From Spirochaetia bacterium (GTDB lineage: Bacteria > Spirochaetota > UBA4802 > UBA5550): a DNA stretch of 64,000 nucleotides. The notes under the pieces were generated by a model, which worked only from the letters and a program-made list of their open reading frames with translations, ran no database searches and had not been told where the DNA came from. The position numbers were made by a program, and so were the translations under genes. The first letter of the stretch is position 1. Every line of letters begins with the position of its first letter. The stretch covers positions 124,001 through 188,000 of the forward strand of contig VFJS01000002.1 in the NCBI GenBank assembly GCA_009885955.1, written 5' to 3'. Positions 1 to 64,000 of the stretch are shown in pieces.

Positions 1-1181
1 GGCAGTACATCCTTGATAATTTCGGCGCGGATAATCTTCCTGAAAGGCCGGTTTATTATAAGAATAAAAAAGGGTCACAGGATGCCCACGAAGCAGTGCG
101 GCCATCGGATATAAACAGGTTTCCTGATTCCATCAAGGATGATCTTACAAAGGACCAGTACCGGCTTTACGAAATGATCTGGAAAAAATTTATCGCTTCG
201 CAGATGCTCCCTGAAATTTCTGAGGTCATCACAGCAGACCTTGCAACAGGGGACTATATATTCAGGGCAACAGGAAGCAGGGTATTATTCAGGGGATTCA
301 CCCTGATTGATAAAAATGAAAAAACTGAAAAAAATGTTCTCCCCTCACTGCAGACAGGTGATGATGTATTGATGGAAAAATTTAATCCTGAACAGCATTT
401 TACATCGCCGCCGCCAAGATTTAATGATGCGTCTCTTGTGAAATTTCTTGAAGAATCGGGTATCGGAAGGCCCTCGACCTATGCGCCGACAATAAATACA
501 TTGATTAAGAGGTTTTACGTCACACGGTCCGGGAAACAGTTTGTACCCACTGTCCTTGGCAAGCTTGTAAATAAAATCATGGTAAAGCATTTTTCAAATT
601 TATTATCAATTAACTTTACCGCTAACATGGAGGAAAAACTTGACCTCATAGAAGAGGCAAAATTTAATTGGGAAAAAATGCTTCATGAATTTTATGACCC
701 GTTCAAGAACGATGTTGACAAGGCCAGAGAAGATATGGAGGAGATGAAAAATATCTTCGATGAAGAGACGTCGATAGTATGCGAAAAATGCGGGAAAAAG
801 ATGCTGAAGAGGATAGGCAGGTATGGTTATTTTCTTGCCTGTTCCGGATTCCCTGATTGCAGAAATGCAAAATCACTGCCGCTGGGGAAATGTCCCAAAT
901 GTGAAGGGAATGTTGTAAAACGTGAATCCAAGAAAGGGAAGGGGAAGGGTGCCTTTTATTCCTGCAGTACCTATCCTGATTGTGATTTCATTTCACGTGA
1001 AAGCCCCTCCGGCAAGCCCTGCCCCAAATGCGGCAGGCTTTTATTCATACAGAGAAAAAAGGGATTCGGCGAAAAATTGACATGTCTCAGGGAAACATGC
1101 GGTTTTTCAGTTGATCTTCTTGATGAGAAAGACGATAAAAATGATAGCAGTGAAAATGCCAACAATGTAAACGAAGATTAA
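1..1181 (+). CDS. topA: DNA topoisomerase I, C-terminal part (5' end outside window)
   Basis: Type IA topoisomerase that relaxes negatively supercoiled DNA. The reading frame is open from base 3, so the gene begins before the window. At its left edge it reads QDAHEAVRPS, the conserved TopA motif, and further on EESGIGRPSTYAPTI, also typical of the catalytic core. The C-terminal third carries three topoisomerase-type zinc fingers, with CEKC, CPKC and CPKC pairs each followed by a second Cys pair, then an acidic Asn-rich tail. The catalytic Tyr and Toprim domain lie upstream and are not visible. The stop codon is 6 bp before the recombinase start, so the two genes are probably co-transcribed. 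Identification is secure; only the 5' boundary is missing. Confidence 0.96.
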   Translation, partial: QYILDNFGADNLPERPVYYKNKKGSQDAHEAVRPSDINRFPDSIKDDLTKDQYRLYEMIWKKFIASQMLPEISEVITADLATGDYIFRATGSRVLFRGFTLIDKNEKTEKNVLPSLQTGDDVLMEKFNPEQHFTSPPPRFNDASLVKFLEESGIGRPSTYAPTINTLIKRFYVTRSGKQFVPTVLGKLVNKIMVKHFSNLLSINFTANMEEKLDLIEEAKFNWEKMLHEFYDPFKNDVDKAREDMEEMKNIFDEETSIVCEKCGKKMLKRIGRYGYFLACSGFPDCRNAKSLPLGKCPKCEGNVVKRESKKGKGKGAFYSCSTYPDCDFISRESPSGKPCPKCGRLLFIQRKKGFGEKLTCLRETCGFSVDLLDEKDDKNDSSENANNVNED

Positions 1182-1187
1182 ACTGTC

Positions 1188-2138
1188 ATGAATAATGAAA
1201 TTGATTCATTTTTGGATTATCTTGCAATCGAAAAAAACTGCTCCCCGCATACGATTAAATCATACAGCCGTGACCTGTGTCAATTCACAGATTTTATTGT
1301 CGAGGTTTCCATTAATAATATGGAGTATGAAGTCAGCGCATCTGTTTATAATGGAGATGTTATACTTGATTCAATTGCAAAATGCGATATCACAGGCTTT
1401 ATCGAATACCTCTATGATAACCATTATAAGAGAATATCAATAGAAAGAAAAATCGCAGCAATCAGGTCGTTCTTTAAATATCTTGTAAACAGGGAACTGA
1501 TTCAACAAAATCCCGCCCTGGAGATATCCTATCCGCTGAAGGAAAGAAGACTCCCGAAATTTCTTTACATAGCTCAGATTAACAGGATACTCGATTTTTC
1601 TCCATCAACATTTATTGATTACAGGGACATGGCTATTTTATGCTCACTCTATTCAACCGGCACCAGGGTATCAGAACTTTCTGAATCTATCATAAATGAT
1701 CTGGACATGGCTAATGGCAGGCTTAAGGTTAAAGGGAAGGGCGGGGTTGAGAGAATTGTATTTTTAACAGGAGAAACCTGCATAGCGGTCAGGCTGTATC
1801 TTGCTGAAAGGAGCAGGAAATTCGGAGAAGTCAAGGGGCCCCTTTTCGTCAATAACAGGGGTTCAAGGATTTCGGTGAGAGGCATTTTTAATATTGTGCA
1901 TGGTAGGGTGGGGGATTCCGGCATCCTGGAAAAAGTTACTCCGCATACATACAGGCACAGTTTCGCGACAGAAATGCTGAACCAGGGAGCAGACATAAGG
2001 GCCGTACAGGAGATGCTGGGCCATAAAAATATTTCAACAACTCAGGTATATACTCATACTACCAAGACAAGGCTCAAATCAATATACGATAAATTTCATC
2101 CCCATTCTAAAATTATTGGCTCCAAAAATGATTACTAA
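1188..2138 (+). CDS. xerC: Tyrosine site-specific recombinase XerC/XerD
   Basis: Tyrosine recombinase expected to resolve chromosome dimers at dif. It has 316 residues, near the family norm of about 300. An N-terminal SAM-like core-binding domain (about 1-115) precedes the catalytic domain. All catalytic residues are visible: R160 in TGTRVSEL, K184 in KGKGG, H253 and R256 in HTYRHSFAT, H279 in LGHKNIST and the nucleophile Y288 in QVYTH. It follows topA with 6 bp between them, an association also seen in Firmicutes (topA-trmFO-xerC). The 3' end overlaps the convergent radical SAM gene by 4 bp. XerC and XerD cannot be told apart from this sequence, so the symbol rests on the topA linkage. A plain integrase is less likely because no mobile element surrounds it. 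Confidence 0.9.
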   Translation: MNNEIDSFLDYLAIEKNCSPHTIKSYSRDLCQFTDFIVEVSINNMEYEVSASVYNGDVILDSIAKCDITGFIEYLYDNHYKRISIERKIAAIRSFFKYLVNRELIQQNPALEISYPLKERRLPKFLYIAQINRILDFSPSTFIDYRDMAILCSLYSTGTRVSELSESIINDLDMANGRLKVKGKGGVERIVFLTGETCIAVRLYLAERSRKFGEVKGPLFVNNRGSRISVRGIFNIVHGRVGDSGILEKVTPHTYRHSFATEMLNQGADIRAVQEMLGHKNISTTQVYTHTTKTRLKSIYDKFHPHSKIIGSKNDY

Positions 2139-3070
2139 AAGCCGCTTTTAACCAATATCCCCTGGTATGACCCTCTTCTGATAAACTCATCTTCAATAGC
2201 CTTGATGACCGTCCCTTTGTGCATTCCCCAGCGGGGAGCAACAAGAGATTTTTCGTCCCTGTCCGCGATGAGCCTGTGTATGGTGATGTCCGGCCTGAGC
2301 CTTTCAATAAAATCGCAGATAATAGAGACATACTCTTTCATGGATAATATGTTTATTTTATTATCAGCATAAAGTTGCTCGAGCAAGGTCCTCCGTATCA
2401 CATGAAGCTGGTGAATTTTGACGCCGTTTACCGGAAGGGATGAAATTACCTCAGCGGTTCTCATCATATCACTCCATGATTCTCCCGGTATTCCAAGTAT
2501 GATATGGACGCAGACCGGAATTCCCCTTGATGATGCCGATAGTATCGATTTTACAGATATATCGGAGTCATGCATTCTCCTGAGGAACTGGAGGCTCTTA
2601 TCATGAATGCTCTGCATACCGATTTCAAGCCAAAGCTCAAAATTATCTTTTTTGTAGGAACTGATCAGTTCAAGGATTTCATCTGAAAGACAGTCTGGCC
2701 TCGTTCCTATCATGAGGCCAATCACATCGGGGCTGCTTACCGCTGCATCATATATTTTTTTAAGCTTTTCAGGTGTTCCAAAGGTATTTGTAAATGCCTG
2801 GAGATAGGCTATGTATCTCGTGTCCTCATCTGAGCGTTTAAAGTTATTCCTTCCATCCTCCATCTGTTTTACCAGGTCGTCGCTGACTGAAGAAACCGGC
2901 GATGCGGAACCGTTTTCCGAGCAGAATATACATCCCGAAAATCCAAGTGAGCCGTCCCTGTTCGGGCATGATAAATTCGTATTGAGCGAAAGCTTTAAAA
3001 CACGGCAATGATATTTCGACCGGAGATAATCTCCGAAAAAAAAGTATGAGCGGTTCAAGGAAGGTTCCAA
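2135..3070 (-). CDS. yhcC: Radical SAM protein, YhcC/TIGR01212 type
   Basis: Radical SAM enzyme of the YhcC-like group, whose substrate is not well established. The 311-residue protein has the group's characteristic spaced cluster motif near the N-terminus: C35 in CPNRDG, then C47 and C50 in GCIFC, ligands for a [4Fe-4S] cluster. Further family landmarks are the AYLQAFTNT stretch, GTRPDCLSDE, and HIILGIPGE. The start is a TTG directly after the TAA of the upstream amidase gene, so the two are probably translationally coupled. No strong SD site is present. A start a few codons further in is possible. Its operon partners are envelope proteins, which may be incidental. Confidence 0.88.
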   Translation of the reverse strand: MEPSLNRSYFFFGDYLRSKYHCRVLKLSLNTNLSCPNRDGSLGFSGCIFCSENGSASPVSSVSDDLVKQMEDGRNNFKRSDEDTRYIAYLQAFTNTFGTPEKLKKIYDAAVSSPDVIGLMIGTRPDCLSDEILELISSYKKDNFELWLEIGMQSIHDKSLQFLRRMHDSDISVKSILSASSRGIPVCVHIILGIPGESWSDMMRTAEVISSLPVNGVKIHQLHVIRRTLLEQLYADNKINILSMKEYVSIICDFIERLRPDITIHRLIADRDEKSLVAPRWGMHKGTVIKAIEDEFIRRGSYQGILVKSGF

Positions 3071-4822
3071 TTATAAATCTTTGTTTTTAATTCCGTCAGA
3101 GAAGAATGAATTATTCATATACTGCTGGTTCTGATACTTTGATGAATCAAGGTGGACGCTCTCAACATGTTTAATTTCCTGCAGCTGAAGATTAGTAGTA
3201 AGCCTGATGATATAAATTCCTTTTTTCATGATTTTTGAAGCATCCCTGGATCTGTATTGATTTATCAAATATGTATTCCTGAAGGATGTTATCAATTTGT
3301 TCAATGTTTTTTCATCAGGTGAAAGCGCATTTATGATAGCTTCCTTCAGACTCTGATTTTCATCTACAGGAAGTATGATTGGGAGGTTCTGTGATGGTTT
3401 TTTGTACCTGGCTATTACATCAGCCATGAGTGATTTTTTTTCTGATTTCTTAGCAGCAATAGTAACATTCCGGCTGTTATGGAATTCACTGATAATTTTT
3501 TTATTTATCAGTTCATTATATGAATCAAATACAGGCCTGTATGTCAGGTTTTTCCCGGTGGAAAAATGTTTTAATGAAAGGGCCCGGTACATTTTTGATG
3601 AATCAGCCAGGCCTTTTCCCGATTCCTGGACTGCAATAACCCTGTATTTCTCGCCAAGGTCAAAATTTTTCTGAATCTCGGGAAGTATTTTTTTTATAAA
3701 ACCGAAATATTCAAGGTATTCGGTATACCTTGATTTGCTGTAATTCTTATCCATTTCATGGATTATTGACAGGCTTTTTTTTGTGTTGGCTTTTTTCAGA
3801 TAATGTATTGCGATTCTGGAAAGCTTCATGAGTTCTATGGTATCAGCAGGGATCCTCCTGATTTTTACCGGAACATCGCCTGATATATCAACCCCGAAAA
3901 ACTCCCTGATATTTTCCAGAAGGCTATCATACTGCACCTTGGCAATCCTGTTTACATGGACAGTGTCGGTGAGCATTTTTTCCTCATCGGGATTTGATAT
4001 AAAACCGGATTCATATATGACGGATATGGGGAAATCAACAAAGTAGCAGAACCTGTCATCGCCGACAGCCCCCTCCTGCCAGAAATTCGGCTTGTATCCA
4101 TTTTGAATCATTTTTTTCTTAATAATATTTGCATGCTCTTTGGAAAATCCGCTCGTATCTGACCTGTTGTAGAGGGTTAAAAATCCATCATGGGATTTAG
4201 GTATGAATCTCAGAAGTTTTTCACCATAAAAATTTCTGGCAATATGAAGTCCCGGAATATTCACAAAACCATCGGCCTTGTTGAAAATAGAAACATTGTT
4301 CAGGTGCTCGGAAATAATAATAAATGTACCTTCTTTTTTAGCAAGTTCAACTGTTGTGGAAAAGGGTATATTCAGGTATGACTCGGATTTGTTATTCAGC
4401 ACATCATAAAAATCATCTGTGGATTTTACAATAATATGTTTATTTATTTTTAAGAGATTGTATATCGCGCGCGATATAATGATGGAGTAATATTCTTCGG
4501 GCTTGTTTGTACAGCTGAGCCTTTTTGTCGCTTCACCCCCCTGCCATCTGCCATCGGGAAGTTTGCCATGGGCGGGATCGATAAATAGTACAATTTTTTT
4601 ATTATTTTTCAGGTTTTCATATACATTGCCATAAATATCATCTATTGAATTTATAATATCTTTCAATTCCTGACTGTCGGTGCTGTTTTTTTCATTGCTG
4701 AGGATCGATTTAATCAGGGGCGTCTGATTTTTGATATAATCAGTATCTTTTTGAACTGAGTAACCCGCAATTGTCAATAAAGGGCAAATTAATAAAATAG
4801 TATTTAATGCTTTAATTTTCAT
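3071..4822 (-). CDS. Exported N-acetylmuramoyl-L-alanine amidase (Amidase_3-like)
   Basis: Probable zinc-dependent peptidoglycan amidase cutting the bond between MurNAc and L-Ala. A hydrophobic signal segment covers about residues 5-20 without a clear lipobox. The likely catalytic domain spans about 75-310. Candidate zinc ligands are H85 in IDPAHG, E97 and H173 in SEHLNN, and the catalytic Glu is E271 in IYESGFISNPDEE, the family hallmark. At 583 residues it is much longer than a bare amidase. The last 270 residues are Lys/Ser-rich and unrecognised, possibly a cell-wall or partner-binding region. There is an insertion between the first His and the Glu. It sits in the minus-strand envelope block between a lipoprotein and a radical SAM gene. 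Confidence 0.8.
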   Translation of the reverse strand: MKIKALNTILLICPLLTIAGYSVQKDTDYIKNQTPLIKSILSNEKNSTDSQELKDIINSIDDIYGNVYENLKNNKKIVLFIDPAHGKLPDGRWQGGEATKRLSCTNKPEEYYSIIISRAIYNLLKINKHIIVKSTDDFYDVLNNKSESYLNIPFSTTVELAKKEGTFIIISEHLNNVSIFNKADGFVNIPGLHIARNFYGEKLLRFIPKSHDGFLTLYNRSDTSGFSKEHANIIKKKMIQNGYKPNFWQEGAVGDDRFCYFVDFPISVIYESGFISNPDEEKMLTDTVHVNRIAKVQYDSLLENIREFFGVDISGDVPVKIRRIPADTIELMKLSRIAIHYLKKANTKKSLSIIHEMDKNYSKSRYTEYLEYFGFIKKILPEIQKNFDLGEKYRVIAVQESGKGLADSSKMYRALSLKHFSTGKNLTYRPVFDSYNELINKKIISEFHNSRNVTIAAKKSEKKSLMADVIARYKKPSQNLPIILPVDENQSLKEAIINALSPDEKTLNKLITSFRNTYLINQYRSRDASKIMKKGIYIIRLTTNLQLQEIKHVESVHLDSSKYQNQQYMNNSFFSDGIKNKDL

Positions 4823-4885
4823 ATTAATAAATTATTATATCCTATATATCGTAATTAATCAAGATTTTTTTTTAACATAATTGTT

Positions 4886-5386
4886 TTATTTAATATCAAC
4901 AGAATTATTTTTCAAATCATTTTTCATTTCTATCGAAAGCAGTTCATTTTTCAGATTTTTTTTTGTTATCCTGTAAATAATAACAACGCTGTCATCCTCT
5001 TCATAGAACTCTTCAGCAATAGTTCCATAAGACAGAAAATGTCTGAATGAATGTGAATATTCAGTTCTATTAAACTTTGAATCTTTATTTTTGATAGTAT
5101 ATGACAGGGTATAATCAATTATTTTATTTATAACGATGCTCGCAAGATTCTCTTTAACCTTAAAATACGCGCTTTCCCTTCTTTCAACCAGGCTCTGAAA
5201 CCTGTTGTCCGGAGGTTCTTTTACTATTACCTGGAAGCAATTGTCATTAATGAATCCGTTTTTTGTGATATCGGCCTGATTGACTTTTTCTAATATACCA
5301 GGCGCTGTGCATGATAAAAATAAAAACATACTCAAAAAGAATAGATACCGTACATGCCCATATGAATTGAATTTTTTGATTTCCAT
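4886..5386 (-). CDS. Small lipoprotein, function unknown
   Basis: The 166-residue product has a type II signal peptide: positively charged start, hydrophobic stretch at about 14-25 and lipobox FLSC with C26 as lipidation site. The mature part contains GFINDNCFQVIV followed by a long predicted helix rich in charged residues, ending in beta-prone VVIIYRITKK. This layout, GF-x-x-D then a beta strand then a helix with repeated Ala/Lys, recalls LPP20/FlgP-like lipoproteins, but similarity is too weak to name. The protein at 48319-48792 has the same plan. It lies between the TPR gene and the amidase gene, so a structural or regulatory role at the cell wall is plausible but inferred. Confidence 0.75.
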   Translation of the reverse strand: MEIKKFNSYGHVRYLFFLSMFLFLSCTAPGILEKVNQADITKNGFINDNCFQVIVKEPPDNRFQSLVERRESAYFKVKENLASIVINKIIDYTLSYTIKNKDSKFNRTEYSHSFRHFLSYGTIAEEFYEEDDSVVIIYRITKKNLKNELLSIEMKNDLKNNSVDIK

Positions 5387-5423
5387 ATTCTAAAAGCATT
5401 AAATCCGGTAATATGTTTTCAAC

Positions 5424-7814
5424 CTACTGCTTGCTGTCAAGCATGTTGATGATGCTCTGAATATTGTCTGCATTTGGATGATTGGGTTTCATCGTAAGAA
5501 CTTTTTTAAAATGGGTTACGGCTTTCCGGTTATCCTTGACCTTCCGGTAATATATCATCCCCAGCTCCTCATGAATATCATAGGAATCCTTGTTGAGATT
5601 GAGGGATTTTTCAAAGGAATTTATTGCTTCGGTAAAGTTTTCATTGTCCCTGTAGGCTATTCCCAGGTAGTAATATGCCTTAGAATTTGTCGGCATAATA
5701 TTCAGCGCGGTATTATATTCCTCTATGGCCTCATCATATTTTTTTGACTCCCGGTAGGCATTCGCAAGATTAAAATGCGCGTCAAAGGACTTGGGGCTGT
5801 TCATAGTCGCATTCTTATACTGTTCAATGGCTTTATCATAGAGCTTGTTTCTTTTGTACATTTCACCGAGATTGATATATGCCATCGTATACGATGGGTT
5901 TATCGTAATGGCTTTTCTGTAATGTTCAATTGCTTCGTTATCATTGCCCGATGCCTCATAACCCTTGCCGATCTCATAGAGGGAGGCATAGTCATTCTCC
6001 CTGAGCCCGAGGGCTTTTTTGAAAAGTGAAATTGCCTCATTATATTCTTTCCGCTGATGCCGTATGAGGCCCAGATTAAAATAGGCCTGGTAATACTGAG
6101 GGTCAAGGGATATTGTCTTCTCATAAAATGATAAGGCATTGTTGATTGAGTTCATGTCATGATATGTTTCGGCAAGTTTGAAATTTGTATCGGGATTATT
6201 GGGCCTGGTCTCAAGGTCCTTTGTGAAATTAGACAGCGCCTCACGGTAGTTTTTGCTTTTAAGATAGATGTTTCCCAGGTTGAAATAAGCCCTGTCCATG
6301 TTCGGGTCATATTTGATTGAACTCTTTAAATCAGATATGGCTGTTGCCGTATCATTCTGTTTGTAATATGAAAGCCCTCTTGAGAAGTATGCCTTTGCGA
6401 AATCAGGCTTGTGAAATACCGCCTTGTTGAATGAATCAATAGCCTTGGTGAAATTTCCCTCGCCGTAATAGAGGAGTCCCATTCTGTAATGGGCATCGGA
6501 ATGTTTTGGGTTAGCAATGACAGCATCGTGAAAGGATTTTTTTGCCTCATCGGGCATTTTGCTGTGCTGGTACAATCTTCCAAGCCAGTAGTGGGAGTGG
6601 TCATCATTTTTATCCGCTTCAACGGCCTTCCGGTAAGCCTTAAGCGCCTCATCATAATCTTTTTCATTTCTTTTTTTATCGCCGATAGTACGCCATTCAA
6701 TGGCAGATTTGCTGATATTCCGGCTGCTTTCATTTGCGCCTGTTTTTGAATCAGAGATATCCCCTGTATCGGTTATGTCCTTATTCTCCGCCAGGACTGA
6801 ACCTGTTCTCTTATTATCCTTGATACCGCCCTTGTCAGTAATGTCCCGTGTATTGATGGTTTTTACCGCAATATTCTCCCTGCCGGTTTTTTCAAGAGCC
6901 GCAATATATTTTTTCTTTAAATTCTCATCAAGGCTGTTAAACTGGAGGGCGTTTTTATAATGTACAACTGCGTTCGGGTAGTCGCCATTTTTGAAATATA
7001 TGTCCCCCAGGCTTTCCAGTGATGCGGCATCGCCGGGATTTAACTTAACCGCTTTTGTATATGAATCAATGGCATCGTCAATTTTATTCAGCCTTACCTG
7101 TGCATCTCCAAGGCTTTTGTAATATTTTGAATTTCCAGGGTTAATTCCAACGGCTTTTTTCTGATAATCCCTGGAATCGCTGTATCTCTTTAATTCATAC
7201 AGGAGATTGCCAAGATTATGATAGCCTTCTGCATCCCCGGGATTTGCATTGATCCCCTTTTTTAATGTTGCTATTGCCCCTTCCATATCTCCTTCCCTCA
7301 GCTTGCTGTTTGCCAGGTTCCTGTAGCTTGCCGGGTCCCTGGGGTCAACTTTCATTGCGCTGGAATATTCATCATTGGCCTTTTTGAAATTTTTCTGTTC
7401 ATCGTAGACGTTGCCCAGCTTATTATACGCCTTTGGAAGTTTCGGCTTGATATTTTTTGCTCTTTTAAAGGCATCAATTGCCATCTCATAGTCGCCATTA
7501 AGGGCATAGGCATGCCCCAGCTCATTGATAATGTCATAATTATCCGGGTCAATTTTCAGTCCCCTCTTGTAAATATCAATGGCCTTGCCTGTCTGACCGG
7601 TTGATTTGTAAAGGTTCCCTATTTTCAGGATGATATCAGTGTTGTTCGGGTCGGATTCGAGGATCTTTGTATAGAGATCAATCTGCCTCAGCCGCTGGTC
7701 TTCAATGCCCTTAAATGGATTGCTCCTGAAAATAAAGAATCCTCCGGCAGCCAGCAGTATTACTGCGAGTACGCCGCCGGCTATGACTTTTTTCATGTCC
7801 TGATTACTCAGCAT
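5424..7814 (-). CDS. Membrane-anchored TPR repeat protein
   Basis: A 796-residue scaffold protein. One transmembrane helix near the N-terminus (about 10-29, VIAGGVLAVILLAAGG) anchors it. The rest is two blocks of tetratricopeptide repeats, about 40-305 and 370-790, joined by a polar Thr/Asp-rich linker that repeats DITD and DI-S/T-D. Each 34-residue unit shows the usual W/Y-G-A-Y-A-F-A-P pattern, for example YNKLGNVYDEQKNFKKANDEY and AYFNLGNIYLKSKNYREAL. About 20 repeats are present. TPR arrays bind partner proteins, and the partner here is unknown. A good SD (AGGGGG, 4 nt before ATG) supports the start. It lies 8 bp after the second TPR gene and heads toward the lipoprotein and amidase genes. 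Confidence 0.88.
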   Translation of the reverse strand: MLSNQDMKKVIAGGVLAVILLAAGGFFIFRSNPFKGIEDQRLRQIDLYTKILESDPNNTDIILKIGNLYKSTGQTGKAIDIYKRGLKIDPDNYDIINELGHAYALNGDYEMAIDAFKRAKNIKPKLPKAYNKLGNVYDEQKNFKKANDEYSSAMKVDPRDPASYRNLANSKLREGDMEGAIATLKKGINANPGDAEGYHNLGNLLYELKRYSDSRDYQKKAVGINPGNSKYYKSLGDAQVRLNKIDDAIDSYTKAVKLNPGDAASLESLGDIYFKNGDYPNAVVHYKNALQFNSLDENLKKKYIAALEKTGRENIAVKTINTRDITDKGGIKDNKRTGSVLAENKDITDTGDISDSKTGANESSRNISKSAIEWRTIGDKKRNEKDYDEALKAYRKAVEADKNDDHSHYWLGRLYQHSKMPDEAKKSFHDAVIANPKHSDAHYRMGLLYYGEGNFTKAIDSFNKAVFHKPDFAKAYFSRGLSYYKQNDTATAISDLKSSIKYDPNMDRAYFNLGNIYLKSKNYREALSNFTKDLETRPNNPDTNFKLAETYHDMNSINNALSFYEKTISLDPQYYQAYFNLGLIRHQRKEYNEAISLFKKALGLRENDYASLYEIGKGYEASGNDNEAIEHYRKAITINPSYTMAYINLGEMYKRNKLYDKAIEQYKNATMNSPKSFDAHFNLANAYRESKKYDEAIEEYNTALNIMPTNSKAYYYLGIAYRDNENFTEAINSFEKSLNLNKDSYDIHEELGMIYYRKVKDNRKAVTHFKKVLTMKPNHPNADNIQSIINMLDSKQ

Positions 7815-7822
7815 AATTCCCC

Positions 7823-8536
7823 CTACAGATCATCATCGGTATATACTTCTTCAATTTTTTCTTTGGTTTTTTTTGATTCGTGACCGGCTTTTTTATCTAT
7901 CGATTGAATGTCTTTTTTAGACAGGGACCCGCCCCCGAGGAGAAGTGCTTCTTCAATTGTTATATCACCGCCAAGTGGTGGAATAAAAAAATTGGGATCT
8001 TTTAATAATTCGATAACCCTTTTAATGCTTTCATACTGCTGGTCTTCCGGGGCGAGCCTGATATAATGTTCCCAGCTCTCAATCGTATTTTTTTTATCCC
8101 GCATCAGCATAAGATAGGTGAGGCCCAAATGATAATGGGCAATTTTAAGGTTTTTATCAAGTTCCAGGGACTTTTTGAAATTTTCCAGGGCTACATTACC
8201 GAGCTTTTTATAGTAATTAACCTGTCCAAGACGGAAATAATTCTCACTGTTTGCCGGATCCAGGTCAATCGCCTTTTTATAGAGACCCAGGGCTCCGTCA
8301 TAAATTTTTTTTTCCAGAAATATATCGCCCAGGTACGAATAGGCCATTGAATTTTCAGGGTCTTTTTTTATTACCTCCTGAAGCATCAGCTCAGCCATTT
8401 CGAATTTTTTCTGATAAAAATATTTTACAGCCTTTTCGAAATTGGGGTCTTTGCTATTCTGGTCTATTGAATAAACACCATTAGGAATAGGAAAAAACAT
8501 AAGAATTATTATTATCGTTTTTATTACTTTTATCAT
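7823..8536 (-). CDS. Exported TPR repeat protein
   Basis: A 237-residue secreted or periplasmic protein when started at the ATG that gives a normal signal peptide (MIKVIK followed by a hydrophobic run to about residue 24). An ATG 27 bp upstream is in frame but adds only a hydrophobic extension, and neither start has a clear SD. Three to four TPR motifs follow at about 35-150, such as SYLGDIFLEKKIYDGAL and FRLGQVNYYKKL. A non-repeat tail contains IPPLGGDITIEEALLLGGG and ends in charged residues. It is the first gene of the envelope block, 8 bp before the larger TPR gene, and the two may form one complex. No enzymatic motif is visible. Confidence 0.82.
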   Translation of the reverse strand: MIKVIKTIIIILMFFPIPNGVYSIDQNSKDPNFEKAVKYFYQKKFEMAELMLQEVIKKDPENSMAYSYLGDIFLEKKIYDGALGLYKKAIDLDPANSENYFRLGQVNYYKKLGNVALENFKKSLELDKNLKIAHYHLGLTYLMLMRDKKNTIESWEHYIRLAPEDQQYESIKRVIELLKDPNFFIPPLGGDITIEEALLLGGGSLSKKDIQSIDKKAGHESKKTKEKIEEVYTDDDL

Positions 8537-8599
8537 GTTAATAGTATACATAAAATATATCAATATATCAAAAATTTAATTGAATAATCTATACAAATT

Positions 8600-9055
8600 T
8601 TACTGCTCACTATTTATTATGACAATATCAATGCCGGCTTCAATTACCATTTCCTCAGCAAGGGGATCATTGTAAGGGAGCCTGTAGGTGAACTTTTTGA
8701 TACCGCTGTTTATCAGCATCTTTGTACAAATAGAGCACGGCTGATGAGTTACATATATATTCGCGCCCATTATTGATACGCCATGCATGGCAGCCTGTAT
8801 AATGGAATTCTGTTCAGCATGAAGTCCTCTGCAGAGTTCATGGCGCTCCCCAGAGGGTATATTGTACTTGTTTCTGAGACAGGTTTCTTCAGTGCAATGG
8901 GAAATTCCTGTCGGGGCGCCATTATATCCTGTTGCAAGGATTCTTTTATCCCTTACAATTACTGCTCCCACTTTTCTTCTTATGCATGTTGAGCGGGTGG
9001 AGATGTTTATTGCAAGCATGATAAAATAATCATCCCATGTTATTCTTTCGTCCAT
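8600..9055 (-). CDS. dCMP deaminase family protein (ComEB-like)
   Basis: Zinc deoxycytidylate deaminase converting dCMP to dUMP for dTTP synthesis. The 151-residue length is normal. The zinc site is complete: H79 and the proton-shuttling E81 in LHAEQN, and C107 and C110 in QPCSIC. Upstream lie RRKVGAVIV and [10 protein letters not shown], which form the nucleotide pocket, and an extra HCTEETC segment typical of the ComEB/dCMP group, which often binds a second zinc. A GAGG-rich SD lies just before the ATG. It is transcribed in the same direction as the TPR genes but separated by about 64 bp of AT-rich DNA, so it may have its own transcript. ComEB of Bacillus is the same family; no competence genes are nearby. 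Confidence 0.9.
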
Positions 9056-9158
9056 TCCCCCCCCTCAGAAATTTTTTTTGGTATGAGTATATAAAAAATG
9101 TAAATTATTGTTAATTTTAATAGTAACTTAGGGGAAATATTATTCAGCATTAGGTAAT

Positions 9159-9389
9159 TCAGACAATGCTTTTTTCCAGTCTTTCAATGCTCTGCTTAAT
9201 GTAATTATATTCTCTTGATTTATGCTTGAAGGACTTAAGATATTTTTTGAAGAAATTTATCTGCATAGTTTTATTATTCTCTGAAAATAATTTATATTGC
9301 GCCATATATACCTTCCTTATTATTATAGCCAGCCGAATATTTTTATTTTCAACTTGCTCATATAATAGTAAAATTTCAGGTGACGGCAA
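9159..9389 (-). CDS. Possible small charged helical protein
   Basis: A 76-codon frame beginning with TTG and preceded by GGAG at a spacing of 7 nt, which is the strongest argument that it is translated. The product is Lys/Tyr-rich and almost entirely helical by composition (KVYMAQYKLF, KSFKHKSREYNY, IKQSIERLEKSIV), without a signal peptide or membrane segment. I recognise no family. The DNA is as AT-rich as the surrounding intergenic sequence, which weakens the case, and overlapping frames on the other strand are equally short. It stands alone between the deaminase gene and the end of the beta-oxidation genes. It may be a real small gene or a chance frame. Confidence 0.4.
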   Translation of the reverse strand: MPSPEILLLYEQVENKNIRLAIIIRKVYMAQYKLFSENNKTMQINFFKKYLKSFKHKSREYNYIKQSIERLEKSIV

Positions 9390-9558
9390 TGGGTCACTCC
9401 AAAACCATTCCCTTAATTAAATTATCTCCACTTATATATTTCGGTATTTTGTTAAATAAAGATGATAAATTATCAAGGTCTGCAGCAATAAATAATAATT
9501 TTTTATTGAGTATGATTTATTGTAAACATAAAATGCCGGCAAAACAATATAATATTCA

Positions 9559-9600
9559 GCATTCAGCAGCAGCGCCATGCATGGCGCTGCTGCTGAATGC
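9559..9600. repeat. 42-bp perfect palindrome downstream of fadA
   Basis: Eighteen-base arms (GCATTCAGCAGCAGCGCC and its exact complement) flank a self-complementary ATGCAT core, so all 42 bases are palindromic. It begins 7 bp beyond the stop codon of the minus-strand thiolase gene. As RNA it forms a very stable hairpin and could act as a terminator or 3' stabiliser, but on the minus strand only a broken T-rich stretch follows, not a U tract. As DNA it could bind a dimeric protein or extrude a cruciform. A 7-base unit GCTGAAT is directly duplicated at the end of one arm. Confidence 0.85.
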
Positions 9601-9607
9601 AATCAAC

Positions 9608-10801
9608 CTATTCGCATAGTTCAAAAAGCGCGGCAGCTCCCATTCCTCCGCCTATGCACATGGATTCAACCCCGTATTTTGCGCCGAGCCTTTGCATGCC
9701 GGCAAGGAGGGTAGCCGCAAGCTTTGAACCGGTGCATCCCAGGGGATGGCCAAGGGCGATGGCCCCTCCGTTTATATTAATCTTTTTTTCACTGCTGTCA
9801 TACGCCCAGAATTTTTTATCACCAATGCCAATCTGGCGGGCTGAATAGATGGCCTGTGATGCAAAGGCCTCATTGAGTTCGTAAAGCCCGATATCCTCAG
9901 CCTTGAGGCCGGCCATTTTAAGCAATTTCGGTACAGCCAGCGCAGGGCCTATCCCCATTTCATCAGGCTTGCATCCAATGGTGGTATAGAGTTTGAATTT
10001 TGCTATGGGTTTCACATTGAATTTTTTTAAGGCATCTTCACTCATGATGACGCATGCTGCAGCTCCGTCTGTTGTCTGGGATGAGTTCCCTGCAGTAACC
10101 GAGCCGGTTCCAGAGAATGCGGGCCTCAGCTTTGACAGTCCATCAACCGTTGTATCGTCGCGTATACCGTCATCGGATGTCTGCATGAATATCTCTTTCC
10201 CGTTTTTGCCGAATTTATCTGCTGGCGTTGGTACTATCTCTGTAAACAGGCCCTTTTTGTTGGCTTCGGCAGCCTTCATGTGGGAATGATAAGAAAATTC
10301 ATCCTGCTGGGCCCTTGTCACATCGTATCTCTTGGCAACATTTTCCGCGGTTATCCCCATTGAAATATAGGACTCGGGATTTGTCCTGGCGAATTCCGGA
10401 TGGGGCCTGGGGAAATTTCCGCCCATGGGAACAAAAGACATGGATTCAACGCCGCCGGCCATAACCACGTCCGACCATCCGCTCATGACCCTCAGGGATG
10501 AGAGCGCAATTGATTCAAGGCCCGATGAGCAGAACCTGTTGACGGTGGCTCCGCTGACGCTGTCAGGAAAACCTGCCATGAGCAGGGCTATCCGTGCCAG
10601 GTTTAAACCCTGTTCAGCCTCCGGAAACGCGCACCCGAGCATTAAATCCTCCACATCCTTTTTATCGAGCCCTTTCACTTTTTCGATAGCTGCACTGAGA
10701 ATGTGCGCAATCAGTGATTCAGGCCTTGTTGTTGCAAATCCCCCTTTTCCTTTCTTGCAGCCCGGTGTTCTCACTGCAGAAACAATATATGCGTCTCTCA
10801 T
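9608..10801 (-). CDS. fadA: Acetyl-CoA acyltransferase (thiolase)
   Basis: Thiolase that performs the last step of beta-oxidation, splitting 3-ketoacyl-CoA with CoA to acetyl-CoA and a shortened acyl-CoA. The 397-residue length is standard. All catalytic residues are present: nucleophile C91 in NRFCSSGLES, H352 in GGAIALGHPLG and C382 in MCIGGGMGAA, together with the NEAFA motif. The SD GGAGGT lies 6 nt before the ATG. It is 30 bp downstream of the multifunctional FadN-type gene, the same order as fadN-fadA in Bacillus subtilis, which supports a degradative rather than biosynthetic role. A biosynthetic acetyl-CoA acetyltransferase is the alternative. The operon apparently ends here, at the palindrome. 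Confidence 0.93.
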   Translation of the reverse strand: MRDAYIVSAVRTPGCKKGKGGFATTRPESLIAHILSAAIEKVKGLDKKDVEDLMLGCAFPEAEQGLNLARIALLMAGFPDSVSGATVNRFCSSGLESIALSSLRVMSGWSDVVMAGGVESMSFVPMGGNFPRPHPEFARTNPESYISMGITAENVAKRYDVTRAQQDEFSYHSHMKAAEANKKGLFTEIVPTPADKFGKNGKEIFMQTSDDGIRDDTTVDGLSKLRPAFSGTGSVTAGNSSQTTDGAAACVIMSEDALKKFNVKPIAKFKLYTTIGCKPDEMGIGPALAVPKLLKMAGLKAEDIGLYELNEAFASQAIYSARQIGIGDKKFWAYDSSEKKININGGAIALGHPLGCTGSKLAATLLAGMQRLGAKYGVESMCIGGGMGAAALFELCE

Positions 10802-10831
10802 CTTATTACCTCCATAATGTTTTGATCATTT

Positions 10832-13240
10832 TTACAGGAACAAAGGTTTTCCCGTTTTTAATATATGCTCCATCATCTTCTGGGAGTTTTCAGTCTTGAT
10901 GAGATCAACAAAAGATTCTCTTTCAAGCCTGAGCATATCTTCTTCCTCAATCAGGGTACCCAGAGGTACGTCCCCACCGGAAAGGATATAGGCAATCTTC
11001 AGCGATATTGCTTCCATGTGGGGCGGGATAAAACCTCCTGCCCTCATGTTGAGCATATTGGCATAGACCATCCCCATGGCATCCCTGCCCATGACCGGAA
11101 TTTTAGTCCTGGCCGGCGGCCGGTATCCGTCTTCAACCATTTTCAGCACCTCTTTTTTGGCTTCGCCAATGAGATTGTCCCTGTTGAATACTATTCTGTC
11201 CCTTGGCCCCAGGAATCCCAGTTTTCTCGCATCAGCAGCCGAGGTTGATACCTTGGCCTGTGCAAGGACCATGAGTGCAGGAATGAAATATGCCCCATAA
11301 TCGGTAACCTGCACCTGACCCGGCCTGTTTTCAATATATTTTCTCCAGAGCCCGGTGACTCCCCCGCCTGCGGGAACCAGTCCCGCACCTATTTCCACCT
11401 GGCCCATGAAGAGATCAGCATGGGCAACTATCCTGTCCGCTGCCAGGCAGACCTCGCTTCCTCCGCCCAGGGTCAGGCCGTAGGGTGCCGCAACAACCGG
11501 AATTGTTGAATATTTTGCGCTCAATATCTTTTTCTGGCCTTCGCCGATGAACCTGTCGATTTCGGTCCATTTTTTGTCCTTCGCGAGCTGGAGCATGTAC
11601 TTCAGATCAGCGCCGGCGGAAAAGGCCCCGGGCATGCCGCCGGACTGGTTGCCGATGACAATGCCGATTCCGTTACCTGCCACATATTCATTTGCCTGTA
11701 ACATGAAGTCGGCAATTTCCTGATTCAGGGCGTTCATCTTTGTATGGAATTCCACGCAGAATACCCCGTCCCCGATATCCACCAGGGAGCATGAACTGTT
11801 AGATTTGACCTCTTTTTTGTTTCCCTTCAATGAATTGAGAGAAATCATGCTTTCTCCGGTTTTTACATCCTTGTATTTCCCTGATTTAAAATCGTAATAA
11901 TACCTTACTCCTTTCACGGTTTTGTAAAAGGATTTTGCTCCATTTTTCAGCATGGCGGATATTTTTTTCGGAACGGGTTTCCCCTCCTGTTCCATTCTTT
12001 TCACCGACTCTTTCAGCCCCAGGGCATCCCATGTTTCAAAGGGCCCCAGTTCATTGTTATATCCCCACTTCATGGCATTGTCAATTTCAACTACGGTGTC
12101 TGAAATTTCCGGGATCCTGTTCGCGCTGTAAATCAGGCTCCCTGCCAAAACCTCCCAGGCAAATGTCGATATTTTATCTTTTCCTGACATGAGAATTTTA
12201 ATTTTCTCAGGCAAGGTGCCCGCTTTTTTAATCTCTTCCAGAATCGGGAGTTCCGCTTTTTTCAGGTCTTCATATTCCCCGGTTTTGAAATTAATAACTT
12301 TTCTCAGCTCCTTCCATTCCGGGGTCAGGTCTTTTTTATAAAATCCGCTTTTTGTCTTATTACCAAGCAATTTTTTTTCAACCATTTTATTGACAAAGTC
12401 CGGGAGCTTCAGGGAGCTTCTCATTTCATCCTTCGGGCAGAGTTCATAGCAGTTGTCTGCTACATGCTTGAATGTATCGAGCCCCACAAGGTCTGCAGTT
12501 TTAAAAACAGCAGTATTCGGCCTGCCCATGGGAGATCCGAAAACAGCATCGACCTCGGGTATTGATATATCCATTTCAATCATTTTCTGCATAGTCCATA
12601 CAATCGATTGGATACCGATCCTGTTGCCTATGAAGTTCGGCGTATCCTTGGCCCATACTATACCCTTGCCCAGGACCCTGTCGCCGAAATCTGCCATAAA
12701 CTGGAGAAGATCCTTTTTGGTTTCCTTTCCAGGGATTATTTCCAGCAAATGCATATATCTTACGGGATTAAAGAAATGCGTCCCAAGGAAAAACTGCTTC
12801 ATCTCCTTGCTGAAATTTTCTGATATTTTATTCAGTGGAATCCCCGATGTATTTGTAGATATTATTGTGCCCGGTTTTCTAACCTTTTCAATCTTTTTGA
12901 AAAGGTCCTGTTTAACCTTCAGGTTTTCAACAACAACTTCCACGATCCAGTCGCATTCAGAAAGCTTCTTCAGATCATCTTCAATATTTCCTGTTGAGAT
13001 AAAATTCAGATCTAACTCGCTGTCCATGAGAAGGGAAGGTTTAGATTTTACCAGGGCATCAAGCCCCTTTTTAACTATTCTGTTTCGTGCATTAAGATCA
13101 TTTTTCTCTGATTCTTTCAAATCCATCGGGACGATATCAAGGAGCAGAGCCGGTATGCCTGCGCTGGCACAAAGTGCTGCTATCCCGCCCCCCATAATTC
13201 CAGAGCCAATTACAGCAACCTTATTAATTCTGTAAGCCAT
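10832..13240 (-). CDS. fadN: 3-hydroxyacyl-CoA dehydrogenase/enoyl-CoA hydratase, FadN type
   Basis: Bifunctional beta-oxidation enzyme of 802 residues. The dehydrogenase part comes first: a Rossmann motif at about 5-25 (AVIGSGIMGGG), then HFFNPVRYMHLLEIIPG and the C-terminal helical dehydrogenase domains to about 440. A crotonase-fold hydratase domain follows at about 480-690 (NALNQEI, FSAGADL, GLTLGGGSE, GAGLVPAGGG). This order is that of FadN and opposite to E. coli FadB, where the hydratase comes first. The ATG at 13240 is chosen because GGAGGT lies just upstream; an ATG 12 bp earlier has no SD. With the adjoining thiolase it covers the last three steps of the cycle. No acyl-CoA dehydrogenase gene is in the window. 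Confidence 0.92.
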   Translation of the reverse strand: MAYRINKVAVIGSGIMGGGIAALCASAGIPALLLDIVPMDLKESEKNDLNARNRIVKKGLDALVKSKPSLLMDSELDLNFISTGNIEDDLKKLSECDWIVEVVVENLKVKQDLFKKIEKVRKPGTIISTNTSGIPLNKISENFSKEMKQFFLGTHFFNPVRYMHLLEIIPGKETKKDLLQFMADFGDRVLGKGIVWAKDTPNFIGNRIGIQSIVWTMQKMIEMDISIPEVDAVFGSPMGRPNTAVFKTADLVGLDTFKHVADNCYELCPKDEMRSSLKLPDFVNKMVEKKLLGNKTKSGFYKKDLTPEWKELRKVINFKTGEYEDLKKAELPILEEIKKAGTLPEKIKILMSGKDKISTFAWEVLAGSLIYSANRIPEISDTVVEIDNAMKWGYNNELGPFETWDALGLKESVKRMEQEGKPVPKKISAMLKNGAKSFYKTVKGVRYYYDFKSGKYKDVKTGESMISLNSLKGNKKEVKSNSSCSLVDIGDGVFCVEFHTKMNALNQEIADFMLQANEYVAGNGIGIVIGNQSGGMPGAFSAGADLKYMLQLAKDKKWTEIDRFIGEGQKKILSAKYSTIPVVAAPYGLTLGGGSEVCLAADRIVAHADLFMGQVEIGAGLVPAGGGVTGLWRKYIENRPGQVQVTDYGAYFIPALMVLAQAKVSTSAADARKLGFLGPRDRIVFNRDNLIGEAKKEVLKMVEDGYRPPARTKIPVMGRDAMGMVYANMLNMRAGGFIPPHMEAISLKIAYILSGGDVPLGTLIEEEDMLRLERESFVDLIKTENSQKMMEHILKTGKPLFL

Positions 13241-13605
13241 AGAAACCTCCATTCAAAAAAAATTTTTCCAAGCTGTTGTTTTGCATAATTAGAATTCCAA
13301 TCTATCGTAATGGTACTTATTTTGCAATAAATATGTCAAATTAATATATATAATAGTATAAAAAAAGTATATTTTTAATGCGTAATAAATGCAAATTATA
13401 TTTCGTAATTATAACCACTTCAAAAAAGAGGTTTCCATATATATTCTAATACATTTATACTGATACATATTGCACCTTTTTCTTTGAAAATAATAATTTT
13501 TTTATAGTCGAAATATAGCAGGAATGATTTATTTTGAACAGATTATTATCAGCATATTTAAGTTGACAATTAGCCATGAGATATTTTATTGGATTTATAA
13601 AGACT
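13241..13605. other. AT-rich intergenic region, no gene seen
   Basis: About 365 bp, strongly AT-rich, between the divergent fadN operon and tRNA-Cys. I see no plausible reading frame or stable hairpin. It must hold the fadN promoter and possibly that of the tRNA pair. One candidate promoter is listed separately. Confidence 0.6.
13310..13339 (-). promoter_or_regulatory. Candidate sigma-70 promoter of fadN-fadA
   Basis: On the minus strand TTGACA (13339-13334) is separated by 18 nt from TACCAT (13315-13310), a perfect -35 and a 4/6 match to -10. It would start transcription about 60 bp before the fadN ATG. In such AT-rich DNA chance matches are common, so this is only a candidate. Confidence 0.3.
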
Positions 13606-13678
13606 GGCGTCGTACCCAAACGGCTAAGGGGAAGGTCTGCAAAACCTTTATTTACCGGTTCGAGTCCGGTCGACGCCT
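13606..13678 (+). tRNA. tRNA-Cys (GCA)
   Basis: A complete cloverleaf can be drawn: acceptor GGCGTCG/CGACGCC, anticodon stem AAGGT/ACCTT with loop CTGCAAA giving anticodon GCA, and T arm ACCGG/CCGGT around TTCGAGT. The discriminator base is T, the known identity base of tRNA-Cys. The CCA end is not encoded. It lies 41 bp before tRNA-Leu and is probably co-transcribed with it. Confidence 0.95.
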
Positions 13679-13719
13679 CATCAACAATTCTTTATTTGAT
13701 TTCCTGAACACTGCAAAAC

Positions 13720-13806
13720 GCCCAGGTGGTGGAATTTGGTAGACACAAGGGACTTAAAATCCCTTGGACTTTAAAGTCCGTGCGGGTTCAAGTCCCGCCT
13801 TGGGCA
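13720..13806 (+). tRNA. tRNA-Leu (UAA)
   Basis: An 87-nt class II tRNA with a long variable arm. Acceptor GCCCAGG pairs with CTTGGGC (one G-U), the anticodon stem is AGGGA/TCCCT around CTTAAAA (anticodon TAA, reading UUA), and the T arm is GCGGG/CCCGC around TTCAAGT. The discriminator is A and no CCA is encoded. The variable arm GGACTTTAAAGTCC is itself self-complementary. Confidence 0.95.
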
Positions 13807-13902
13807 GATTTTTTTACCTCCTGAATATTCTGATATTTCAGAACAAATCCGGTAACATGTAGTCCAGTGCATTGCATCAAAATGAAATCGCATAAGTGTA
13901 GA

Positions 13903-14607
13903 TCATTCTGCTTTTGTTTCTATCAGAAACTTTCTCCTCAATAATAGATACCTCAGTTTCAAATGCTCATTTTCCATAAAATTCCCGGGATTATATATTA
14001 TCGGGTTCGGCAGGATTGTGATTAATTCGATCAATTCAACCCTGGACAACCTGTTAAGAGGCCGGCCAAAATAATGTTCCGCAGCGTTCCCGATACCGAA
14101 TATCCCTTTCCCGAATTCTATATAATTGACATAGAGTTCAAGTATTCTGATCTTTGGCATAACCAGTTCCATGATCAGGGCAGTAATCAGCTCAAGATAT
14201 TTTCTTAAATACGTCTTACCTGGATATAATATAAGCGATCTGGCGAGCTGCTGAGTTATGGTGCTCCCCCCCCATTTTTTGTATCCCGATTTCATATTGA
14301 GAAGATAGGCGTTTGCCATGGCTTTTAACTGGACACCATGATGGGAATAAAACCCCGGGTCCTCAATAAAAACAAGCATTGCAATTACCTTTTCAGGAAT
14401 ATCAGCAATCGGCAAAAAATGTAATTTCCCGATGTCCTGATTGTCAAAATGATTCCTATAAAGCATGAGAGTAGTATTTGACGGATTGTTTTTTTTGAAG
14501 TTCAATGCGAGAATAAAAATAACAACAATTACCGCGGCATGAATTATCAAAAAAGCAATGATGATTTTTTTTAAAATGGATCTAATATTTTTTTTATTCA
14601 GATGCAT
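13903..14607 (-). CDS. mtgA: Monofunctional peptidoglycan glycosyltransferase
   Basis: GT51 enzyme that polymerises lipid II into glycan strands without a transpeptidase domain. The 234-residue length matches MtgA. One transmembrane helix (about 11-36) anchors the domain outside the cytoplasmic membrane. Motif 1 is present as EDPGFYSHHG with catalytic E82, and motif 2 as GGSTITQQLARSL at about 113-125. ELYVNYIEFGKGIFGIGNAAEHYFGR supplies motifs 4 and 5, including the second conserved Glu. No clear SD is visible before the ATG. The neighbouring gene on the same strand encodes a small secreted protein, 29 bp upstream of this start. Identification is firm. Confidence 0.93.
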   Translation of the reverse strand: MHLNKKNIRSILKKIIIAFLIIHAAVIVVIFILALNFKKNNPSNTTLMLYRNHFDNQDIGKLHFLPIADIPEKVIAMLVFIEDPGFYSHHGVQLKAMANAYLLNMKSGYKKWGGSTITQQLARSLILYPGKTYLRKYLELITALIMELVMPKIRILELYVNYIEFGKGIFGIGNAAEHYFGRPLNRLSRVELIELITILPNPIIYNPGNFMENEHLKLRYLLLRRKFLIETKAE

Positions 14608-14636
14608 AAGGGGCTAATGCATCCTGGGATGATGTT

Positions 14637-15170
14637 CTATTTATGTATCTCAAGGCTGCTCATTACCGCATTGAAAGTTTTTTCATAGCTGTAAAAGGAT
14701 TGGACTGAGGAACCGCATTCAATAACTATAATAATGTTTTTATACCTGTTGATAAGAATTCTTTTTAATATTTTAGTATTCTGCTGCATATATTCCAGGA
14801 TGATTAGTTTACTGTCAATATCGGCGCCGATGGTAATCTTTTTCTTTTCAAGAATGACCTTCAGATTGTTCCCGATTCCTTCCGCATACCAATCGCTGTA
14901 TGAATTCCACTTGTCATTCTCAGCATCATCAACTGATGCAGCATAAACTTTTATTTCTGCGTTATTGATGTTGGACAGGACCATGACAAATGTATAATTC
15001 AAATCGATCTCATCTTTTTCCCATTTTTTCGGAAGAAGGAGTTTAAAGTTAAATTTCTGGTTGCTGAATTTCACATAGTCATCTTTTTTAACAGGTTCCT
15101 TCGCGATTTCCTTTGAAAAAGTAATGGAAACATGGGAAAAAAGAATTATGATAATAATGATTTTTTTCAT
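14637..15170 (-). CDS. Exported protein of unknown function
   Basis: A 177-residue protein with a clear Sec signal peptide (MKK, then a run of Ile, ending about residue 19 at TFSKEI). The mature part looks beta-rich, with FSNQKFNFKLLLPKKW near the start, the kind of opening found in small PsbP/DUF1795-like or lipoprotein-type domains. I would not assign it. One Cys near the C-terminus is isolated. Its ATG overlaps the stop of the upstream LOG gene by 4 bp (ATGA), so the two are translationally coupled, and it runs 29 bp before mtgA. That places it in a three-gene minus-strand operon. Role unknown. Confidence 0.75.
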   Translation of the reverse strand: MKKIIIIIILFSHVSITFSKEIAKEPVKKDDYVKFSNQKFNFKLLLPKKWEKDEIDLNYTFVMVLSNINNAEIKVYAASVDDAENDKWNSYSDWYAEGIGNNLKVILEKKKITIGADIDSKLIILEYMQQNTKILKRILINRYKNIIIVIECGSSVQSFYSYEKTFNAVMSSLEIHK

Positions 15171-15952
15171 AATATATGGTTTTTATTTTTTCTCAGTGTC
15201 AGTATGTTATCCAGATTTTTCATACTTTCAACCAATTTAGGTTTAAGATATTCAATCCCTTCTTCGCTGTTTGAAAAATACTGAAACAGGTTGATATCCT
15301 CAGGTGAAATGAGTCCAAAGTCAACAAATTTTTCAAAATTAATCACCTGATCCCAGAATTCCCTGTCATAAAGAAGAATGGGAATATCAAGTTTTTCAAG
15401 TTTTTTTGTCTGCACAAGTGTCAGGGTTTCAAAAAATTCATCCATCGTTCCATAACCGCCGGGAAATATGATTACCGCTTTGGCATAAAACAGGAACCAG
15501 AGCTTCCTCATGAAAAAATAGTGAAACTCAAAGTTCAGGCTTTCAGATATATATGGATTGGGAGCCTGCTCAAAGGGGAGCTCAATATTCAAACCGATTG
15601 TCGGTTCCCCCGCATTTTTAGCGCCCCTGTTTGCCGCTTCCATGATGCCGGGCCCCCCGCCGGTGCATACATAGAACCTGCTGCCGATCTCCTTCTCGAT
15701 TTCCTCGCTCATTTTTGACAGTTTAAACGCGAAATCCTCGGCAGCCCTGTAATATTTTGTCAGTTGATTTTCATCCTTGCCCGGCGGATTAGCCCTGGCA
15801 GACCCGAAAATTACCACGGTATGCTGAATATTTAATTCATTGAACCTTTTTTCAGGCTCAATATATTCGCTGAGAATCCTTAATATCCTTGCTTCCCTTG
15901 ATTTCAGAAATTCATGATTTTCAAAGGCTTTAAGAGGTTTGTCATCTGCCAT
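15167..15952 (-). CDS. LOG family protein (lysine decarboxylase-like fold)
   Basis: Member of the LOG/YgdH nucleotide-processing family. Plant and actinobacterial members release cytokinin bases from ribotides; bacterial housekeeping members act on nucleotide 5'-monophosphates. The two signature motifs are clear: GGGPGIMEA at about 98-106 and PGGYGTMDE at about 164-172. I start at the ATG at 15952 (261 residues), preceded by AGGA. An in-frame ATG 63 bp upstream would add a hydrophobic, Ile-rich extension foreign to the family. The gene overlaps the following secreted-protein gene by 4 bp. Substrate cannot be told from sequence. An older database label, lysine decarboxylase, is known to be misleading for this family. 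Confidence 0.88.
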   Translation of the reverse strand: MADDKPLKAFENHEFLKSREARILRILSEYIEPEKRFNELNIQHTVVIFGSARANPPGKDENQLTKYYRAAEDFAFKLSKMSEEIEKEIGSRFYVCTGGGPGIMEAANRGAKNAGEPTIGLNIELPFEQAPNPYISESLNFEFHYFFMRKLWFLFYAKAVIIFPGGYGTMDEFFETLTLVQTKKLEKLDIPILLYDREFWDQVINFEKFVDFGLISPEDINLFQYFSNSEEGIEYLKPKLVESMKNLDNILTLRKNKNHIL

Positions 15953-16216
15953 AAAATTTATTTTTCCTGTATTATTTTTTATAATCAAAATATCCAATAT
16001 CAATAAAAAAATCAATAACTAAATAAAAAAAGATAAATAGAAAAAATCTAGTAATCAAATGTATAAATATTTTCAATGTACAATCTATGATAAATAACAT
16101 ATTTTGCTAAAAATGCTTGAAAAGGAGAGTTAATATTATCACTTTGCTTTGATGCTTTAACAACCCTGATTGAAAAAATTTCATAACAATAAATATTAAT
16201 TAATATTGAAGGCAGA

Positions 16217-17893
16217 ATGCTGATGAAAATTTATATTATACTCCACCTCCTGCTTCTGATTCTTATTGGAGAAATTAATTGTGTAAAAGAAGATCTTAAA
16301 AATGCCAGTCGGGATAACATAAAGGCTGATAAACCGGATCTGGTCAGGGGACTGACCCTTGACCAGAAAATCGGCCAGATGATAATTGCAGCAATTCCCG
16401 GTACAAAAATGAACAACAGTGCGCAACAGCTTATAAAGGAGATACTTCCAGGGGGGATTATTCTTTTCGGCTACAACCTTAATGAAAAGGATAGTATAAA
16501 AGTTTACATCGACGGACTTCAGAAGGAATCCATGGCCGGTTCCGGCATCCCTCTTTTCATATCGATAGACCAGGAAGGGGGAAGGGTAAAAAGGATAGTA
16601 CGGGAGGCTACTCAATTTCCCGGTAACATGGCTGCAGGAAGCGGCGGAGACGGGGAACTTGCATACCGGATGGCACGAGTGCTTGGACTGCAGCTCCGGG
16701 CCCTGGGCATTAATATGAATTATGCGCCGGTGCTTGATGTGAATAACAATCCCGACAACCCAGTGATAAACACCAGGTCCTTCGGCTCGGATACAGGGAC
16801 TGTATCGCTCCTGGGCAAAAGGTATATCAGGGGCCTTCAGGACTCTTCCTGTATTGCCGTAGGCAAGCATTTTCCAGGGCATGGCGATACAAACAGTGAC
16901 TCCCATCTGACACTCCCGGTAATACCGTATGACATGTCAAGGCTCAACGCCGTTGAGTTTCCGCCGTTCATTGAAGCAATTAAGGAAAATGTTGAAGGAA
17001 TTATGACTGCCCATATATCCTTCCCGGAAATTCTCAAACGCAGCGAGCCTGCAACACTCTCAAGAGAATTTCTCACCGACATACTACGGGTGAAGATGAA
17101 TTTCAAGGGCCTGGTAATCACTGACGACATGGAGATGAATGCAATTTCCAAGGTAATGATAGGCGAGTCTGCAGTTAAATCCATCCTTGCAGGAGCAGAT
17201 ATCATTCTTTCTACATCCTATGGAAGGAATGTGAATATCATAAGCGATACCATAAAAAAAGCAGTTGCTGAAAAAAGAATCCCCCTGGAGAGGATAGATG
17301 AATCTGTCAGGAGGATTCTTGATGTCAAGCTCCGGTACAATATCATCTCCCTGAATAAAAATAAAATTGAAGAGGGCGTGGTAATTCATAGTGAACATGC
17401 CGCTAAAATCCTGAGTGAAGCGCAGAACATCAACCATGAATTATCAAGAAAAGCCCTTTACTACCAGGGTGACCGCAAACTTCTGTTGAGCGGCAGGGAT
17501 ATTTCCAGGGTATTTATTACCGGCAACCGGTATGCAGCTAAAAATCTTATTTTTTTTGAGAATGATTCAGTTTTCGGAAATGAAAAGGATTTCATGGCCG
17601 CAGGCGGGAAATCGGGGAGCAGGAAAGTTGTTTATTATCATGTAGAAGATTATATTCCCGATATGGGAAGAATAAAGAATTTTTATGATTACTGCATAAA
17701 GAGCAATATTGAAATTGTAATTCTTTCATCAGGGAACCCCTACCCGATACTACGATCTGATTCCATCAAAAATCTTCTTATGACCTTTTCAAATACCGAG
17801 GAATCGATCAGGCAGATGGCTTTCTGTCTGAATGGTGTTTTCACGCCTGATGCCGGCAGTACAATATTCAGGGGTATTCCCGGCAGAAAATGA
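16217..17893 (+). CDS. nagZ: Exported beta-N-acetylhexosaminidase (GH3, NagZ-like)
   Basis: Glycoside hydrolase family 3 enzyme, probably removing GlcNAc from muropeptides in peptidoglycan turnover. The 558-residue product begins with a hydrophobic signal segment ending near a Cys (INC, residue 22), a weak lipobox candidate. The TIM-barrel domain occupies about 45-390, with ISIDQEGGRVKR, the histidine-containing loop KHFPGHGDTNSDSH near 217-230 that is diagnostic of NagZ-type enzymes, and the nucleophile Asp in ITDDMEM near 302. Cytoplasmic NagZ of enterobacteria is about 340 residues. Here about 170 extra C-terminal residues resemble the second GH3 domain seen in exported homologues. It overlaps hemW by 4 bp. 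Confidence 0.88.
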   Translation: MLMKIYIILHLLLLILIGEINCVKEDLKNASRDNIKADKPDLVRGLTLDQKIGQMIIAAIPGTKMNNSAQQLIKEILPGGIILFGYNLNEKDSIKVYIDGLQKESMAGSGIPLFISIDQEGGRVKRIVREATQFPGNMAAGSGGDGELAYRMARVLGLQLRALGINMNYAPVLDVNNNPDNPVINTRSFGSDTGTVSLLGKRYIRGLQDSSCIAVGKHFPGHGDTNSDSHLTLPVIPYDMSRLNAVEFPPFIEAIKENVEGIMTAHISFPEILKRSEPATLSREFLTDILRVKMNFKGLVITDDMEMNAISKVMIGESAVKSILAGADIILSTSYGRNVNIISDTIKKAVAEKRIPLERIDESVRRILDVKLRYNIISLNKNKIEEGVVIHSEHAAKILSEAQNINHELSRKALYYQGDRKLLLSGRDISRVFITGNRYAAKNLIFFENDSVFGNEKDFMAAGGKSGSRKVVYYHVEDYIPDMGRIKNFYDYCIKSNIEIVILSSGNPYPILRSDSIKNLLMTFSNTEESIRQMAFCLNGVFTPDAGSTIFRGIPGRK

Positions 17894-19032
17894 AATACGG
17901 ATTGTATATTCACTTCCCCTTCTGCAGAGGGAAATGTGACTACTGCGGATTTTATTCAATCCCTTTGCTGAAGGATGAATTAAAGGCGGTCTATCTGAAA
18001 TCCCTGGACCGCGAACTGGATATGAGATTGTCCTCAATGAAGGATGCTGAATTTGACACGATATACTTCGGAGGCGGTACCCCGTCTTTATTCAGCCCTG
18101 AAGAATTTTATACGCTGATGAAATCCATTTCCCGCAGGGCCAATCTCTCCCATGACACGGAAGTTTCAATGGAGATGAATCCCGGCGATGCCCGCACAGA
18201 CAGGATAAAGGGTTACCGGGACTCCGGTATAAACAGAATTATTCTCGGTGTTCAAACCTTAACGGCAAGGCTCCATGATGTTCTCGGAAGATATTCATCT
18301 GTATGCACAACATCCCATCTGGATGAATTTTTTTCTGTACCTGATGTTGTCCACTGTGTCGACCTTATCATCGGAATTCCCGGTGAGACCCCCGGCGAAC
18401 TTGAACATGATATACGGGCCCTGTCCTCATACAGGCCTGGCCATATCTCCGCATATATCCTTTCAATAGAACAGGGGACTCCCCTGGAGCATAGATATGA
18501 AAAGAATGATTCCCTCGATGAATTCCAGAGGGAAAGGTATTATCAGGCAATTCATCTTCTTGAGAAGTCAGGTTATGTACAGTATGAAATATCGAATTTT
18601 TCCCTTCCTGGTCTTGAATCCCGGCACAACATGAAATACTGGACCTTTATGCCCTATCTTGGCATCGGGGCAGGCGCCCATTCCTTTATTAATGGGGAAA
18701 GATATTGCAACAATCCGTCTGTTGATGAATACATGCATTCAAGTGAACTTCACATAACAATTGATAAAAGGACCAGGGAGTCTGCAGTTATGGAGTATAT
18801 GATGACAGGGCTGAGGCTGGTTAAGGGGATAGACATCTCATCTTTCGAAGAGAGGTTCGGCATGAAGTTAAATAAGGAGACGCTTTCATATTTTGCCGAT
18901 CTGGACGGCAGGGGCCTTCTTATGTATAATAAAAATATTGACGGTGGAAATATCAGGCTGTCAAGGGAGAGTTACATCATCGCTGATTCAATTATTTTCG
19001 GGATTATCAATGTAATGGGAGGTAATTTCTGA
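17890..19032 (+). CDS. hemW: Radical SAM haem chaperone HemW (HemN-like)
   Basis: Radical SAM protein of the HemW group, known to bind haem and deliver it to target proteins. It is often misannotated as oxygen-independent coproporphyrinogen oxidase. The [4Fe-4S] motif is CRGKCDYC (C12, C16, C19), without the extra Cys found directly after it in true HemN (HemN has CxxxCxxCxC). Further landmarks are IYFGGGTPSLF, LGVQTL, IIGIPGETPG, and YEISNFSLPGLESRHNMKYW. The HemN_C-like domain fills the last 100 residues. Length, 380, is normal. The ATG overlaps the nagZ stop (ATGA), so translation is coupled although no functional link is obvious. A haem-loading protein is of interest given the predicted haem-c protein at 37819. 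Confidence 0.9.
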   Translation: MKYGLYIHFPFCRGKCDYCGFYSIPLLKDELKAVYLKSLDRELDMRLSSMKDAEFDTIYFGGGTPSLFSPEEFYTLMKSISRRANLSHDTEVSMEMNPGDARTDRIKGYRDSGINRIILGVQTLTARLHDVLGRYSSVCTTSHLDEFFSVPDVVHCVDLIIGIPGETPGELEHDIRALSSYRPGHISAYILSIEQGTPLEHRYEKNDSLDEFQRERYYQAIHLLEKSGYVQYEISNFSLPGLESRHNMKYWTFMPYLGIGAGAHSFINGERYCNNPSVDEYMHSSELHITIDKRTRESAVMEYMMTGLRLVKGIDISSFEERFGMKLNKETLSYFADLDGRGLLMYNKNIDGGNIRLSRESYIIADSIIFGIINVMGGNF

Positions 19033-19082
19033 ATGAATCGGCATGCTGATGCGGGACAGAGAAAGTAAATGGCTTCCGGATA

Positions 19083-20021
19083 TTACCTGATGACAAAGTA
19101 ATTTTTATGATTATCCATTAACCTCTTGAAATATTGAGCCTCTTTTAATTTTCCTGAAATATTGCAGTAATAGGCTAGAATTTCACTCAAGCGTATTATG
19201 AACACGTTCAGATCGCGGCCTTTCATTCCCTTGGTAATTTCCCCTTTGCCGGTTTTTATCAAATCTACTGATAATTTCAGAAACTGGTTAAAGGAGGAAA
19301 TTTCATGCTTGAATTCGTGATCATTTGTCTTATACAGGATATTTATTTTATGTTCATCCATGGCGCCGGACTGCGTGAAATATTTTTTAATATCTCCCAT
19401 GGCTTTACTGATTAATACCTTGTTGTAGCCGGTCATCAACCCGTCCTTGAGAATTTCATAAGCCCTGATTCTTTTATCATCGGAGTCGGGTTTCTCCCTG
19501 AAAGTGCTCTCATACAGGTTGAATGCGATTTTTTCCACCTCTTTGCAGTCAAGGTCTTTGATTATGATATTTGCCAGCTTTTTGTAGTTATTCGGGTTTC
19601 TGTCCAGAATCTTTATGTAAAGTTCAATTCCTTTAACCGCTTCAGAGTAAATCGGGAGCGTCTTAGTTGAATAATCCTTGTTCAACAGATATTTCATCCC
19701 CTCGATGATCATCGAGGATTGTGCAGTGAGCAGAAGGGCATCCATGTCAGGTTCAAAATCGAGGGAGGACCTTTTTCTAATCCCGGGTAGTTCCTCACGG
19801 GGAATAACATTTTTTATATTCTTATCAACATGAGGAGTTATTTCCGGCTCAATTTCATGTGAAATGATATCATCTGATGTTTCATCTGACTTGATATCTT
19901 CATCATTGATAAATGAAGATATCTCATCATTCAATGATCCAGGTTTTTCAGATTGCTTATGTGAATCAGCAGGCTTTTTATCATCAAAGAGGGATGAAAA
20001 GTCATCATCTTTATCAGGCAT
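19083..20021 (-). CDS. Hypothetical acidic/helical protein
   Basis: A 312-residue protein I do not recognise. The first 95 residues are highly acidic and low in complexity (DDDFSSLFDDKK, Ser/Asp/Glu stretches) and probably disordered. Residues from about 95 on are rich in predicted helices with TPR-like spacing (KGIELYIKILDRNPNNYKK, NLYESTFREKPDSDD) but no clear repeat. There is no signal peptide or membrane segment, so it should be cytoplasmic. An AGGGA SD 8 nt before the ATG supports the start. It stands alone on the minus strand between hemW and alr. The plan, a disordered acidic leader plus helical body, suggests a protein-binding adaptor, but that is inference. Confidence 0.7.
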   Translation of the reverse strand: MPDKDDDFSSLFDDKKPADSHKQSEKPGSLNDEISSFINDEDIKSDETSDDIISHEIEPEITPHVDKNIKNVIPREELPGIRKRSSLDFEPDMDALLLTAQSSMIIEGMKYLLNKDYSTKTLPIYSEAVKGIELYIKILDRNPNNYKKLANIIIKDLDCKEVEKIAFNLYESTFREKPDSDDKRIRAYEILKDGLMTGYNKVLISKAMGDIKKYFTQSGAMDEHKINILYKTNDHEFKHEISSFNQFLKLSVDLIKTGKGEITKGMKGRDLNVFIIRLSEILAYYCNISGKLKEAQYFKRLMDNHKNYFVIR

Positions 20022-20200
20022 TATTGTTTCCCTTAGTTAGATTAGAAATAAGTAATCTCGATGAGCCAATCCTACATATTAAAACTGATATATCCGGCAT
20101 CATGTATTGAATTAATACGGCAACTATATCATGTCAAACCTAAAATTTGTTATTTGACAAGAATAATTTGTACAAAAAAATAAAATTATAGGAAATGATA

Positions 20201-21340
20201 TTATTTGTTATTAATATAAATCCTCGGCACACGTTTTGAGATATTACAGGTAATCTCATAGGGGATTGTTCCTGCCAGTACGGCAATATCATTTACCGTT
20301 ACCCTTTCCTTGCCGAACAGGATTACCTCTTCGCCGGCAGGATACAGATCATCCCCGAGGTTTACAAGTATCTGGTCCATGGTGACCCTGCCTGCCACGG
20401 GATAGATCCTGCCATTGATGATTACCATTCCCTTATTTGATAATGACCTTGAATATCCGTCCCCATACCCTATGGGAACCGTTGCTATATTGGAATCTTT
20501 TTCAGCTATATAGGTAAGTCCGTAGGAAAGGGGCGTCCCTTTTTTCACCTTTTTGACGAAAATAATGAAACTTTTTAACGTCATCACAGGGGATAACTCA
20601 ACCTGAGTACTGAACCCGGGACCGGGGAGGGCTCCATAGGACATTATTCCGGGCCTGATCATGTTGAAAAAGGGATCTCCATATTTTACCGCACCGGCGC
20701 TGTTGGCAATATGCCTCAGCGGGATGTGTATCCCCGATTTTTCTATTTCACCGGTTATGGCCTTGAATATTTCAACCTGGCCGAGGGTAAATTCGTCCCG
20801 TTTCTCGTCGGCAACGGGGAAATGGGAGTAGATGCCTTCCAGAATTACATTATCAAGCTGATCTATTTTTTTTGCCGTTTCAACAGCATCAGGCGCTGCA
20901 CAGCCGATTCTCCCCATGCCGGTATCAACTTTCAGGTGTACCTTTACTCTCTTCCCGGTTTCCGAAGCTGAATCTGAAATATACGATGCCAGCGAATAAT
21001 CAGCAACGGTCTGTGAAACATCATATTCATGCAGGATCTTTACCTGATCCTCTTCCTGAAGGATAAGGCCGAGAAGGAGTATGGGGATATCCACACCGGC
21101 ATTTCTTATATCCACTGCCTCATCCAGGTTTGATACGCCAAGCATGTCAACAAGCCTGTTTTTGCCTGCAAACCTGGAAATTTCCAGGATTCCATGGCCG
21201 TATGCATCTGCCTTGACAGGGAGGAGTATCCGGACGCCTTCACCCGCTATTTTTTTTAATGCGAGCAGATTCCTTTTAAATGAATCCAGGTCTATCTCAG
21301 CAAAGGTTTTTCTAAGCATGCCTATAACCGTTAACTGCAA
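20201..21340 (-). CDS. alr: Alanine racemase
   Basis: PLP enzyme making D-alanine for peptidoglycan. The PLP lysine is K43 in PVKADAYGHG, and the second catalytic residue is Y273 in LSYGLTY. HLKVDTGMGRIG, IRPGIMSYG and VPIGYGDGYSR are further family blocks. Two starts compete. TTG at 21340 has AGGA at a 7-nt spacing, while the ATG at 21319 gives the usual N-terminus MLRKTFAEIDL but has only a short AGG 3-4 nt away. I keep the TTG because of the SD; the enzyme would then carry 7 extra residues. Total 379 residues, normal for the family. It is apparently a single-gene unit. Confidence 0.93.
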   Translation of the reverse strand: MQLTVIGMLRKTFAEIDLDSFKRNLLALKKIAGEGVRILLPVKADAYGHGILEISRFAGKNRLVDMLGVSNLDEAVDIRNAGVDIPILLLGLILQEEDQVKILHEYDVSQTVADYSLASYISDSASETGKRVKVHLKVDTGMGRIGCAAPDAVETAKKIDQLDNVILEGIYSHFPVADEKRDEFTLGQVEIFKAITGEIEKSGIHIPLRHIANSAGAVKYGDPFFNMIRPGIMSYGALPGPGFSTQVELSPVMTLKSFIIFVKKVKKGTPLSYGLTYIAEKDSNIATVPIGYGDGYSRSLSNKGMVIINGRIYPVAGRVTMDQILVNLGDDLYPAGEEVILFGKERVTVNDIAVLAGTIPYEITCNISKRVPRIYINNK

Positions 21341-21457
21341 TAAAATTTCCTACCAGGTAATGTCCAGCCTGATAACCAGCATATGTAAAGTTGCCTTTAT
21401 TTGATCCATGAAATGAAATTTAAAGATTATTATTTTATGTCAATATATTTATTCTCA

Positions 21458-22198
21458 TCATTCCATGGTCAGTTGTATTTCACGGATTATCCATTCTCTA
21501 TCCCCTGTACTGATTTCCATTCTTGAAATGAACTTTTCAGGAATTTCAGTGAATAGCTCCATTGGTATTTTCTTTACCGGGTGCTCCATGATGATGGAGA
21601 AAGCATGGAGGTATATGGACTTGTCATGGACAATTTCCCTTGAGCCGTACCGGGTATCCCCGGCAATGGGGGCGCCGATTGATGACAGCTGTGATCGTAT
21701 CTGATGCTTCTTGCCGGTAATGAGTTCAATCAGTACCAACGCATGGGATTTATTCCTTTTGACAGCCATATACTTAAGGCGTACAGGCACGGAACCCGGT
21801 TCCTGCGTGCCGGTAATTACTGAAATGTCATCAACCCTTTTCATAAACTGGTTTAATTCATGCCATTCCCCTTTATTCGTCGCGATGGAGGATGGATTCT
21901 CTGTAATAGCCATGTAGAATTTTTTTATCCCCGATGTTATAAATGCAGCGTGAAGCCTCCTTGCGGATTTTGATGTCCTTGCAAAGAGCATTATTCCTGA
22001 AACAGGCTTGTCAAGTCTGTGGGCCGGGGCCAGGAAAACATTCCCTTTTTTGCTGTATTTCACTTTTAAATATTCCTTTATGATATCAGGAAGAGGCTTT
22101 TCTCCGCTGATATCACCCTGGCTCAACTGGCCGGGATCTTTGTCCACTGCCAGAATATGATTGTCTTCATGGATGATTTTTAATTTCATTTCAGTCAT
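21458..22198 (-). CDS. RluA-family RNA pseudouridine synthase
   Basis: Pseudouridine synthase of the RluA group, isomerising a uridine in rRNA or tRNA. The catalytic motif HRLDKPVSG at about 60-68 supplies the nucleophile D63. The N-terminal HEDNHILAVDKDPGQL and the later GKKHQIRSQLSSIGAPIAGDTRYG are typical of the fold. At 246 residues it lacks the S4 domain found in RluC/RluD, which makes it a short TruC/RluA-like member. Target position cannot be predicted. It lies 117 bp upstream of alr in the same direction, with no visible terminator between, so weak co-transcription is possible. Confidence 0.9.
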   Translation of the reverse strand: MTEMKLKIIHEDNHILAVDKDPGQLSQGDISGEKPLPDIIKEYLKVKYSKKGNVFLAPAHRLDKPVSGIMLFARTSKSARRLHAAFITSGIKKFYMAITENPSSIATNKGEWHELNQFMKRVDDISVITGTQEPGSVPVRLKYMAVKRNKSHALVLIELITGKKHQIRSQLSSIGAPIAGDTRYGSREIVHDKSIYLHAFSIIMEHPVKKIPMELFTEIPEKFISRMEISTGDREWIIREIQLTME

Positions 22199-22425
22199 GG
22201 TAATAAGATATTATAGAATAAGATAGAGAATAGAAGATTTAATACTATGCTTTTATTTCAGATGAATCCGTGAATAATCCAGTTAAAGTTGTTGCTGAAT
22301 ATGGCATGCCATGTAATAATGTCATTAATAAAATTATAAAAAATCATATAAAAATGTGAATAAAATTATTAGAGAAAAAAAAATCTTGAAATAATAAGTA
22401 AAAAAAAAATACTTGCATTTTATGG

Positions 22426-22507
22426 GCGAGCGTGGTGGAACTGGCAGACACGCTAGACTTAGGATCTAGTGCCGAAAGGTGTGGGGGTTCGAGTCCCTTC
22501 GCTCGCA
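22426..22507 (+). tRNA. tRNA-Leu (UAG)
   Basis: Class II tRNA with acceptor GCGAGCG/CGCTCGC, anticodon stem CTAGA/TCTAG around CTTAGGA (anticodon TAG, reading CUA), a long variable arm and T arm GGG-TTCGAGT-CCC. The discriminator is A. CCA is not encoded. It is 4 bp from tRNA-Gly, so both come from one transcript that ends at the terminator at 22587. Confidence 0.95.
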
Positions 22508-22511
22508 ATAA

Positions 22512-22583
22512 GCGGGAATAACTCAGTGGTAGAGTACAACCTTGCCAAGGTTGGAGTCGCGGGTTCAAATCCCGTTTCCCGCT
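22512..22583 (+). tRNA. tRNA-Gly (GCC)
   Basis: Cloverleaf with acceptor GCGGGAA/TTCCCGC, anticodon stem CAACC/GGTTG around TTGCCAA (anticodon GCC) and T arm GCGGG/CCCGT around TTCAAAT. The discriminator is T, usual for bacterial tRNA-Gly. CCA is not encoded. Confidence 0.95.
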
Positions 22584-22586
22584 CAT

Positions 22587-22631
22587 AAAACATGGCTATC
22601 TGGCTGCAAAATCCGATAGCCATGTTTTTTT
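22587..22631 (+). terminator. Rho-independent terminator after the tRNA pair
   Basis: Perfect 10-bp stem CATGGCTATC/GATAGCCATG, extended by flanking A-T pairs, with a 14-nt loop and followed by seven T. It lies 4 bp after tRNA-Gly and about 95 bp before tig. This is the only hairpin in the window with a classical U tract, which makes it a useful contrast to the tract-less palindromes elsewhere. Confidence 0.9.
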
Positions 22632-22725
22632 ACAGCTAATTATTCATTTCAAAAAATGTTTGACTCCAGCATAGCCGGCTTCTCAATTGCACTATTATAA
22701 TTTTATTTGATAGAGGTGATTCCAA

Positions 22726-24063
22726 TTGCAAATAACAGAAAAAAAACTGGAAAATGCCGTCGTTGAACTGCAGATCGACATACCAAATGAAATGGTCAAA
22801 CATCAATATGATGCAGTTTTTGAAAAGATACAAAAAACCGCAAAGGTTGATGGTTTCAGAAAAGGGAAGGCCCCGCTTAAAATAATAGAGGTAAAATACC
22901 ATAAACATGCGGATGAGGATGTTGCAAACAATCTTGCCAAGGAATATTTCATACAAGCAGTAAAGGAAAAAGGGATGAAACCGATAACAGAACCGGTCTA
23001 CGAATTCAACAGTATAAACCGTGATGAGCCTTTTTCCTTTAAGGCGGTTTTTGAAGTTTTCCCCACGGTTGAGCTCGGCAAATTCAAACAAATTCCAGCT
23101 GAAGAAAGGTCATGCTCGGTAAGCGACGAGGATGTTGCCAGGGAACTTGATGTGCTCCAGGAAAATTACTCTAGAATTGAAAAAAAAGAGGACGGTTCCG
23201 CTGTACAAAACAGCGACAACATTAAACTGAAGCTGAAAAGAATTGATAATATTGACAGCAGCGAAATTGAAAAAACGCCATTCAGGGAATTTTCAATCAT
23301 AGTCGGGAAAAGCAAGGATAAATATACCATAGACAAGGAAACCCTTGGCATGAAGATCGGTGAGGAGAAGGAGATCGAAATAACCTATCCCAAAGATTAT
23401 TCCGTTTCTGAACTGGCAGGAAAGAAGGTCAAATATCTGATTGGTATCATTGAGATCAATAAAATGATACTTCCCGATGTAAATGATGAATTTGCAAAAA
23501 GGCTGAATTATGAATCTCTGAACGATATGAAATCAAAAATAAGGGAAAATATTGATACATATATAAAAGATAAGATTAAAAATGAAGTCAAGTCTGATAT
23601 TATGAAACATATCTTCGAAAATTCAAAATTTGATATTCCCGATTCTATGATCAGAAGGGAGATGAACAGTATTTATCAAAAGACCTGCTCAAAAATCGGT
23701 TTTACCGGTAATATTGACGAATTAGAGGCTACCTACGGGATAAATAAGGAAGAATTTTTAAATAAAATCAGAGGGGAAGCTGTCCAGTCCATTAAAACAG
23801 GTATTGTTCTTCATGAGATAGGCAAAGTTGAAGATATTAAAGTATCAGATGATATGATAAATGATGCCATTGTTAAAATATCAAAACAGAGCAATACAAC
23901 AATTGAGAAAATCGAGGAGATCATCAGCCAGGGTGATAACAGGGATGAACTTATCAATGATCTGAAATATGAAGCTGCTTTTAATTTTATATATGATAAC
24001 GCAAAGATAAAAAAGCTGAAACCGGTTAAATTTGAAGAATTGGTTAAGGAAAAAGTAACATAA
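22726..24063 (+). CDS. tig: Trigger factor
   Basis: Ribosome-associated chaperone and peptidyl-prolyl isomerase that meets nascent chains at the exit tunnel. The ribosome-binding signature GFRKGKAP lies at 43-50 in the N-terminal domain. The middle FKBP-like domain spans about 150-250, and the rest is the helical C-terminal chaperone domain. At 445 residues it is typical. The start is TTG, supported by AGAGGTG at a 7-nt spacing, and no ATG lies near. The gene heads a proteostasis run with clpP, clpX and lon, an order common in bacteria. A 297-bp gap before clpP leaves room for a second promoter. Confidence 0.94.
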   Translation: MQITEKKLENAVVELQIDIPNEMVKHQYDAVFEKIQKTAKVDGFRKGKAPLKIIEVKYHKHADEDVANNLAKEYFIQAVKEKGMKPITEPVYEFNSINRDEPFSFKAVFEVFPTVELGKFKQIPAEERSCSVSDEDVARELDVLQENYSRIEKKEDGSAVQNSDNIKLKLKRIDNIDSSEIEKTPFREFSIIVGKSKDKYTIDKETLGMKIGEEKEIEITYPKDYSVSELAGKKVKYLIGIIEINKMILPDVNDEFAKRLNYESLNDMKSKIRENIDTYIKDKIKNEVKSDIMKHIFENSKFDIPDSMIRREMNSIYQKTCSKIGFTGNIDELEATYGINKEEFLNKIRGEAVQSIKTGIVLHEIGKVEDIKVSDDMINDAIVKISKQSNTTIEKIEEIISQGDNRDELINDLKYEAAFNFIYDNAKIKKLKPVKFEELVKEKVT

Positions 24064-24360
24064 AATATTGAAATGATTCATAATGTTCAATATATTTTAA
24101 TAAATTCTTCATTATAATTGTTTATAATTTTGATGAAAGATTCTAAATTTATATAAAAAGATTTCTGATTAAATCGGTATGTTGCCGAATTTAATTAGGA
24201 GAAGTGTAAAATTCAGAAAAGATCAAATAATTAAGCTGATTTTCAAAGGTATATTTAATTATTATTGCATGCACAAGTCCGGATAAGAAGATTAATTATT
24301 TTGATTACAAACAGTATGTAGGCATCAAATTCTAAAAAACCGTTTTATGAGGAGAAAATA
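24064..24360. other. Intergenic region between tig and clpP
   Basis: About 300 bp of AT-rich DNA without a convincing reading frame. An AGGAGA sequence near 24200 is followed only by a frame of a few codons. The stretch probably carries the clpP promoter, but I could not identify clear -35/-10 boxes or a CIRCE-type inverted repeat. Confidence 0.5.
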
Positions 24361-24942
24361 ATGAGTCTTGTTCCAATTGTAGTTGAACAAACCAGCAGGG
24401 GTGAAAGATCCTATGATATATATTCCAGGCTTTTAAAAGATAGAATAGTATTTCTGGGTGAGGGTATTAATGATTATATATCAAGCCTCATCATTGCGCA
24501 GTTTCTGTTTCTTGAAGCAGAGGATCCCGACAAGGATATTTACCTCTACATAAATTCTCCCGGAGGAATTGTTACATCCGGCCTTGCTATTTATGACACC
24601 ATGCAGTACATAAAGCCCGATGTCGCGACAATTTGCATTGGACAGGCCGCGTCCATGGGTTCTCTTCTGCTTGCATCCGGTGCCCCGGGGAAACGTTCAG
24701 CGCTTCCCAATTCTAGAATTATGATCCACCAGCCCATGGGCGGCTTCCAGGGACAGGCATCGGATATTATTATCCATGCCAATGAAATAATCAAGATCAA
24801 GGACAGGCTGAATGAGATATATGCAAAGCATAGCGGGCAGAATGTAGATAAGATCAGCAAGGATGTGGACAGGGATTATTTCATGAGCGCTGAAGAGTCC
24901 AGGGAATATGGAATTATCGACAAGGTTATTGCAAAAAAATAG
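24361..24942 (+). CDS. clpP: ATP-dependent Clp protease proteolytic subunit
   Basis: Serine peptidase forming the 14-subunit ClpP barrel that degrades proteins fed by ClpX. The catalytic triad is complete: S98 in GQAASMGS, H123 in RIMIHQP and D172 in VDRDYFMS. Other blocks are INSPGG (oxyanion region) and GVV-like [10 protein letters not shown]. The 193-residue length is standard. TGAGGAG lies 6 nt before the ATG. ClpX follows 13 bp downstream, so both are made from one mRNA. ClpP proteins usually lose a short propeptide; here the first residues [20 protein letters not shown] match the common N-terminus with almost no propeptide. Confidence 0.97.
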
Positions 24943-24955
24943 GCGAGGTACAGGA

Positions 24956-26212
24956 ATGACTACAAAAAAAAAGGATGTAAAGGCTAAACTGTTCTGTTCC
25001 TTCTGCGGCAAGAGCCAGGAAGTGGTGAAAAAACTGGTTGCCGGGCCTGATGTCTATATCTGCGATGAATGCATTGAGCTCTGTAATGAAATTGTAGCAG
25101 ATGAAAACAGTGATAACCTTGAGGGTGATTTCAAAAATCTTCCAAAACCGAAGGAGATAAACCAGATTCTGAATGAATATGTAATCGGGCAGGAGGAAGC
25201 CAAAAAAATTCTTTCTGTTGCTGTTTACAATCATTACAAGAGAATTTTCTCTAATACAAAACTTAAGAAAAATGATGTTGAACTGGAAAAGAGCAACATC
25301 CTTCTCACCGGACCCACTGGTTCTGGAAAGACTCTCCTTGCTCAGACACTTGCCAGGATATTAAATGTCCCCTTTGCCATCGTAGATGCCACCTCCCTTA
25401 CGGAAGCGGGATATGTAGGTGAGGATGTGGAGAATATACTTTTACGGCTGATCCAGAATGCCAATGGTGATGTGAAGAAGGCGGAAGTCGGCATCATATA
25501 CATCGATGAGATAGACAAGATTTCAAGAAAGTCCGAAAATCCTTCCATCACGAGAGACGTTTCCGGAGAAGGAGTGCAGCAGGCCCTGCTGAAAATCGTT
25601 GAAGGGACCATTGCAAATGTGCCTCCACAGGGAGGGAGAAAGCATCCCCACCAGGAATTTATTTCCATTGATACAAGAAATATCCTCTTTATCGTAGGCG
25701 GTGCATTTATCGGACTGGAAAATATGGTGCAGAAGCGTATAGGGAATAAAACCATGGGTTTCGGCGCGGATATTAAATCTAAAAAAGATATCGAAATTGA
25801 GAACATACTCGAACAGCTGATTCCCGAAGATCTTATCAAATACGGTATGATTCCGGAATTCGTCGGCAGGTTCCCCATAATAGCAGTACTCAGCCAGCTC
25901 GACAGGGAGGCCTTATACAAGATTCTTATTGAGCCTAAGAATGCCCTGATTAAGCAGTATAAGAAAATTTTCTCCTTTGAAGAGGTGACTATAGAATTTT
26001 CAGATGATGCCGTTGTTGAAATTGCAAATATCGCTATGGACAGGGAGCTGGGCGCAAGGGGCCTCAGGGCCGTTCTTGAGTCTCTGATGCTCGATTTGAT
26101 GTACGATGTCCCCTCAACAGATAATATCAGCAAAATCATCATTAACAGGGATATGGTCATTGGAGTGTCAGGGCCGGTGATTATATACAACGAAGAAGAG
26201 AAGTCAGCTTAA
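24956..26212 (+). CDS. clpX: ClpX ATPase subunit of ClpXP
   Basis: AAA+ unfoldase that recognises tagged or damaged proteins and threads them into ClpP. The N-terminal zinc-binding domain has C14, C17, C36 and C39. Walker A is GPTGSGKT at 119-126, pore loop GYVGED at 152-157, Walker [10 protein letters not shown], and the RKHPHQ motif of the RKH loop lies in the central part. The frame is open 48 bp further upstream, but the ATG at 24956 gives the standard N-terminus (MTTKKKDVK) and has GAGG upstream. That makes 418 residues. An IGF-like loop, [14 protein letters not shown], is where ClpX docks on ClpP. Confidence 0.97.
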
Positions 26213-26240
26213 TATAAATTATATTAGAAACAGGATTAAC

Positions 26241-28682
26241 ATGAAAATAGATTTTGACAAGAGGTATCCGCTGCTGCCCCTGAGAGATGTGGTGGTTTTC
26301 CCATATATGATTATACCCCTCTTTGTCGGAAGGGACAAATCGATGAAAGCCCTGGACAGGGCCATGAAGGGGGACAGGCTTATTGTCCTTGCGACCCAGA
26401 AAGACGCCAATGTCACTTCACCGGAGAGGGGAGATATTTATGACATTGGAACTATATCAGAAATTCTTCAGCTTTTGAAACTCCCGGACGGGACAATTAA
26501 GGTTCTCGTAGAAGGAAAGCAGAGGTGTTATATCACGGATTTTATATCTGAAGATGAATTTTATGAAATAGGGATAAAAAACATTGAACGCGAAGCTGAT
26601 ACGGGAAGCGATATTTTTGCTTTGAAGAATACTCTGATTAAGGAATTTGAAAAATATATTAAACTGAACAAAAAGGTACCGAAAGAGGCGCTTACCAGCG
26701 TATCCGGCATTGAAAATTTATCCCAGCTGGCGGATGTTATTATTTCTCATGTAGAAATGAGGATAGAATACAAGCAAACCCTGCTTGAGCTTGGAAATCC
26801 TGTTGATAGGATTTCCAAACTGATAGAACTCATCAATGGCGAAATTGAGGTAATGTATATAGAGAAAAAAATTCAGGGCCAGGTCCGTAAGCAGATGGAA
26901 AAGACCCAGAAAGAATATTACCTCAATGAACAGATGAAAATAATTAAAAAAGAGCTTGGGCAGAGCGGTGAAGAGATTGATGAAATTGAGGAATTGAAAA
27001 AATCGATAGAAAAGGCTAACATGAGCAGCGAGGCCAAAACCAAAGCCCTTCAGGAGATTAAAAGGCTTGAAAAAATGCCGCCCATGTCTGCGGAATCCAC
27101 AGTGGTAAGGACTTTCATAGAATGGCTCAGGGATGTGCCATGGAATAAAAAGACAAAAGATATGAAGAAAATAGACCAGTCCATGGATATTTTAAATGAA
27201 GATCATTACGGGCTTGATGAAGTCAAGGAGAGGATTATTGAATATATTGCAGTCAGCAAGCTCTCGAAGAAGTTAAAAGGCCCCATACTCTGTTTTGTCG
27301 GGCCCCCGGGAGTTGGAAAGACATCTCTTGGGAAATCTGTTGCACGGGCGTTGGGAAGAAGATTTATCAGGATGTCCCTGGGCGGGGTACGTGATGAAGC
27401 CGAAATAAGGGGGCACAGAAGAACCTACGTTGGAGCTCTTCCGGGAAGAATTATACAGATGCTTAAAAAAGTAGGCACAAGAAATCCTGTAATCCTGCTT
27501 GATGAAATTGACAAAATGTCCATGGATTTCAGGGGGGACCCTTCCTCGGCTCTTCTCGAGGTCCTCGACCCTGAACAGAATAGCGCATTTATTGACCATT
27601 ATCTTGAAATTCCCTATGACCTGAGTGATGTAATGTTTATCACCACTGCGAATGTTCAGCATGAGATACCGCTCCCGTTACTCGACAGGATGGAGATTAT
27701 AGAAATCAACAGCTACACTGAACCGGAAAAATTGAATATTGCAATCAACTATCTTGTGAGTAAACAGATTAAAGAGAACGGCTTAAAACTTGCCAATATT
27801 GAATTTTCCAGGGATTCAATGCTTTACACTATCAGGCATTATACCAGGGAGGCTGGAGTAAGGAATATTGAGAGAGTAATTGCCAAGGTATGCCGTAAGG
27901 CTGCCAGGGAAGTAGTCCAGAACGATAAGAATTTCAAAAAAATAATAACTCCCGAGGTCTTACACGAGTATCTCGGGCCAATCAGGTTCAAATACGGAGT
28001 CAGGGAGCAGAACCATGAAGTCGGTCTTGCCAAGGGGCTTGCATGGACATCAATCGGCGGTGAAGTGCTTAACATTGAAGCTCTCCTTGTTAAAGGAAAG
28101 GGTAAAATCACCCTCACCGGCAAGCTTGGGGAAGTTATGCAGGAATCCGGACAGGCAGCGCTCACATATATAAAGGCCAATACTCAGTTTTTCAACTTGA
28201 ATGAGGATTTCATAAGTAATTATGACATTCACCTGCATGTACCTGAGGGCGGAATACCCAAGGATGGCCCATCTGCAGGTATAACAATGGCCGTGGTCAT
28301 TGCCTCAGTTTACAGCAACATTCAGGTCAGGTGTGATGTTGCAATGACTGGTGAAATAACACTCAGGGGTAAGGTCCTGCCCATCGGCGGCCTGAAGGAA
28401 AAAATTCTTGCTGCGCACAGGGCCGATATAAAACATGTAATACTGCCTAAGGAAAATGAAAAGGATATTGAAAAGCTTCCTGAATATATAAAGAAGGAGA
28501 TGGTTTACCATCCTGTCAGTACAATGGAGGAAGTATTATTTCTTTCGCTGGCGAATCCGGAAAAATTTTTCAGGGACCAGGAAAAAACCAGGGTACTGTA
28601 TGATAAATGGAAAGAGGCAATTGGCGACTGGTATATTGAGGCTGAAAAGCCCGTTGATGATGCGAAAAATGTGAAGATGTGA
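26241..28682 (+). CDS. lon: ATP-dependent protease Lon
   Basis: Homo-oligomeric AAA+ protease for misfolded and regulatory proteins. Domain order is normal for LonA: N-terminal substrate-binding domain ([20 protein letters not shown]), coiled coil around 190-260, AAA+ module with Walker A GPPGVGKT near 354-361 and Walker [12 protein letters not shown], then the peptidase domain with catalytic S678 in DGPSAG and K719 in GGLKEK. It has 813 residues. AGGA precedes the ATG by 5 nt. Only 28 bp separate it from clpX, so tig-clpP-clpX-lon probably acts as a stress-protein locus. It ends facing a minus-strand methyltransferase gene. Confidence 0.97.
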
Positions 28683-28715
28683 TCCTACCTAAAGAAAAGC
28701 AATGCCCAAAGGAGT

Positions 28716-29471
28716 TTAAATTTTTTGAAAGTGAATGAGCATTCTGTTTGATTGGGGCCTGAAAGTATTCTTCACTGAATCTGAATAAATGTTGCATATT
28801 CTGAATCCGTTATTTTCAATAAAGCCGACAATTTCAGGTAATGAGAAAGTTCGCATTATATGCCGGTCATAAACAGTCTCGTGATGTCCGGAATCCGAAA
28901 TAGTATATTCGTAATCTACTTCCACAACGGTTCTGCCTGGCTGGTCTAGCAGTGAAAAGCCCCTGTTTCTGTTTATTATTTTTCCATTGTAATTGATTGT
29001 AGAAATATGGGTAAGATCTTTATGAGATATTTTTTCAACCGGGAATGAGTTCCATATCTCAAACAGGGCAGATCCTGACTGCTTGAGAGAGCGCCATGTA
29101 TTCCAAAGAGTTTTATCTATATCATCATTTTCAATTAAATAATTGAATGATCCGAATAGCGATATCACAATGTCAAACTCGTTATAATAATCAAGGTCCC
29201 TCATATCCCCTTTTAATAATTGCATGTTTATTGGGAAGCGTTCCTTCGCAACTTTAAGCATTTCTTCACTGATATCAATACCCAGGCACCTGATACCATA
29301 TTTACTCAGGGCATTCATGTGTTCCCCGGTGCCGCATCCAAGGTCCAGGAGGGAAGGTTGATTACTGCCGTTTAGCAGTGAACGGATGAGTGCAATATCA
29401 TTTGTGAAGTTACGATTAATCTTTTCAATTGAAAAATAGTACTCGGCAAGCTCATGATACAGGTGCATCAA
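28716..29471 (-). CDS. SAM-dependent class I methyltransferase
   Basis: A 251-residue methyltransferase with SAM-binding motif I LLDLGCGTGEHMNAL near 40-54, an acidic motif II region (CLGIDISEEML) and FDIVISLFGSFNYL as motif IV. It matches the Methyltransf_25/11 group, small-molecule or protein enzymes whose substrate cannot be read from sequence. The last third is beta-rich (VEVDYEYTISDSG), as in glycine/sarcosine N-methyltransferase-like or sugar methyltransferases. Its ATG overlaps the stop of ptsI by 4 bp, hence translation is coupled to that gene, an uncommon partner. Convergent with lon, 33 bp apart. Confidence 0.85.
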   Translation of the reverse strand: MMHLYHELAEYYFSIEKINRNFTNDIALIRSLLNGSNQPSLLDLGCGTGEHMNALSKYGIRCLGIDISEEMLKVAKERFPINMQLLKGDMRDLDYYNEFDIVISLFGSFNYLIENDDIDKTLWNTWRSLKQSGSALFEIWNSFPVEKISHKDLTHISTINYNGKIINRNRGFSLLDQPGRTVVEVDYEYTISDSGHHETVYDRHIMRTFSLPEIVGFIENNGFRICNIYSDSVKNTFRPQSNRMLIHFQKI

Positions 29472-31213
29472 AAAAGAATCTCTTTAAATTTATTTTTACA
29501 CATTGATCTGACCGTCTCTTCAATTTCATTTGTGAATTCAAGAGTGAGCAGGTGATCCACGAACTCCCGGCATTCCTTTACCGTTATTGACCTGATTATT
29601 TTTTTTATCTGATACATAAACGCAGGCCCCATAGAAAAATGCCTGAATCCAAGGCCAATAAGCAGCATGGTAAATTGAGGTTCTCCCGCCATTTCACCGC
29701 ATATTGATAAATCAATATTAAATTCCCTTGATACATCAACTATTCTTTTAAGGAAACGCAGAACAGAAATATTAAGGGGATTGTAGAGGTACGAAATACT
29801 TTCAGAAATTCTGTCAACTGCAAGAATATACTGGACAAGGTCATTTGTTCCGACTGAGAAAAAATCAACATGTTTTGCCAGTATATCTGCAACAATAACA
29901 GCTGAAGGAACTTCTATCATAGCGCCTATCTGGATGTTTTCGTCAAAAGGTTTTCCTTCTTTTTTCAGTTCAGCCATGGCATCTCTTGTCAATGATTTGG
30001 CGGTAATCAGCTCTTCAGCCGTGGTTATCATAGGGAACATCAATTTTGTATTTCCATAATGGCTTGCACGCAGTATTGCTCTCAGCTGTGTTCTGAATAT
30101 ATCCCTGTTTTGAAGGCTGAACCTGATAGCCCTGCAGCCAAGAAACGGGTTTCTTTCAGGGGTAGTTTTAACCGTAGTCGAGACTTTGTCCCCTCCGACA
30201 TCAATTGTCCTTATTGTCACCGGGAGAGGCTTGAATCCCTCAATTACTTTTCTGTATTCATTGAACTGGAATTCCTCATCAGGCAGTGATTTGTTCATGA
30301 ACAGATATTCCGACCTGTATAGCCCTATTCCCTGACCTCCATGCTCCTTAATTACCTTGGTCTCTTCAGGTATTTCAATGTTACCATAGATGAAGATATC
30401 TTCAAAATCCAGTGTTTGGGATGGAAGATTTGTTAACTTTGCAAGCTCAAGTTCCAATTGCAGAAAATCTTCCTGATATTTGATATATTCATCAATTTCA
30501 GTATCAGTAGGGTCGATTATTATCTGACCATGTATGGCATCGACGATTACCAGATCGCCGTCTTTTACCTGTGATGACCCGTCAACCGTACCTACAATGG
30601 CCGGGATCTCCATGGCCCTGGCCATGATAGACGTATGTGATGTCCTGCCGCCCCTGTCTGTAACAAAGGCAAGAATAAAATTTTTGTTCATCATTGCCGT
30701 TTCAGACGGCGTCAAATCAGTGCAGAAGAGTATTACCTCATTTTGTATATCAGCCAGTGATTGAATCTCAATCTTCTGCAGATTGCTTATAAGCCTCCGG
30801 TGAATATCGGATATGTCAGCGATTTTTTCCCTCAGGTATTCATCTTCGATAGAACTGAGGCCTTTAATCAGATCAGCAGATATATCGTTAATAATCCACT
30901 CCGCATTCCGCTTTTTTTCATATATCTGATTTTTTGTCTTCTCCACAATCATCGGGTCTTCAAGAACAAGAATATGGCTGGAGAAAATATCGGATAAATC
31001 CTTAGACAATCCCGTCGAAATCTGTTTCTGGATATCCATTATTTCTTCTTTTGTTTTTTCAACAGCTTTTTTAAATCTTAGCAGCTCAGAGTCTATTTCT
31101 TCCGGTTTTATTGTATATTTTGGAATAATGAGCCTGCTGTTTTTATAAACATAGGCTTTTCCTATCTTAATTCCAGGTGATACTGAGGTCCCGTTTGTAA
31201 TTATTTTACTCAC
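29468..31213 (-). CDS. ptsI: Phosphoenolpyruvate-protein phosphotransferase (enzyme I)
   Basis: Enzyme I of the PTS, which takes phosphate from PEP and passes it to HPr. The phosphorylated residue is H193 in GGRTSHTSIMAR. The PEP-binding barrel follows with LYRSEYLFMN, GGDKVSTT, IGAMIEVPSA, FFSVGTNDLVQY, and the active Cys in LSICGEMAGEP. Length is 581, normal for the sugar-type enzyme; there is no GAF domain as in the nitrogen PTS form. No HPr or enzyme II gene is in the window, so it may serve a regulatory or distantly encoded PTS. The downstream methyltransferase overlaps by 4 bp. Confidence 0.95.
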   Translation of the reverse strand: MSKIITNGTSVSPGIKIGKAYVYKNSRLIIPKYTIKPEEIDSELLRFKKAVEKTKEEIMDIQKQISTGLSKDLSDIFSSHILVLEDPMIVEKTKNQIYEKKRNAEWIINDISADLIKGLSSIEDEYLREKIADISDIHRRLISNLQKIEIQSLADIQNEVILFCTDLTPSETAMMNKNFILAFVTDRGGRTSHTSIMARAMEIPAIVGTVDGSSQVKDGDLVIVDAIHGQIIIDPTDTEIDEYIKYQEDFLQLELELAKLTNLPSQTLDFEDIFIYGNIEIPEETKVIKEHGGQGIGLYRSEYLFMNKSLPDEEFQFNEYRKVIEGFKPLPVTIRTIDVGGDKVSTTVKTTPERNPFLGCRAIRFSLQNRDIFRTQLRAILRASHYGNTKLMFPMITTAEELITAKSLTRDAMAELKKEGKPFDENIQIGAMIEVPSAVIVADILAKHVDFFSVGTNDLVQYILAVDRISESISYLYNPLNISVLRFLKRIVDVSREFNIDLSICGEMAGEPQFTMLLIGLGFRHFSMGPAFMYQIKKIIRSITVKECREFVDHLLTLEFTNEIEETVRSMCKNKFKEILF

Positions 31214-31298
31214 TATAATACCTTACATTCAAATATTCCATTGAAATGAAACCCAGCTAATTTGCTGGGCCGGATTCAAAATTCTTTTATTATTATTT

Positions 31299-31324
31299 TA
31301 ATAAAATTATTAATAATTTTATTA
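31299..31324. repeat. 26-bp AT-only palindrome upstream of ptsI
   Basis: The 26 bases are fully self-complementary and contain only A and T, built around TTATTAATAA. It lies about 85 bp before the ptsI start within a longer A/T-only tract that contains further imperfect complements. A role as operator or promoter opening site is possible, but AT-only palindromes arise easily in DNA of this composition. A second small hairpin, CCCAGC/GCTGGG (31252-31269), sits in the ptsI leader. Confidence 0.5.
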
Positions 31325-31408
31325 TTAAAATCATTAATAATAAATCAAGAAAAATTCAATATTTAATTAATGAATAATTTGTTTAATAGAGGTGCCAATA
31401 AAGCTATT

Positions 31409-31445
31409 TACTAATTTTGATACATCCCATGTATCAAAATTAGTA
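31409..31445. terminator. Long perfect hairpin after argC, no U tract
   Basis: Arms of 17 bp (TACTAATTTTGATACAT and its exact complement) surround a loop of only 3 nt. The structure begins about 20 bp after the argC stop on the minus strand. Its position suggests a transcription terminator or mRNA 3' end. However, no T-run follows on either strand, so it is not a classical rho-independent terminator. A dimeric DNA-binding site is the alternative. Confidence 0.6.
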
Positions 31446-31465
31446 CAGGATTACAATAAAACACC

Positions 31466-32512
31466 CTATGGATAATACCCCGGAAAATTCAATCCATCAG
31501 TCTGATTGATTCCCAGAAGTATATTTGCATTTTGAACTGCATTTCCGGCCTGGCCTTTTAACAAATTATCAATAATAGAAGTAATGAAAATTTTACCCGT
31601 TCTTTCATCAACCATTGGACGAATAACGCACCTGTTTGAACCTCTCACATCTGTTAAATTGGGTGATCTCGCTGTAATTTCTACAAAAGGTTTATTTTTA
31701 AAGTAGTCCCTGTATATTTGTGCAATACCTTCTGTCGTGTAAGATCCATTCTGATCGGCATAGATCGTCGTCATTATCCCCCTGTTTAATGGTACAATCT
31801 GGGGTACGAAAAATATCTTTTTTTGTGATTTGCCAATGACATTTAATATATTTTCAACTTCAATAATATGCTGATGGCTGCCTTCCCTGTAGGTGTTTAT
31901 ATTTTCATACCTCTGAGGATAAAGGTTTGCCTCTCCTGAATTTTTTCCGGCCCCGGAAACTCCTGTTTTGCCGTCACAGATAATTGTATCTGAGGTAATG
32001 ATGCCTGCTTCTATTGCCGGTAATAATCCCAATATCATGCATATGGCAAAACATCCCGGATTGCCTACGATTTTTGCTTTAGATATCAGATCTTCATACT
32101 TTTCCGGAAGTCCGTATACGGAATCTTTCAGCACTTCGGGAGAGGCGTGGCTGGAATCCATACCCTTATTCCTTGCATAAATTTCATAATCACCGGTGTT
32201 ATTGAACCTGAAATCTCCGCTAAAATCGATGACGGGGATATGCCTATGTAAAAAATTTTTAATCATAGCCATCCCTGCCCGGTCCGGGGTTGAAAAAAAT
32301 GCGATATCTATATCATCGTAATCAATTTTTTCCGGTGCATCAACAATGATATCACAGAAACCCTTGAGATGGGGGAAAACGGCACTTACCGGATACCCGG
32401 TATCCTTCCTTGCCACGAGTTGTTTTATTTTAATGCGCGGATGTCTTATAAGGATTTCAATAAGGCCCAGGCCTCCGAATCCTGTTGCCCCGATAATCAG
32501 TGCGTTTTTCAT
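31466..32512 (-). CDS. argC: N-acetyl-gamma-glutamyl-phosphate reductase
   Basis: NADPH-dependent reductase of the arginine pathway, turning N-acetylglutamyl phosphate into the semialdehyde. The Rossmann motif GATGFGGLGL opens the protein, the catalytic Cys is C154 in VGNPGCFA, and the proton-donor region GSHQHIIEVE is present near residue 225. I use the ATG at 32512 (348 residues), which places the Rossmann strand at the very N-terminus; an upstream in-frame start would overlap the previous gene. No other arg gene is nearby. It follows a methyltransferase (16 bp) and an ATP-grasp gene, so a side role with those enzymes is possible. Confidence 0.92.
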   Translation of the reverse strand: MKNALIIGATGFGGLGLIEILIRHPRIKIKQLVARKDTGYPVSAVFPHLKGFCDIIVDAPEKIDYDDIDIAFFSTPDRAGMAMIKNFLHRHIPVIDFSGDFRFNNTGDYEIYARNKGMDSSHASPEVLKDSVYGLPEKYEDLISKAKIVGNPGCFAICMILGLLPAIEAGIITSDTIICDGKTGVSGAGKNSGEANLYPQRYENINTYREGSHQHIIEVENILNVIGKSQKKIFFVPQIVPLNRGIMTTIYADQNGSYTTEGIAQIYRDYFKNKPFVEITARSPNLTDVRGSNRCVIRPMVDERTGKIFITSIIDNLLKGQAGNAVQNANILLGINQTDGLNFPGYYP

Positions 32513-32528
32513 CTGTACACCCGTGTAT

Positions 32529-33173
32529 TTATTTTTCAGCTGATATAATCCAGTGCGCAACGATCTTGCTTGTATCACCCATCAAACTTCTTTCCATCGC
32601 TCCATAACTGATCCTGGAAAACATTCCGAAGTAACTGCCTATTTCAGTTTCGTTGAAAAAAGAGACAATAGAACCTGACAGATCATTCAAATCGGTCTGC
32701 CAGGTATTGTCAAATAAATATTTGCCTTTTTTCAGAAAGGTATCTTTGTCCGCTCTCAGGGTTGCGAAGAGCCTGCCGTCCGGTTTGAGAATTCTATGAA
32801 TTTCATTAAGCATTTCCGTGACTTTATTCTTGTAATTGTAATGAAGGGATCCCCAGGCGATTGCTACATCAACAGATTCATCTTTGAACGGGATCGACTC
32901 AATAGTATTCTGGATCAGAATGAAATCGCCGATAGAACTGCATGTACGTAAGGCATTGAAACTTGAATCCATTCCAAAAAAATAATTAAATCCCAGATCT
33001 CCAAGAAGCTTCAGGTGCCTGCCTGTCCCGCACCCAAGGTCCGCAGCTGTTAAATCAACGGGATTGAACTTTCTGATGATCTCACTCTGCAGAAGCCTTA
33101 CGAGATTTTCATCAGGATAGGCAAGGATTGATTTTTCTTTTTTATAATGGTCATCCCAGTTCAGATTCGCCAT
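32529..33173 (-). CDS. SAM-dependent methyltransferase in ATP-grasp/argC operon
   Basis: A 214-residue class I methyltransferase. Motif I is LTAADLGCGTGRHLKLL near 35-51, and IPFKDESVDVAIAWGSLHYN and EIHRILKPDGRLFATLR are the later motifs of the Methyltransf_11 group. The start ATG at 33173 gives MANLNWDDHYKKE, a common N-terminus in this group (WDxxY), and lies 4 bp after the stop of the ATP-grasp gene. The frame is open further upstream, inside that gene, but the longer form is not needed. Substrate unknown. Tight spacing to both neighbours points to one pathway or at least one mRNA. Confidence 0.85.
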   Translation of the reverse strand: MANLNWDDHYKKEKSILAYPDENLVRLLQSEIIRKFNPVDLTAADLGCGTGRHLKLLGDLGFNYFFGMDSSFNALRTCSSIGDFILIQNTIESIPFKDESVDVAIAWGSLHYNYKNKVTEMLNEIHRILKPDGRLFATLRADKDTFLKKGKYLFDNTWQTDLNDLSGSIVSFFNETEIGSYFGMFSRISYGAMERSLMGDTSKIVAHWIISAEK

Positions 33174-33177
33174 AATC

Positions 33178-34398
33178 TTATTCTTCTTTATATCTGATGT
33201 TGAATTTTTTTTCCGCATCTTCAGCCCTGTGTATGGCCTCATTCATGGAATTGCCGCTGGCCACAATAACTCCAACGCGGTCCAGATTGTTAACCGGCTC
33301 GCTTACCGCTGATCCTATCTCCTTGAAAATCCTTGAAAAAACAACTCCTCCTATCTGCCTGGGGCCTTGTGGATTGAAGGAGAGGAGAGTCCCTTTTTTC
33401 CCTGTAATGTATTTTACTACAATGGAGGTTTTTGTCCTTTTCATTCTTGGAGCCTTAAAACCGCTCTCCGTGTTCCCTTTTACGGCTTCGGCTATTATAT
33501 GATAACCGGTTCTGACCGGAATAAGGATATCAGATAAAAATTCGCCCCCAAATTCCGGGACGGCCTCAATTAAATAGAGTTTCCCCTTTTCAGAGACAAT
33601 AAATTCCATGACCATCGGTGAAGTTGTAACTTCAAATGCGTCTGCAACATTCTGGCCAATGATCATTATTTCTTCGTGCATATGAAAATATTTTGACGGC
33701 GCTGCATGAAGAATGTCGACAAAATGCGGGAATGGTGTGGTTACCTTGTCTGTTATCTCGGCAAGATAAAATTTTTTTCTGTGTACAATTCCAATTGCTA
33801 TAATTTCTTCACCTTTGATGAATTCCTCAAAGATAAATTTTTCATACGTGTCTTTTGTTTTTATAGATGCAGCCATCTCATCCTTATTATTAATGATAGT
33901 TATCCCTTCCTTTGCATGACCGACGGCAGGTTTCTTGATGACAGGGAATTTTATATTCCACTTTTTTTTGAGTCTGCTTTTATGATCAATTTTCAGAACT
34001 GCAGGTGATAGAATTCTGTTTTTTTTAAAAATTTCTTTCATTCTTTTCTTATTGATAAAATCACAGCTCCGTGAAAACGGGATGAAGGGGATGTTGAATT
34101 TTTCTGAAAGGTAACTCGCGGTTTTCATTGCCGCCCCGTAGGACTTTGTCATGATGCCTTTGATTTCCCCGTCTATTAAAAGTTCGCTTAATTTCATATA
34201 TATATCCAGATAATTGTCAACAGCTTCCTGAATTTTCAGATCACACATGATAAATCCCGGCGCGCAGGGATTTGTATCAACCCCTATAACCTGGAATCCC
34301 ATTTTTTTCGCTGTCTCTATCAGGGGAATCTGATTGAATCCCGCTCCAATAGATACAAAATATGATGCAGGCAGGTTTTTGAATTTTTTAATGAACAT
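33178..34398 (-). CDS. ATP-grasp domain ligase, substrate unknown
   Basis: A 406-residue ATP-grasp enzyme of the PurK/carbamoyl-phosphate-synthase-like type. The N-terminal pre-ATP-grasp domain shows SIGAGFNQIPLIETAKKMGF and VDTNPCAPGF, which is the nucleotide-fold opening of this group. The ATP-binding part includes FPVIKKPAVGHAKEGI and KFIFEEFIKGEEIIAIG. Metal-binding acidic residues lie in LYLIEAVPEFGGEF. Such enzymes join a carboxylate to an amine or thiol through an acyl phosphate. The C-terminal tail (VIVASGNSMNEAIHRAEDAEKKF) matches the PurK/CarB end domain. It is the first gene of a three-gene operon with a methyltransferase and argC. Not close enough to any named ligase to assign a product. 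Confidence 0.82.
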   Translation of the reverse strand: MFIKKFKNLPASYFVSIGAGFNQIPLIETAKKMGFQVIGVDTNPCAPGFIMCDLKIQEAVDNYLDIYMKLSELLIDGEIKGIMTKSYGAAMKTASYLSEKFNIPFIPFSRSCDFINKKRMKEIFKKNRILSPAVLKIDHKSRLKKKWNIKFPVIKKPAVGHAKEGITIINNKDEMAASIKTKDTYEKFIFEEFIKGEEIIAIGIVHRKKFYLAEITDKVTTPFPHFVDILHAAPSKYFHMHEEIMIIGQNVADAFEVTTSPMVMEFIVSEKGKLYLIEAVPEFGGEFLSDILIPVRTGYHIIAEAVKGNTESGFKAPRMKRTKTSIVVKYITGKKGTLLSFNPQGPRQIGGVVFSRIFKEIGSAVSEPVNNLDRVGVIVASGNSMNEAIHRAEDAEKKFNIRYKEE

Positions 34399-34611
34399 TT
34401 TTTTTTCAGATAATTAATTATAAAGTTAATTTAATACCGCTATATTAATCGGAATGGCTGGTATTTCATTTAGTCAAGAAAATAATATTTTCTGATTGAA
34501 AAAGATGAATTTTCAATTAAAATGTTAAATTTTTGTTGTAAATCTATTTAGAATATAAGCCATATTACTGTCCCGTATAGTATTATTAATTACGTTACTA
34601 AAGATTTTTTT
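34399..34611. other. Divergent intergenic region
   Basis: About 210 bp between the ATP-grasp operon (minus) and the DUF503 remnant (plus), extremely AT-rich. It must carry the operon promoter, but the TTGACT seen on the minus strand has no -10 at a workable distance. No gene or stable hairpin seen. Confidence 0.5.
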
Positions 34612-34758
34612 ATGCATATTGGAATACTTATTGTAGACATTCATCTTGAAGGATGCCGCTCCCTGAAAGAAAAGAGAAGGACACTGGATACCATAGAAAA
34701 TTCCATAGAAACAGTAATAGATGGCCGTGTTATGCGTGTTAACAGGGAGACGCTATAG
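34612..34758 (+). pseudogene. Internally deleted DUF503 (YlxP-like) remnant
   Basis: A 48-codon frame. Its first 24 residues (MHIGILIVDIHLEGCRSLKEKRR) match the conserved DUF503 N-terminus, where SLKEKR is the hallmark. The rest (LDTIENSIETVIDGRVMRVNRETL) resembles the C-terminal end of the same family, with the closing helix and the E-x-L ending. DUF503 proteins are normally about 90-95 residues, so roughly half, including the central NVSVAEV-type strand, is missing without loss of frame. The simplest reading is an in-frame deletion leaving a non-functional remnant. No good SD precedes the ATG. A functional miniature protein cannot be excluded. Confidence 0.55.
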
Positions 34759-34860
34759 GTAATTTTTTTATGAAGATGAATCTTTTGTTGACAAAAAGAT
34801 TCCAAAAGTTCCCAGGATATAAAGAAATATTTACTCTATCGGACTTCAAATGGGAAAATA

Positions 34861-36108
34861 ATGAATGTAATAACTTTTATAATACTATCAGCATTGTTTT
34901 TTGAATTTACTATTCATCTTATTGCTGACATTCTGAACATTAATAATATCCGGGAATCACTCCCGGCGGAGTTCCTCGGGTATTATGATGAAGAAAAATA
35001 TAAAAAATCACAGGAATACCTTCGTATCAATACCAGGTTTGGATGGATATCGGGAATTGCCGGCCTTCTCATGGTACTGGGGTTCTGGTTTTTGAAGGGA
35101 TTCCCCCAAGCCGACCATTATGTAAGGTCATTGGGGTATGGGCCGGTAGTGACCGGCATTATTTTTATTGTTTCACTTGTTATTCTCAGAATGCTTCTAT
35201 CCCTTCCCTTCAGTATTTATTCAACTTTTGTAATAGAGGAAAAGTTCGGGTTCAATAAAACAACCCCGGGGCTTTTTTTTATGGATTTGATAAAAAGCAT
35301 AGTAATCGGCATAATCATAGGAATACCAATTCTGGCAGGTATTCTGACTTTTTTTGAATATGCAGGGGATATGGCATGGCTATTCTGCTGGCTTGGGGCA
35401 ACGGTGTATACTATTGCTATTCAATATATCTTTCCAGTCTGGATAATGCCGATGTTTAATAGATTCAATCCGGTTGAAGATGGGGAGTTGAAAAAATCTA
35501 TCCTGTCATACGCTTCGTCAATAGATTTCCCGCTTAAGAATATTTATGTAATGGATGGTTCAAGAAGATCAAATAAATCAAATGCATTTTTTACCGGATT
35601 CGGCAAAAACAGAAGAATTGTCCTTTATGATACCCTCATAAATCAGCATTCCGTGCCAGAACTTACGGCAATACTGGCACATGAAATGGGCCATTACAAA
35701 TTAAAGCATATTTTAAAAGGCATAATCACATCAATCATCCATATGGGATTTATATTTTATATCCTGTCTGTTCTTCTTTCTTATGCCGGCCTGTATAATG
35801 CTTTTTTTCTGGAAGAGCGTTCTGTTTATGCCGGATTGGTTTTTTTCGGGCTGCTTTTTACCCCTGTTGAGTTTATCTTAAACATTGTGATGCAGGCAAT
35901 TTCCCGGAGACATGAATTTGAGGCAGACAGGTTTGCAGTCAACACTACCGGCAATCCCGATGCAATGGCAGGGGCATTGAAAAAACTATCAGTGAGCAAT
36001 CTGTCAAATCTTGAGCCTCATCCATTATATGTAATTTTAAATTATTCCCATCCCCCTGTATATAAGAGGATAAGCTCTATTTCGATGGCAGCCGGGGATA
36101 CTAAATAA
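34861..36108 (+). CDS. Ste24-like M48 membrane metallopeptidase
   Basis: Integral membrane zinc protease of the M48 (CAAX prenyl protease 1/Ste24) family, 415 residues. Zinc ligands are H274 and H278 in HEMGH, with catalytic E275, and the third ligand is E354 in HEFEADRFAV. The N-terminal region carries the family-typical RESLPAEFLGYYDEEKYKKSQEYL and several membrane helices (about 1-20, 60-80, 100-120, 150-170, 175-195, then 285-305 and 325-345). Eukaryotic Ste24 trims prenylated proteins. Bacterial homologues are thought to act in membrane protein quality control, as HtpX does. It runs 75 bp upstream of a repeat lipoprotein gene. Confidence 0.9.
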   Translation: MNVITFIILSALFFEFTIHLIADILNINNIRESLPAEFLGYYDEEKYKKSQEYLRINTRFGWISGIAGLLMVLGFWFLKGFPQADHYVRSLGYGPVVTGIIFIVSLVILRMLLSLPFSIYSTFVIEEKFGFNKTTPGLFFMDLIKSIVIGIIIGIPILAGILTFFEYAGDMAWLFCWLGATVYTIAIQYIFPVWIMPMFNRFNPVEDGELKKSILSYASSIDFPLKNIYVMDGSRRSNKSNAFFTGFGKNRRIVLYDTLINQHSVPELTAILAHEMGHYKLKHILKGIITSIIHMGFIFYILSVLLSYAGLYNAFFLEERSVYAGLVFFGLLFTPVEFILNIVMQAISRRHEFEADRFAVNTTGNPDAMAGALKKLSVSNLSNLEPHPLYVILNYSHPPVYKRISSISMAAGDTK

Positions 36109-36183
36109 AATTTGATATGAATTATGCATGCTCTAAATTTTTTCGATAAAATAAAACATTCTATACATGCATATACGGGATTA

Positions 36184-37329
36184 ATGAAAATTGTTTCCCT
36201 CCTCGCAGCGATCACTGTTTTTGCAACATGCTCCAGGCAGGTCATAAAATCCGGCAAATTCTGGTCAAAAAGCTACCCCGGACTTGGCAATATCACGGTT
36301 CAGGATATCATCCTTTCAGGCAGTAATTATGTAGTGGCTGGCTATGGGTTTAATGCAGAAAATAATGAGGATGTCTCCATTGCAATGTTTGATGGCAATG
36401 GTGATACTGTATGGAAAAAATTTATTGGAAGCCGAAAGTATGAGAGGGCAAACACAATAGTATCCAATGAAAAGGGATTTGTCGCGGCCGGAGTCATTGA
36501 TTCAAAAAAAGACGGGAACAGGGACATGTGGGTCATGCAGCTGGATCGCGAGGGGGATGTTATTTGGAACAGGGTTATTGGAGGATACAAGGATGACTAT
36601 GCCAACTCCATTAAAAAAGACGGGGACAGATATATAATTATCGGCAGTTCCAGCTCCTTCGGGAAAGGCAGTCAGTGTATCTGGGTCATCCTTCTGGATT
36701 CGAACGGCCGCATTCTATGGGATAAAAAAATAAGTGAAGGGGTCCATGACAGCGGAATTGATGGTATTGTTGTTAATGACGGGTATATTATTACAGGCAA
36801 CTCCATGGGCGAGGATACCAGCAGTATAAAAATTTTCAAGCTCGATAAGAATGGAAATATGATGTGGGAAAAATTGCTCGGCAATGAAGGGTATGATTAT
36901 GTTGAATCGATAGCGAATGCAGCAGACGGGTATATGTTATCCGGATCGACACATGTCAACGGTGAATCGGTAAGGGATGCTCTTGTCATAATGCTTGATT
37001 TGAAAGGTTCGCCAAAATGGAGTAAAACGTATGGGGGGAAAGGGGACGATTTGGCCCTGTCAGTAATTGTTTCCAATGATGGATTTGTAATCTCCGGTAC
37101 GACAAATTCCTACTCCAGGGACAACAGTTATAAAGCATGGGCATTTGAAGTGGACAGGAAAGGGCATCTTTTATGGAACAGGACCTTTCAGGATGCGTAT
37201 ACTGCCAGAAGGGTTGCTCCGGTGAAAGACGGGTATGTAATTGCCGGAAACAGAAATGTAAGCGGTTCCGGGAGAAGTATTTGGATCATGAAAACTGATA
37301 AAAATGGGGACATGGTTAAACCGGAATAA
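36184..37329 (+). CDS. Lipoprotein with beta-propeller-like repeats
   Basis: A 381-residue exported protein. The ATG at 36184 yields a type II signal peptide with lipobox VFATC (Cys 16); the frame opens 60 bp earlier, but that extension would bury the signal. The mature protein has about seven repeats of 45-50 residues, each with a strand such as WVMQLDREGDVIWNRVIGG, a DDYANSI-type turn and GYIIIGSS/GFVISGTT. This pattern is common in exported Asp-box or PQQ-like propellers with no known enzyme activity. Trp-x-x-x-Gly repeats support a closed propeller. It follows the Ste24-like gene and ends 7 bp before a convergent zinc-ribbon gene. Confidence 0.8.
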   Translation: MKIVSLLAAITVFATCSRQVIKSGKFWSKSYPGLGNITVQDIILSGSNYVVAGYGFNAENNEDVSIAMFDGNGDTVWKKFIGSRKYERANTIVSNEKGFVAAGVIDSKKDGNRDMWVMQLDREGDVIWNRVIGGYKDDYANSIKKDGDRYIIIGSSSSFGKGSQCIWVILLDSNGRILWDKKISEGVHDSGIDGIVVNDGYIITGNSMGEDTSSIKIFKLDKNGNMMWEKLLGNEGYDYVESIANAADGYMLSGSTHVNGESVRDALVIMLDLKGSPKWSKTYGGKGDDLALSVIVSNDGFVISGTTNSYSRDNSYKAWAFEVDRKGHLLWNRTFQDAYTARRVAPVKDGYVIAGNRNVSGSGRSIWIMKTDKNGDMVKPE

Positions 37330-37336
37330 CAGGATT

Positions 37337-37591
37337 TTATGGATAAATCATTTTTTCGTTTATCCATATGGATGATTTATTACAACTACGGCATAGTGAT
37401 GTTGAGAGGACATCAAATTTTGTTTTATTGTGCACTCTTAAAAGTGACCTTTCCATGCCGGTTATTTCTTTGAGTTTTTCATTAAAAAATCCCTTGCTCC
37501 ACCTGTAATGACACCAGTACTGATGCGAAAAGACATCACATACCGGGCAATTGAACTCAATTATCATAAATTTCGGATGTGTATATCCCAT
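37337..37591 (-). CDS. Small zinc-ribbon protein (DUF4145 N-terminal-like)
   Basis: An 84-residue protein with two Cys pairs, FNCPVC and LCRSC, spaced about 50 residues apart, ending in SSIWINEKMIYP. This is the layout of the zinc-binding front part of DUF4145 proteins, in which C-x-x-C-x-x-x-S-x-W leads to an IYP motif. There, a long helical domain normally follows; here the stop codon comes directly after IYP. It is therefore either a stand-alone zinc module or a gene cut at the junction with the neighbouring lipoprotein gene. The first ATG is used; an ATG at codon 9 is equally possible, and neither has a good SD. Confidence 0.65.
   Translation of the reverse strand: MGYTHPKFMIIEFNCPVCDVFSHQYWCHYRWSKGFFNEKLKEITGMERSLLRVHNKTKFDVLSTSLCRSCNKSSIWINEKMIYP
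37338..37368. terminator. Hairpin between convergent genes
   Basis: Stem TATGGATAAA/TTTATCCATA, 10 bp perfect with an 11-nt loop, lying 8 bp after the stop of the plus-strand lipoprotein gene. It also overlaps the last ten codons of the minus-strand zinc-ribbon gene. It could end both transcripts. No U tract follows on the plus strand. Confidence 0.45.
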
Positions 37592-37818
37592 AAGATATCA
37601 AACTCAAATACTCGTTAAAAATATTGTATATACATTATCGAAATTGTTACATCAAACTATTATGGTTCTTCATTGGTTCATGTTTTAAGAAATTCCATTA
37701 AATAAAAAAAGTGATCAATAGGTAAAAATACTTATTGACAAAAAAGTAATACTTATATGACTTATTGTTAATCGTTTTCTATATTATATTACTGTTTTCC
37801 GGCTATTGTATAAATTTT

Positions 37819-40329
37819 ATGAGAAAAAAAATCATTATACTGCTATCAGCAATTTTCATCCTTCTCACTGCAGGCATTGCATTTTCATTCTGGTATATAT
37901 CAGACTCAACTAACAAGTTGAATTATATAATTAAGCTTCATCAGGTAGAACAGCTCAGGCGCTCTCTACTCATTGATCTTCAATCTGTACAGTCAAGCTT
38001 TTATGACAGTAACTCCGTTTTAAATCAAAGATATGGCCAACTTTCAGGTAATATTGAAAATCTTGATAACAAAAGTCAGATGTGCAGTTCCTGCCATCAT
38101 CAGCCGCATATTGGAAGCAGAATTTCCAGGATACAGACCATGATCAGGGAATATGAAAAACTGGTAACCAATTATATAAAAGTAAATTCAAATGGAAAAT
38201 TAAAGCATCAGCAGAAAATGGAGATAGAAGACATTTTCGGGACTATAATCCGGGAACTCCAGGATATGTCTCATATTGCAACAAACAGTCTGGAAAATTT
38301 AACATTAAAGACTACTGAAAACATAAGTTATATTATTAAAATACTGGCATTAACCTTTGCAACTACACTGGCATTTTCAATTTTCTTTGCCGTAAGGCTC
38401 CTTACGTCAATGACCGGGCCCATAAATATTCTCTTACATGCAACCAGAATGATTTCATCAGGCAGGCTGGGTTATGCAATAGATCAGAAATTTGCCACTG
38501 AATTCGGGGAACTTGCTGATAATTTTAACAGTATGAGCATTGAACTGAAAAGAAATCATGACAGGATTAATCAGGACATTGCAGATTTCAGGGAGGCTGA
38601 AGAGAGGCTTAAGATCAGCGAGGAGAGGTATGCCCTGGCAGTTCAGTGCACCGACAGCGGGTTATGGGACTGGGACCTGAAAACCGATAAAATTTATTTT
38701 TCCACACGATGGAAGTCGATGCTTGGCTACGGTGACGAAGATATCGGAAATTTACCAGAAGAATGGCTAAAGAGGATTCATCCCGATGATAGCATCGGCG
38801 TGGAGAAAACTGTCATTGAATGCCGGGAGGGATTCTTCAATCAATTCCAGAAGGATTACAGGATTCTTCATGAAAATGGTTCCTATATATGGGTAAACTG
38901 CAGGGGAATTATTGTAAAGAATAATTCCATGGAGCCGGTCCGGATCATCGGGTCGCAGTCGGATATTACTGATAGAAAGAGTGTTGAAGATGAATTGCTC
39001 TATGACGCCTTTCATGACCCGTTGACCAACCTCCCTAACAGGATGATATTTTTTGATCATCTACAGCTCGCAATCAACCGCGTGAAGAGGAGTGGGGACA
39101 AAAGAATGTATGTTGTGTTTTATATTGATATAGACAGCTTCAGGGATATAAATATGACATATGGAGAAGGGATGGGCAATAACCTGCTTGTTGATTTCGG
39201 GAAAAGGATAAAGAGTATTCTCCGCTCCTGTGACACGTTTGCCCGTTTTGAGGAAGATGAATTTGTTATTCTTATTGAGGATATAGAAAACAGGGCCGAA
39301 GGTATTAATTTAATAGCACGTGTAAATGAAGCAATAAAACCGGAATTCATTTTATTAAACGAGCAGGATAAGGAAAAAAAGTTAAACATAACAATAAGTC
39401 TGGGCGTGGCTTTCAGCAGTAATGAAATTCAGGTTCCTGAAGAATTAATATGGAATGCAAATACCGCCATGCGCCATGCAAAGGGAGCCGGAAAAAACTG
39501 TCATAAAATATACGCCAGCGATATGAATGATAAGCTGATTCAGTTCAGCCAGTTAAAAGAGGAACTTAAAAAAGCTATATATGATGATGAGATTGATCTT
39601 GACTATCAGCCGATTTTTTCCGTAAAAACAGGGAGAATATGCGGATTTGAAGCACTGGCAAGATGGAATCATCCGGTAATGGGAATTATAGATCCTGATA
39701 CATTCATCCCCATTGCAGAGGAGTCTGGGATGATGAATGATTTTGGGAGTCTGGTGCTTGAAAAGGCATGCAGGCAGATAAGAGCATGGCAGAATGAATT
39801 TTCCGGAGTTGAACCACTGACTGTCAGTATCAATATATCAAAAAAACAGTGTACCAGGGAGCTTGTTGAAAACATTGAGAAAAAAATAAAGGATACCGGG
39901 ATCGACCCAAGCACCCTGATTCTGGAATTCCCGGAATCATTATTGTCCGATAACTCTGAAATACTTGCTCCGTTGATGAGAAAGTTAAAAAAAATGAATG
40001 TTTCGCTTCAGATCGATAACTTCGGAACAGGAGGCTCCTCTCTTAAGTACCTGAACAACTATCCGATTGACGCATTGAAGATAGACAGGAAATTTATCAG
40101 CAATATTCATCACAACAAAAATGAAAAATCAGAGATAATTAATGCAATAGCGCTGCTGGCTAAAAATCTTAATATGCAGGTTATCGCAGACGGAGTTGAA
40201 ACCGAGGAGCAGATGGATATTGTTAAAATGTTTGGTTTCAGCTATATTCAGGGGAATTATATATCCAGGCCCTTGAAACTTAATGAGGTCAGTAATTATC
40301 TCCATGAAAATGTGAAGATTGAAATTTAA
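37819..40329 (+). CDS. Membrane c-di-GMP signalling protein: CXXCH sensor-HAMP-PAS-GGDEF-EAL
   Basis: An 836-residue two-helix membrane sensor. TM1 (about 3-25) and TM2 (about 172-195) enclose a helical periplasmic domain with CSSCH at 89-93, the covalent haem-c motif. HAMP (about 195-247), PAS/PAC (about 262-385), GGDEF (about 392-557) and EAL (about 575-827) follow. The GGDEF motif reads EEDEF (478-482), which suggests loss of cyclase activity. EAL is intact at E611 (GFEALARW), but the DDFGTG motif reads DNFGTG (D733, N734) and AEGVET reads ADGVET, so phosphodiesterase activity is uncertain. I start at the ATG at 37819: a TTG 54 bp upstream is in frame, but neither has an SD, and a possible promoter (TTGACA at 37735) would start too close to it. 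An ankyrin gene follows 7 bp on. Confidence 0.85.
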   Translation: MRKKIIILLSAIFILLTAGIAFSFWYISDSTNKLNYIIKLHQVEQLRRSLLIDLQSVQSSFYDSNSVLNQRYGQLSGNIENLDNKSQMCSSCHHQPHIGSRISRIQTMIREYEKLVTNYIKVNSNGKLKHQQKMEIEDIFGTIIRELQDMSHIATNSLENLTLKTTENISYIIKILALTFATTLAFSIFFAVRLLTSMTGPINILLHATRMISSGRLGYAIDQKFATEFGELADNFNSMSIELKRNHDRINQDIADFREAEERLKISEERYALAVQCTDSGLWDWDLKTDKIYFSTRWKSMLGYGDEDIGNLPEEWLKRIHPDDSIGVEKTVIECREGFFNQFQKDYRILHENGSYIWVNCRGIIVKNNSMEPVRIIGSQSDITDRKSVEDELLYDAFHDPLTNLPNRMIFFDHLQLAINRVKRSGDKRMYVVFYIDIDSFRDINMTYGEGMGNNLLVDFGKRIKSILRSCDTFARFEEDEFVILIEDIENRAEGINLIARVNEAIKPEFILLNEQDKEKKLNITISLGVAFSSNEIQVPEELIWNANTAMRHAKGAGKNCHKIYASDMNDKLIQFSQLKEELKKAIYDDEIDLDYQPIFSVKTGRICGFEALARWNHPVMGIIDPDTFIPIAEESGMMNDFGSLVLEKACRQIRAWQNEFSGVEPLTVSINISKKQCTRELVENIEKKIKDTGIDPSTLILEFPESLLSDNSEILAPLMRKLKKMNVSLQIDNFGTGGSSLKYLNNYPIDALKIDRKFISNIHHNKNEKSEIINAIALLAKNLNMQVIADGVETEEQMDIVKMFGFSYIQGNYISRPLKLNEVSNYLHENVKIEI

Positions 40330-40336
40330 GGGAACA

Positions 40337-41971
40337 ATGAAATTGAATCATATAGTAACAATCTTATATATGATTGTTTTTTTTGTAAATTTTAAAACTG
40401 CTTCAGGTAATAATATTAATTCAGCTGATTACGGGATAAAAAATGCTGATATGTTTTTTTACCTCGATGTAAAATCACTGGTTGCCTTCGTAAATAAAAA
40501 TGGGATTAAAACAGAAGACCTTGTGTATCTTTTGGATACACAAACTGATGACAGGAAGAGGGCTTTATTATCGAACCTTCTGCCTGAGATAATTTCAATA
40601 AGTGTATCAGGTAATTTTCAGAATGTTGAAAAGGGTGAAGGCGCCCTGGTTTTTATCAGCGGGTCCAGAAAATTCATCACTTTTCTTAATTCAACCGGAA
40701 GGCCTGTAAAAAGCAGTATTACTGGCGCAGTGATTTATCAAAATCCCGATGATGCGTTTATGTATACATTAAGTGGTGATATAGCGGTTTTTGGTCAAAA
40801 AAAGGAGATTGAAAATTATTTAAAATTAAAGAATGATACAAAACCATTCAGCCCCGCCTTCCATAAAATTATAACCGAAAGTAAAAAGAATAAGGACTTA
40901 TATGTATATTTACCCTTCTCGAATTCCATTAGGCTAAAGTTTGAAAGCGCCGTAAAAAAAGGGAGAAATTTTGGAAGAAGTGTTGACCATAATGTTTTTT
41001 TAAGAGCAATCATGGATATGAATTCAATGGAGGCATATACTCTGTTTCAGGATAGGCCTGTCATCAATGTGGCATTAAATGGGAAAAACAGTGTTGACGG
41101 CCATCGATTGATAATGTTCAGCCATTTCCTCATCGTGGGAAGCAGTCTGGCGCTTCCTTTTCTTGATTATCTAAGCAGTTCATTTGGTGAAAAACCTATT
41201 AAAGCTGAAGATGAATCCCTGGTAAGAGCGCAGGAGATATTCGGCCGTATTGCTTCAACAATTAATAAAAACAGTATTGTCATATCATTTCAAATGACAG
41301 ATTTAGAAAAAGGCCTCCTGGCAGAAAACATTAGAGGAAGGATCAGGTCAGTCATGGGGAATGTTCTTGCTGAGAAAAAAAAAGAGAAGGCCCTGAAAAT
41401 GTTTGATGCAATAAAAAATAATGATCTAGAAACCATAAAAAACATCATTAATGACATCAGGGATGTTAATGTTACGAACAGAGAAAAGGATACTCTTCTC
41501 TGTTATGCTGCAAGAATCGGCCATTCTCATATTATATCATACCTGATCAGTAATGGAGCTGATATCAATTCCCGTTCAGGGTACGATACATTAACGCCAC
41601 TGTTAATAGCAGTGAAACAGGATAAGCGGACGATTACACGGATGCTGCTCCAGAGCGGAGCCAATAAAAACATGGCCGACGATGAAGGAAAGACGGCGTT
41701 GCATTACGGGGTTGAGTTGAAGAATGCCGATATTGTTAACATACTCCTGGATTTCAGGGTGGATATTAATGCCGTATCAAAAAAAAGGGTAACGCCGCTG
41801 CATATCGCGGCTGATAAAGGGTACATGCCTATTGTTAAAGCGCTTGTAGATGCAGGGGCAAAAATTAATGCTGTTGATGATAATGGACATTCACCCCTTG
41901 ACAGGGCCCGTATGGGCAATCACAAAGACGTACTTGATTTCCTTGAATCCCGGATAAATAAAAAAAAGTAA
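40337..41971 (+). CDS. Exported protein: unknown domain plus ankyrin repeats
   Basis: A 544-residue protein with a signal peptide (hydrophobic about 5-17, ending at TASGNN). Residues about 25-350 form a domain I do not recognise; it starts with YGIKNADMFFYLDVKSLVAFV, a pattern of exported proteins that present beta strands and Asp/Asn turns. The last 170 residues hold four to five ankyrin repeats (LLCYAARIGHSHIISYLISNGADIN, TPLLIAVKQDKRTITRMLLQSGAN, TALHYGVELKN, TPLHIAADKGYMPIVKALVDAGA), used for protein binding. GGGAA precedes the ATG by 4 nt. It begins 7 bp after the c-di-GMP sensor gene, so both are co-translated. Periplasmic or surface location inferred. Confidence 0.78.
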   Translation: MKLNHIVTILYMIVFFVNFKTASGNNINSADYGIKNADMFFYLDVKSLVAFVNKNGIKTEDLVYLLDTQTDDRKRALLSNLLPEIISISVSGNFQNVEKGEGALVFISGSRKFITFLNSTGRPVKSSITGAVIYQNPDDAFMYTLSGDIAVFGQKKEIENYLKLKNDTKPFSPAFHKIITESKKNKDLYVYLPFSNSIRLKFESAVKKGRNFGRSVDHNVFLRAIMDMNSMEAYTLFQDRPVINVALNGKNSVDGHRLIMFSHFLIVGSSLALPFLDYLSSSFGEKPIKAEDESLVRAQEIFGRIASTINKNSIVISFQMTDLEKGLLAENIRGRIRSVMGNVLAEKKKEKALKMFDAIKNNDLETIKNIINDIRDVNVTNREKDTLLCYAARIGHSHIISYLISNGADINSRSGYDTLTPLLIAVKQDKRTITRMLLQSGANKNMADDEGKTALHYGVELKNADIVNILLDFRVDINAVSKKRVTPLHIAADKGYMPIVKALVDAGAKINAVDDNGHSPLDRARMGNHKDVLDFLESRINKKK

Positions 41972-41993
41972 AAAACCTCTTTAGCTGCTTTCC

Positions 41994-43727
41994 TTAATTA
42001 TTATTGTTTGACCCCTGTGCCTCGTTTCTTTTTTTTGTCATTGATTTTCTGAGGAGCATTGATGTTCCTCCAAGCAGCAGCGCCACAATTATCATTGACG
42101 AGATGAGAAATGACGGCCTGAGTATGATGATGTCAAGGAAAATCATTTTCGATACGAGTATAAGAAACAGCGCCAATGCAAGCAGCCTGATATAAAAAAG
42201 TCTGAGCGCCAGTCCGATGTACGTTACCATAAATGAAAAGACCGCAATGACAATTGTCAGAGAAAGGAGTGTCTGTTCTGAAAATAATCTGCTCTCTTCA
42301 TGGGGGAAGAGGTGAATAAATTCACTGGCAATACCGCTTAAAAGTACAAGAAGCCCGATACTGAAAAGGCCCTGGCCAAGGAGGGGGCCCATTTTCCCGG
42401 CTGACGGATCACTGTTTATCATCTTTCCCTGGTACCCGAAACAGAGAAAAGCTATTCCAAAGGATATGAACCTGAAATTGACAAAGGGGATTTCACCTTT
42501 CATTGAGAATCCGAACCTCATGGTGAATAGAAAAACAAGACTCCATATCAGGAGAACACCTGACAGCGCTTTGTAATCCCAAACCTGTTTTTTATCTCCC
42601 TGGTATGCCAGGAAAAGGGCAAAAAGGCAGAGTGATATAATGTCAAAAGGCTCGGGTATGATTACCGTCAGTGAAATACCCGCTGAAACAACAAGGCCAA
42701 TGAGGTAGGGAAGGTTATTTTTACGGTCAGGAATATGCTTTTTATTCATGATATACAGGAATGCGTTACATGCCACTGGAACAATTAAAAGGTAGGGCGC
42801 TTTCAGCTTGCCCCATAAATTAATTATTCCTGCATATAGGAAAATGATATTTATCCCCCATATAACAATTTCAAGGACCTTTGCTTTTCTTTTATTATAG
42901 ATATGTATCAGGCCGCCCCATAGAATGAGAAGTGCCGGTATTGTAGATATCATGCCTAATGTCAGGTTAATGCTGTTCAGTGATGTTTCAAAAAAATATC
43001 TTACCGTTATCAGGAGCATGAGATGACCGATGAGTGTACCTGCAGCAGGGAATAAGTACCATTCTTTTACGATAGATGCGGCAATTGTAACAGCTATCAG
43101 CATATTGCAATACACCACGAAATAATCTCCGAAGAACTGGCTTTTGAGGATAAAAAGGGGCAGGATACCGGCTCCCAGAAAGCTCCATAGAGGCCAGAGG
43201 GATGATTTGCGCCTGAAGCCCCATGCAATTGATAAAATCCATATCAATATTGAACCGAATAGGATGCTATGTTCTGAAGTAAGTTTAAGATGGATTGCAG
43301 CCCAGTATAGCGCCAGATTGAGGGTAATATAGCCGCTTACAGTCAGGATTGATGAAAACTTTCTGAAATTCTTCGTCCATAATCTGTCTGAAACTATCAT
43401 GATGATGGATCCGACAAAGGCGAGAGTAATCGGCTGGCCCCACCCTGTTATCCAGTCCAGATTGAAGGCCATTCTAATAAAAAAGCCAAGTCCTATAAGA
43501 GAAACAATGATAGCAAGCCAGCCGAGTTGTGAGGCGCCTGTTACTTCTTCCCAATCGGCCATTGTCTCATTCGGGGCCTCTGTTTGAGGCTCCATCTCCG
43601 GTGTTTTTCCCATGGACTTAATATTCAGCCTCTGCTCAAGAATTTTTACCCTGGACTCTAACGACTCTATGTTTTTCTGAAGCTTCATGAGCTGATTTTC
43701 ATCATTATGTATGACAGGATTATCCAT
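41994..43727 (-). CDS. DUF2339 multi-spanning membrane protein
   Basis: A 577-residue integral membrane protein of the DUF2339 type, function unknown. An N-terminal coiled coil (LMKLQKNIESLESRVKILEQRL, about 13-35) and acidic linker precede about 15 or more hydrophobic helices. The diagnostic start of the membrane part is present: LGWLAIIVSLIGLGFFIRMAF, then WITGWGQPITL. AAGG-type SD (AAGGAGAG) lies 4 nt before the ATG. It converges with the ankyrin gene, 22 bp between stops, and stands alone on the minus strand. Nothing in the neighbourhood reveals a role. Confidence 0.82.
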   Translation of the reverse strand: MDNPVIHNDENQLMKLQKNIESLESRVKILEQRLNIKSMGKTPEMEPQTEAPNETMADWEEVTGASQLGWLAIIVSLIGLGFFIRMAFNLDWITGWGQPITLAFVGSIIMIVSDRLWTKNFRKFSSILTVSGYITLNLALYWAAIHLKLTSEHSILFGSILIWILSIAWGFRRKSSLWPLWSFLGAGILPLFILKSQFFGDYFVVYCNMLIAVTIAASIVKEWYLFPAAGTLIGHLMLLITVRYFFETSLNSINLTLGMISTIPALLILWGGLIHIYNKRKAKVLEIVIWGINIIFLYAGIINLWGKLKAPYLLIVPVACNAFLYIMNKKHIPDRKNNLPYLIGLVVSAGISLTVIIPEPFDIISLCLFALFLAYQGDKKQVWDYKALSGVLLIWSLVFLFTMRFGFSMKGEIPFVNFRFISFGIAFLCFGYQGKMINSDPSAGKMGPLLGQGLFSIGLLVLLSGIASEFIHLFPHEESRLFSEQTLLSLTIVIAVFSFMVTYIGLALRLFYIRLLALALFLILVSKMIFLDIIILRPSFLISSMIIVALLLGGTSMLLRKSMTKKRNEAQGSNNNN

Positions 43728-44117
43728 ATACTCTCCTTATTTTATAACAGGCTCCCGATTGTGAAAATTCAATATGCATTCAGCCGGTTTTTCGGCTGTC
43801 TGAATTCATTATAATTATTAAAATGATTATTTAATTCTCAATATTCAAGTCAATTATAAATTTTCATATTTAACTAGTGAAATAATCAAAATTAAAGGGT
43901 ACAGGGAATCATTCACAGAAATAAATATCTTCATATCAATTCTTGTTTTGACAATAATATTCTGATTTCCAGTAAAAAATATGCTGCCTGTATTGATTTT
44001 TCACTAAAATATATTTATTTTTATATATAATGAATGTTGCTTATTTCTCAAAATACCAGTTATATAAAATAAACTGAATTATGATGATTATTAATGTGCG
44101 GAAAACAGGATGATAAC
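43728..44117. other. Intergenic region with leader hairpin
   Basis: About 390 bp, AT-rich, between divergent DUF2339 and rhomboid genes. On the DUF2339 side it contains an imperfect hairpin centred near 43790, core CAGCCG/CGGCTG with a short T loop and outer ATTCAG/CTGAAT pairing across a bulge. This would sit in the 5' leader of that mRNA and may affect translation. I could not match it to a known riboswitch. Nothing else recognisable. Confidence 0.5.
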
Positions 44118-44657
44118 ATGTTTAACAAAGATGAACTTCAAAAATATAAATATTTAATTTTTGTAATTATTGTATTATGGATAACCCTCTTCATCAGTTT
44201 TATATTTCCCATAAATAAATTCGGCATATTACCCAGGAGTATATTCGGTCTTATCGGTATTGCGGCTTCGCCATTTCTTCATGAAGGGATGATACACCTT
44301 GCTGCAAATACGACTGGACTTCTCATTCTTGGTTTCATACTCATCAACCTGGAGGAGAAAAAGCTTTTTTTCATTATTTTTTGCCTCATATTGATGAGTG
44401 GATTCGGGACATGGCTTATAGGCAGATCTGAATATACACACATTGGAGCAAGCGGTGTAATATACGGACTGATAGGCTATTTGATTTTTTATGGAATATT
44501 CAAGAGGAATTTTAAGGCTATCATAGCATCAATAATTGTATTTTTTTTATATGGCGGAGCCTTATTCGGCATCTTTCCGTCTGAGAGTTACATTTCCTGG
44601 GAAAGCCATATATGCGGTTTTATCTCAGGGGTAGCCCTGGCTAAAATAAATTCATAA
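44118..44657 (+). CDS. Rhomboid-family intramembrane serine protease
   Basis: A 179-residue six-helix rhomboid. The catalytic dyad is present: S112 in GASGVIYGLIGY and H164 in SHICGFISG. The oxyanion-side motif HLAANT (H60, N64) lies in helix 2. The ATG at 44118 is chosen because AGGA lies 7 nt upstream; an in-frame ATG 24 bp earlier has none. Rhomboids cut membrane proteins within or next to their helices; the natural substrate here is unknown. It is followed by a convergent small lipoprotein gene and then a phosphohexomutase gene, neither obviously linked. Confidence 0.9.
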   Translation: MFNKDELQKYKYLIFVIIVLWITLFISFIFPINKFGILPRSIFGLIGIAASPFLHEGMIHLAANTTGLLILGFILINLEEKKLFFIIFCLILMSGFGTWLIGRSEYTHIGASGVIYGLIGYLIFYGIFKRNFKAIIASIIVFFLYGGALFGIFPSESYISWESHICGFISGVALAKINS

Positions 44658-44667
44658 ATCTTACAAT

Positions 44668-44871
44668 TTACCAGATACGAGTGACAATCGGCAGATAATA
44701 AATATTTTCTTTTGCATTTTTTCCGTAGGGCTTGACGATGTTGTTCTCGAGATCAGCGGAATTGCCCTGGATGGTGGATGTCCGGTGTGAATTCATGGTG
44801 TTCATCCCGGTACATCCGGTAAGGCAGATAAGCATGAATATCAGAATGTTTATTTTTACGGTTGTTCTCAT
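44668..44871 (-). CDS. Small lipoprotein
   Basis: A 67-residue predicted lipoprotein. A short basic start, hydrophobic NILIFMLICLTGC and lipobox LTGC (C20) make a convincing type II signal peptide. The mature part is only 47 residues, polar and Asn-rich, ending in YYLPIVTRIW, without a recognisable fold. It converges with the rhomboid gene (10 bp between stops) and diverges from the mutase gene. No clear SD precedes the ATG. Small lipoproteins like this are common but hard to assign; I give no function. Confidence 0.6.
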   Translation of the reverse strand: MRTTVKINILIFMLICLTGCTGMNTMNSHRTSTIQGNSADLENNIVKPYGKNAKENIYYLPIVTRIW

Positions 44872-44946
44872 TATTAATACAAGGAAAAAACAGTTGAAAT
44901 ATTTGTCAATAAAAAATAATTTTTTTTATATTACAGGGGTATCAAA

Positions 44947-46701
44947 ATGGATGATATGATAAATAAAAGGGCCAGGGAATGGACATTCCCCCCCTTTGAC
45001 GCCGTTACCATAGATGAGATTAAAAGCCTCCTTGATAAAAATAATCAGGCCGAGATTAACGACAGGTTTTACACAATTCTTGAATTCGGAACAGGAGGGC
45101 TCAGGGGTGTCATTGGCGCCGGAACAAACAGGATGAACATTTACACCGTGGGAATGACCTCCCAGGGACTTGCCAATTACATCTCCAGAAAACCATCTGA
45201 CAAAAAAAGCGGTATCGTTGTTGCAAGAGATTCGAGGCGCATGTCCAGGGAATTTGCCATGGAATCTGCATCAATCTTTGCCGCAAACGGTATTCAAGTC
45301 TATTACTTCAATGATATAACACCGACACCGTTTACATCCTTTGCTATCAGGGAACTCAAGGCTGTTTCCGGGGTGGTTGTAACAGCAAGCCACAATCCTC
45401 CTGAATATAACGGCTATAAAGTCTACTGGGAAGATGGCGCGCAGATTATTTCTCCTCAAGACACAGAGATAATAAATGAAGTCGGAAAGATAAGTTCAAT
45501 AAAAGAGATAAAAAAGATTAATTTTGACGATGGAGTCAAATCGGGGATCATTAAAATAATTGATGAAGAGATAACCCTTTCCTACATCAAAGCACTTGAG
45601 GATGCAGCATACAGAAAGCCGTCCCCCTCGGATATCAGGATTGCCTATACGCCTCTCCACGGGACAGGATACAGGCTGATACCGAGGATTCTTAAACATT
45701 TTGGATTCAGCAATGTGGCAGTTGAGGAGAGGCAGTCGGTACCTGACGGAAACTTTCCCACAGTGAATTACCCGAACCCTGAAGAAAAGGATGCCATGGA
45801 GCTTATCCTGGCCCTTGGAGAAAGGGAAAAATCAGACATAATTCTTGCCACAGACCCCGATGCCGACAGGATGGGTGTCGGATTCAGGGATGAAACGGGG
45901 AAATTTATTCTTATAAACGGCAACCAGATCGGATCGATGCTTGAATATTATCTGCTTCTCAGGGGGAAAGAGGATGGAAAACTTCCGGGCAACTGCGCAG
46001 TGGTAAAAACTATTGTTACAACGGATTTGCAGAGGAAAATTGCGGAAAGTTTTAATTGCGCGATAATAGATGTCCTTACAGGATTCAAATATATTGCTGA
46101 CAGGATGAAAACATTTGAGAAAACAGGAAGCCATACCTATATTTTCGGCGGCGAAGAGAGTTACGGATATCTTCCTGTCAGGTTTGTGAGGGACAAGGAT
46201 GCCGTGAGTTCCTGCTACTTTTTTGCGGAGATGGCATCGTGGCTCCAGGGAAAGGGGATGACACTGAAGGATCTTTTAAACGAAATTTATGATACCTTCG
46301 GACTCTATACCGAGGATCTCCATTCACTTACTCTGAAAGGCATTGACGGGATTGATAAAATCCGGGGGATCATGGACCATTTCAGGAAAAATCCTCAAAA
46401 GAAATTTATTGATATTGATGTTGATGAGATAGCTGACATTGATTCATTAAAAAGCAGGAATATTAAAACCGGTAAAGCGGCAGCTATTGAAAATCTGGAG
46501 CGCTCCAATGTTATCCAGTTTTTCCTCGCCGATGGATCAAAAATAACCCTGAGGCCTTCGGGGACCGAGCCGAAAATCAAGTTTTACTTCAGCGTAAACA
46601 GTTCTGTCCGCGGCAAGGTCATTGATGATGTTTTAAAAGTTCATAAAGAAAAAATTGCTATGTTGAAAAAAGATCTTATGGAAAAAATTAATGCGATTTA
46701 A
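44947..46701 (+). CDS. Phosphoglucomutase/phosphomannomutase (alpha-D-phosphohexomutase)
   Basis: Moves phosphate between C1 and C6 of hexose phosphates, linking glycolysis to polysaccharide and lipopolysaccharide precursors. The phosphoserine is S148 in VVVTASHNPPEYNGY, metal ligands are D303, D305 and D307 in ATDPDADRMG, the sugar-binding loop is GGEESYGYL, and the phosphate-binding loop RPSGTEPKIKFYF ends the protein. Length 584 places it with the PgcA/eukaryotic PGM2-type group rather than the 450-residue ManB or GlmM type. AGGGG lies 8 nt before the ATG. It overlaps the VWA-domain gene by 11 bp. GlmM is excluded by length and the GGEESYGY form. Confidence 0.92.
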   Translation: MDDMINKRAREWTFPPFDAVTIDEIKSLLDKNNQAEINDRFYTILEFGTGGLRGVIGAGTNRMNIYTVGMTSQGLANYISRKPSDKKSGIVVARDSRRMSREFAMESASIFAANGIQVYYFNDITPTPFTSFAIRELKAVSGVVVTASHNPPEYNGYKVYWEDGAQIISPQDTEIINEVGKISSIKEIKKINFDDGVKSGIIKIIDEEITLSYIKALEDAAYRKPSPSDIRIAYTPLHGTGYRLIPRILKHFGFSNVAVEERQSVPDGNFPTVNYPNPEEKDAMELILALGEREKSDIILATDPDADRMGVGFRDETGKFILINGNQIGSMLEYYLLLRGKEDGKLPGNCAVVKTIVTTDLQRKIAESFNCAIIDVLTGFKYIADRMKTFEKTGSHTYIFGGEESYGYLPVRFVRDKDAVSSCYFFAEMASWLQGKGMTLKDLLNEIYDTFGLYTEDLHSLTLKGIDGIDKIRGIMDHFRKNPQKKFIDIDVDEIADIDSLKSRNIKTGKAAAIENLERSNVIQFFLADGSKITLRPSGTEPKIKFYFSVNSSVRGKVIDDVLKVHKEKIAMLKKDLMEKINAI

Positions 46702-48127
46702 ACTGAAAGCATTCTATTTTTTGATATACAGAATACTCATTTCATTATTGATTCTGATTTTTGTATTTAATCCGGCTCCATCCTACACAGAGGATCTTGC
46801 TCAGGTTGAACTGATTTTTGATGCATCAAGAAGCATGAGCAACAAAATAAACGGAATTCTGAAAATAACACTGGCTAGAGAGGCCATAAACAAGTTCGCG
46901 GACGAGCTTGCTTCAAAGGGGAATTTTCTCGTTGGCCTCAGGATTTTTGGACATAAAAATATATTTTGTAATAACTCAGAGCTTGAAATTCCAATCGGTA
47001 AATCAAACCCCGGGGCGATCAAATCTAAATGCGCCGGTATTATACCGCTTGGGAATACGCCCATTGCCTATTCCATAAAAAAGGCAGCTGAGGACTTTGA
47101 CATGAAGAACCCGGGTAGAAGGATAATCATACTTATTACTGACGGATATGAAAACTGCAAAGATAATCCCTGCGAGGTGGCGAAATTAATTAAAGCAAAA
47201 GATATTGATGCTAAAATTCACATAGTCGGCATTGGGCTCTCTGCATCTCAGTTCGATTCTCTGAAGTGCATTGTGAAACCTTCAGGCGGAATTGTTATCA
47301 CTGCAGATGATCCCGTAAAACTTACAGCCGGGATACATGAAATAATCTCATTGGTGACCAGTGCTAAAGTTGAGAAAAAACCGGAAAAAGCCCATAATCT
47401 TATTCTCACTGGCACTGATCAGAATAACAGCAGAATTTTCATTCATGCTGATGTACTTAAAAATAATATAAAAATTGCGTCTGCAGAGGGTGATATTGCA
47501 GGTTTCTCACTTGACAAAGGAAAATATTCCATTGTCGTGAAATCGGCAAAAACGGGCCAGATTATAAAAATTGATGATATCGAAATTCATGCAAATTCCA
47601 TACTGAAAAAGGTTATCAGATTCGGTGAAGCGGGGCTTATGATTTCTGCAAGAGGCAAAAACGGGAAGATGATTGAAGTTGCCCTGGAAATATTCCGTTC
47701 GGGTTCAGAAGTTTTGATAATAAAAAAAGAGCGTGTTGAAATTAATGTTGATGAACTGACATTGCCGCCGGGGACCTATGATATTAAAATAATTGACCTG
47801 GAGACAGGCCATGTGAAGTCAATGACAGGAATGCCTTTATCCCATGGGGTTAATATTAAAGAGATTTATTTTGAAAGAGGCGAGATTGTCATTCAGGGGA
47901 AAGGGAGCAATGGAACAGTTAAATTTCTCGCCGTTGAAACATACAGGGCAGCCTCAAAACAGATGCTTAAGAAGACGACAGGTGAAAAAATTCACAGGCA
48001 TATACTCTATCCCGGTATTTATGATCTTAAAATAAATGACTGGTATGGAAAAGGCGAGGAGTGGATAAAAAATATTAAAATTAATGACGGGGATAGTATC
48101 AGGAAGGATATAATTTTTAATGAGTAA
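46691..48127 (+). CDS. Exported von Willebrand factor A domain protein
   Basis: A 478-residue protein with a signal segment or anchor at about 8-28. A VWA domain follows, with MIDAS motif DASRSMS (D44, S46, S48), T at GNTPIAYSI and D at ILITDGYENC. After residue about 225 come repeats of a beta-rich unit, such as FSLDKGKYSIVVKSAKTGQIIK and TLPPGTYDIKIIDLETGHVKS, similar to PEGA-type or carboxypeptidase-regulatory-like beta domains. GGA lies 8 nt before the ATG, inside the end of the mutase gene, which it overlaps by 11 bp. The function is probably metal-dependent protein binding on the periplasmic side, inferred. Confidence 0.82.
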   Translation: MRFKLKAFYFLIYRILISLLILIFVFNPAPSYTEDLAQVELIFDASRSMSNKINGILKITLAREAINKFADELASKGNFLVGLRIFGHKNIFCNNSELEIPIGKSNPGAIKSKCAGIIPLGNTPIAYSIKKAAEDFDMKNPGRRIIILITDGYENCKDNPCEVAKLIKAKDIDAKIHIVGIGLSASQFDSLKCIVKPSGGIVITADDPVKLTAGIHEIISLVTSAKVEKKPEKAHNLILTGTDQNNSRIFIHADVLKNNIKIASAEGDIAGFSLDKGKYSIVVKSAKTGQIIKIDDIEIHANSILKKVIRFGEAGLMISARGKNGKMIEVALEIFRSGSEVLIIKKERVEINVDELTLPPGTYDIKIIDLETGHVKSMTGMPLSHGVNIKEIYFERGEIVIQGKGSNGTVKFLAVETYRAASKQMLKKTTGEKIHRHILYPGIYDLKINDWYGKGEEWIKNIKINDGDSIRKDIIFNE

Positions 48128-48318
48128 GATCGCTGTTGGTATGAATATTTTAAAGAATTAGTTGAATTATTCATTTAATCATCAATAAATTTCGGAACAG
48201 TTGATTGAGATGTACTACTATTCTGCCGAAAATATAATAATCATAATGAAATATTTTTTTATAATAGAGCCGGTAGTTATTTTTTGCTGTCAATAGCTGG
48301 AATTCAGGGAGCATTTTT

Positions 48319-48792
48319 ATGAATAAAAGGGAATACAGGCATTTCATAGTAATATTGATTTCCATTTTCATTATTGCGGTAATTTTTTCCTGCTTAAAGA
48401 AGGATATAAAAAAAACAGAAACAAAGGATCCCGATGCTGCAAAAACCACTGTAAGCCATGACAATGATATTGACAGGACATATTTAAGTGAAGGATTTCT
48501 GTCAGATTCGCAGTACAGGGTAGTAATTATATCAACAAGAGAAGAGTGTGAAGGAAATGTTGATGATATAAAAGAAAAATCGAGGAAAAGGCTTATCATA
48601 TCCCTTGAAAAATATCTTGTATCAATTAATAAAAAGATTGATGCAAATACCAGGGTAAAAATTCAAAATATCCTGAACCAGTACGGTAGGTTCTCAATAA
48701 AGGACAAGACATGCCATGAAAAAAATATTTTTTATTATGATGTAGAGAAAAATGATTTAAAGGACCATCTCAGCACCCTTTTTAAATGGTGA
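48319..48792 (+). CDS. Small lipoprotein, same plan as 4886-5386
   Basis: A 157-residue lipoprotein. The signal peptide ends in lipobox VIFSC (C25), and GGGAG lies upstream of the ATG. The mature protein reads GFLSDSQYRVVIISTREECEGN, then a helix rich in Lys/Arg (IKEKSRKRLIISLEKYL) and a C-terminal beta-prone segment ending FYYDVEKND. This matches the lipoprotein at 4886-5386 in order: GF-x-x-D, strand, Lys/Arg-rich helix, strand with a Tyr-rich end. I take them as distant paralogues. It lies between the VWA gene (plus) and the PBP4 gene (minus). Function unknown. Confidence 0.7.
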   Translation: MNKREYRHFIVILISIFIIAVIFSCLKKDIKKTETKDPDAAKTTVSHDNDIDRTYLSEGFLSDSQYRVVIISTREECEGNVDDIKEKSRKRLIISLEKYLVSINKKIDANTRVKIQNILNQYGRFSIKDKTCHEKNIFYYDVEKNDLKDHLSTLFKW

Positions 48793-48810
48793 CCTATGGT
48801 TCTATCATAA

Positions 48811-50304
48811 TTAATATTCAACGATCCATTCTTTTATTAGGTCGTCAATAACCTGATTGTATTTTTTGGACCATGGGACAGCCTGTTTGCCGATAGTATC
48901 TTTTAAAACTGAATTCCCCTCTGATTCTGTTGAATTCCTCATATCTATGTCTGAAATAAAAACTGCAAACAGGAGCGGCCTTTTAGAATTTGTCATAACC
49001 AGGCCTGACAGGGCTACGGCAAAATTTATGCCTCCCGTCTTGGCCCATACATGAAATGCTGATTCCGGGTTTCCCATTCTCCCCTCAAGGGAGCCTTTCC
49101 AGCCTGAGATTGGCAGAAGTGAAATGAATGATCTGCCGTCATATATTCCGTTATCGGCAAAGAGGAGAAGCGCGAGCATCTGTTCAGGTGAAATCCTGTT
49201 TTTTCCTGTCAGACCCGAACCGTTCACAAGCCTGAATCCTTCCCAATTAACGTTATTAATCTTTGAGACGTAGAAATCCGATAGAGTTCTGCCGGCCTCT
49301 TCAAGATCCATGGCCTTTCCGGTAATTTTTTTCACTGTTGATAGAAGTACAAGCTCTGCCATTAGATTATTGCTGTAGGTGAGGATAATTTCAGCAATAT
49401 CCACAAGGGGCTTCCCCCTGTGGATATAAAGTGTTTTACAGCCTTCAGGGAGTATACCAAATACGGGATCGGGAACGGTTATTCCCTGTATTCCTGCAAG
49501 CCTGGCAAATACATGGGCAGTATAGAGTCCGGGATCTTTTACCGGGAGCTTTTTATTTCCGTTTTTATTATTGATGCCGGTTAAGACCCATAAACCGTAA
49601 TCATTCATGTCCTGGTAAGCGAATTTGTCCTCATCCATTTTTTTATCTTCTGAAATTTTTATTTTGTAAATGTTCAGGCTGGGGATAAGATAAATATCAG
49701 TTTTTTTCATCTTCCGGCTGCTGTCCCATCTTGCATTCATGAGGTTGAAATCAAGGGAAAGGGCCCCGATGCCTGTATTATAGGAGGCATCGTTCTTCAT
49801 GTCTCTGCTGGTCATATCATATTTATGAAGGGAGGAGTCGTCAAAATAGAATGTACCGGTAATTTTTTTTATTCCACTGTTCTTAAGATTATTTATTATT
49901 TCGAGCAGGTCTGTTATTCTTAAAAATGGATCGCCATCGCCTTTCAGATAAAGGTCACCATTGATAATGCCATTATCAATGTTTCCACTGATTGCAAGAG
50001 TTGTCTGAAACCTGTGGCCGGGACCCAGAATTTTCAGCGCCGCTGCAGTTGTGGGTATTTTCGTCAGTGATGCGGGGATAAAAAGCTTATTTCTGTTAAG
50101 GCTGGCCATGACTTTTTTCATTACTGGATCGTAGAGGATGTACCCTATATTTTTTTCATCTGTTTTATCCAGCCTGATTGTTTTATAAACAATCGGTTTT
50201 TCATCTCTGCCCAGTTCCGGGGAAAATACAGGAATATCCGCTTTACAGCTGTAAATAAAGAAAAATGCCGGGAAAATTAACAGGGCCGCGATTTTTTTTA
50301 TCAT
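48811..50304 (-). CDS. dacB: D-alanyl-D-alanine carboxypeptidase/endopeptidase (PBP4, S13)
   Basis: Class C penicillin-binding protein that trims or cuts peptidoglycan cross-links. The three motifs are clear: S79-x-x-K82 in PASLTKIP, SNN in TYSNNLMAEL near 316, and KTG in WAKTGGINF near 430. GDPFL (about 123-127) is the family's first-half signature. The 497-residue length is normal. Unlike E. coli PBP4 it has a lipobox, FIYSC (C20), so it is probably a lipoprotein anchored to a membrane. It converges with the small lipoprotein gene. Together with the amidase, MtgA and NagZ it forms part of the cell-wall set in this window. Confidence 0.93.
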   Translation of the reverse strand: MIKKIAALLIFPAFFFIYSCKADIPVFSPELGRDEKPIVYKTIRLDKTDEKNIGYILYDPVMKKVMASLNRNKLFIPASLTKIPTTAAALKILGPGHRFQTTLAISGNIDNGIINGDLYLKGDGDPFLRITDLLEIINNLKNSGIKKITGTFYFDDSSLHKYDMTSRDMKNDASYNTGIGALSLDFNLMNARWDSSRKMKKTDIYLIPSLNIYKIKISEDKKMDEDKFAYQDMNDYGLWVLTGINNKNGNKKLPVKDPGLYTAHVFARLAGIQGITVPDPVFGILPEGCKTLYIHRGKPLVDIAEIILTYSNNLMAELVLLSTVKKITGKAMDLEEAGRTLSDFYVSKINNVNWEGFRLVNGSGLTGKNRISPEQMLALLLFADNGIYDGRSFISLLPISGWKGSLEGRMGNPESAFHVWAKTGGINFAVALSGLVMTNSKRPLLFAVFISDIDMRNSTESEGNSVLKDTIGKQAVPWSKKYNQVIDDLIKEWIVEY

Positions 50305-50667
50305 ATTAAATTTTACGTAAAATGTTTATTTATTGTATATTTTTTTTCTTTTAAGATATTATGAGATTCCCGCTGGAGTTTACCCTGGCGAAAGCGGGCC
50401 GGGAATGACATTACATGTGCGAATCCAATTGTTAATTGCTTCAATATCAGGATAATATAAAAATAACTGGCCAATGAGCAACAAATTTTTCTTTGATGGA
50501 TGGTGTGATTAAAAAAATATTATTATTGAATCGCATTACCGAAAATGGAATTGAGATGATAAATATTATATCATATTTATATTTTAGGTTTTTAAGGTAC
50601 CTTTATATATTATAGTGTCGATTATAAAATAGAGCAATGAAAATATCATATATACCAATGGGAATTA
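50305..50667. other. Intergenic region, mostly AT-rich
   Basis: About 360 bp upstream of the dacB (minus) and hypothetical (plus) genes. It contains the GC-richer palindromic repeat at 50364-50411 within otherwise AT-rich DNA. No further gene or terminator seen. Confidence 0.5.
50364..50411. repeat. Dispersed palindromic repeat (REP/MITE-like)
   Basis: ATTCCCGCT and AGCGGGCCGGGAATGAC form a palindrome interrupted by GGAGTTTACCCTGGCGA. The GCGAAAGCGGG and GGGAATGAC blocks resemble the ATTCCCGC-type palindromes that recur between genes in many bacterial genomes. Its local GC content stands out against the AT-rich flanks. Only one copy is in this window, so a genome-wide family is expected but unproven. 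It may have arrived as a mobile miniature element. Confidence 0.55.
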
Positions 50668-51078
50668 ATGTTGATTAGCGATTTAGAAAAAATCTATTCC
50701 GATTATAAATCGGGTCTTATTGATACAAGTGAACTGCTATGCAGTTTGTCCTTATGGGACAGTTTTTATGATGAATCGTTTCAGGAATTTACAAAGTGTT
50801 TGAGGATTAGAAGGACGATTGTAACTGAATTAAACAGATATTCAAAATTATCAAAAAAAGAAAGAAAAATTCATATGTACCTGCTGAAAAAAAAATACTT
50901 TAAGGAATTTTTGTATAGCTTTACATTTTCTGGAAAATCAGTTAATGAATTTTCTTTCACTGATTATGTAAGAAATATCGTCGAAAGTCATAATATTCCA
51001 AATAAACAATATAAAAAGCTAAAACGAAAAAATGTTTTCTGGAATTCTGTTGAGGATTTGGAAAAAGAGATAAAATAG
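50668..51078 (+). CDS. Hypothetical protein, AT-rich
   Basis: A 136-residue protein I do not recognise. It is Lys/Ser/Tyr/Phe-rich and mostly helical (LSKKERKIHMYLLKKKYFKEF), basic near the middle, with no signal peptide or membrane segment. GGA lies 4 nt before the ATG. The coding DNA is clearly more AT-rich than the flanking metabolic genes and the gene is bounded by the palindromic repeat and a small-gene region, which could indicate later acquisition. DNA- or protein-binding would fit its charge but is not shown. Confidence 0.65.
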   Translation: MLISDLEKIYSDYKSGLIDTSELLCSLSLWDSFYDESFQEFTKCLRIRRTIVTELNRYSKLSKKERKIHMYLLKKKYFKEFLYSFTFSGKSVNEFSFTDYVRNIVESHNIPNKQYKKLKRKNVFWNSVEDLEKEIK

Positions 51079-51127
51079 TATATCTATTTAAAATATATAA
51101 AATTAATAGAAATATACAAGTAACCTG

Positions 51128-51289
51128 TCATGCATAGGAATCAATTGAATGGCCCTTGCTCTGTTCAACCTGGGGTTTTTCATCTCCTTTTTTTTCACTT
51201 TCATTGTTAACAGGCTTGCTGGAAACCTCGGAATTAACATTGAGGTTTGTAGAAATTATATCCTGACCGCTTATATTTTTTATTTCCAT
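51128..51289 (-). CDS. 53-residue small protein with strong SD
   Basis: The frame reads MEIKNISGQDIISTN, continues Ser/Asn/Lys/Glu-rich and ends GHSIDSYA. AAGGAGGT, an unmismatched SD, lies 7 nt before the ATG, and the frame uses the window's usual codons. There is no signal peptide, and the composition suggests a soluble or disordered peptide. The opening M-x-I-x-N-I-x-G and the polar tail loosely recall small flagellar or anti-sigma peptides, but no match is strong. It is on the minus strand, followed on the other side of its start by an A-tract repeat. Translation looks likely; function unknown. Confidence 0.7.
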   Translation of the reverse strand: MEIKNISGQDIISTNLNVNSEVSSKPVNNESEKKGDEKPQVEQSKGHSIDSYA

Positions 51290-51342
51290 AACAAATACCT
51301 CCTTAATATAATTCCAAATCTAATATAATAAAATTTCAATCA

Positions 51343-51375
51343 TAAAAAAATAAAAAAATAAAAAAATAAAAAAAA
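51343..51375. repeat. Tandem 8-bp repeat, TAAAAAAA x4
   Basis: Four exact units of one T and seven A run in line, the last with one extra A. It lies about 55 bp upstream of the small-protein start (minus strand), in its likely promoter region. Homopolymeric tandem repeats can slip and alter promoter spacing; here it may equally be neutral low-complexity DNA. Confidence 0.6.
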
Positions 51376-51837
51376 CAGCATTTTATTATACAGTCAGTCA
51401 TTGATAATTTTATTTAAAATTTATTAAATTCCATTTATAGGATTATGAATAATTCTTGACAAATCTAAACAATAAGAGGTAATACTTAATGACATTTCTA
51501 AATTATTCAAGGATCCTTTAATTTAAGAATTTTATAAAATATTTACTTTTACAAAATATTTACTTTTACAAAATATTTACTTGACAATCTTATATATACA
51601 TTTTAATAAGTTTATAGATTTTTTATATTAATTATAATAAGAGAGCATCAGGGAAAAGGCATAATATCCAATTTTTGTGATTAAAATAATGAAATTGAAT
51701 ATTTAATATCCTATCATAATGAGTCTAAAAATTATTATAAATATTCGAAAGTTTGATGTAAGAAATTTAAAAGTTACTTTTATTTACTCTTTCAGTTATG
51801 AAAACAATTTTTAATAAGAATAATTGGAGTAATTGCA
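51376..51837. other. Upstream region of the Liv/ligase operon
   Basis: About 460 bp of very AT-rich DNA without a gene that I can support. It includes the direct-repeat promoter region given separately. The distance from that promoter to livG would leave a leader of roughly 220 nt, in which I see no clear riboswitch fold. Confidence 0.5.
51536..51609 (+). promoter_or_regulatory. Three 17-bp direct repeats and candidate promoter of the Liv/ligase operon
   Basis: AAAATATTTACTTTTAC occurs twice in tandem (51536-51569), followed by a third copy differing near its end (AAAATATTTACTTGAC). The end of the third copy forms a perfect -35 TTGACA (51581-51586), with TAATAA 17 nt downstream as weak -10. 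Repeats of equal length abutting a -35 box are a typical operator layout. A regulator of the TetR or Lrp type binding here would control the whole operon. Not tested; no regulator gene is nearby. Confidence 0.5.
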
Positions 51838-52662
51838 TTGATTAATACACAGGAAACAGTAAAAGATAACGATGTCCTTTTAGAATTGAAAGATGTCCAT
51901 ATGTTTTTCGGAAAAGTTGCAGCCCTGAGCGGAGTCAGCCTTCAGATAAGGAAGGGGGAAATTCACTCTGTCATAGGGCCTAATGGAGCCGGAAAGACAG
52001 TAATGATGAACATTATCAATGGTTTATACAAACCGCAAAAAGGTGAGATTTTTTTTAAAGGTAAGAAAATAAATAAGCTCCCCCCATATAAAAGGGCTGA
52101 GCTGGGGCTTTCAAGGACTTTTCAGAAAGTGGAGGTTTTTGGAGGCATGACAGTGCTTGATAATATCAGGCTTGGCAGGCATATTCATTACAAATCAGGG
52201 ATTCTCAGCGGCTCATTCTACCTGGGTAAGACCAAAAAAGAGGAGATTCAACACAGGGAATTCATTGAAGAGGAGATTATCGATCTCCTTGAAATTGAAA
52301 ACATCAGGGACAAGCCCACGGGCATGCTTCCCTATGGTCTTCAGAAACGTGTCGAGCTTGGCAGGGCTCTTGCCATGGAGCCTGAACTTCTGATTCTTGA
52401 TGAGCCTTTAGCCGGGCTCAATCTGGAGGAAGTCGAGGATATGGCCAGATTCATCATAGATATTAATGAAGAAGAACGGTGGAAAGTGACGTGCCTCCTT
52501 GTGGAGCATGACATGGGTGTTGTCATGGACCTGTCGAACCGGGTCTATGTGCTAAATTTCGGGAATATGATTGTTGACGACACCCCGGCAGCTGTTCAGA
52601 GCAACAAGGAAGTCATAAACGCATATCTGGGCGAAGAAGATTTATATTCAACAAGAAGATAA
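51838..52662 (+). CDS. livG: Branched-chain-type ABC transporter ATPase LivG
   Basis: One of two ATPases powering a HAAT-type importer. Walker A is GPNGAGKT, the signature LPYGLQKRVELGRAL is the LivG variant of LSGGQ, and Walker B is LLILDEPLAGLN. Length 274 is slightly above the usual 255. The start is TTG at 51838, with GGAG at a spacing of 8 nt; no ATG is better placed. It heads a seven-gene operon and is followed 15 bp on by an acyl-CoA ligase gene. This neighbour makes an organic-acid substrate more likely than amino acids. Confidence 0.93.
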   Translation: MINTQETVKDNDVLLELKDVHMFFGKVAALSGVSLQIRKGEIHSVIGPNGAGKTVMMNIINGLYKPQKGEIFFKGKKINKLPPYKRAELGLSRTFQKVEVFGGMTVLDNIRLGRHIHYKSGILSGSFYLGKTKKEEIQHREFIEEEIIDLLEIENIRDKPTGMLPYGLQKRVELGRALAMEPELLILDEPLAGLNLEEVEDMARFIIDINEEERWKVTCLLVEHDMGVVMDLSNRVYVLNFGNMIVDDTPAAVQSNKEVINAYLGEEDLYSTRR

Positions 52663-52677
52663 TTGGAAAGACAAGTT

Positions 52678-54588
52678 ATGGAAATATCAAAAGATTTAAC
52701 AATACCGAAACTGTTTCTGCAGAAGTCCAAGAGCTATGGCAAGGACAAGGTTGCCATGAGGGAAAAAGAGTATGGCATATGGTCTCCTATAACCTGGAGT
52801 GAATATTTTGATAATGTGAAATATATAGCCCTTGGTCTTATAAGCCTTGGATTGGAGCCCGGCGATAAGGTATCGATGATAGGTGAAAACCGTCCCGAGG
52901 GCCTTTGGGCCGAGATGGGGACGCTCTGTGCGGGCGGAGTCGGCGTATGGCTTTTCCAGGACTGCCTGAATGAAGAGGTCAAATATATCATTGACCATTC
53001 CGATACAAGGTTTATCTTCGGAGAAGGGCAGGAAGAGGTCGATAAAACGCTCGCCATTGCCGGCCAGTGCCCAAAATTGAAAAAAATAATCTGGGACGAC
53101 CCGAAAGGACTCCGTAACTATAAACAGGATATGCTGATAAGCCTCAAAGAGGTACAGAATCTTGGAAGGGAGCTTGAAAAAAAAGATCCCGGGCTTTTTG
53201 AAAAAAGGATAAATATGGGGAAAGGGGACGATGTCGTTCTTCTTTTTTATACCTCAGGGACAACTTCCCTTCCAAAAGGAGCCCTCCTTTCCCATCATAA
53301 TATGCTAACGATGGGGCAGCATCTGATGTCTGTTGATCCATGCACTGACAGGGATGACTATGTATCCTTTCTTCCATTTGCCTGGATCGGCGAGCAGATG
53401 ATGTCCATATCATGCGGCCTTCAGGTAGGTTTCACAATCAACTTTCCTGAAGATGCATCAACCACACAGGAAAACATCCGTGAAATAGGCCCTCATGTAA
53501 TGTTTGCGCCGCCAAGAATGTATGAGCAGATGACCCGCACAGTCCAGGTAAAATATCTTGATGCGGCCTGGATTAAAAGAAAGTTTTATGAATTTTCCCA
53601 TAAAGTCGGATACCATGTTGCCAATATTAAATTTGATAAAAAATCTGTCCCCTTCTACTGGGCTTTCCTCGGATGGTTTGCATATATTACCGTACAGAAA
53701 AAACTGAAGGATCATCTCGGCCTTTCCAATATCAGGAATGCCTATACCGGCGGGGCTGCAATGGGGCCCGACCATTTCCGTTTTTTCCATGCAATGGGCG
53801 TCAACCTCAAACAGATATACGGGCAGACTGAAGTTGCCGGGATATCGGTAGTTCACAGAAAAGGCGACATTAAATTTGATACTGTCGGAAGGCCAATCCC
53901 GGGGACGGAAATATCCATATCACCGGAGGGCGAGATCCTGACAAAGAGCCCTTCTGTTTTCCTCGGGTATCATAAAAATCCTGAAGCCACGGAACAGGCT
54001 TTGAAGGATGGATGGCTCCATTCAGGAGACAAGGGGTTCATTGATGATGACGGCCACCTGGTTGTATTTGACAGGACAAAGGATGTTTTTACCCTTAATG
54101 ACGGCAGGCCTTTCTCCCCGCAGTACCTTGAGACAAGGCTCAAGTTCAGCCCCTATATACAGGATTCATGGGTCATCGGGGATAAACGCCCCTGTGTAAC
54201 CTGTGTCATTTGCATTGATTATTCAGTTGTCGGCAAATGGGCAGACGAGAGGAAATTAAATTACACCGGCTACCAGGAACTGTCACAGAAGCCCGAGGTT
54301 TATGAACTTATAGAAAAACAGATCCGCACGGCCAATAAGGACCTTCCGGAACCTGCCAAGATTAGAAAATTCACGAATCTTTATAAAATATTCGAGGCAG
54401 ATGATGATGAACTTACAAGGACCAAAAAATTAAGGCGTTCATTTATTGAAGAGAGATATAAAGAAATTGTTGATACTCTCTACTCAGAGAGAAATGCCGT
54501 TCATATAGATACAATGATAAAATACGAAGACGGCAGGCAGTCACATATAAATACCGATCTATTGATCTTAACTGTCAAAGATAATTAA
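52678..54588 (+). CDS. Long-chain-type acyl-CoA synthetase (AMP-forming)
   Basis: Activates a carboxylic acid to its CoA ester via an acyl adenylate. The P-loop YTSGTTSLPKGA lies at about 191-202, YGQTEVAG is the A5 motif and WLHSGDKGFIDDDGHLVVFDRTKD the A7-A8 region. The ATG at 52678 (636 residues) is preceded by GGAAAG; a TTG 15 bp earlier is in frame. Length and the FPFAWIGEQ stretch match the fatty-acyl synthetase (FAA1/FadD-like) branch rather than acetate enzymes. It sits between livG and livH, so transport and CoA activation are encoded together. Which acid is used is not visible. Confidence 0.9.
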   Translation: MEISKDLTIPKLFLQKSKSYGKDKVAMREKEYGIWSPITWSEYFDNVKYIALGLISLGLEPGDKVSMIGENRPEGLWAEMGTLCAGGVGVWLFQDCLNEEVKYIIDHSDTRFIFGEGQEEVDKTLAIAGQCPKLKKIIWDDPKGLRNYKQDMLISLKEVQNLGRELEKKDPGLFEKRINMGKGDDVVLLFYTSGTTSLPKGALLSHHNMLTMGQHLMSVDPCTDRDDYVSFLPFAWIGEQMMSISCGLQVGFTINFPEDASTTQENIREIGPHVMFAPPRMYEQMTRTVQVKYLDAAWIKRKFYEFSHKVGYHVANIKFDKKSVPFYWAFLGWFAYITVQKKLKDHLGLSNIRNAYTGGAAMGPDHFRFFHAMGVNLKQIYGQTEVAGISVVHRKGDIKFDTVGRPIPGTEISISPEGEILTKSPSVFLGYHKNPEATEQALKDGWLHSGDKGFIDDDGHLVVFDRTKDVFTLNDGRPFSPQYLETRLKFSPYIQDSWVIGDKRPCVTCVICIDYSVVGKWADERKLNYTGYQELSQKPEVYELIEKQIRTANKDLPEPAKIRKFTNLYKIFEADDDELTRTKKLRRSFIEERYKEIVDTLYSERNAVHIDTMIKYEDGRQSHINTDLLILTVKDN

Positions 54589-54638
54589 CCATAATTGACA
54601 TAATAGTGGAATACTTTAAATGAAAGAGGAGAAATAGA

Positions 54639-55523
54639 ATGGAACTCTTTTTAATGACACTGGTTCAGGGAATAATGCTTGGCGGACTTTATGCCCTCGT
54701 ATCCCTGGGATGGGTTTTAATATACAAATGTTCCGGAGTACTGAACCTTGCCATGGGTGAAATGACACTGATCGGCGCGTATGTCAGCCTGACTTTTTAC
54801 AACATGGGGGTTCCGTTCATTCTTTCAATAGTTATTTCACTGGTCATAGGCCTGGTACTGGGCATATTAACTGAAAGAATTTTTCTCGACAAGCTTATTG
54901 GTGAGCCAGTGCTGACGGTCATCATGGTTACTGTGGGGCTGTCATATTTTTTCAGAGGAATAATTGAATTTGTTTTTACCACTGACACAAGGCTGTTCAC
55001 TCCACCTATATTTTCAATCGAACCCATAAGGATAGGCCCTGTAATTTTCAGCGAAGTCTTTCTCTGGACCTTCATTGCTGCGCTTATACTCCTTGTGATA
55101 TTTGTAGCATTTTTTAAATTCACCAAATGGGGCCTTGCAATGCAGGCAACTGCGGACGATGAGATGGCAGCGCTTTCAATCGGAATCAGCGCGCGGTTTG
55201 TCTATTCTGCAGCGTGGGCAATAGCCTTCATGGCTGCGGGAGTAGGCGGGACACTGCTCGGGAATATTAACGGGCTTAATATATCTGTCGGCTATCTGGG
55301 CCTCCTGGTGCTGCCGGCAGTAGTTCTTGGGGGTCTGAACTCCATACCGGGAGCCATAGTCGGGGGAATTGTCATAGGAATACTGCAGAATTTCTGCGGG
55401 ACATACCTGGACCAGTTTTTCAGGGGCTCGGTTAAAGAAATAGCCCCCTTTGTTTTCATGGCAATATTTCTTCTATTCAAGCCCTATGGATTATGGGGAT
55501 GGGAAAGAATTGAGCGCGTATAA
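54639..55523 (+). CDS. livH: Branched-chain-type ABC permease LivH
   Basis: First membrane subunit of the importer, 294 residues with about eight helices. LIYKCSGVLNLAMGEMTLIGAYVSL is the LivH hallmark near the N-terminus and GLLVLPAVVLGGLNSIPGAIVGGIVIG the ATPase-docking loop region in the last third. GAGGAG lies 7 nt before the ATG. It pairs with LivM, 44 bp downstream. Homologues carry branched-chain amino acids, but also amides, urea or aromatic acids, so the substrate is set by context. Confidence 0.93.
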   Translation: MELFLMTLVQGIMLGGLYALVSLGWVLIYKCSGVLNLAMGEMTLIGAYVSLTFYNMGVPFILSIVISLVIGLVLGILTERIFLDKLIGEPVLTVIMVTVGLSYFFRGIIEFVFTTDTRLFTPPIFSIEPIRIGPVIFSEVFLWTFIAALILLVIFVAFFKFTKWGLAMQATADDEMAALSIGISARFVYSAAWAIAFMAAGVGGTLLGNINGLNISVGYLGLLVLPAVVLGGLNSIPGAIVGGIVIGILQNFCGTYLDQFFRGSVKEIAPFVFMAIFLLFKPYGLWGWERIERV

Positions 55524-55567
55524 TTATTTACTGATATTATCCTAAAAGACAATTTTGGAGCGACCTG

Positions 55568-56668
55568 ATGGAAAATACATATCTCCCGTGCGGTAAATAT
55601 CACCAGACATATAAAGATGAACATAGCTGGTGGAAGACTAAATTCATTAAGAGCAAAATGATACTTCTGCTCATCGTCCTGTTTTTTGTTATCCCCAATG
55701 TGGCCCAGGGATACTGGATGAGTATTTTCAACCATGTTGGATACACAATACTCGGCGCGCTCGGGGTTCAGCTGCTTATCGGGTATTGCGGGCAGCTCAC
55801 TCTCGGGCATGGCGCTTTCATTGCGATAGGCTCTTATACAACAACCATGCTTTTACTTGAATTTCCCTGGCCGCAGATTATTGTCGATCTCGGGTTATCC
55901 TATCCATTGAGCACAATAATTGCAGGTATCGTTGCAGGTTTATGGAGTGTTCTTTTCGGCCTCCCTTCAGCAAGGATTAAGGGATTTTATCTGATACTTA
56001 CAACAATGGCAGCTCAGTTTATCACTGTTGATTTTCTGATCACTCAATATATAAGCCAGATTGGAGGCAGGGGGCAGGCCTTCTCTATACCAGGTGAATC
56101 AATAAAAATCGGGCCATGGGTCATAGACAGTAATACAAAGGTTTATTACCTCATGCTGGTTCTTGTGATATTAATCATTATCATGTTATCCAATCTTCTC
56201 AGATCAAGGGTGGGTAGGGCTTGGATTGCCATCAGGGATAATGACATTTCTGCCGAGGTCATGGGCATTAATGTATTAAAATATAAACTGCTTGCATTTT
56301 TTGTCGCAGGATTTATTGCTGGGATCACAGGTTCTTTCTGGATCAGCAATCTGTCGGCTGTGAGCCCGGAACATTTTGAATGGTTTTTATCTCTGTGGCT
56401 TGTCGGTGTCATACTTATTGGAGGCACCGGTTCAATACATGGTGTTATTTTCGGCTCTATTTTCATGGTAGTGACAATGGAATTGCTCAGGATGGGGATA
56501 CAGCCTTTAGGAGAAACATTTCCAAAACTGGCAAGTGATTTCTTATATATTAGAGATTCTTTTTTCGGACTGCTCATATGCGTATTTCTATTATATGAGC
56601 CCAACGGGATGGCGTATAGGTGGTGGCAGATTAAAAGTTACTTTAACCTATGGCCATTTTCGTATTAA
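55568..56668 (+). CDS. livM: Branched-chain-type ABC permease LivM
   Basis: Second membrane subunit, 366 residues with about ten helices. GYCGQLTLGHGAFIAIGSYT is the family signature, and VGRAWIAIRDNDISAEVMGINVLKYKLLAFFVAGFIAGITG the ATPase-contacting segment. A hydrophilic N-terminal extension of about 35 residues comes before the first helix. GGAG lies 7 nt before the ATG. Its order after livH is the usual one. The binding-protein gene follows after 62 bp. Confidence 0.93.
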   Translation: MENTYLPCGKYHQTYKDEHSWWKTKFIKSKMILLLIVLFFVIPNVAQGYWMSIFNHVGYTILGALGVQLLIGYCGQLTLGHGAFIAIGSYTTTMLLLEFPWPQIIVDLGLSYPLSTIIAGIVAGLWSVLFGLPSARIKGFYLILTTMAAQFITVDFLITQYISQIGGRGQAFSIPGESIKIGPWVIDSNTKVYYLMLVLVILIIIMLSNLLRSRVGRAWIAIRDNDISAEVMGINVLKYKLLAFFVAGFIAGITGSFWISNLSAVSPEHFEWFLSLWLVGVILIGGTGSIHGVIFGSIFMVVTMELLRMGIQPLGETFPKLASDFLYIRDSFFGLLICVFLLYEPNGMAYRWWQIKSYFNLWPFSY

Positions 56669-56730
56669 CACTTTTTCTGCAAGTTATTTGTAACTGAATA
56701 AATTTGAATAAAAATTTTTTGGAGGGAAGA

Positions 56731-57978
56731 ATGAAGTCAAAAATTTTAGTATTTCTTTTTTCAGTACTCATTATTCCAATGCTGATTTCCGTTACATCAT
56801 GCGGAAAATCGGGTGTTGATGCTAATATCATCAATATTGGAGCTTTGAGTGATGAAACAGGTGGAACAGCTGATGTTGGCAAAGATTATGCAAGGGGTAT
56901 AAAGGAAGCCATCAGATACGTCAATGAAAACGGTGGTATTAATGGCAAGCAGATAAAGCTTTGGCAGGATGATTACGGCTACAAGGTACCGGAAGCTCTT
57001 ATTCTCTATAATAAATATAAAGAAAAGAAGTGTATAGCTATCCTGGGATGGGGAACAGCCGATACTGAGGCCCTTTCTTCACATGTAGCAAAGGATAAAA
57101 TTCCTTACGTGTCAGCTTCCTATTCAGCACATCTTACTGACCCGAAAAAAACTCCTTTTAACTTTTTTATCGCTCCTGATTACTCAACACAGGTTAGAGG
57201 TCTTTTAACTGCATGGTTTGATAAGGTATGGACAGCTAAAAAACTTGCAAGAAAACCCAAGGTTATATTCTCATTTTTCAGCAAGAGCCCTTTCAGTACA
57301 GCCGCGATAAAAGCCGGGAAAGAGCATGCTAACATGCTTGGATTTGAAGTTGGTGATGACGCAGACATATCGCTGAAAGAAGTTAATGCAAGTGATAAAA
57401 TCAACCAGATGAAAAAATTCAAACCTGATGTTGTTGTTCATACCAATACGGTAGCATCTGTTGCAGTTACAATCAGGGATGCCTTTGCCGGCGGACTTGG
57501 CGCAGATCACCTTATTAAAAACTGGGGATTTGATGAAAGTCTTCCAAAAAGAGCAGATAAAGCAGCAGAAGGCGTATATGGCTGCGCACCATGGGCATTC
57601 TACGGCCAGGATGTTCCAAAGATGGATAAAGTCAAAGAATACGCAAAAAAAGTACACCCCGATGTGAAAGAATCTGACAGGACAATTCACACAGTTCAGG
57701 CATGGGCCAACGTTCTTGCACTGGCAGAAGCTTTAAAGCGTGCCGATACTGCAAAGGATCTTTCCGGAGACGGAATTGTAAAGAAAGGATTTGAGACTTT
57801 TAAAAACCTTGATCTTGGTCTGGGAATTTCTCTGATCAATTATACAGCAACTGATCACCGCCCGCAGAGTGAAGCTAAAATTTACCAGTACAAAGGCGGA
57901 AAATTTAATCTTTTCGATTCAGTTGATCTTCAGAAAAAATGGCCCACAGAATGGGCAACTAAATGGTTAGGCTACTAA
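56731..57978 (+). CDS. livK: ABC transporter periplasmic binding lipoprotein (LivK-like)
   Basis: Substrate-binding subunit of the importer. The ATG at 56731 gives a type II signal peptide with lipobox SVTSC (C24), and GGAGG lies 5 nt upstream; the frame opens 27 bp earlier without benefit. The 415-residue protein has the Peripla_BP_6 type I fold (NIGALSDETGG, YARGIKEAIRYVNENGGINGKQIKLWQDDYGY). It lacks the usual very close similarity to amino-acid binders and is larger, in keeping with the group linked to acyl-CoA ligases. A hairpin follows its stop. Confidence 0.9.
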   Translation: MKSKILVFLFSVLIIPMLISVTSCGKSGVDANIINIGALSDETGGTADVGKDYARGIKEAIRYVNENGGINGKQIKLWQDDYGYKVPEALILYNKYKEKKCIAILGWGTADTEALSSHVAKDKIPYVSASYSAHLTDPKKTPFNFFIAPDYSTQVRGLLTAWFDKVWTAKKLARKPKVIFSFFSKSPFSTAAIKAGKEHANMLGFEVGDDADISLKEVNASDKINQMKKFKPDVVVHTNTVASVAVTIRDAFAGGLGADHLIKNWGFDESLPKRADKAAEGVYGCAPWAFYGQDVPKMDKVKEYAKKVHPDVKESDRTIHTVQAWANVLALAEALKRADTAKDLSGDGIVKKGFETFKNLDLGLGISLINYTATDHRPQSEAKIYQYKGGKFNLFDSVDLQKKWPTEWATKWLGY

Positions 57979-57987
57979 AATAATCAT

Positions 57988-58022
57988 TTCCGGGGTTCTC
58001 TATAATCTGGAGAATCCCGGAA
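57988..58022 (+). terminator. Hairpin after the binding-protein gene
   Basis: Arms TTCCGGGGTTCTC and GAGAATCCCGGAA pair over 13 positions with one G-U, loop 9 nt. It lies 9 bp after the livK stop and 60 bp before livF. A weak T/A stretch follows, not a U tract. Such hairpins often stabilise the upstream mRNA or partially stop transcription, which would keep the binding protein in excess over the ATPase. Confidence 0.6.
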
Positions 58023-58082
58023 TTATTTATAATCAATGAACAGGTACGTCTTCATATTTAGTAAATGAAGAGGAGGTAAGTT

Positions 58083-58937
58083 TTGTCGAATTCAAATGAA
58101 GTTCCAAAGGCAGCTGATACTGGACATGCCGGACAGGAAATGATATTAAAAATCAATAATATCGAGGTTAAGTATCACAAGGTAATACTGGTTTTAAAAG
58201 GGGTTTCGATCCAGGTGCCCAAGGGAGGAATTGTTGCCTTACTTGGAGCCAACGGGGCGGGCAAAAGCACAACCCTGAAGGCCATTTCGGGCCTTTTAAA
58301 CCACGAAGACGGCGAAGTTACAGACGGTTCCATAGAGTATAATGGTGAGAAGATTCATAAAACCCGTGCGGAAATTATCTCAAAAATCGGTATTGTCCAG
58401 GTAATTGAAGGGAGAAGGGTATTTGAACATCTTACCGTAGAAGAGAACCTGAAAGTGAGCGCCCATATTAAAAGAAAGGGACGCTCCGTGAAGGACGGCC
58501 TTGAAATGGTGTACCACTATTTCCCCAGATTGCGGGAAAAGAGGAACATTGTAGCCGGATTTATAAGCGGCGGAGAACAGCAGATGACTGTTGTGGGACG
58601 CGCTCTTATGACCAATCCCAAATTGATACTTCTTGATGAACCATCAATGGGTCTGGCACCCATGCTTATTCATGAAATATTTAATATTATTACAAAGCTG
58701 AACAAGGAAGAGAATATATCTATGCTCCTTGTTGAACAGAATGCAAAACTCGCCCTCAGCGTTGCACCCTATGCCTATGTCATGGAAAACGGCAGGATAG
58801 TAATGGATGACACATCGGAAAAACTCCAGAATAATGAAGATATTAAAGATTTTTACCTGGGCCTGACCGATCATGGCGGAAGAAAAAATTTCCGCGATGT
58901 GAAGCATTATAAACGCAAAAAGCGGTGGCTATCATAA
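58083..58937 (+). CDS. livF: Branched-chain-type ABC transporter ATPase LivF
   Basis: Second ATPase of the importer, 284 residues. Walker A GANGAGKST, signature ISGGEQQM and Walker B LILLDEPSMGLAP are intact. IVQVIEGRRVFEHLTVEENL is the LivF-specific Q-loop region. It starts with TTG, behind GAGGAGGT at a 6-nt spacing, an unusually strong SD. A basic tail (HYKRKKRWLS) extends beyond the usual 235 residues. The ligase gene at 59013 follows after 75 bp and ends the operon. Confidence 0.93.
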   Translation: MSNSNEVPKAADTGHAGQEMILKINNIEVKYHKVILVLKGVSIQVPKGGIVALLGANGAGKSTTLKAISGLLNHEDGEVTDGSIEYNGEKIHKTRAEIISKIGIVQVIEGRRVFEHLTVEENLKVSAHIKRKGRSVKDGLEMVYHYFPRLREKRNIVAGFISGGEQQMTVVGRALMTNPKLILLDEPSMGLAPMLIHEIFNIITKLNKEENISMLLVEQNAKLALSVAPYAYVMENGRIVMDDTSEKLQNNEDIKDFYLGLTDHGGRKNFRDVKHYKRKKRWLS

Positions 58938-59012
58938 ACCTTTTATAATTTTTAGCATGTTTTAAAGGCACTATTTCCAGTAAATAACTTCACACAACCA
59001 GGGGAGATCTTT

Positions 59013-60539
59013 ATGGGTTTGTACGATTTTACATTTTATGATCTTATAAATCGCAATGCTGTATCCTTCCCAGGAAATACCGCATGGATTGATGCCGATG
59101 ATGGAAGACATTTTAATTACAAGGAATATAAACAGACCGTAGATAAAATAGGCGCCGGCCTGCAGTCTATTGGAATTGGGAAGGGTGATCGTATTGCCGT
59201 TCTGGGAAAAAATTCTGTTGAATTTTTCCTATTATATGGAACAGCGGCAGCCATTGGCGCCATTGTCCTGCCGATAAACTGGAGACTCTCCCCTGATGAA
59301 GTAGCATATAACTTCAATGACTGCACTCCTGTAATTGTCTTTGCCGACAATGAATTTCAGAAAACTATTGATGACATAAAATCTAAAACCGGTTCAATCA
59401 AACATTTTTATAATTTAAAAAACGATGAAGGCGGATTTACATCATTCAACCTCCTTAAAAATGAAGCAAAGATTGAAATGGCTGATGTTTCGTCCGATGA
59501 TGATTTTGTCATTATTCATACTGCAGCAGTTTCCGGCAGTCCGAGGGGCGCGGTTTTAAGCCACAGGAATGTACTGACTGCAAATATACATTTCAATTAT
59601 TATTTGAATATTTCTTCGGCTGATGTTCATCTGAATATTCTCCCTTTATTTCATGTGGGAGGGCTATTCATGGCAACGAACACTTTCCATGCAGGCGGCC
59701 TGAACATAAATATGAGCAAATTTGACGCGCCTGCCGCAGTACAGATTATTGATGAAAAAAAAGTAACCGTGATGTTCGATTTTTCTCCCATACTGTCGCA
59801 GGTTGTCGAGGAGCACAAGAAATCGGGGAGATCAATTGATTCTTTGAAGTCAGTCATAGGACTTGATACTCCCGTTAATATTGAAGAATACCAGAAGGTC
59901 ACAGGGGGTACATTTTACTGCATGTACGGTCAGACAGAAACCTCATGCCTCGCCACCCTCGGGAAATATAATGACAGGCCCGGTTCTGCCGGGAAAATGA
60001 TACAGCTGGCAAAGGTAAGACTTGTGGATGACAATGACGGGGAGGTATCCGCTGGAAATACCGGTGAAATAACAATGAAAGGCCCCATGATTTTCAAGGG
60101 CTACTGGAACCTTCCCGGAGATAACGCATATTCCTTCAGGAATGGATGGCATCATACAGGCGATCTTGGTAAGTTTGATAATGATGGATTTTTATGGTAT
60201 GCAGGCAGGAAGGCTGACAAGGAGCTGATAAAACCGGGTGGAGAAAATGTCTATCCCGCTGAAGTTGAAAAGGCGATCATGGAACACCCATCAGTTCAGA
60301 ATACCGTGGTTTTCGGAGTCCCCGATCCGAAATGGAAAGAGGGCATCAAAGCTGTGTGCATCTTAAAAGACGGGGCCAAACTCGATGCCGCTGAATTGAT
60401 AAAATTCGTGGGCCAGAAAATTGCAAGCTTCAAAAAGCCGCAGTATGTTCAATTTGTCAGGGACTTCCCCCTTCTTGATAACAAGACACCGGACAGGATG
60501 AAGATTAAAGAAATGTACGGGGGACCCCAGGATAAGTAA
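59013..60539 (+). CDS. AMP-dependent acyl-CoA ligase with variant P-loop
   Basis: Second adenylate-forming enzyme of the operon, 508 residues. The A3 P-loop, normally YTSGTTGxPKG, reads HTAAVSGSPRGA (169-180), so both the Thr-Ser-Gly core and the Lys are changed. Downstream motifs are intact: MYGQTETSCL, HHTGDLGKFDNDGFLWYAGR and KPGGENVYPAEVEKAI, with TPDRMKIKE at the end supplying the A10 lysine. GGGGAG lies upstream of the ATG. Such variant ligases occur for aromatic or branched acids. It differs from the first ligase in length and branch, so the two probably act on different substrates or chain lengths. Confidence 0.88.
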   Translation: MGLYDFTFYDLINRNAVSFPGNTAWIDADDGRHFNYKEYKQTVDKIGAGLQSIGIGKGDRIAVLGKNSVEFFLLYGTAAAIGAIVLPINWRLSPDEVAYNFNDCTPVIVFADNEFQKTIDDIKSKTGSIKHFYNLKNDEGGFTSFNLLKNEAKIEMADVSSDDDFVIIHTAAVSGSPRGAVLSHRNVLTANIHFNYYLNISSADVHLNILPLFHVGGLFMATNTFHAGGLNINMSKFDAPAAVQIIDEKKVTVMFDFSPILSQVVEEHKKSGRSIDSLKSVIGLDTPVNIEEYQKVTGGTFYCMYGQTETSCLATLGKYNDRPGSAGKMIQLAKVRLVDDNDGEVSAGNTGEITMKGPMIFKGYWNLPGDNAYSFRNGWHHTGDLGKFDNDGFLWYAGRKADKELIKPGGENVYPAEVEKAIMEHPSVQNTVVFGVPDPKWKEGIKAVCILKDGAKLDAAELIKFVGQKIASFKKPQYVQFVRDFPLLDNKTPDRMKIKEMYGGPQDK

Positions 60540-60565
60540 CTTTCTGAGATCCCCTGTTCAGCCTG

Positions 60566-61114
60566 CTACCATGCCGCAATTGATGTAAATGTAAACACAT
60601 CACTGGCACCTATCATCAGTCCGCCGGAATCATATCCTACGATGAACCATGAGTAAAATCCAATTGTACTCGTTGTAAATGGGGCAGTTGAAAATGATGT
60701 TCCATTTATTGTATAAACATTTTTCATTGCGGTAGCTGATGCTCCCATGGATTTCGATGTTGAATTGCCTGCGACAAGGGGACTTTTCAAATTAATTGTA
60801 GCTCCGGATATGATACCTGCGCATGAATCAGCTGATATAGCAACAGATGAAGCACCTGAACCACTGCAGAGGAAAAGTATCATATGTTTAATATCACTTC
60901 CGGCAGAATATCCAAAAGCGGCAATCGTTGGATCGACATTTGTACCGCCGTCAATAGGTTGTGTCAAAGTAATTAGATCAAGGCCTGAAATTACTGCTAC
61001 CTGGGATGGAACTTTCTCTCCACTCGAGGTGCTGCAGCCCTGGGCTGCTATCATTATCATCCCTGAAATTAATGCTGAAAAAATATATCTAAAATAAAAT
61101 TTTTTGGTTTTCAT
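60566..61114 (-). CDS. Lipoprotein, beta-rich, unknown
   Basis: A 182-residue lipoprotein with signal peptide and lipobox AAQGC (C27). The mature part is Ser/Thr/Gly/Ala-rich and apparently beta-stranded (LITLTQPIDGGTNVDPTIAAFGY, FYSWFIVGYDSGGLMIGASDVFTFTS), typical of exposed or surface domains, with two Cys that could pair. AGGGA lies upstream of the ATG. It follows the CsgG/PEGA protein by 18 bp, so the two are one operon and may form one outer-membrane complex. No family recognised. Confidence 0.7.
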   Translation of the reverse strand: MKTKKFYFRYIFSALISGMIMIAAQGCSTSSGEKVPSQVAVISGLDLITLTQPIDGGTNVDPTIAAFGYSAGSDIKHMILFLCSGSGASSVAISADSCAGIISGATINLKSPLVAGNSTSKSMGASATAMKNVYTINGTSFSTAPFTTSTIGFYSWFIVGYDSGGLMIGASDVFTFTSIAAW

Positions 61115-61132
61115 CTTGTATCCCTCTTATAT

Positions 61133-62419
61133 TTAAAAGTAGTAAGTAGCGCCGCCGCCTATGGTCAGGAAATTAAGCTTATAGCTCACCGCTTTAGAAT
61201 CCAGTTTTCCCGGGGTGGTCTGGGTATATTCAAGCCTGTCAACACTCTGGGGGTGATAGTAGTACCTGCAGTCAACGTACACAGAAAATCTAGAGTAGGG
61301 GAGCGCGATAAACCCGCCGGTGAGGCCCAGGGCCCAGAGCTTGTAGCTTTTAATCTCTTCTGTCGCATCATCCCTGATGATCCTGTTGTCGTATAATCTG
61401 GTCATTCCTATGATGCCGCCGGCATAGGGGGAGAAGTATTTCCAGCTGGGTGCAAGCCTGTATTTGAAATGGAGCTGCGCTATCCAGAGGTCATAATACC
61501 TCTCCTGGGTAATTTTTCCCAGGAGGGCCATATCGATCTCCTGGTCGTGCCTGATGTTGCTGTATCCCAGTTCAAAGGAAATGATTACCTTGTCAAAGGA
61601 CTGGCCGGCCTGGGCATAATAATATTTTGAATTCTGCAGATCCTTTGACATGGGAATGAGATATCCTGCGCCTGCTGCGAATTCAGTTCTATTAAAGAAT
61701 TTATGCTCTGCAAGGAAGGGGGTCAGTTTTTCATGTTTGTCTATAGCAAGATTTACCGTGGTATCATACTCCATGTAACCGTCCTTTACGGCCTTCACGC
61801 TGTGCTCGCCTGCAGTTACCTTGTATTCAACAACGGGCGATTTTCCGACAAGGATGCCGTCGATATACACATCGCCCTGAGACGGGGTTGTGGAGACTGA
61901 TATCATGCCGACTCCTACGCCGGAAATTATTGCACCGATGACCCTGGATGCCTGATTTGTCCGATCAACGATATTTTCATTTGTTCCGTTAATAACTTTT
62001 CCACTGACGAGTTTACCGGTGGCAACTTCCACAGCCTTGATCGTCACCGTAATATTGCCCGAACTCCCCGATACCGATCCGAGGATAAGTACATCGGCCT
62101 TTGCGATTTTCCCGACCCTTTCTATGCCGCCGGTATCGACAAGGCCTGTCTGCTCAAGGGTGAGTTCATTTACAATCTGGCCCAGTTGGGTCCTTTCAAC
62201 GAGGCGTATTTCCTTCAAACTTGCCATTGACGATGAAATTGTTTCAGGCAGTGATTTCGCGTATTGCGCTATATTTGGATCGCCGTAGCTTGCAAAGTTC
62301 ATAACAGCAACGATAGTTTTTTTTATCTCTTTGCCGTCTTTTGTTGTTTTCTGAGCCATTATTGCTGTTGAAAATAACATAATTCCAATAACAGCAGCAG
62401 CCAGAGTTAATCTTCTCAT
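61133..62419 (-). CDS. CsgG-like/PEGA/outer-membrane barrel protein
   Basis: A 428-residue three-part envelope protein. A Sec signal peptide ends near TAIMAQ. Residues about 30-160 resemble CsgG/FlgO-type periplasmic domains (IVAVMNFASYGDPNIAQYAKSLPETISSSM, LVERTQLGQIVNELTLEQTG, ADVLILGSVSG). A PEGA domain follows at about 175-230 (PSQGDVYIDGILVGKSPV, VTAGEHSVKAVKDGY). The last 190 residues alternate aromatic strands and end in Phe (TIGGGATYYF), as outer-membrane barrels do. The ATG at 62419 has GGAGG 5 nt upstream; an earlier in-frame ATG lacks it. It may link cell wall and outer membrane. Partner lipoprotein downstream. Confidence 0.8.
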   Translation of the reverse strand: MRRLTLAAAVIGIMLFSTAIMAQKTTKDGKEIKKTIVAVMNFASYGDPNIAQYAKSLPETISSSMASLKEIRLVERTQLGQIVNELTLEQTGLVDTGGIERVGKIAKADVLILGSVSGSSGNITVTIKAVEVATGKLVSGKVINGTNENIVDRTNQASRVIGAIISGVGVGMISVSTTPSQGDVYIDGILVGKSPVVEYKVTAGEHSVKAVKDGYMEYDTTVNLAIDKHEKLTPFLAEHKFFNRTEFAAGAGYLIPMSKDLQNSKYYYAQAGQSFDKVIISFELGYSNIRHDQEIDMALLGKITQERYYDLWIAQLHFKYRLAPSWKYFSPYAGGIIGMTRLYDNRIIRDDATEEIKSYKLWALGLTGGFIALPYSRFSVYVDCRYYYHPQSVDRLEYTQTTPGKLDSKAVSYKLNFLTIGGGATYYF

Positions 62420-62622
62420 AGAGCCTCCATGGTTTAAATATTTCATAAACAAATTTATATTAAATTAGTCAAATTGTCAAACAATATTGCAAATAATGCA
62501 AATCTCATTATTTGATAAATTAATATATATAAATTAACATATATGATTGATTTTTTCCTCTTGACAAATATTACCGTTCAAAAAAACTCCATTATTTATA
62601 TCAAAACAATGCGAGGATTTGG

Positions 62623-64000
62623 ATGTTCAAAGAGAAAACTTACTGTGGTGAAATTATAATGGATGGACAATCCAAAGAAGTTTCACTGGCCGGCTGGGTT
62701 GACAGAAAAAGGGACCTTGGAGGTATCATATTCATAGAACTCCGTGATATAACCGGAATAGTGCAGGTTGTTTTTGATTCTTCAAAATCCGCAGAAAATG
62801 CTAAAATCGCCGATGCGGCAAAAAGCGAATACATTATATATGTGAAGGGCACTGTCAGAAAAAGATCAGCTGATACCATCAATCCCAACCTCCCGACAGG
62901 CGATATCGAAGTAGAAGCCCATTATATCGAAATTTTGAATAAATCCCTTGTCCCGCCATTTCCCATTGATATACGGGATAACATCAGCGAAGAAGTCAGT
63001 CTTAAATTCAGATATCTTGACATGAGAAGGGTGACGTTGAGAGATGCTATTATTAAAAGACACCTGCTCATGCAGGCAATAAGGAAGTACCTTGTTGAAA
63101 ATAGATTTCATGAAATAGAAACCCCCTTTCTCAACAAGTCAACTCCCGAAGGGGCAAGGGATTTCATTGTACCAAGCAGGCTGAGCAAAGGGGAATTTTA
63201 TGCGCTTCCCCAGTCGCCCCAGCTCTTTAAGCAGATCCTCATGGTGGCGGGTTTCGACAGGTATTTCCAGATTGTCAAATGCTTCAGGGACGAAGATCTG
63301 AGAAATGACCGGCAGCCCGAATTTACCCAGGTGGACATGGAACTCTCATTTGTCACACCTGACATGATAATAGAAATAATTGAAGGCCTTCTAAAAATAG
63401 CCGTGAAGGAAATTACCGGCTTAGATGCGGCAACACCCTTTAAAAGAATAAGCTACACCGAAGCCATGTCAAAATACGGATGCGATGCGCCTGACACAAG
63501 GACCGATGTTGAACTTGTGGAGTGCAGTGATATATTCAGAGATTCGGAATTCAATGTTTTCAAGTCGGCCCTGGCAAAGGGCGGTATCATCAAGGGGCTG
63601 GCCGTGCAGGACAATGGCAGAATTTCCAGGAAGATGATCGATGATTATACGGCCCATGTCAGGGTATATGGAGCAAAGGGGTTTCCCATGTTCAAGTATA
63701 ACAATGGGGTACTTGAAGGGGGTATTTCAAAGTTTATAAGTGAAAAGGAAAAAAATGAAATTGTGCAGAGGTTCAGGCTTACGGGCCAGGCGCTCATCTT
63801 TTTTTCCGTGGATGATGAAAATATTGTGAATAATACCCTGTCACACATGAGGATTAAAATTGCAGAGGATGCCGGACTCCTGGACAGGGATAAATTCTGC
63901 TTTCTGTGGGTCACTGAATTTCCCCTGTTTGAGTATGACCAGACGAATAAAAGGTTCCAGTCAAAGCATCACCCGTTTACCGCCCCTGTCCAGGGGGATA
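62623..64000 (+). CDS. aspS: Aspartyl-tRNA synthetase, 5' part (3' end outside window)
   Basis: Charges tRNA-Asp. About 459 codons are visible of an expected 590, so the C-terminus is beyond the window. The N-terminal OB-fold domain (VSLAGWVDRKRDLGGIIFIELRD) is followed by class II motif 2 FDRYFQIVKCFRDEDLRNDRQPEFTQVDME and the start of the bacterial GAD insertion. QSPQLFKQ and PEFTQVDMELSF are diagnostic for AspRS. GAGG lies 6 nt before the ATG. Whether it is the discriminating or the Asp/Asn-mischarging type cannot be told here; no gatCAB is in the window. TTGACA lies at 62561 but no good -10 at the right distance. Confidence 0.95.
   Translation, partial: MFKEKTYCGEIIMDGQSKEVSLAGWVDRKRDLGGIIFIELRDITGIVQVVFDSSKSAENAKIADAAKSEYIIYVKGTVRKRSADTINPNLPTGDIEVEAHYIEILNKSLVPPFPIDIRDNISEEVSLKFRYLDMRRVTLRDAIIKRHLLMQAIRKYLVENRFHEIETPFLNKSTPEGARDFIVPSRLSKGEFYALPQSPQLFKQILMVAGFDRYFQIVKCFRDEDLRNDRQPEFTQVDMELSFVTPDMIIEIIEGLLKIAVKEITGLDAATPFKRISYTEAMSKYGCDAPDTRTDVELVECSDIFRDSEFNVFKSALAKGGIIKGLAVQDNGRISRKMIDDYTAHVRVYGAKGFPMFKYNNGVLEGGISKFISEKEKNEIVQRFRLTGQALIFFSVDDENIVNNTLSHMRIKIAEDAGLLDRDKFCFLWVTEFPLFEYDQTNKRFQSKHHPFTAPVQGD

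Follow-up and report, generated by a model that had tools for sequence, protein, structure and literature searches.

The sensor protein described here is encoded in a 64-kb stretch of DNA from a member of the Spirochaetota (the whole analysed stretch, called the window throughout), and it probably carries haem c on a Tar/NarQ-type four-helix periplasmic domain coupled to a PAS-GGDEF-EAL output. The genome comprises 4.77 Mb in 117 contigs, and the window is part of contig C26. The frame is open across all 836 codons with no stop, and the start codon at 37819 is consistent with both homologues found, a paralogue on contig C69 of the same genome and a relative in a single further genome from that family (G006). 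The first-pass annotation had reported an exported CXXCH between two membrane helices at 38070-38120, within a helical domain showing no other recognised sensor and attached to HAMP, PAS, GGDEF and EAL domains. These points hold: the motif is CSSCH, all four domains are confirmed by Pfam, and the periplasmic segment, composed of helices only in two predicted models, is covered by no Pfam or NCBIfam family and has no PDB family match (Table 1).

Table 1. Features of the sensor gene and its product, in window coordinates
Feature	Residues	Position	Strand	Description
Sensor protein, 836 aa		37819..40329	+	TM1 - predicted periplasmic four-helix CXXCH domain - TM2 - HAMP - PAS - GGDEF - EAL
Periplasmic segment	28-170	37900..38328	+	Four-helix bundle in AlphaFold models
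CSSCH	89-93	38083..38097	+	Candidate covalent haem-c site, helix 2-3 turn, followed by invariant His94
His41	41	37939..37941	+	Invariant residue on helix 1; candidate distal ligand of the haem
Met150	150	38266..38268	+	Helix 4, invariant; possible alternative distal ligand
HAMP	196-244	38404..38550	+	PF00672, 1.4e-7
Cytoplasmic PAS	291-378	38689..38952	+	PF08447, 7.9e-19
GGDEF	397-560	39007..39498	+	PF00990, 1.2e-34
EEDEF	478-482	39250-39264	+	Degenerate GGDEF signature
EAL	581-818	39559..40272	+	PF00563, 9.3e-70
DNFGTG	D733, N734	40015-40020	+	In place of DDFGTG
ADGVE	D791	40189-40191	+	In place of AEGVE

The CSSCH motif is the sole CXXCH among the listed open reading frames of the window, with a chance expectation, calculated from window Cys and His frequencies, of 2.2e-4 per 145-aa periplasmic segment and 0.03 over all window reading frames of at least 150 aa. 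Across the three proteins, C89, S91, C92, H93 and H94 (CxSCHH) are invariant, as are Met150 and His41, the latter lying within the conserved stretch K39-L40-H41-Q42-x-E44-Q45-x-R47. Loss of the Cys or His in homologues, raised in the first-pass annotation as evidence against haem attachment, is not seen in the only homologues found, since Cys89, Cys92 and His93 are invariant despite 39-48% identity among the periplasmic segments, in a small sample of three members.

The same annotation had proposed a search for this domain in other signalling proteins, which yielded the C69 paralogue and the G006 relative; beyond these, a profile built from the three domain sequences found no further relative among 393 genomes of the phylum and 20 of the family. 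Scanning genome contigs with the domain returned one locus (L038), which has the contig coordinates of the G006 relative (Spirochaetes bacterium isolate Dive96_bin3.202). Three other genomes of the phylum gave weak profile matches (L035-L037) to chemoreceptors, which were taken as coil matches because their N-terminal parts, as far as shown, carry no CXXCH. A search of plasmids did not turn up the sensor domain, and phage records and viral contigs gave only HAMP-region matches, with no relative of the sensor domain. The full 836-aa query matched plasmids mainly through its PAS-GGDEF-EAL part, which is uninformative on the sensor, and the sensor-domain profile gave weak matches only against PDB sequences.

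Covalent attachment of haem c to the CSSCH of the window protein is a well supported but unproven candidate assignment. Contig C10 carries a cluster encoding CcmF, CcmC, CcmB and a CcmA-like ATPase, and contig C41 encodes a CcsA-like protein. Four PF11845 sCache_heme proteins are also encoded in the genome, elsewhere than the sensor locus, one of them joined to GGDEF and another to a histidine kinase, along with two further HAMP proteins bearing CXXCH upstream of HAMP among the 30 HAMP loci examined. Given these cytochrome c maturation genes and other CXXCH or PF11845 sensors, the haem-c assignment is a natural one for the window protein.

The two AlphaFold models, for which two sequences were used, contain helices only and no strands, at moderate confidence (mean pLDDT 72 and 74). 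The domain-only model predicts helices at residues 29-62, 65-89, 97-121 and 126-169, with the CXXCH in the turn between helices 2 and 3. The closest folds of the modelled bundle are LytS (in the XylFII-LytS complex), PcaY_PP, KinB, Adeh_2942, NarQ, Tar and Tsr, and the bundle also resembles TorS (in complex with TorT). These matches, at Z 13-16, are near background for helical bundles and generic for that class, so a Tar/NarQ-type four-helix bundle is likely and no closer kinship is claimed. Judged by helix lengths, Cys89, His41 and Met150 would share a layer some 20-24 residues away from the membrane-distal turn, with the CXXCH at 24. The predicted fold and the TM1-bundle-TM2-HAMP layout would be shared with Tar, Tsr, NarQ, PcaY_PP and KinB, but there is no sequence family match to them, and no Pfam family of the 4HB_MCP-type clan matches the periplasmic segment. 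To our knowledge, no haem has been recorded for the sensors of these five proteins.

In both the C69 and the G006 loci, the gene directly upstream of the sensor encodes a PhnD-type binding protein (PF12974). The two binding proteins are 68% identical, compared with 29% for the next best match among 393 genomes of the phylum. As the remaining neighbourhood genes differ between the loci, binding protein and sensor seem to move together as a pair. Elsewhere in the phylum, PhnD-type genes stand beside transporter genes or sensor-like genes without CXXCH. The partner shows sequence similarity to PtxB, PhnD, AioX and ArrX, of which AioX and ArrX signal through sensor histidine kinases (PMC5908839). 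The pairing of a membrane sensor with a binding protein recalls AioX-AioS, ArrX-ArrS, TorT-TorS and XylFII-LytS, differing from them in the GGDEF-EAL output, the CXXCH on the sensor and the partner-less state of the window copy, which has no adjacent PhnD-type gene and no remnant of one detected in the window. The C69 gene is the sole match to the PhnD-type protein in the genome, and its product could in principle serve both sensor copies.

This association offers a different account of the input, in which the main signal is the compound bound by the PhnD-type protein (an oxyanion or something similar) and the haem is structural or a secondary redox element, the whole being a system of the AioX-AioS type that gained haem. 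The recurrence of the pair in two of the three members amid differing neighbourhoods, its sequence conservation, the signalling role of the related AioX and ArrX, and the resemblance of the modelled bundle to the partner-binding LytS and TorS, among others, are consistent with it. The window copy nevertheless stands without such a partner, and the CXXCH is kept in all three proteins, the partner-less one included; we consider this account unlikely. A more tentative reading is that haem c was grafted, independently of sCache_heme, onto the helix 2-3 turn of a four-helix bundle that also takes a PhnD-type protein, giving a two-input c-di-GMP receptor for haem redox state or gas and for a solute. 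We regard this as possible.

The output domains of the window protein depart from those of its relatives. Its GGDEF signature reads EEDEF, while the C69 paralogue and the G006 relative keep GGDEF. Its EAL domain retains EAL but carries a D-to-N change in DNFGTG and an E-to-D change in ADGVE, both at conserved acidic positions, where the two relatives keep DDFGTG and AEGVE; the aligned solved EAL enzymes also keep DD and AEGVE, except one MorA entry with NN. These three altered motifs make it unlikely that the window protein synthesizes c-di-GMP, and suggest that it may hydrolyse it poorly. The statement in the first-pass annotation that the sensor feeds c-di-GMP is therefore doubtful for the window copy, whereas the corresponding motifs are intact in the C69 and G006 proteins. 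Judging from its motifs, the window protein is probably a weak phosphodiesterase or a c-di-GMP receptor, and a role in complex with the C69 paralogue is plausible.

The same changes raise the question of whether the window gene is a decaying version of the C69 paralogue with no present signalling role. Its GGDEF domain is 46-47% identical to those of the other two proteins, compared with 70% between those two, and the degenerate GGDEF, the altered EAL positions and the missing phnD-like neighbour point the same way. Against decay, the 836-codon frame is intact, the sensor motif is still present together with HAMP and PAS, and the invariant periplasmic positions are kept; we consider this reading improbable. 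LapD is an example of a degenerate GGDEF-EAL protein that is functional. Still less probable is that CXXCHH and His41 bind zinc or another metal, or that the cysteines form a redox disulfide, with no haem attached: two Cys and three invariant His could build a metal site and the domain matches no cytochrome family, but an exported CXXCH is the usual substrate of haem attachment where maturation genes and other haem-c type sensors occur.

In the proposed haem-based mechanism, the cytochrome c maturation system would attach haem to Cys89 and Cys92, with His93 as the proximal ligand and the invariant His41 (or Met150) as the likely distal ligand. A redox change of the haem, or NO displacing the distal ligand, would shift helix 1 against helix 4, and TM2 and HAMP would relay this movement to PAS-GGDEF-EAL. 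For the C69 and G006 proteins, the neighbouring PhnD-type protein probably docks on the bundle, comparable to AioX on AioS, and would supply a second input. The window copy itself would probably work as a phosphodiesterase of weak activity, as a regulator that binds c-di-GMP or as a partner of the C69 paralogue.

On thin evidence, NO or the redox state would be the likeliest signal, by analogy with sCache_heme, for which NO binding has been measured in one example (PMC12889525); NO would be the likeliest gas in view of the norCB genes near one relative. Downstream of the G006 sensor, on the same strand (L056:12398-16991, contig C16 of that genome), lie a nitrilase-family gene, norC, norB and a gene for a 4Fe-4S protein, with norC carrying a second cytochrome c motif. 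The encoded NorB and NorC match solved NO reductases at 7.6e-114 and 5.7e-19, respectively, and norCB accompanies one of the three members. NorB was not seen in the genome of the window, where an aa3-type oxidase subunit was the sole PF00115 (COX1-family) protein found. The same genome has an NrfA-family match (PF02335; L123, C99:75940-77145) whose aligned region includes one TGA and one TAA.

The first-pass annotation called a combination of exported c-type haem with HAMP-PAS-GGDEF-EAL much less usual. Coupling of periplasmic haem c to c-di-GMP enzymes has already been described for sCache_heme (PMC12889525) and is listed for the Geobacter protein GSU2622 (PMC8396549), and this very genome encodes an sCache_heme-GGDEF protein. 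Members of sCache_heme (DUF3365/Tll0287, PF11845) couple periplasmic haem c to c-di-GMP enzymes, GGDEF/EAL fusions included, and have a Cache alpha/beta fold in which an insertion between strands 3 and 4 carries the CXXCH (PMC12889525). The window protein resembles them in placing a periplasmic CXXCH between two membrane helices, with HAMP or output domains after them, and differs in that its domain is modelled, at moderate confidence, as all-helical and without the Cache strands. Membership in this family was rejected: PF11845 gave no match to the protein at E up to 1 or to the three sensor regions at E up to 10, and direct comparison with a PF11845 protein of the same genome detected no similarity. 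Other known signal transducers with c-type haem are DcrA and the Geobacter proteins GSU0582, GSU0935 and GSU2622, the last given in a listing as HAMP-GAF-HD-GYP and bearing a c-type haem motif (PMC8396549). They would share exported c-type haem sensing, there in chemoreceptors, but GSU0582 and GSU0935 have PAS-like/Cache domains and that of DcrA has been described as PAS, unlike the modelled window domain.

What is unusual in the present protein is the four-helix scaffold, the absence of a family model and the PhnD-type partner of its relatives, and a literature search returned no paper describing a c-type haem four-helix sensor. A 2026 preprint presents sCache_heme as a case of a short haem-c peptide inserted into a sensor domain (PMC12889525). 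If our reading is correct, a second, unrelated sensor fold bears CXXCH, implying that the haem-peptide route was taken more than once and adding a type of haem-c sensor that goes unrecognised in current domain libraries. With its PhnD-type partner, if confirmed, the system would be a test case for how one receptor can combine a haem signal with a soluble ligand.

Several further observations concern the surroundings of the sensor gene and the other candidate haem sensors of the genome. Eight bases past the stop of the sensor gene begins a gene (40337-41971) for a 544-aa protein whose N-terminus looks exported and which ends in ankyrin repeats; the two genes may be co-transcribed. The two further HAMP proteins with CXXCH upstream of HAMP, L100 (C7:61087-61242) and L115 (C26:94085-94183), have no PF11845 match above the cut-off and show weak similarity to PF21563 (Mcp40H-20_sensor), with L100 also containing a C-x4-CH motif (CSISSCH). 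An sCache_heme histidine kinase (CLRCH, PF11845 and HisKA_2) adjoins an aa3-type cytochrome oxidase cluster (L088:3536-10950, C70:373.5-381 kb). The sCache_heme-GGDEF protein on contig C4 (L089:4554-5804) carries CLKCH, and a Vibrio vulnificus plasmid stretch annotated as a diguanylate cyclase shares 46% identity with its sensor part.
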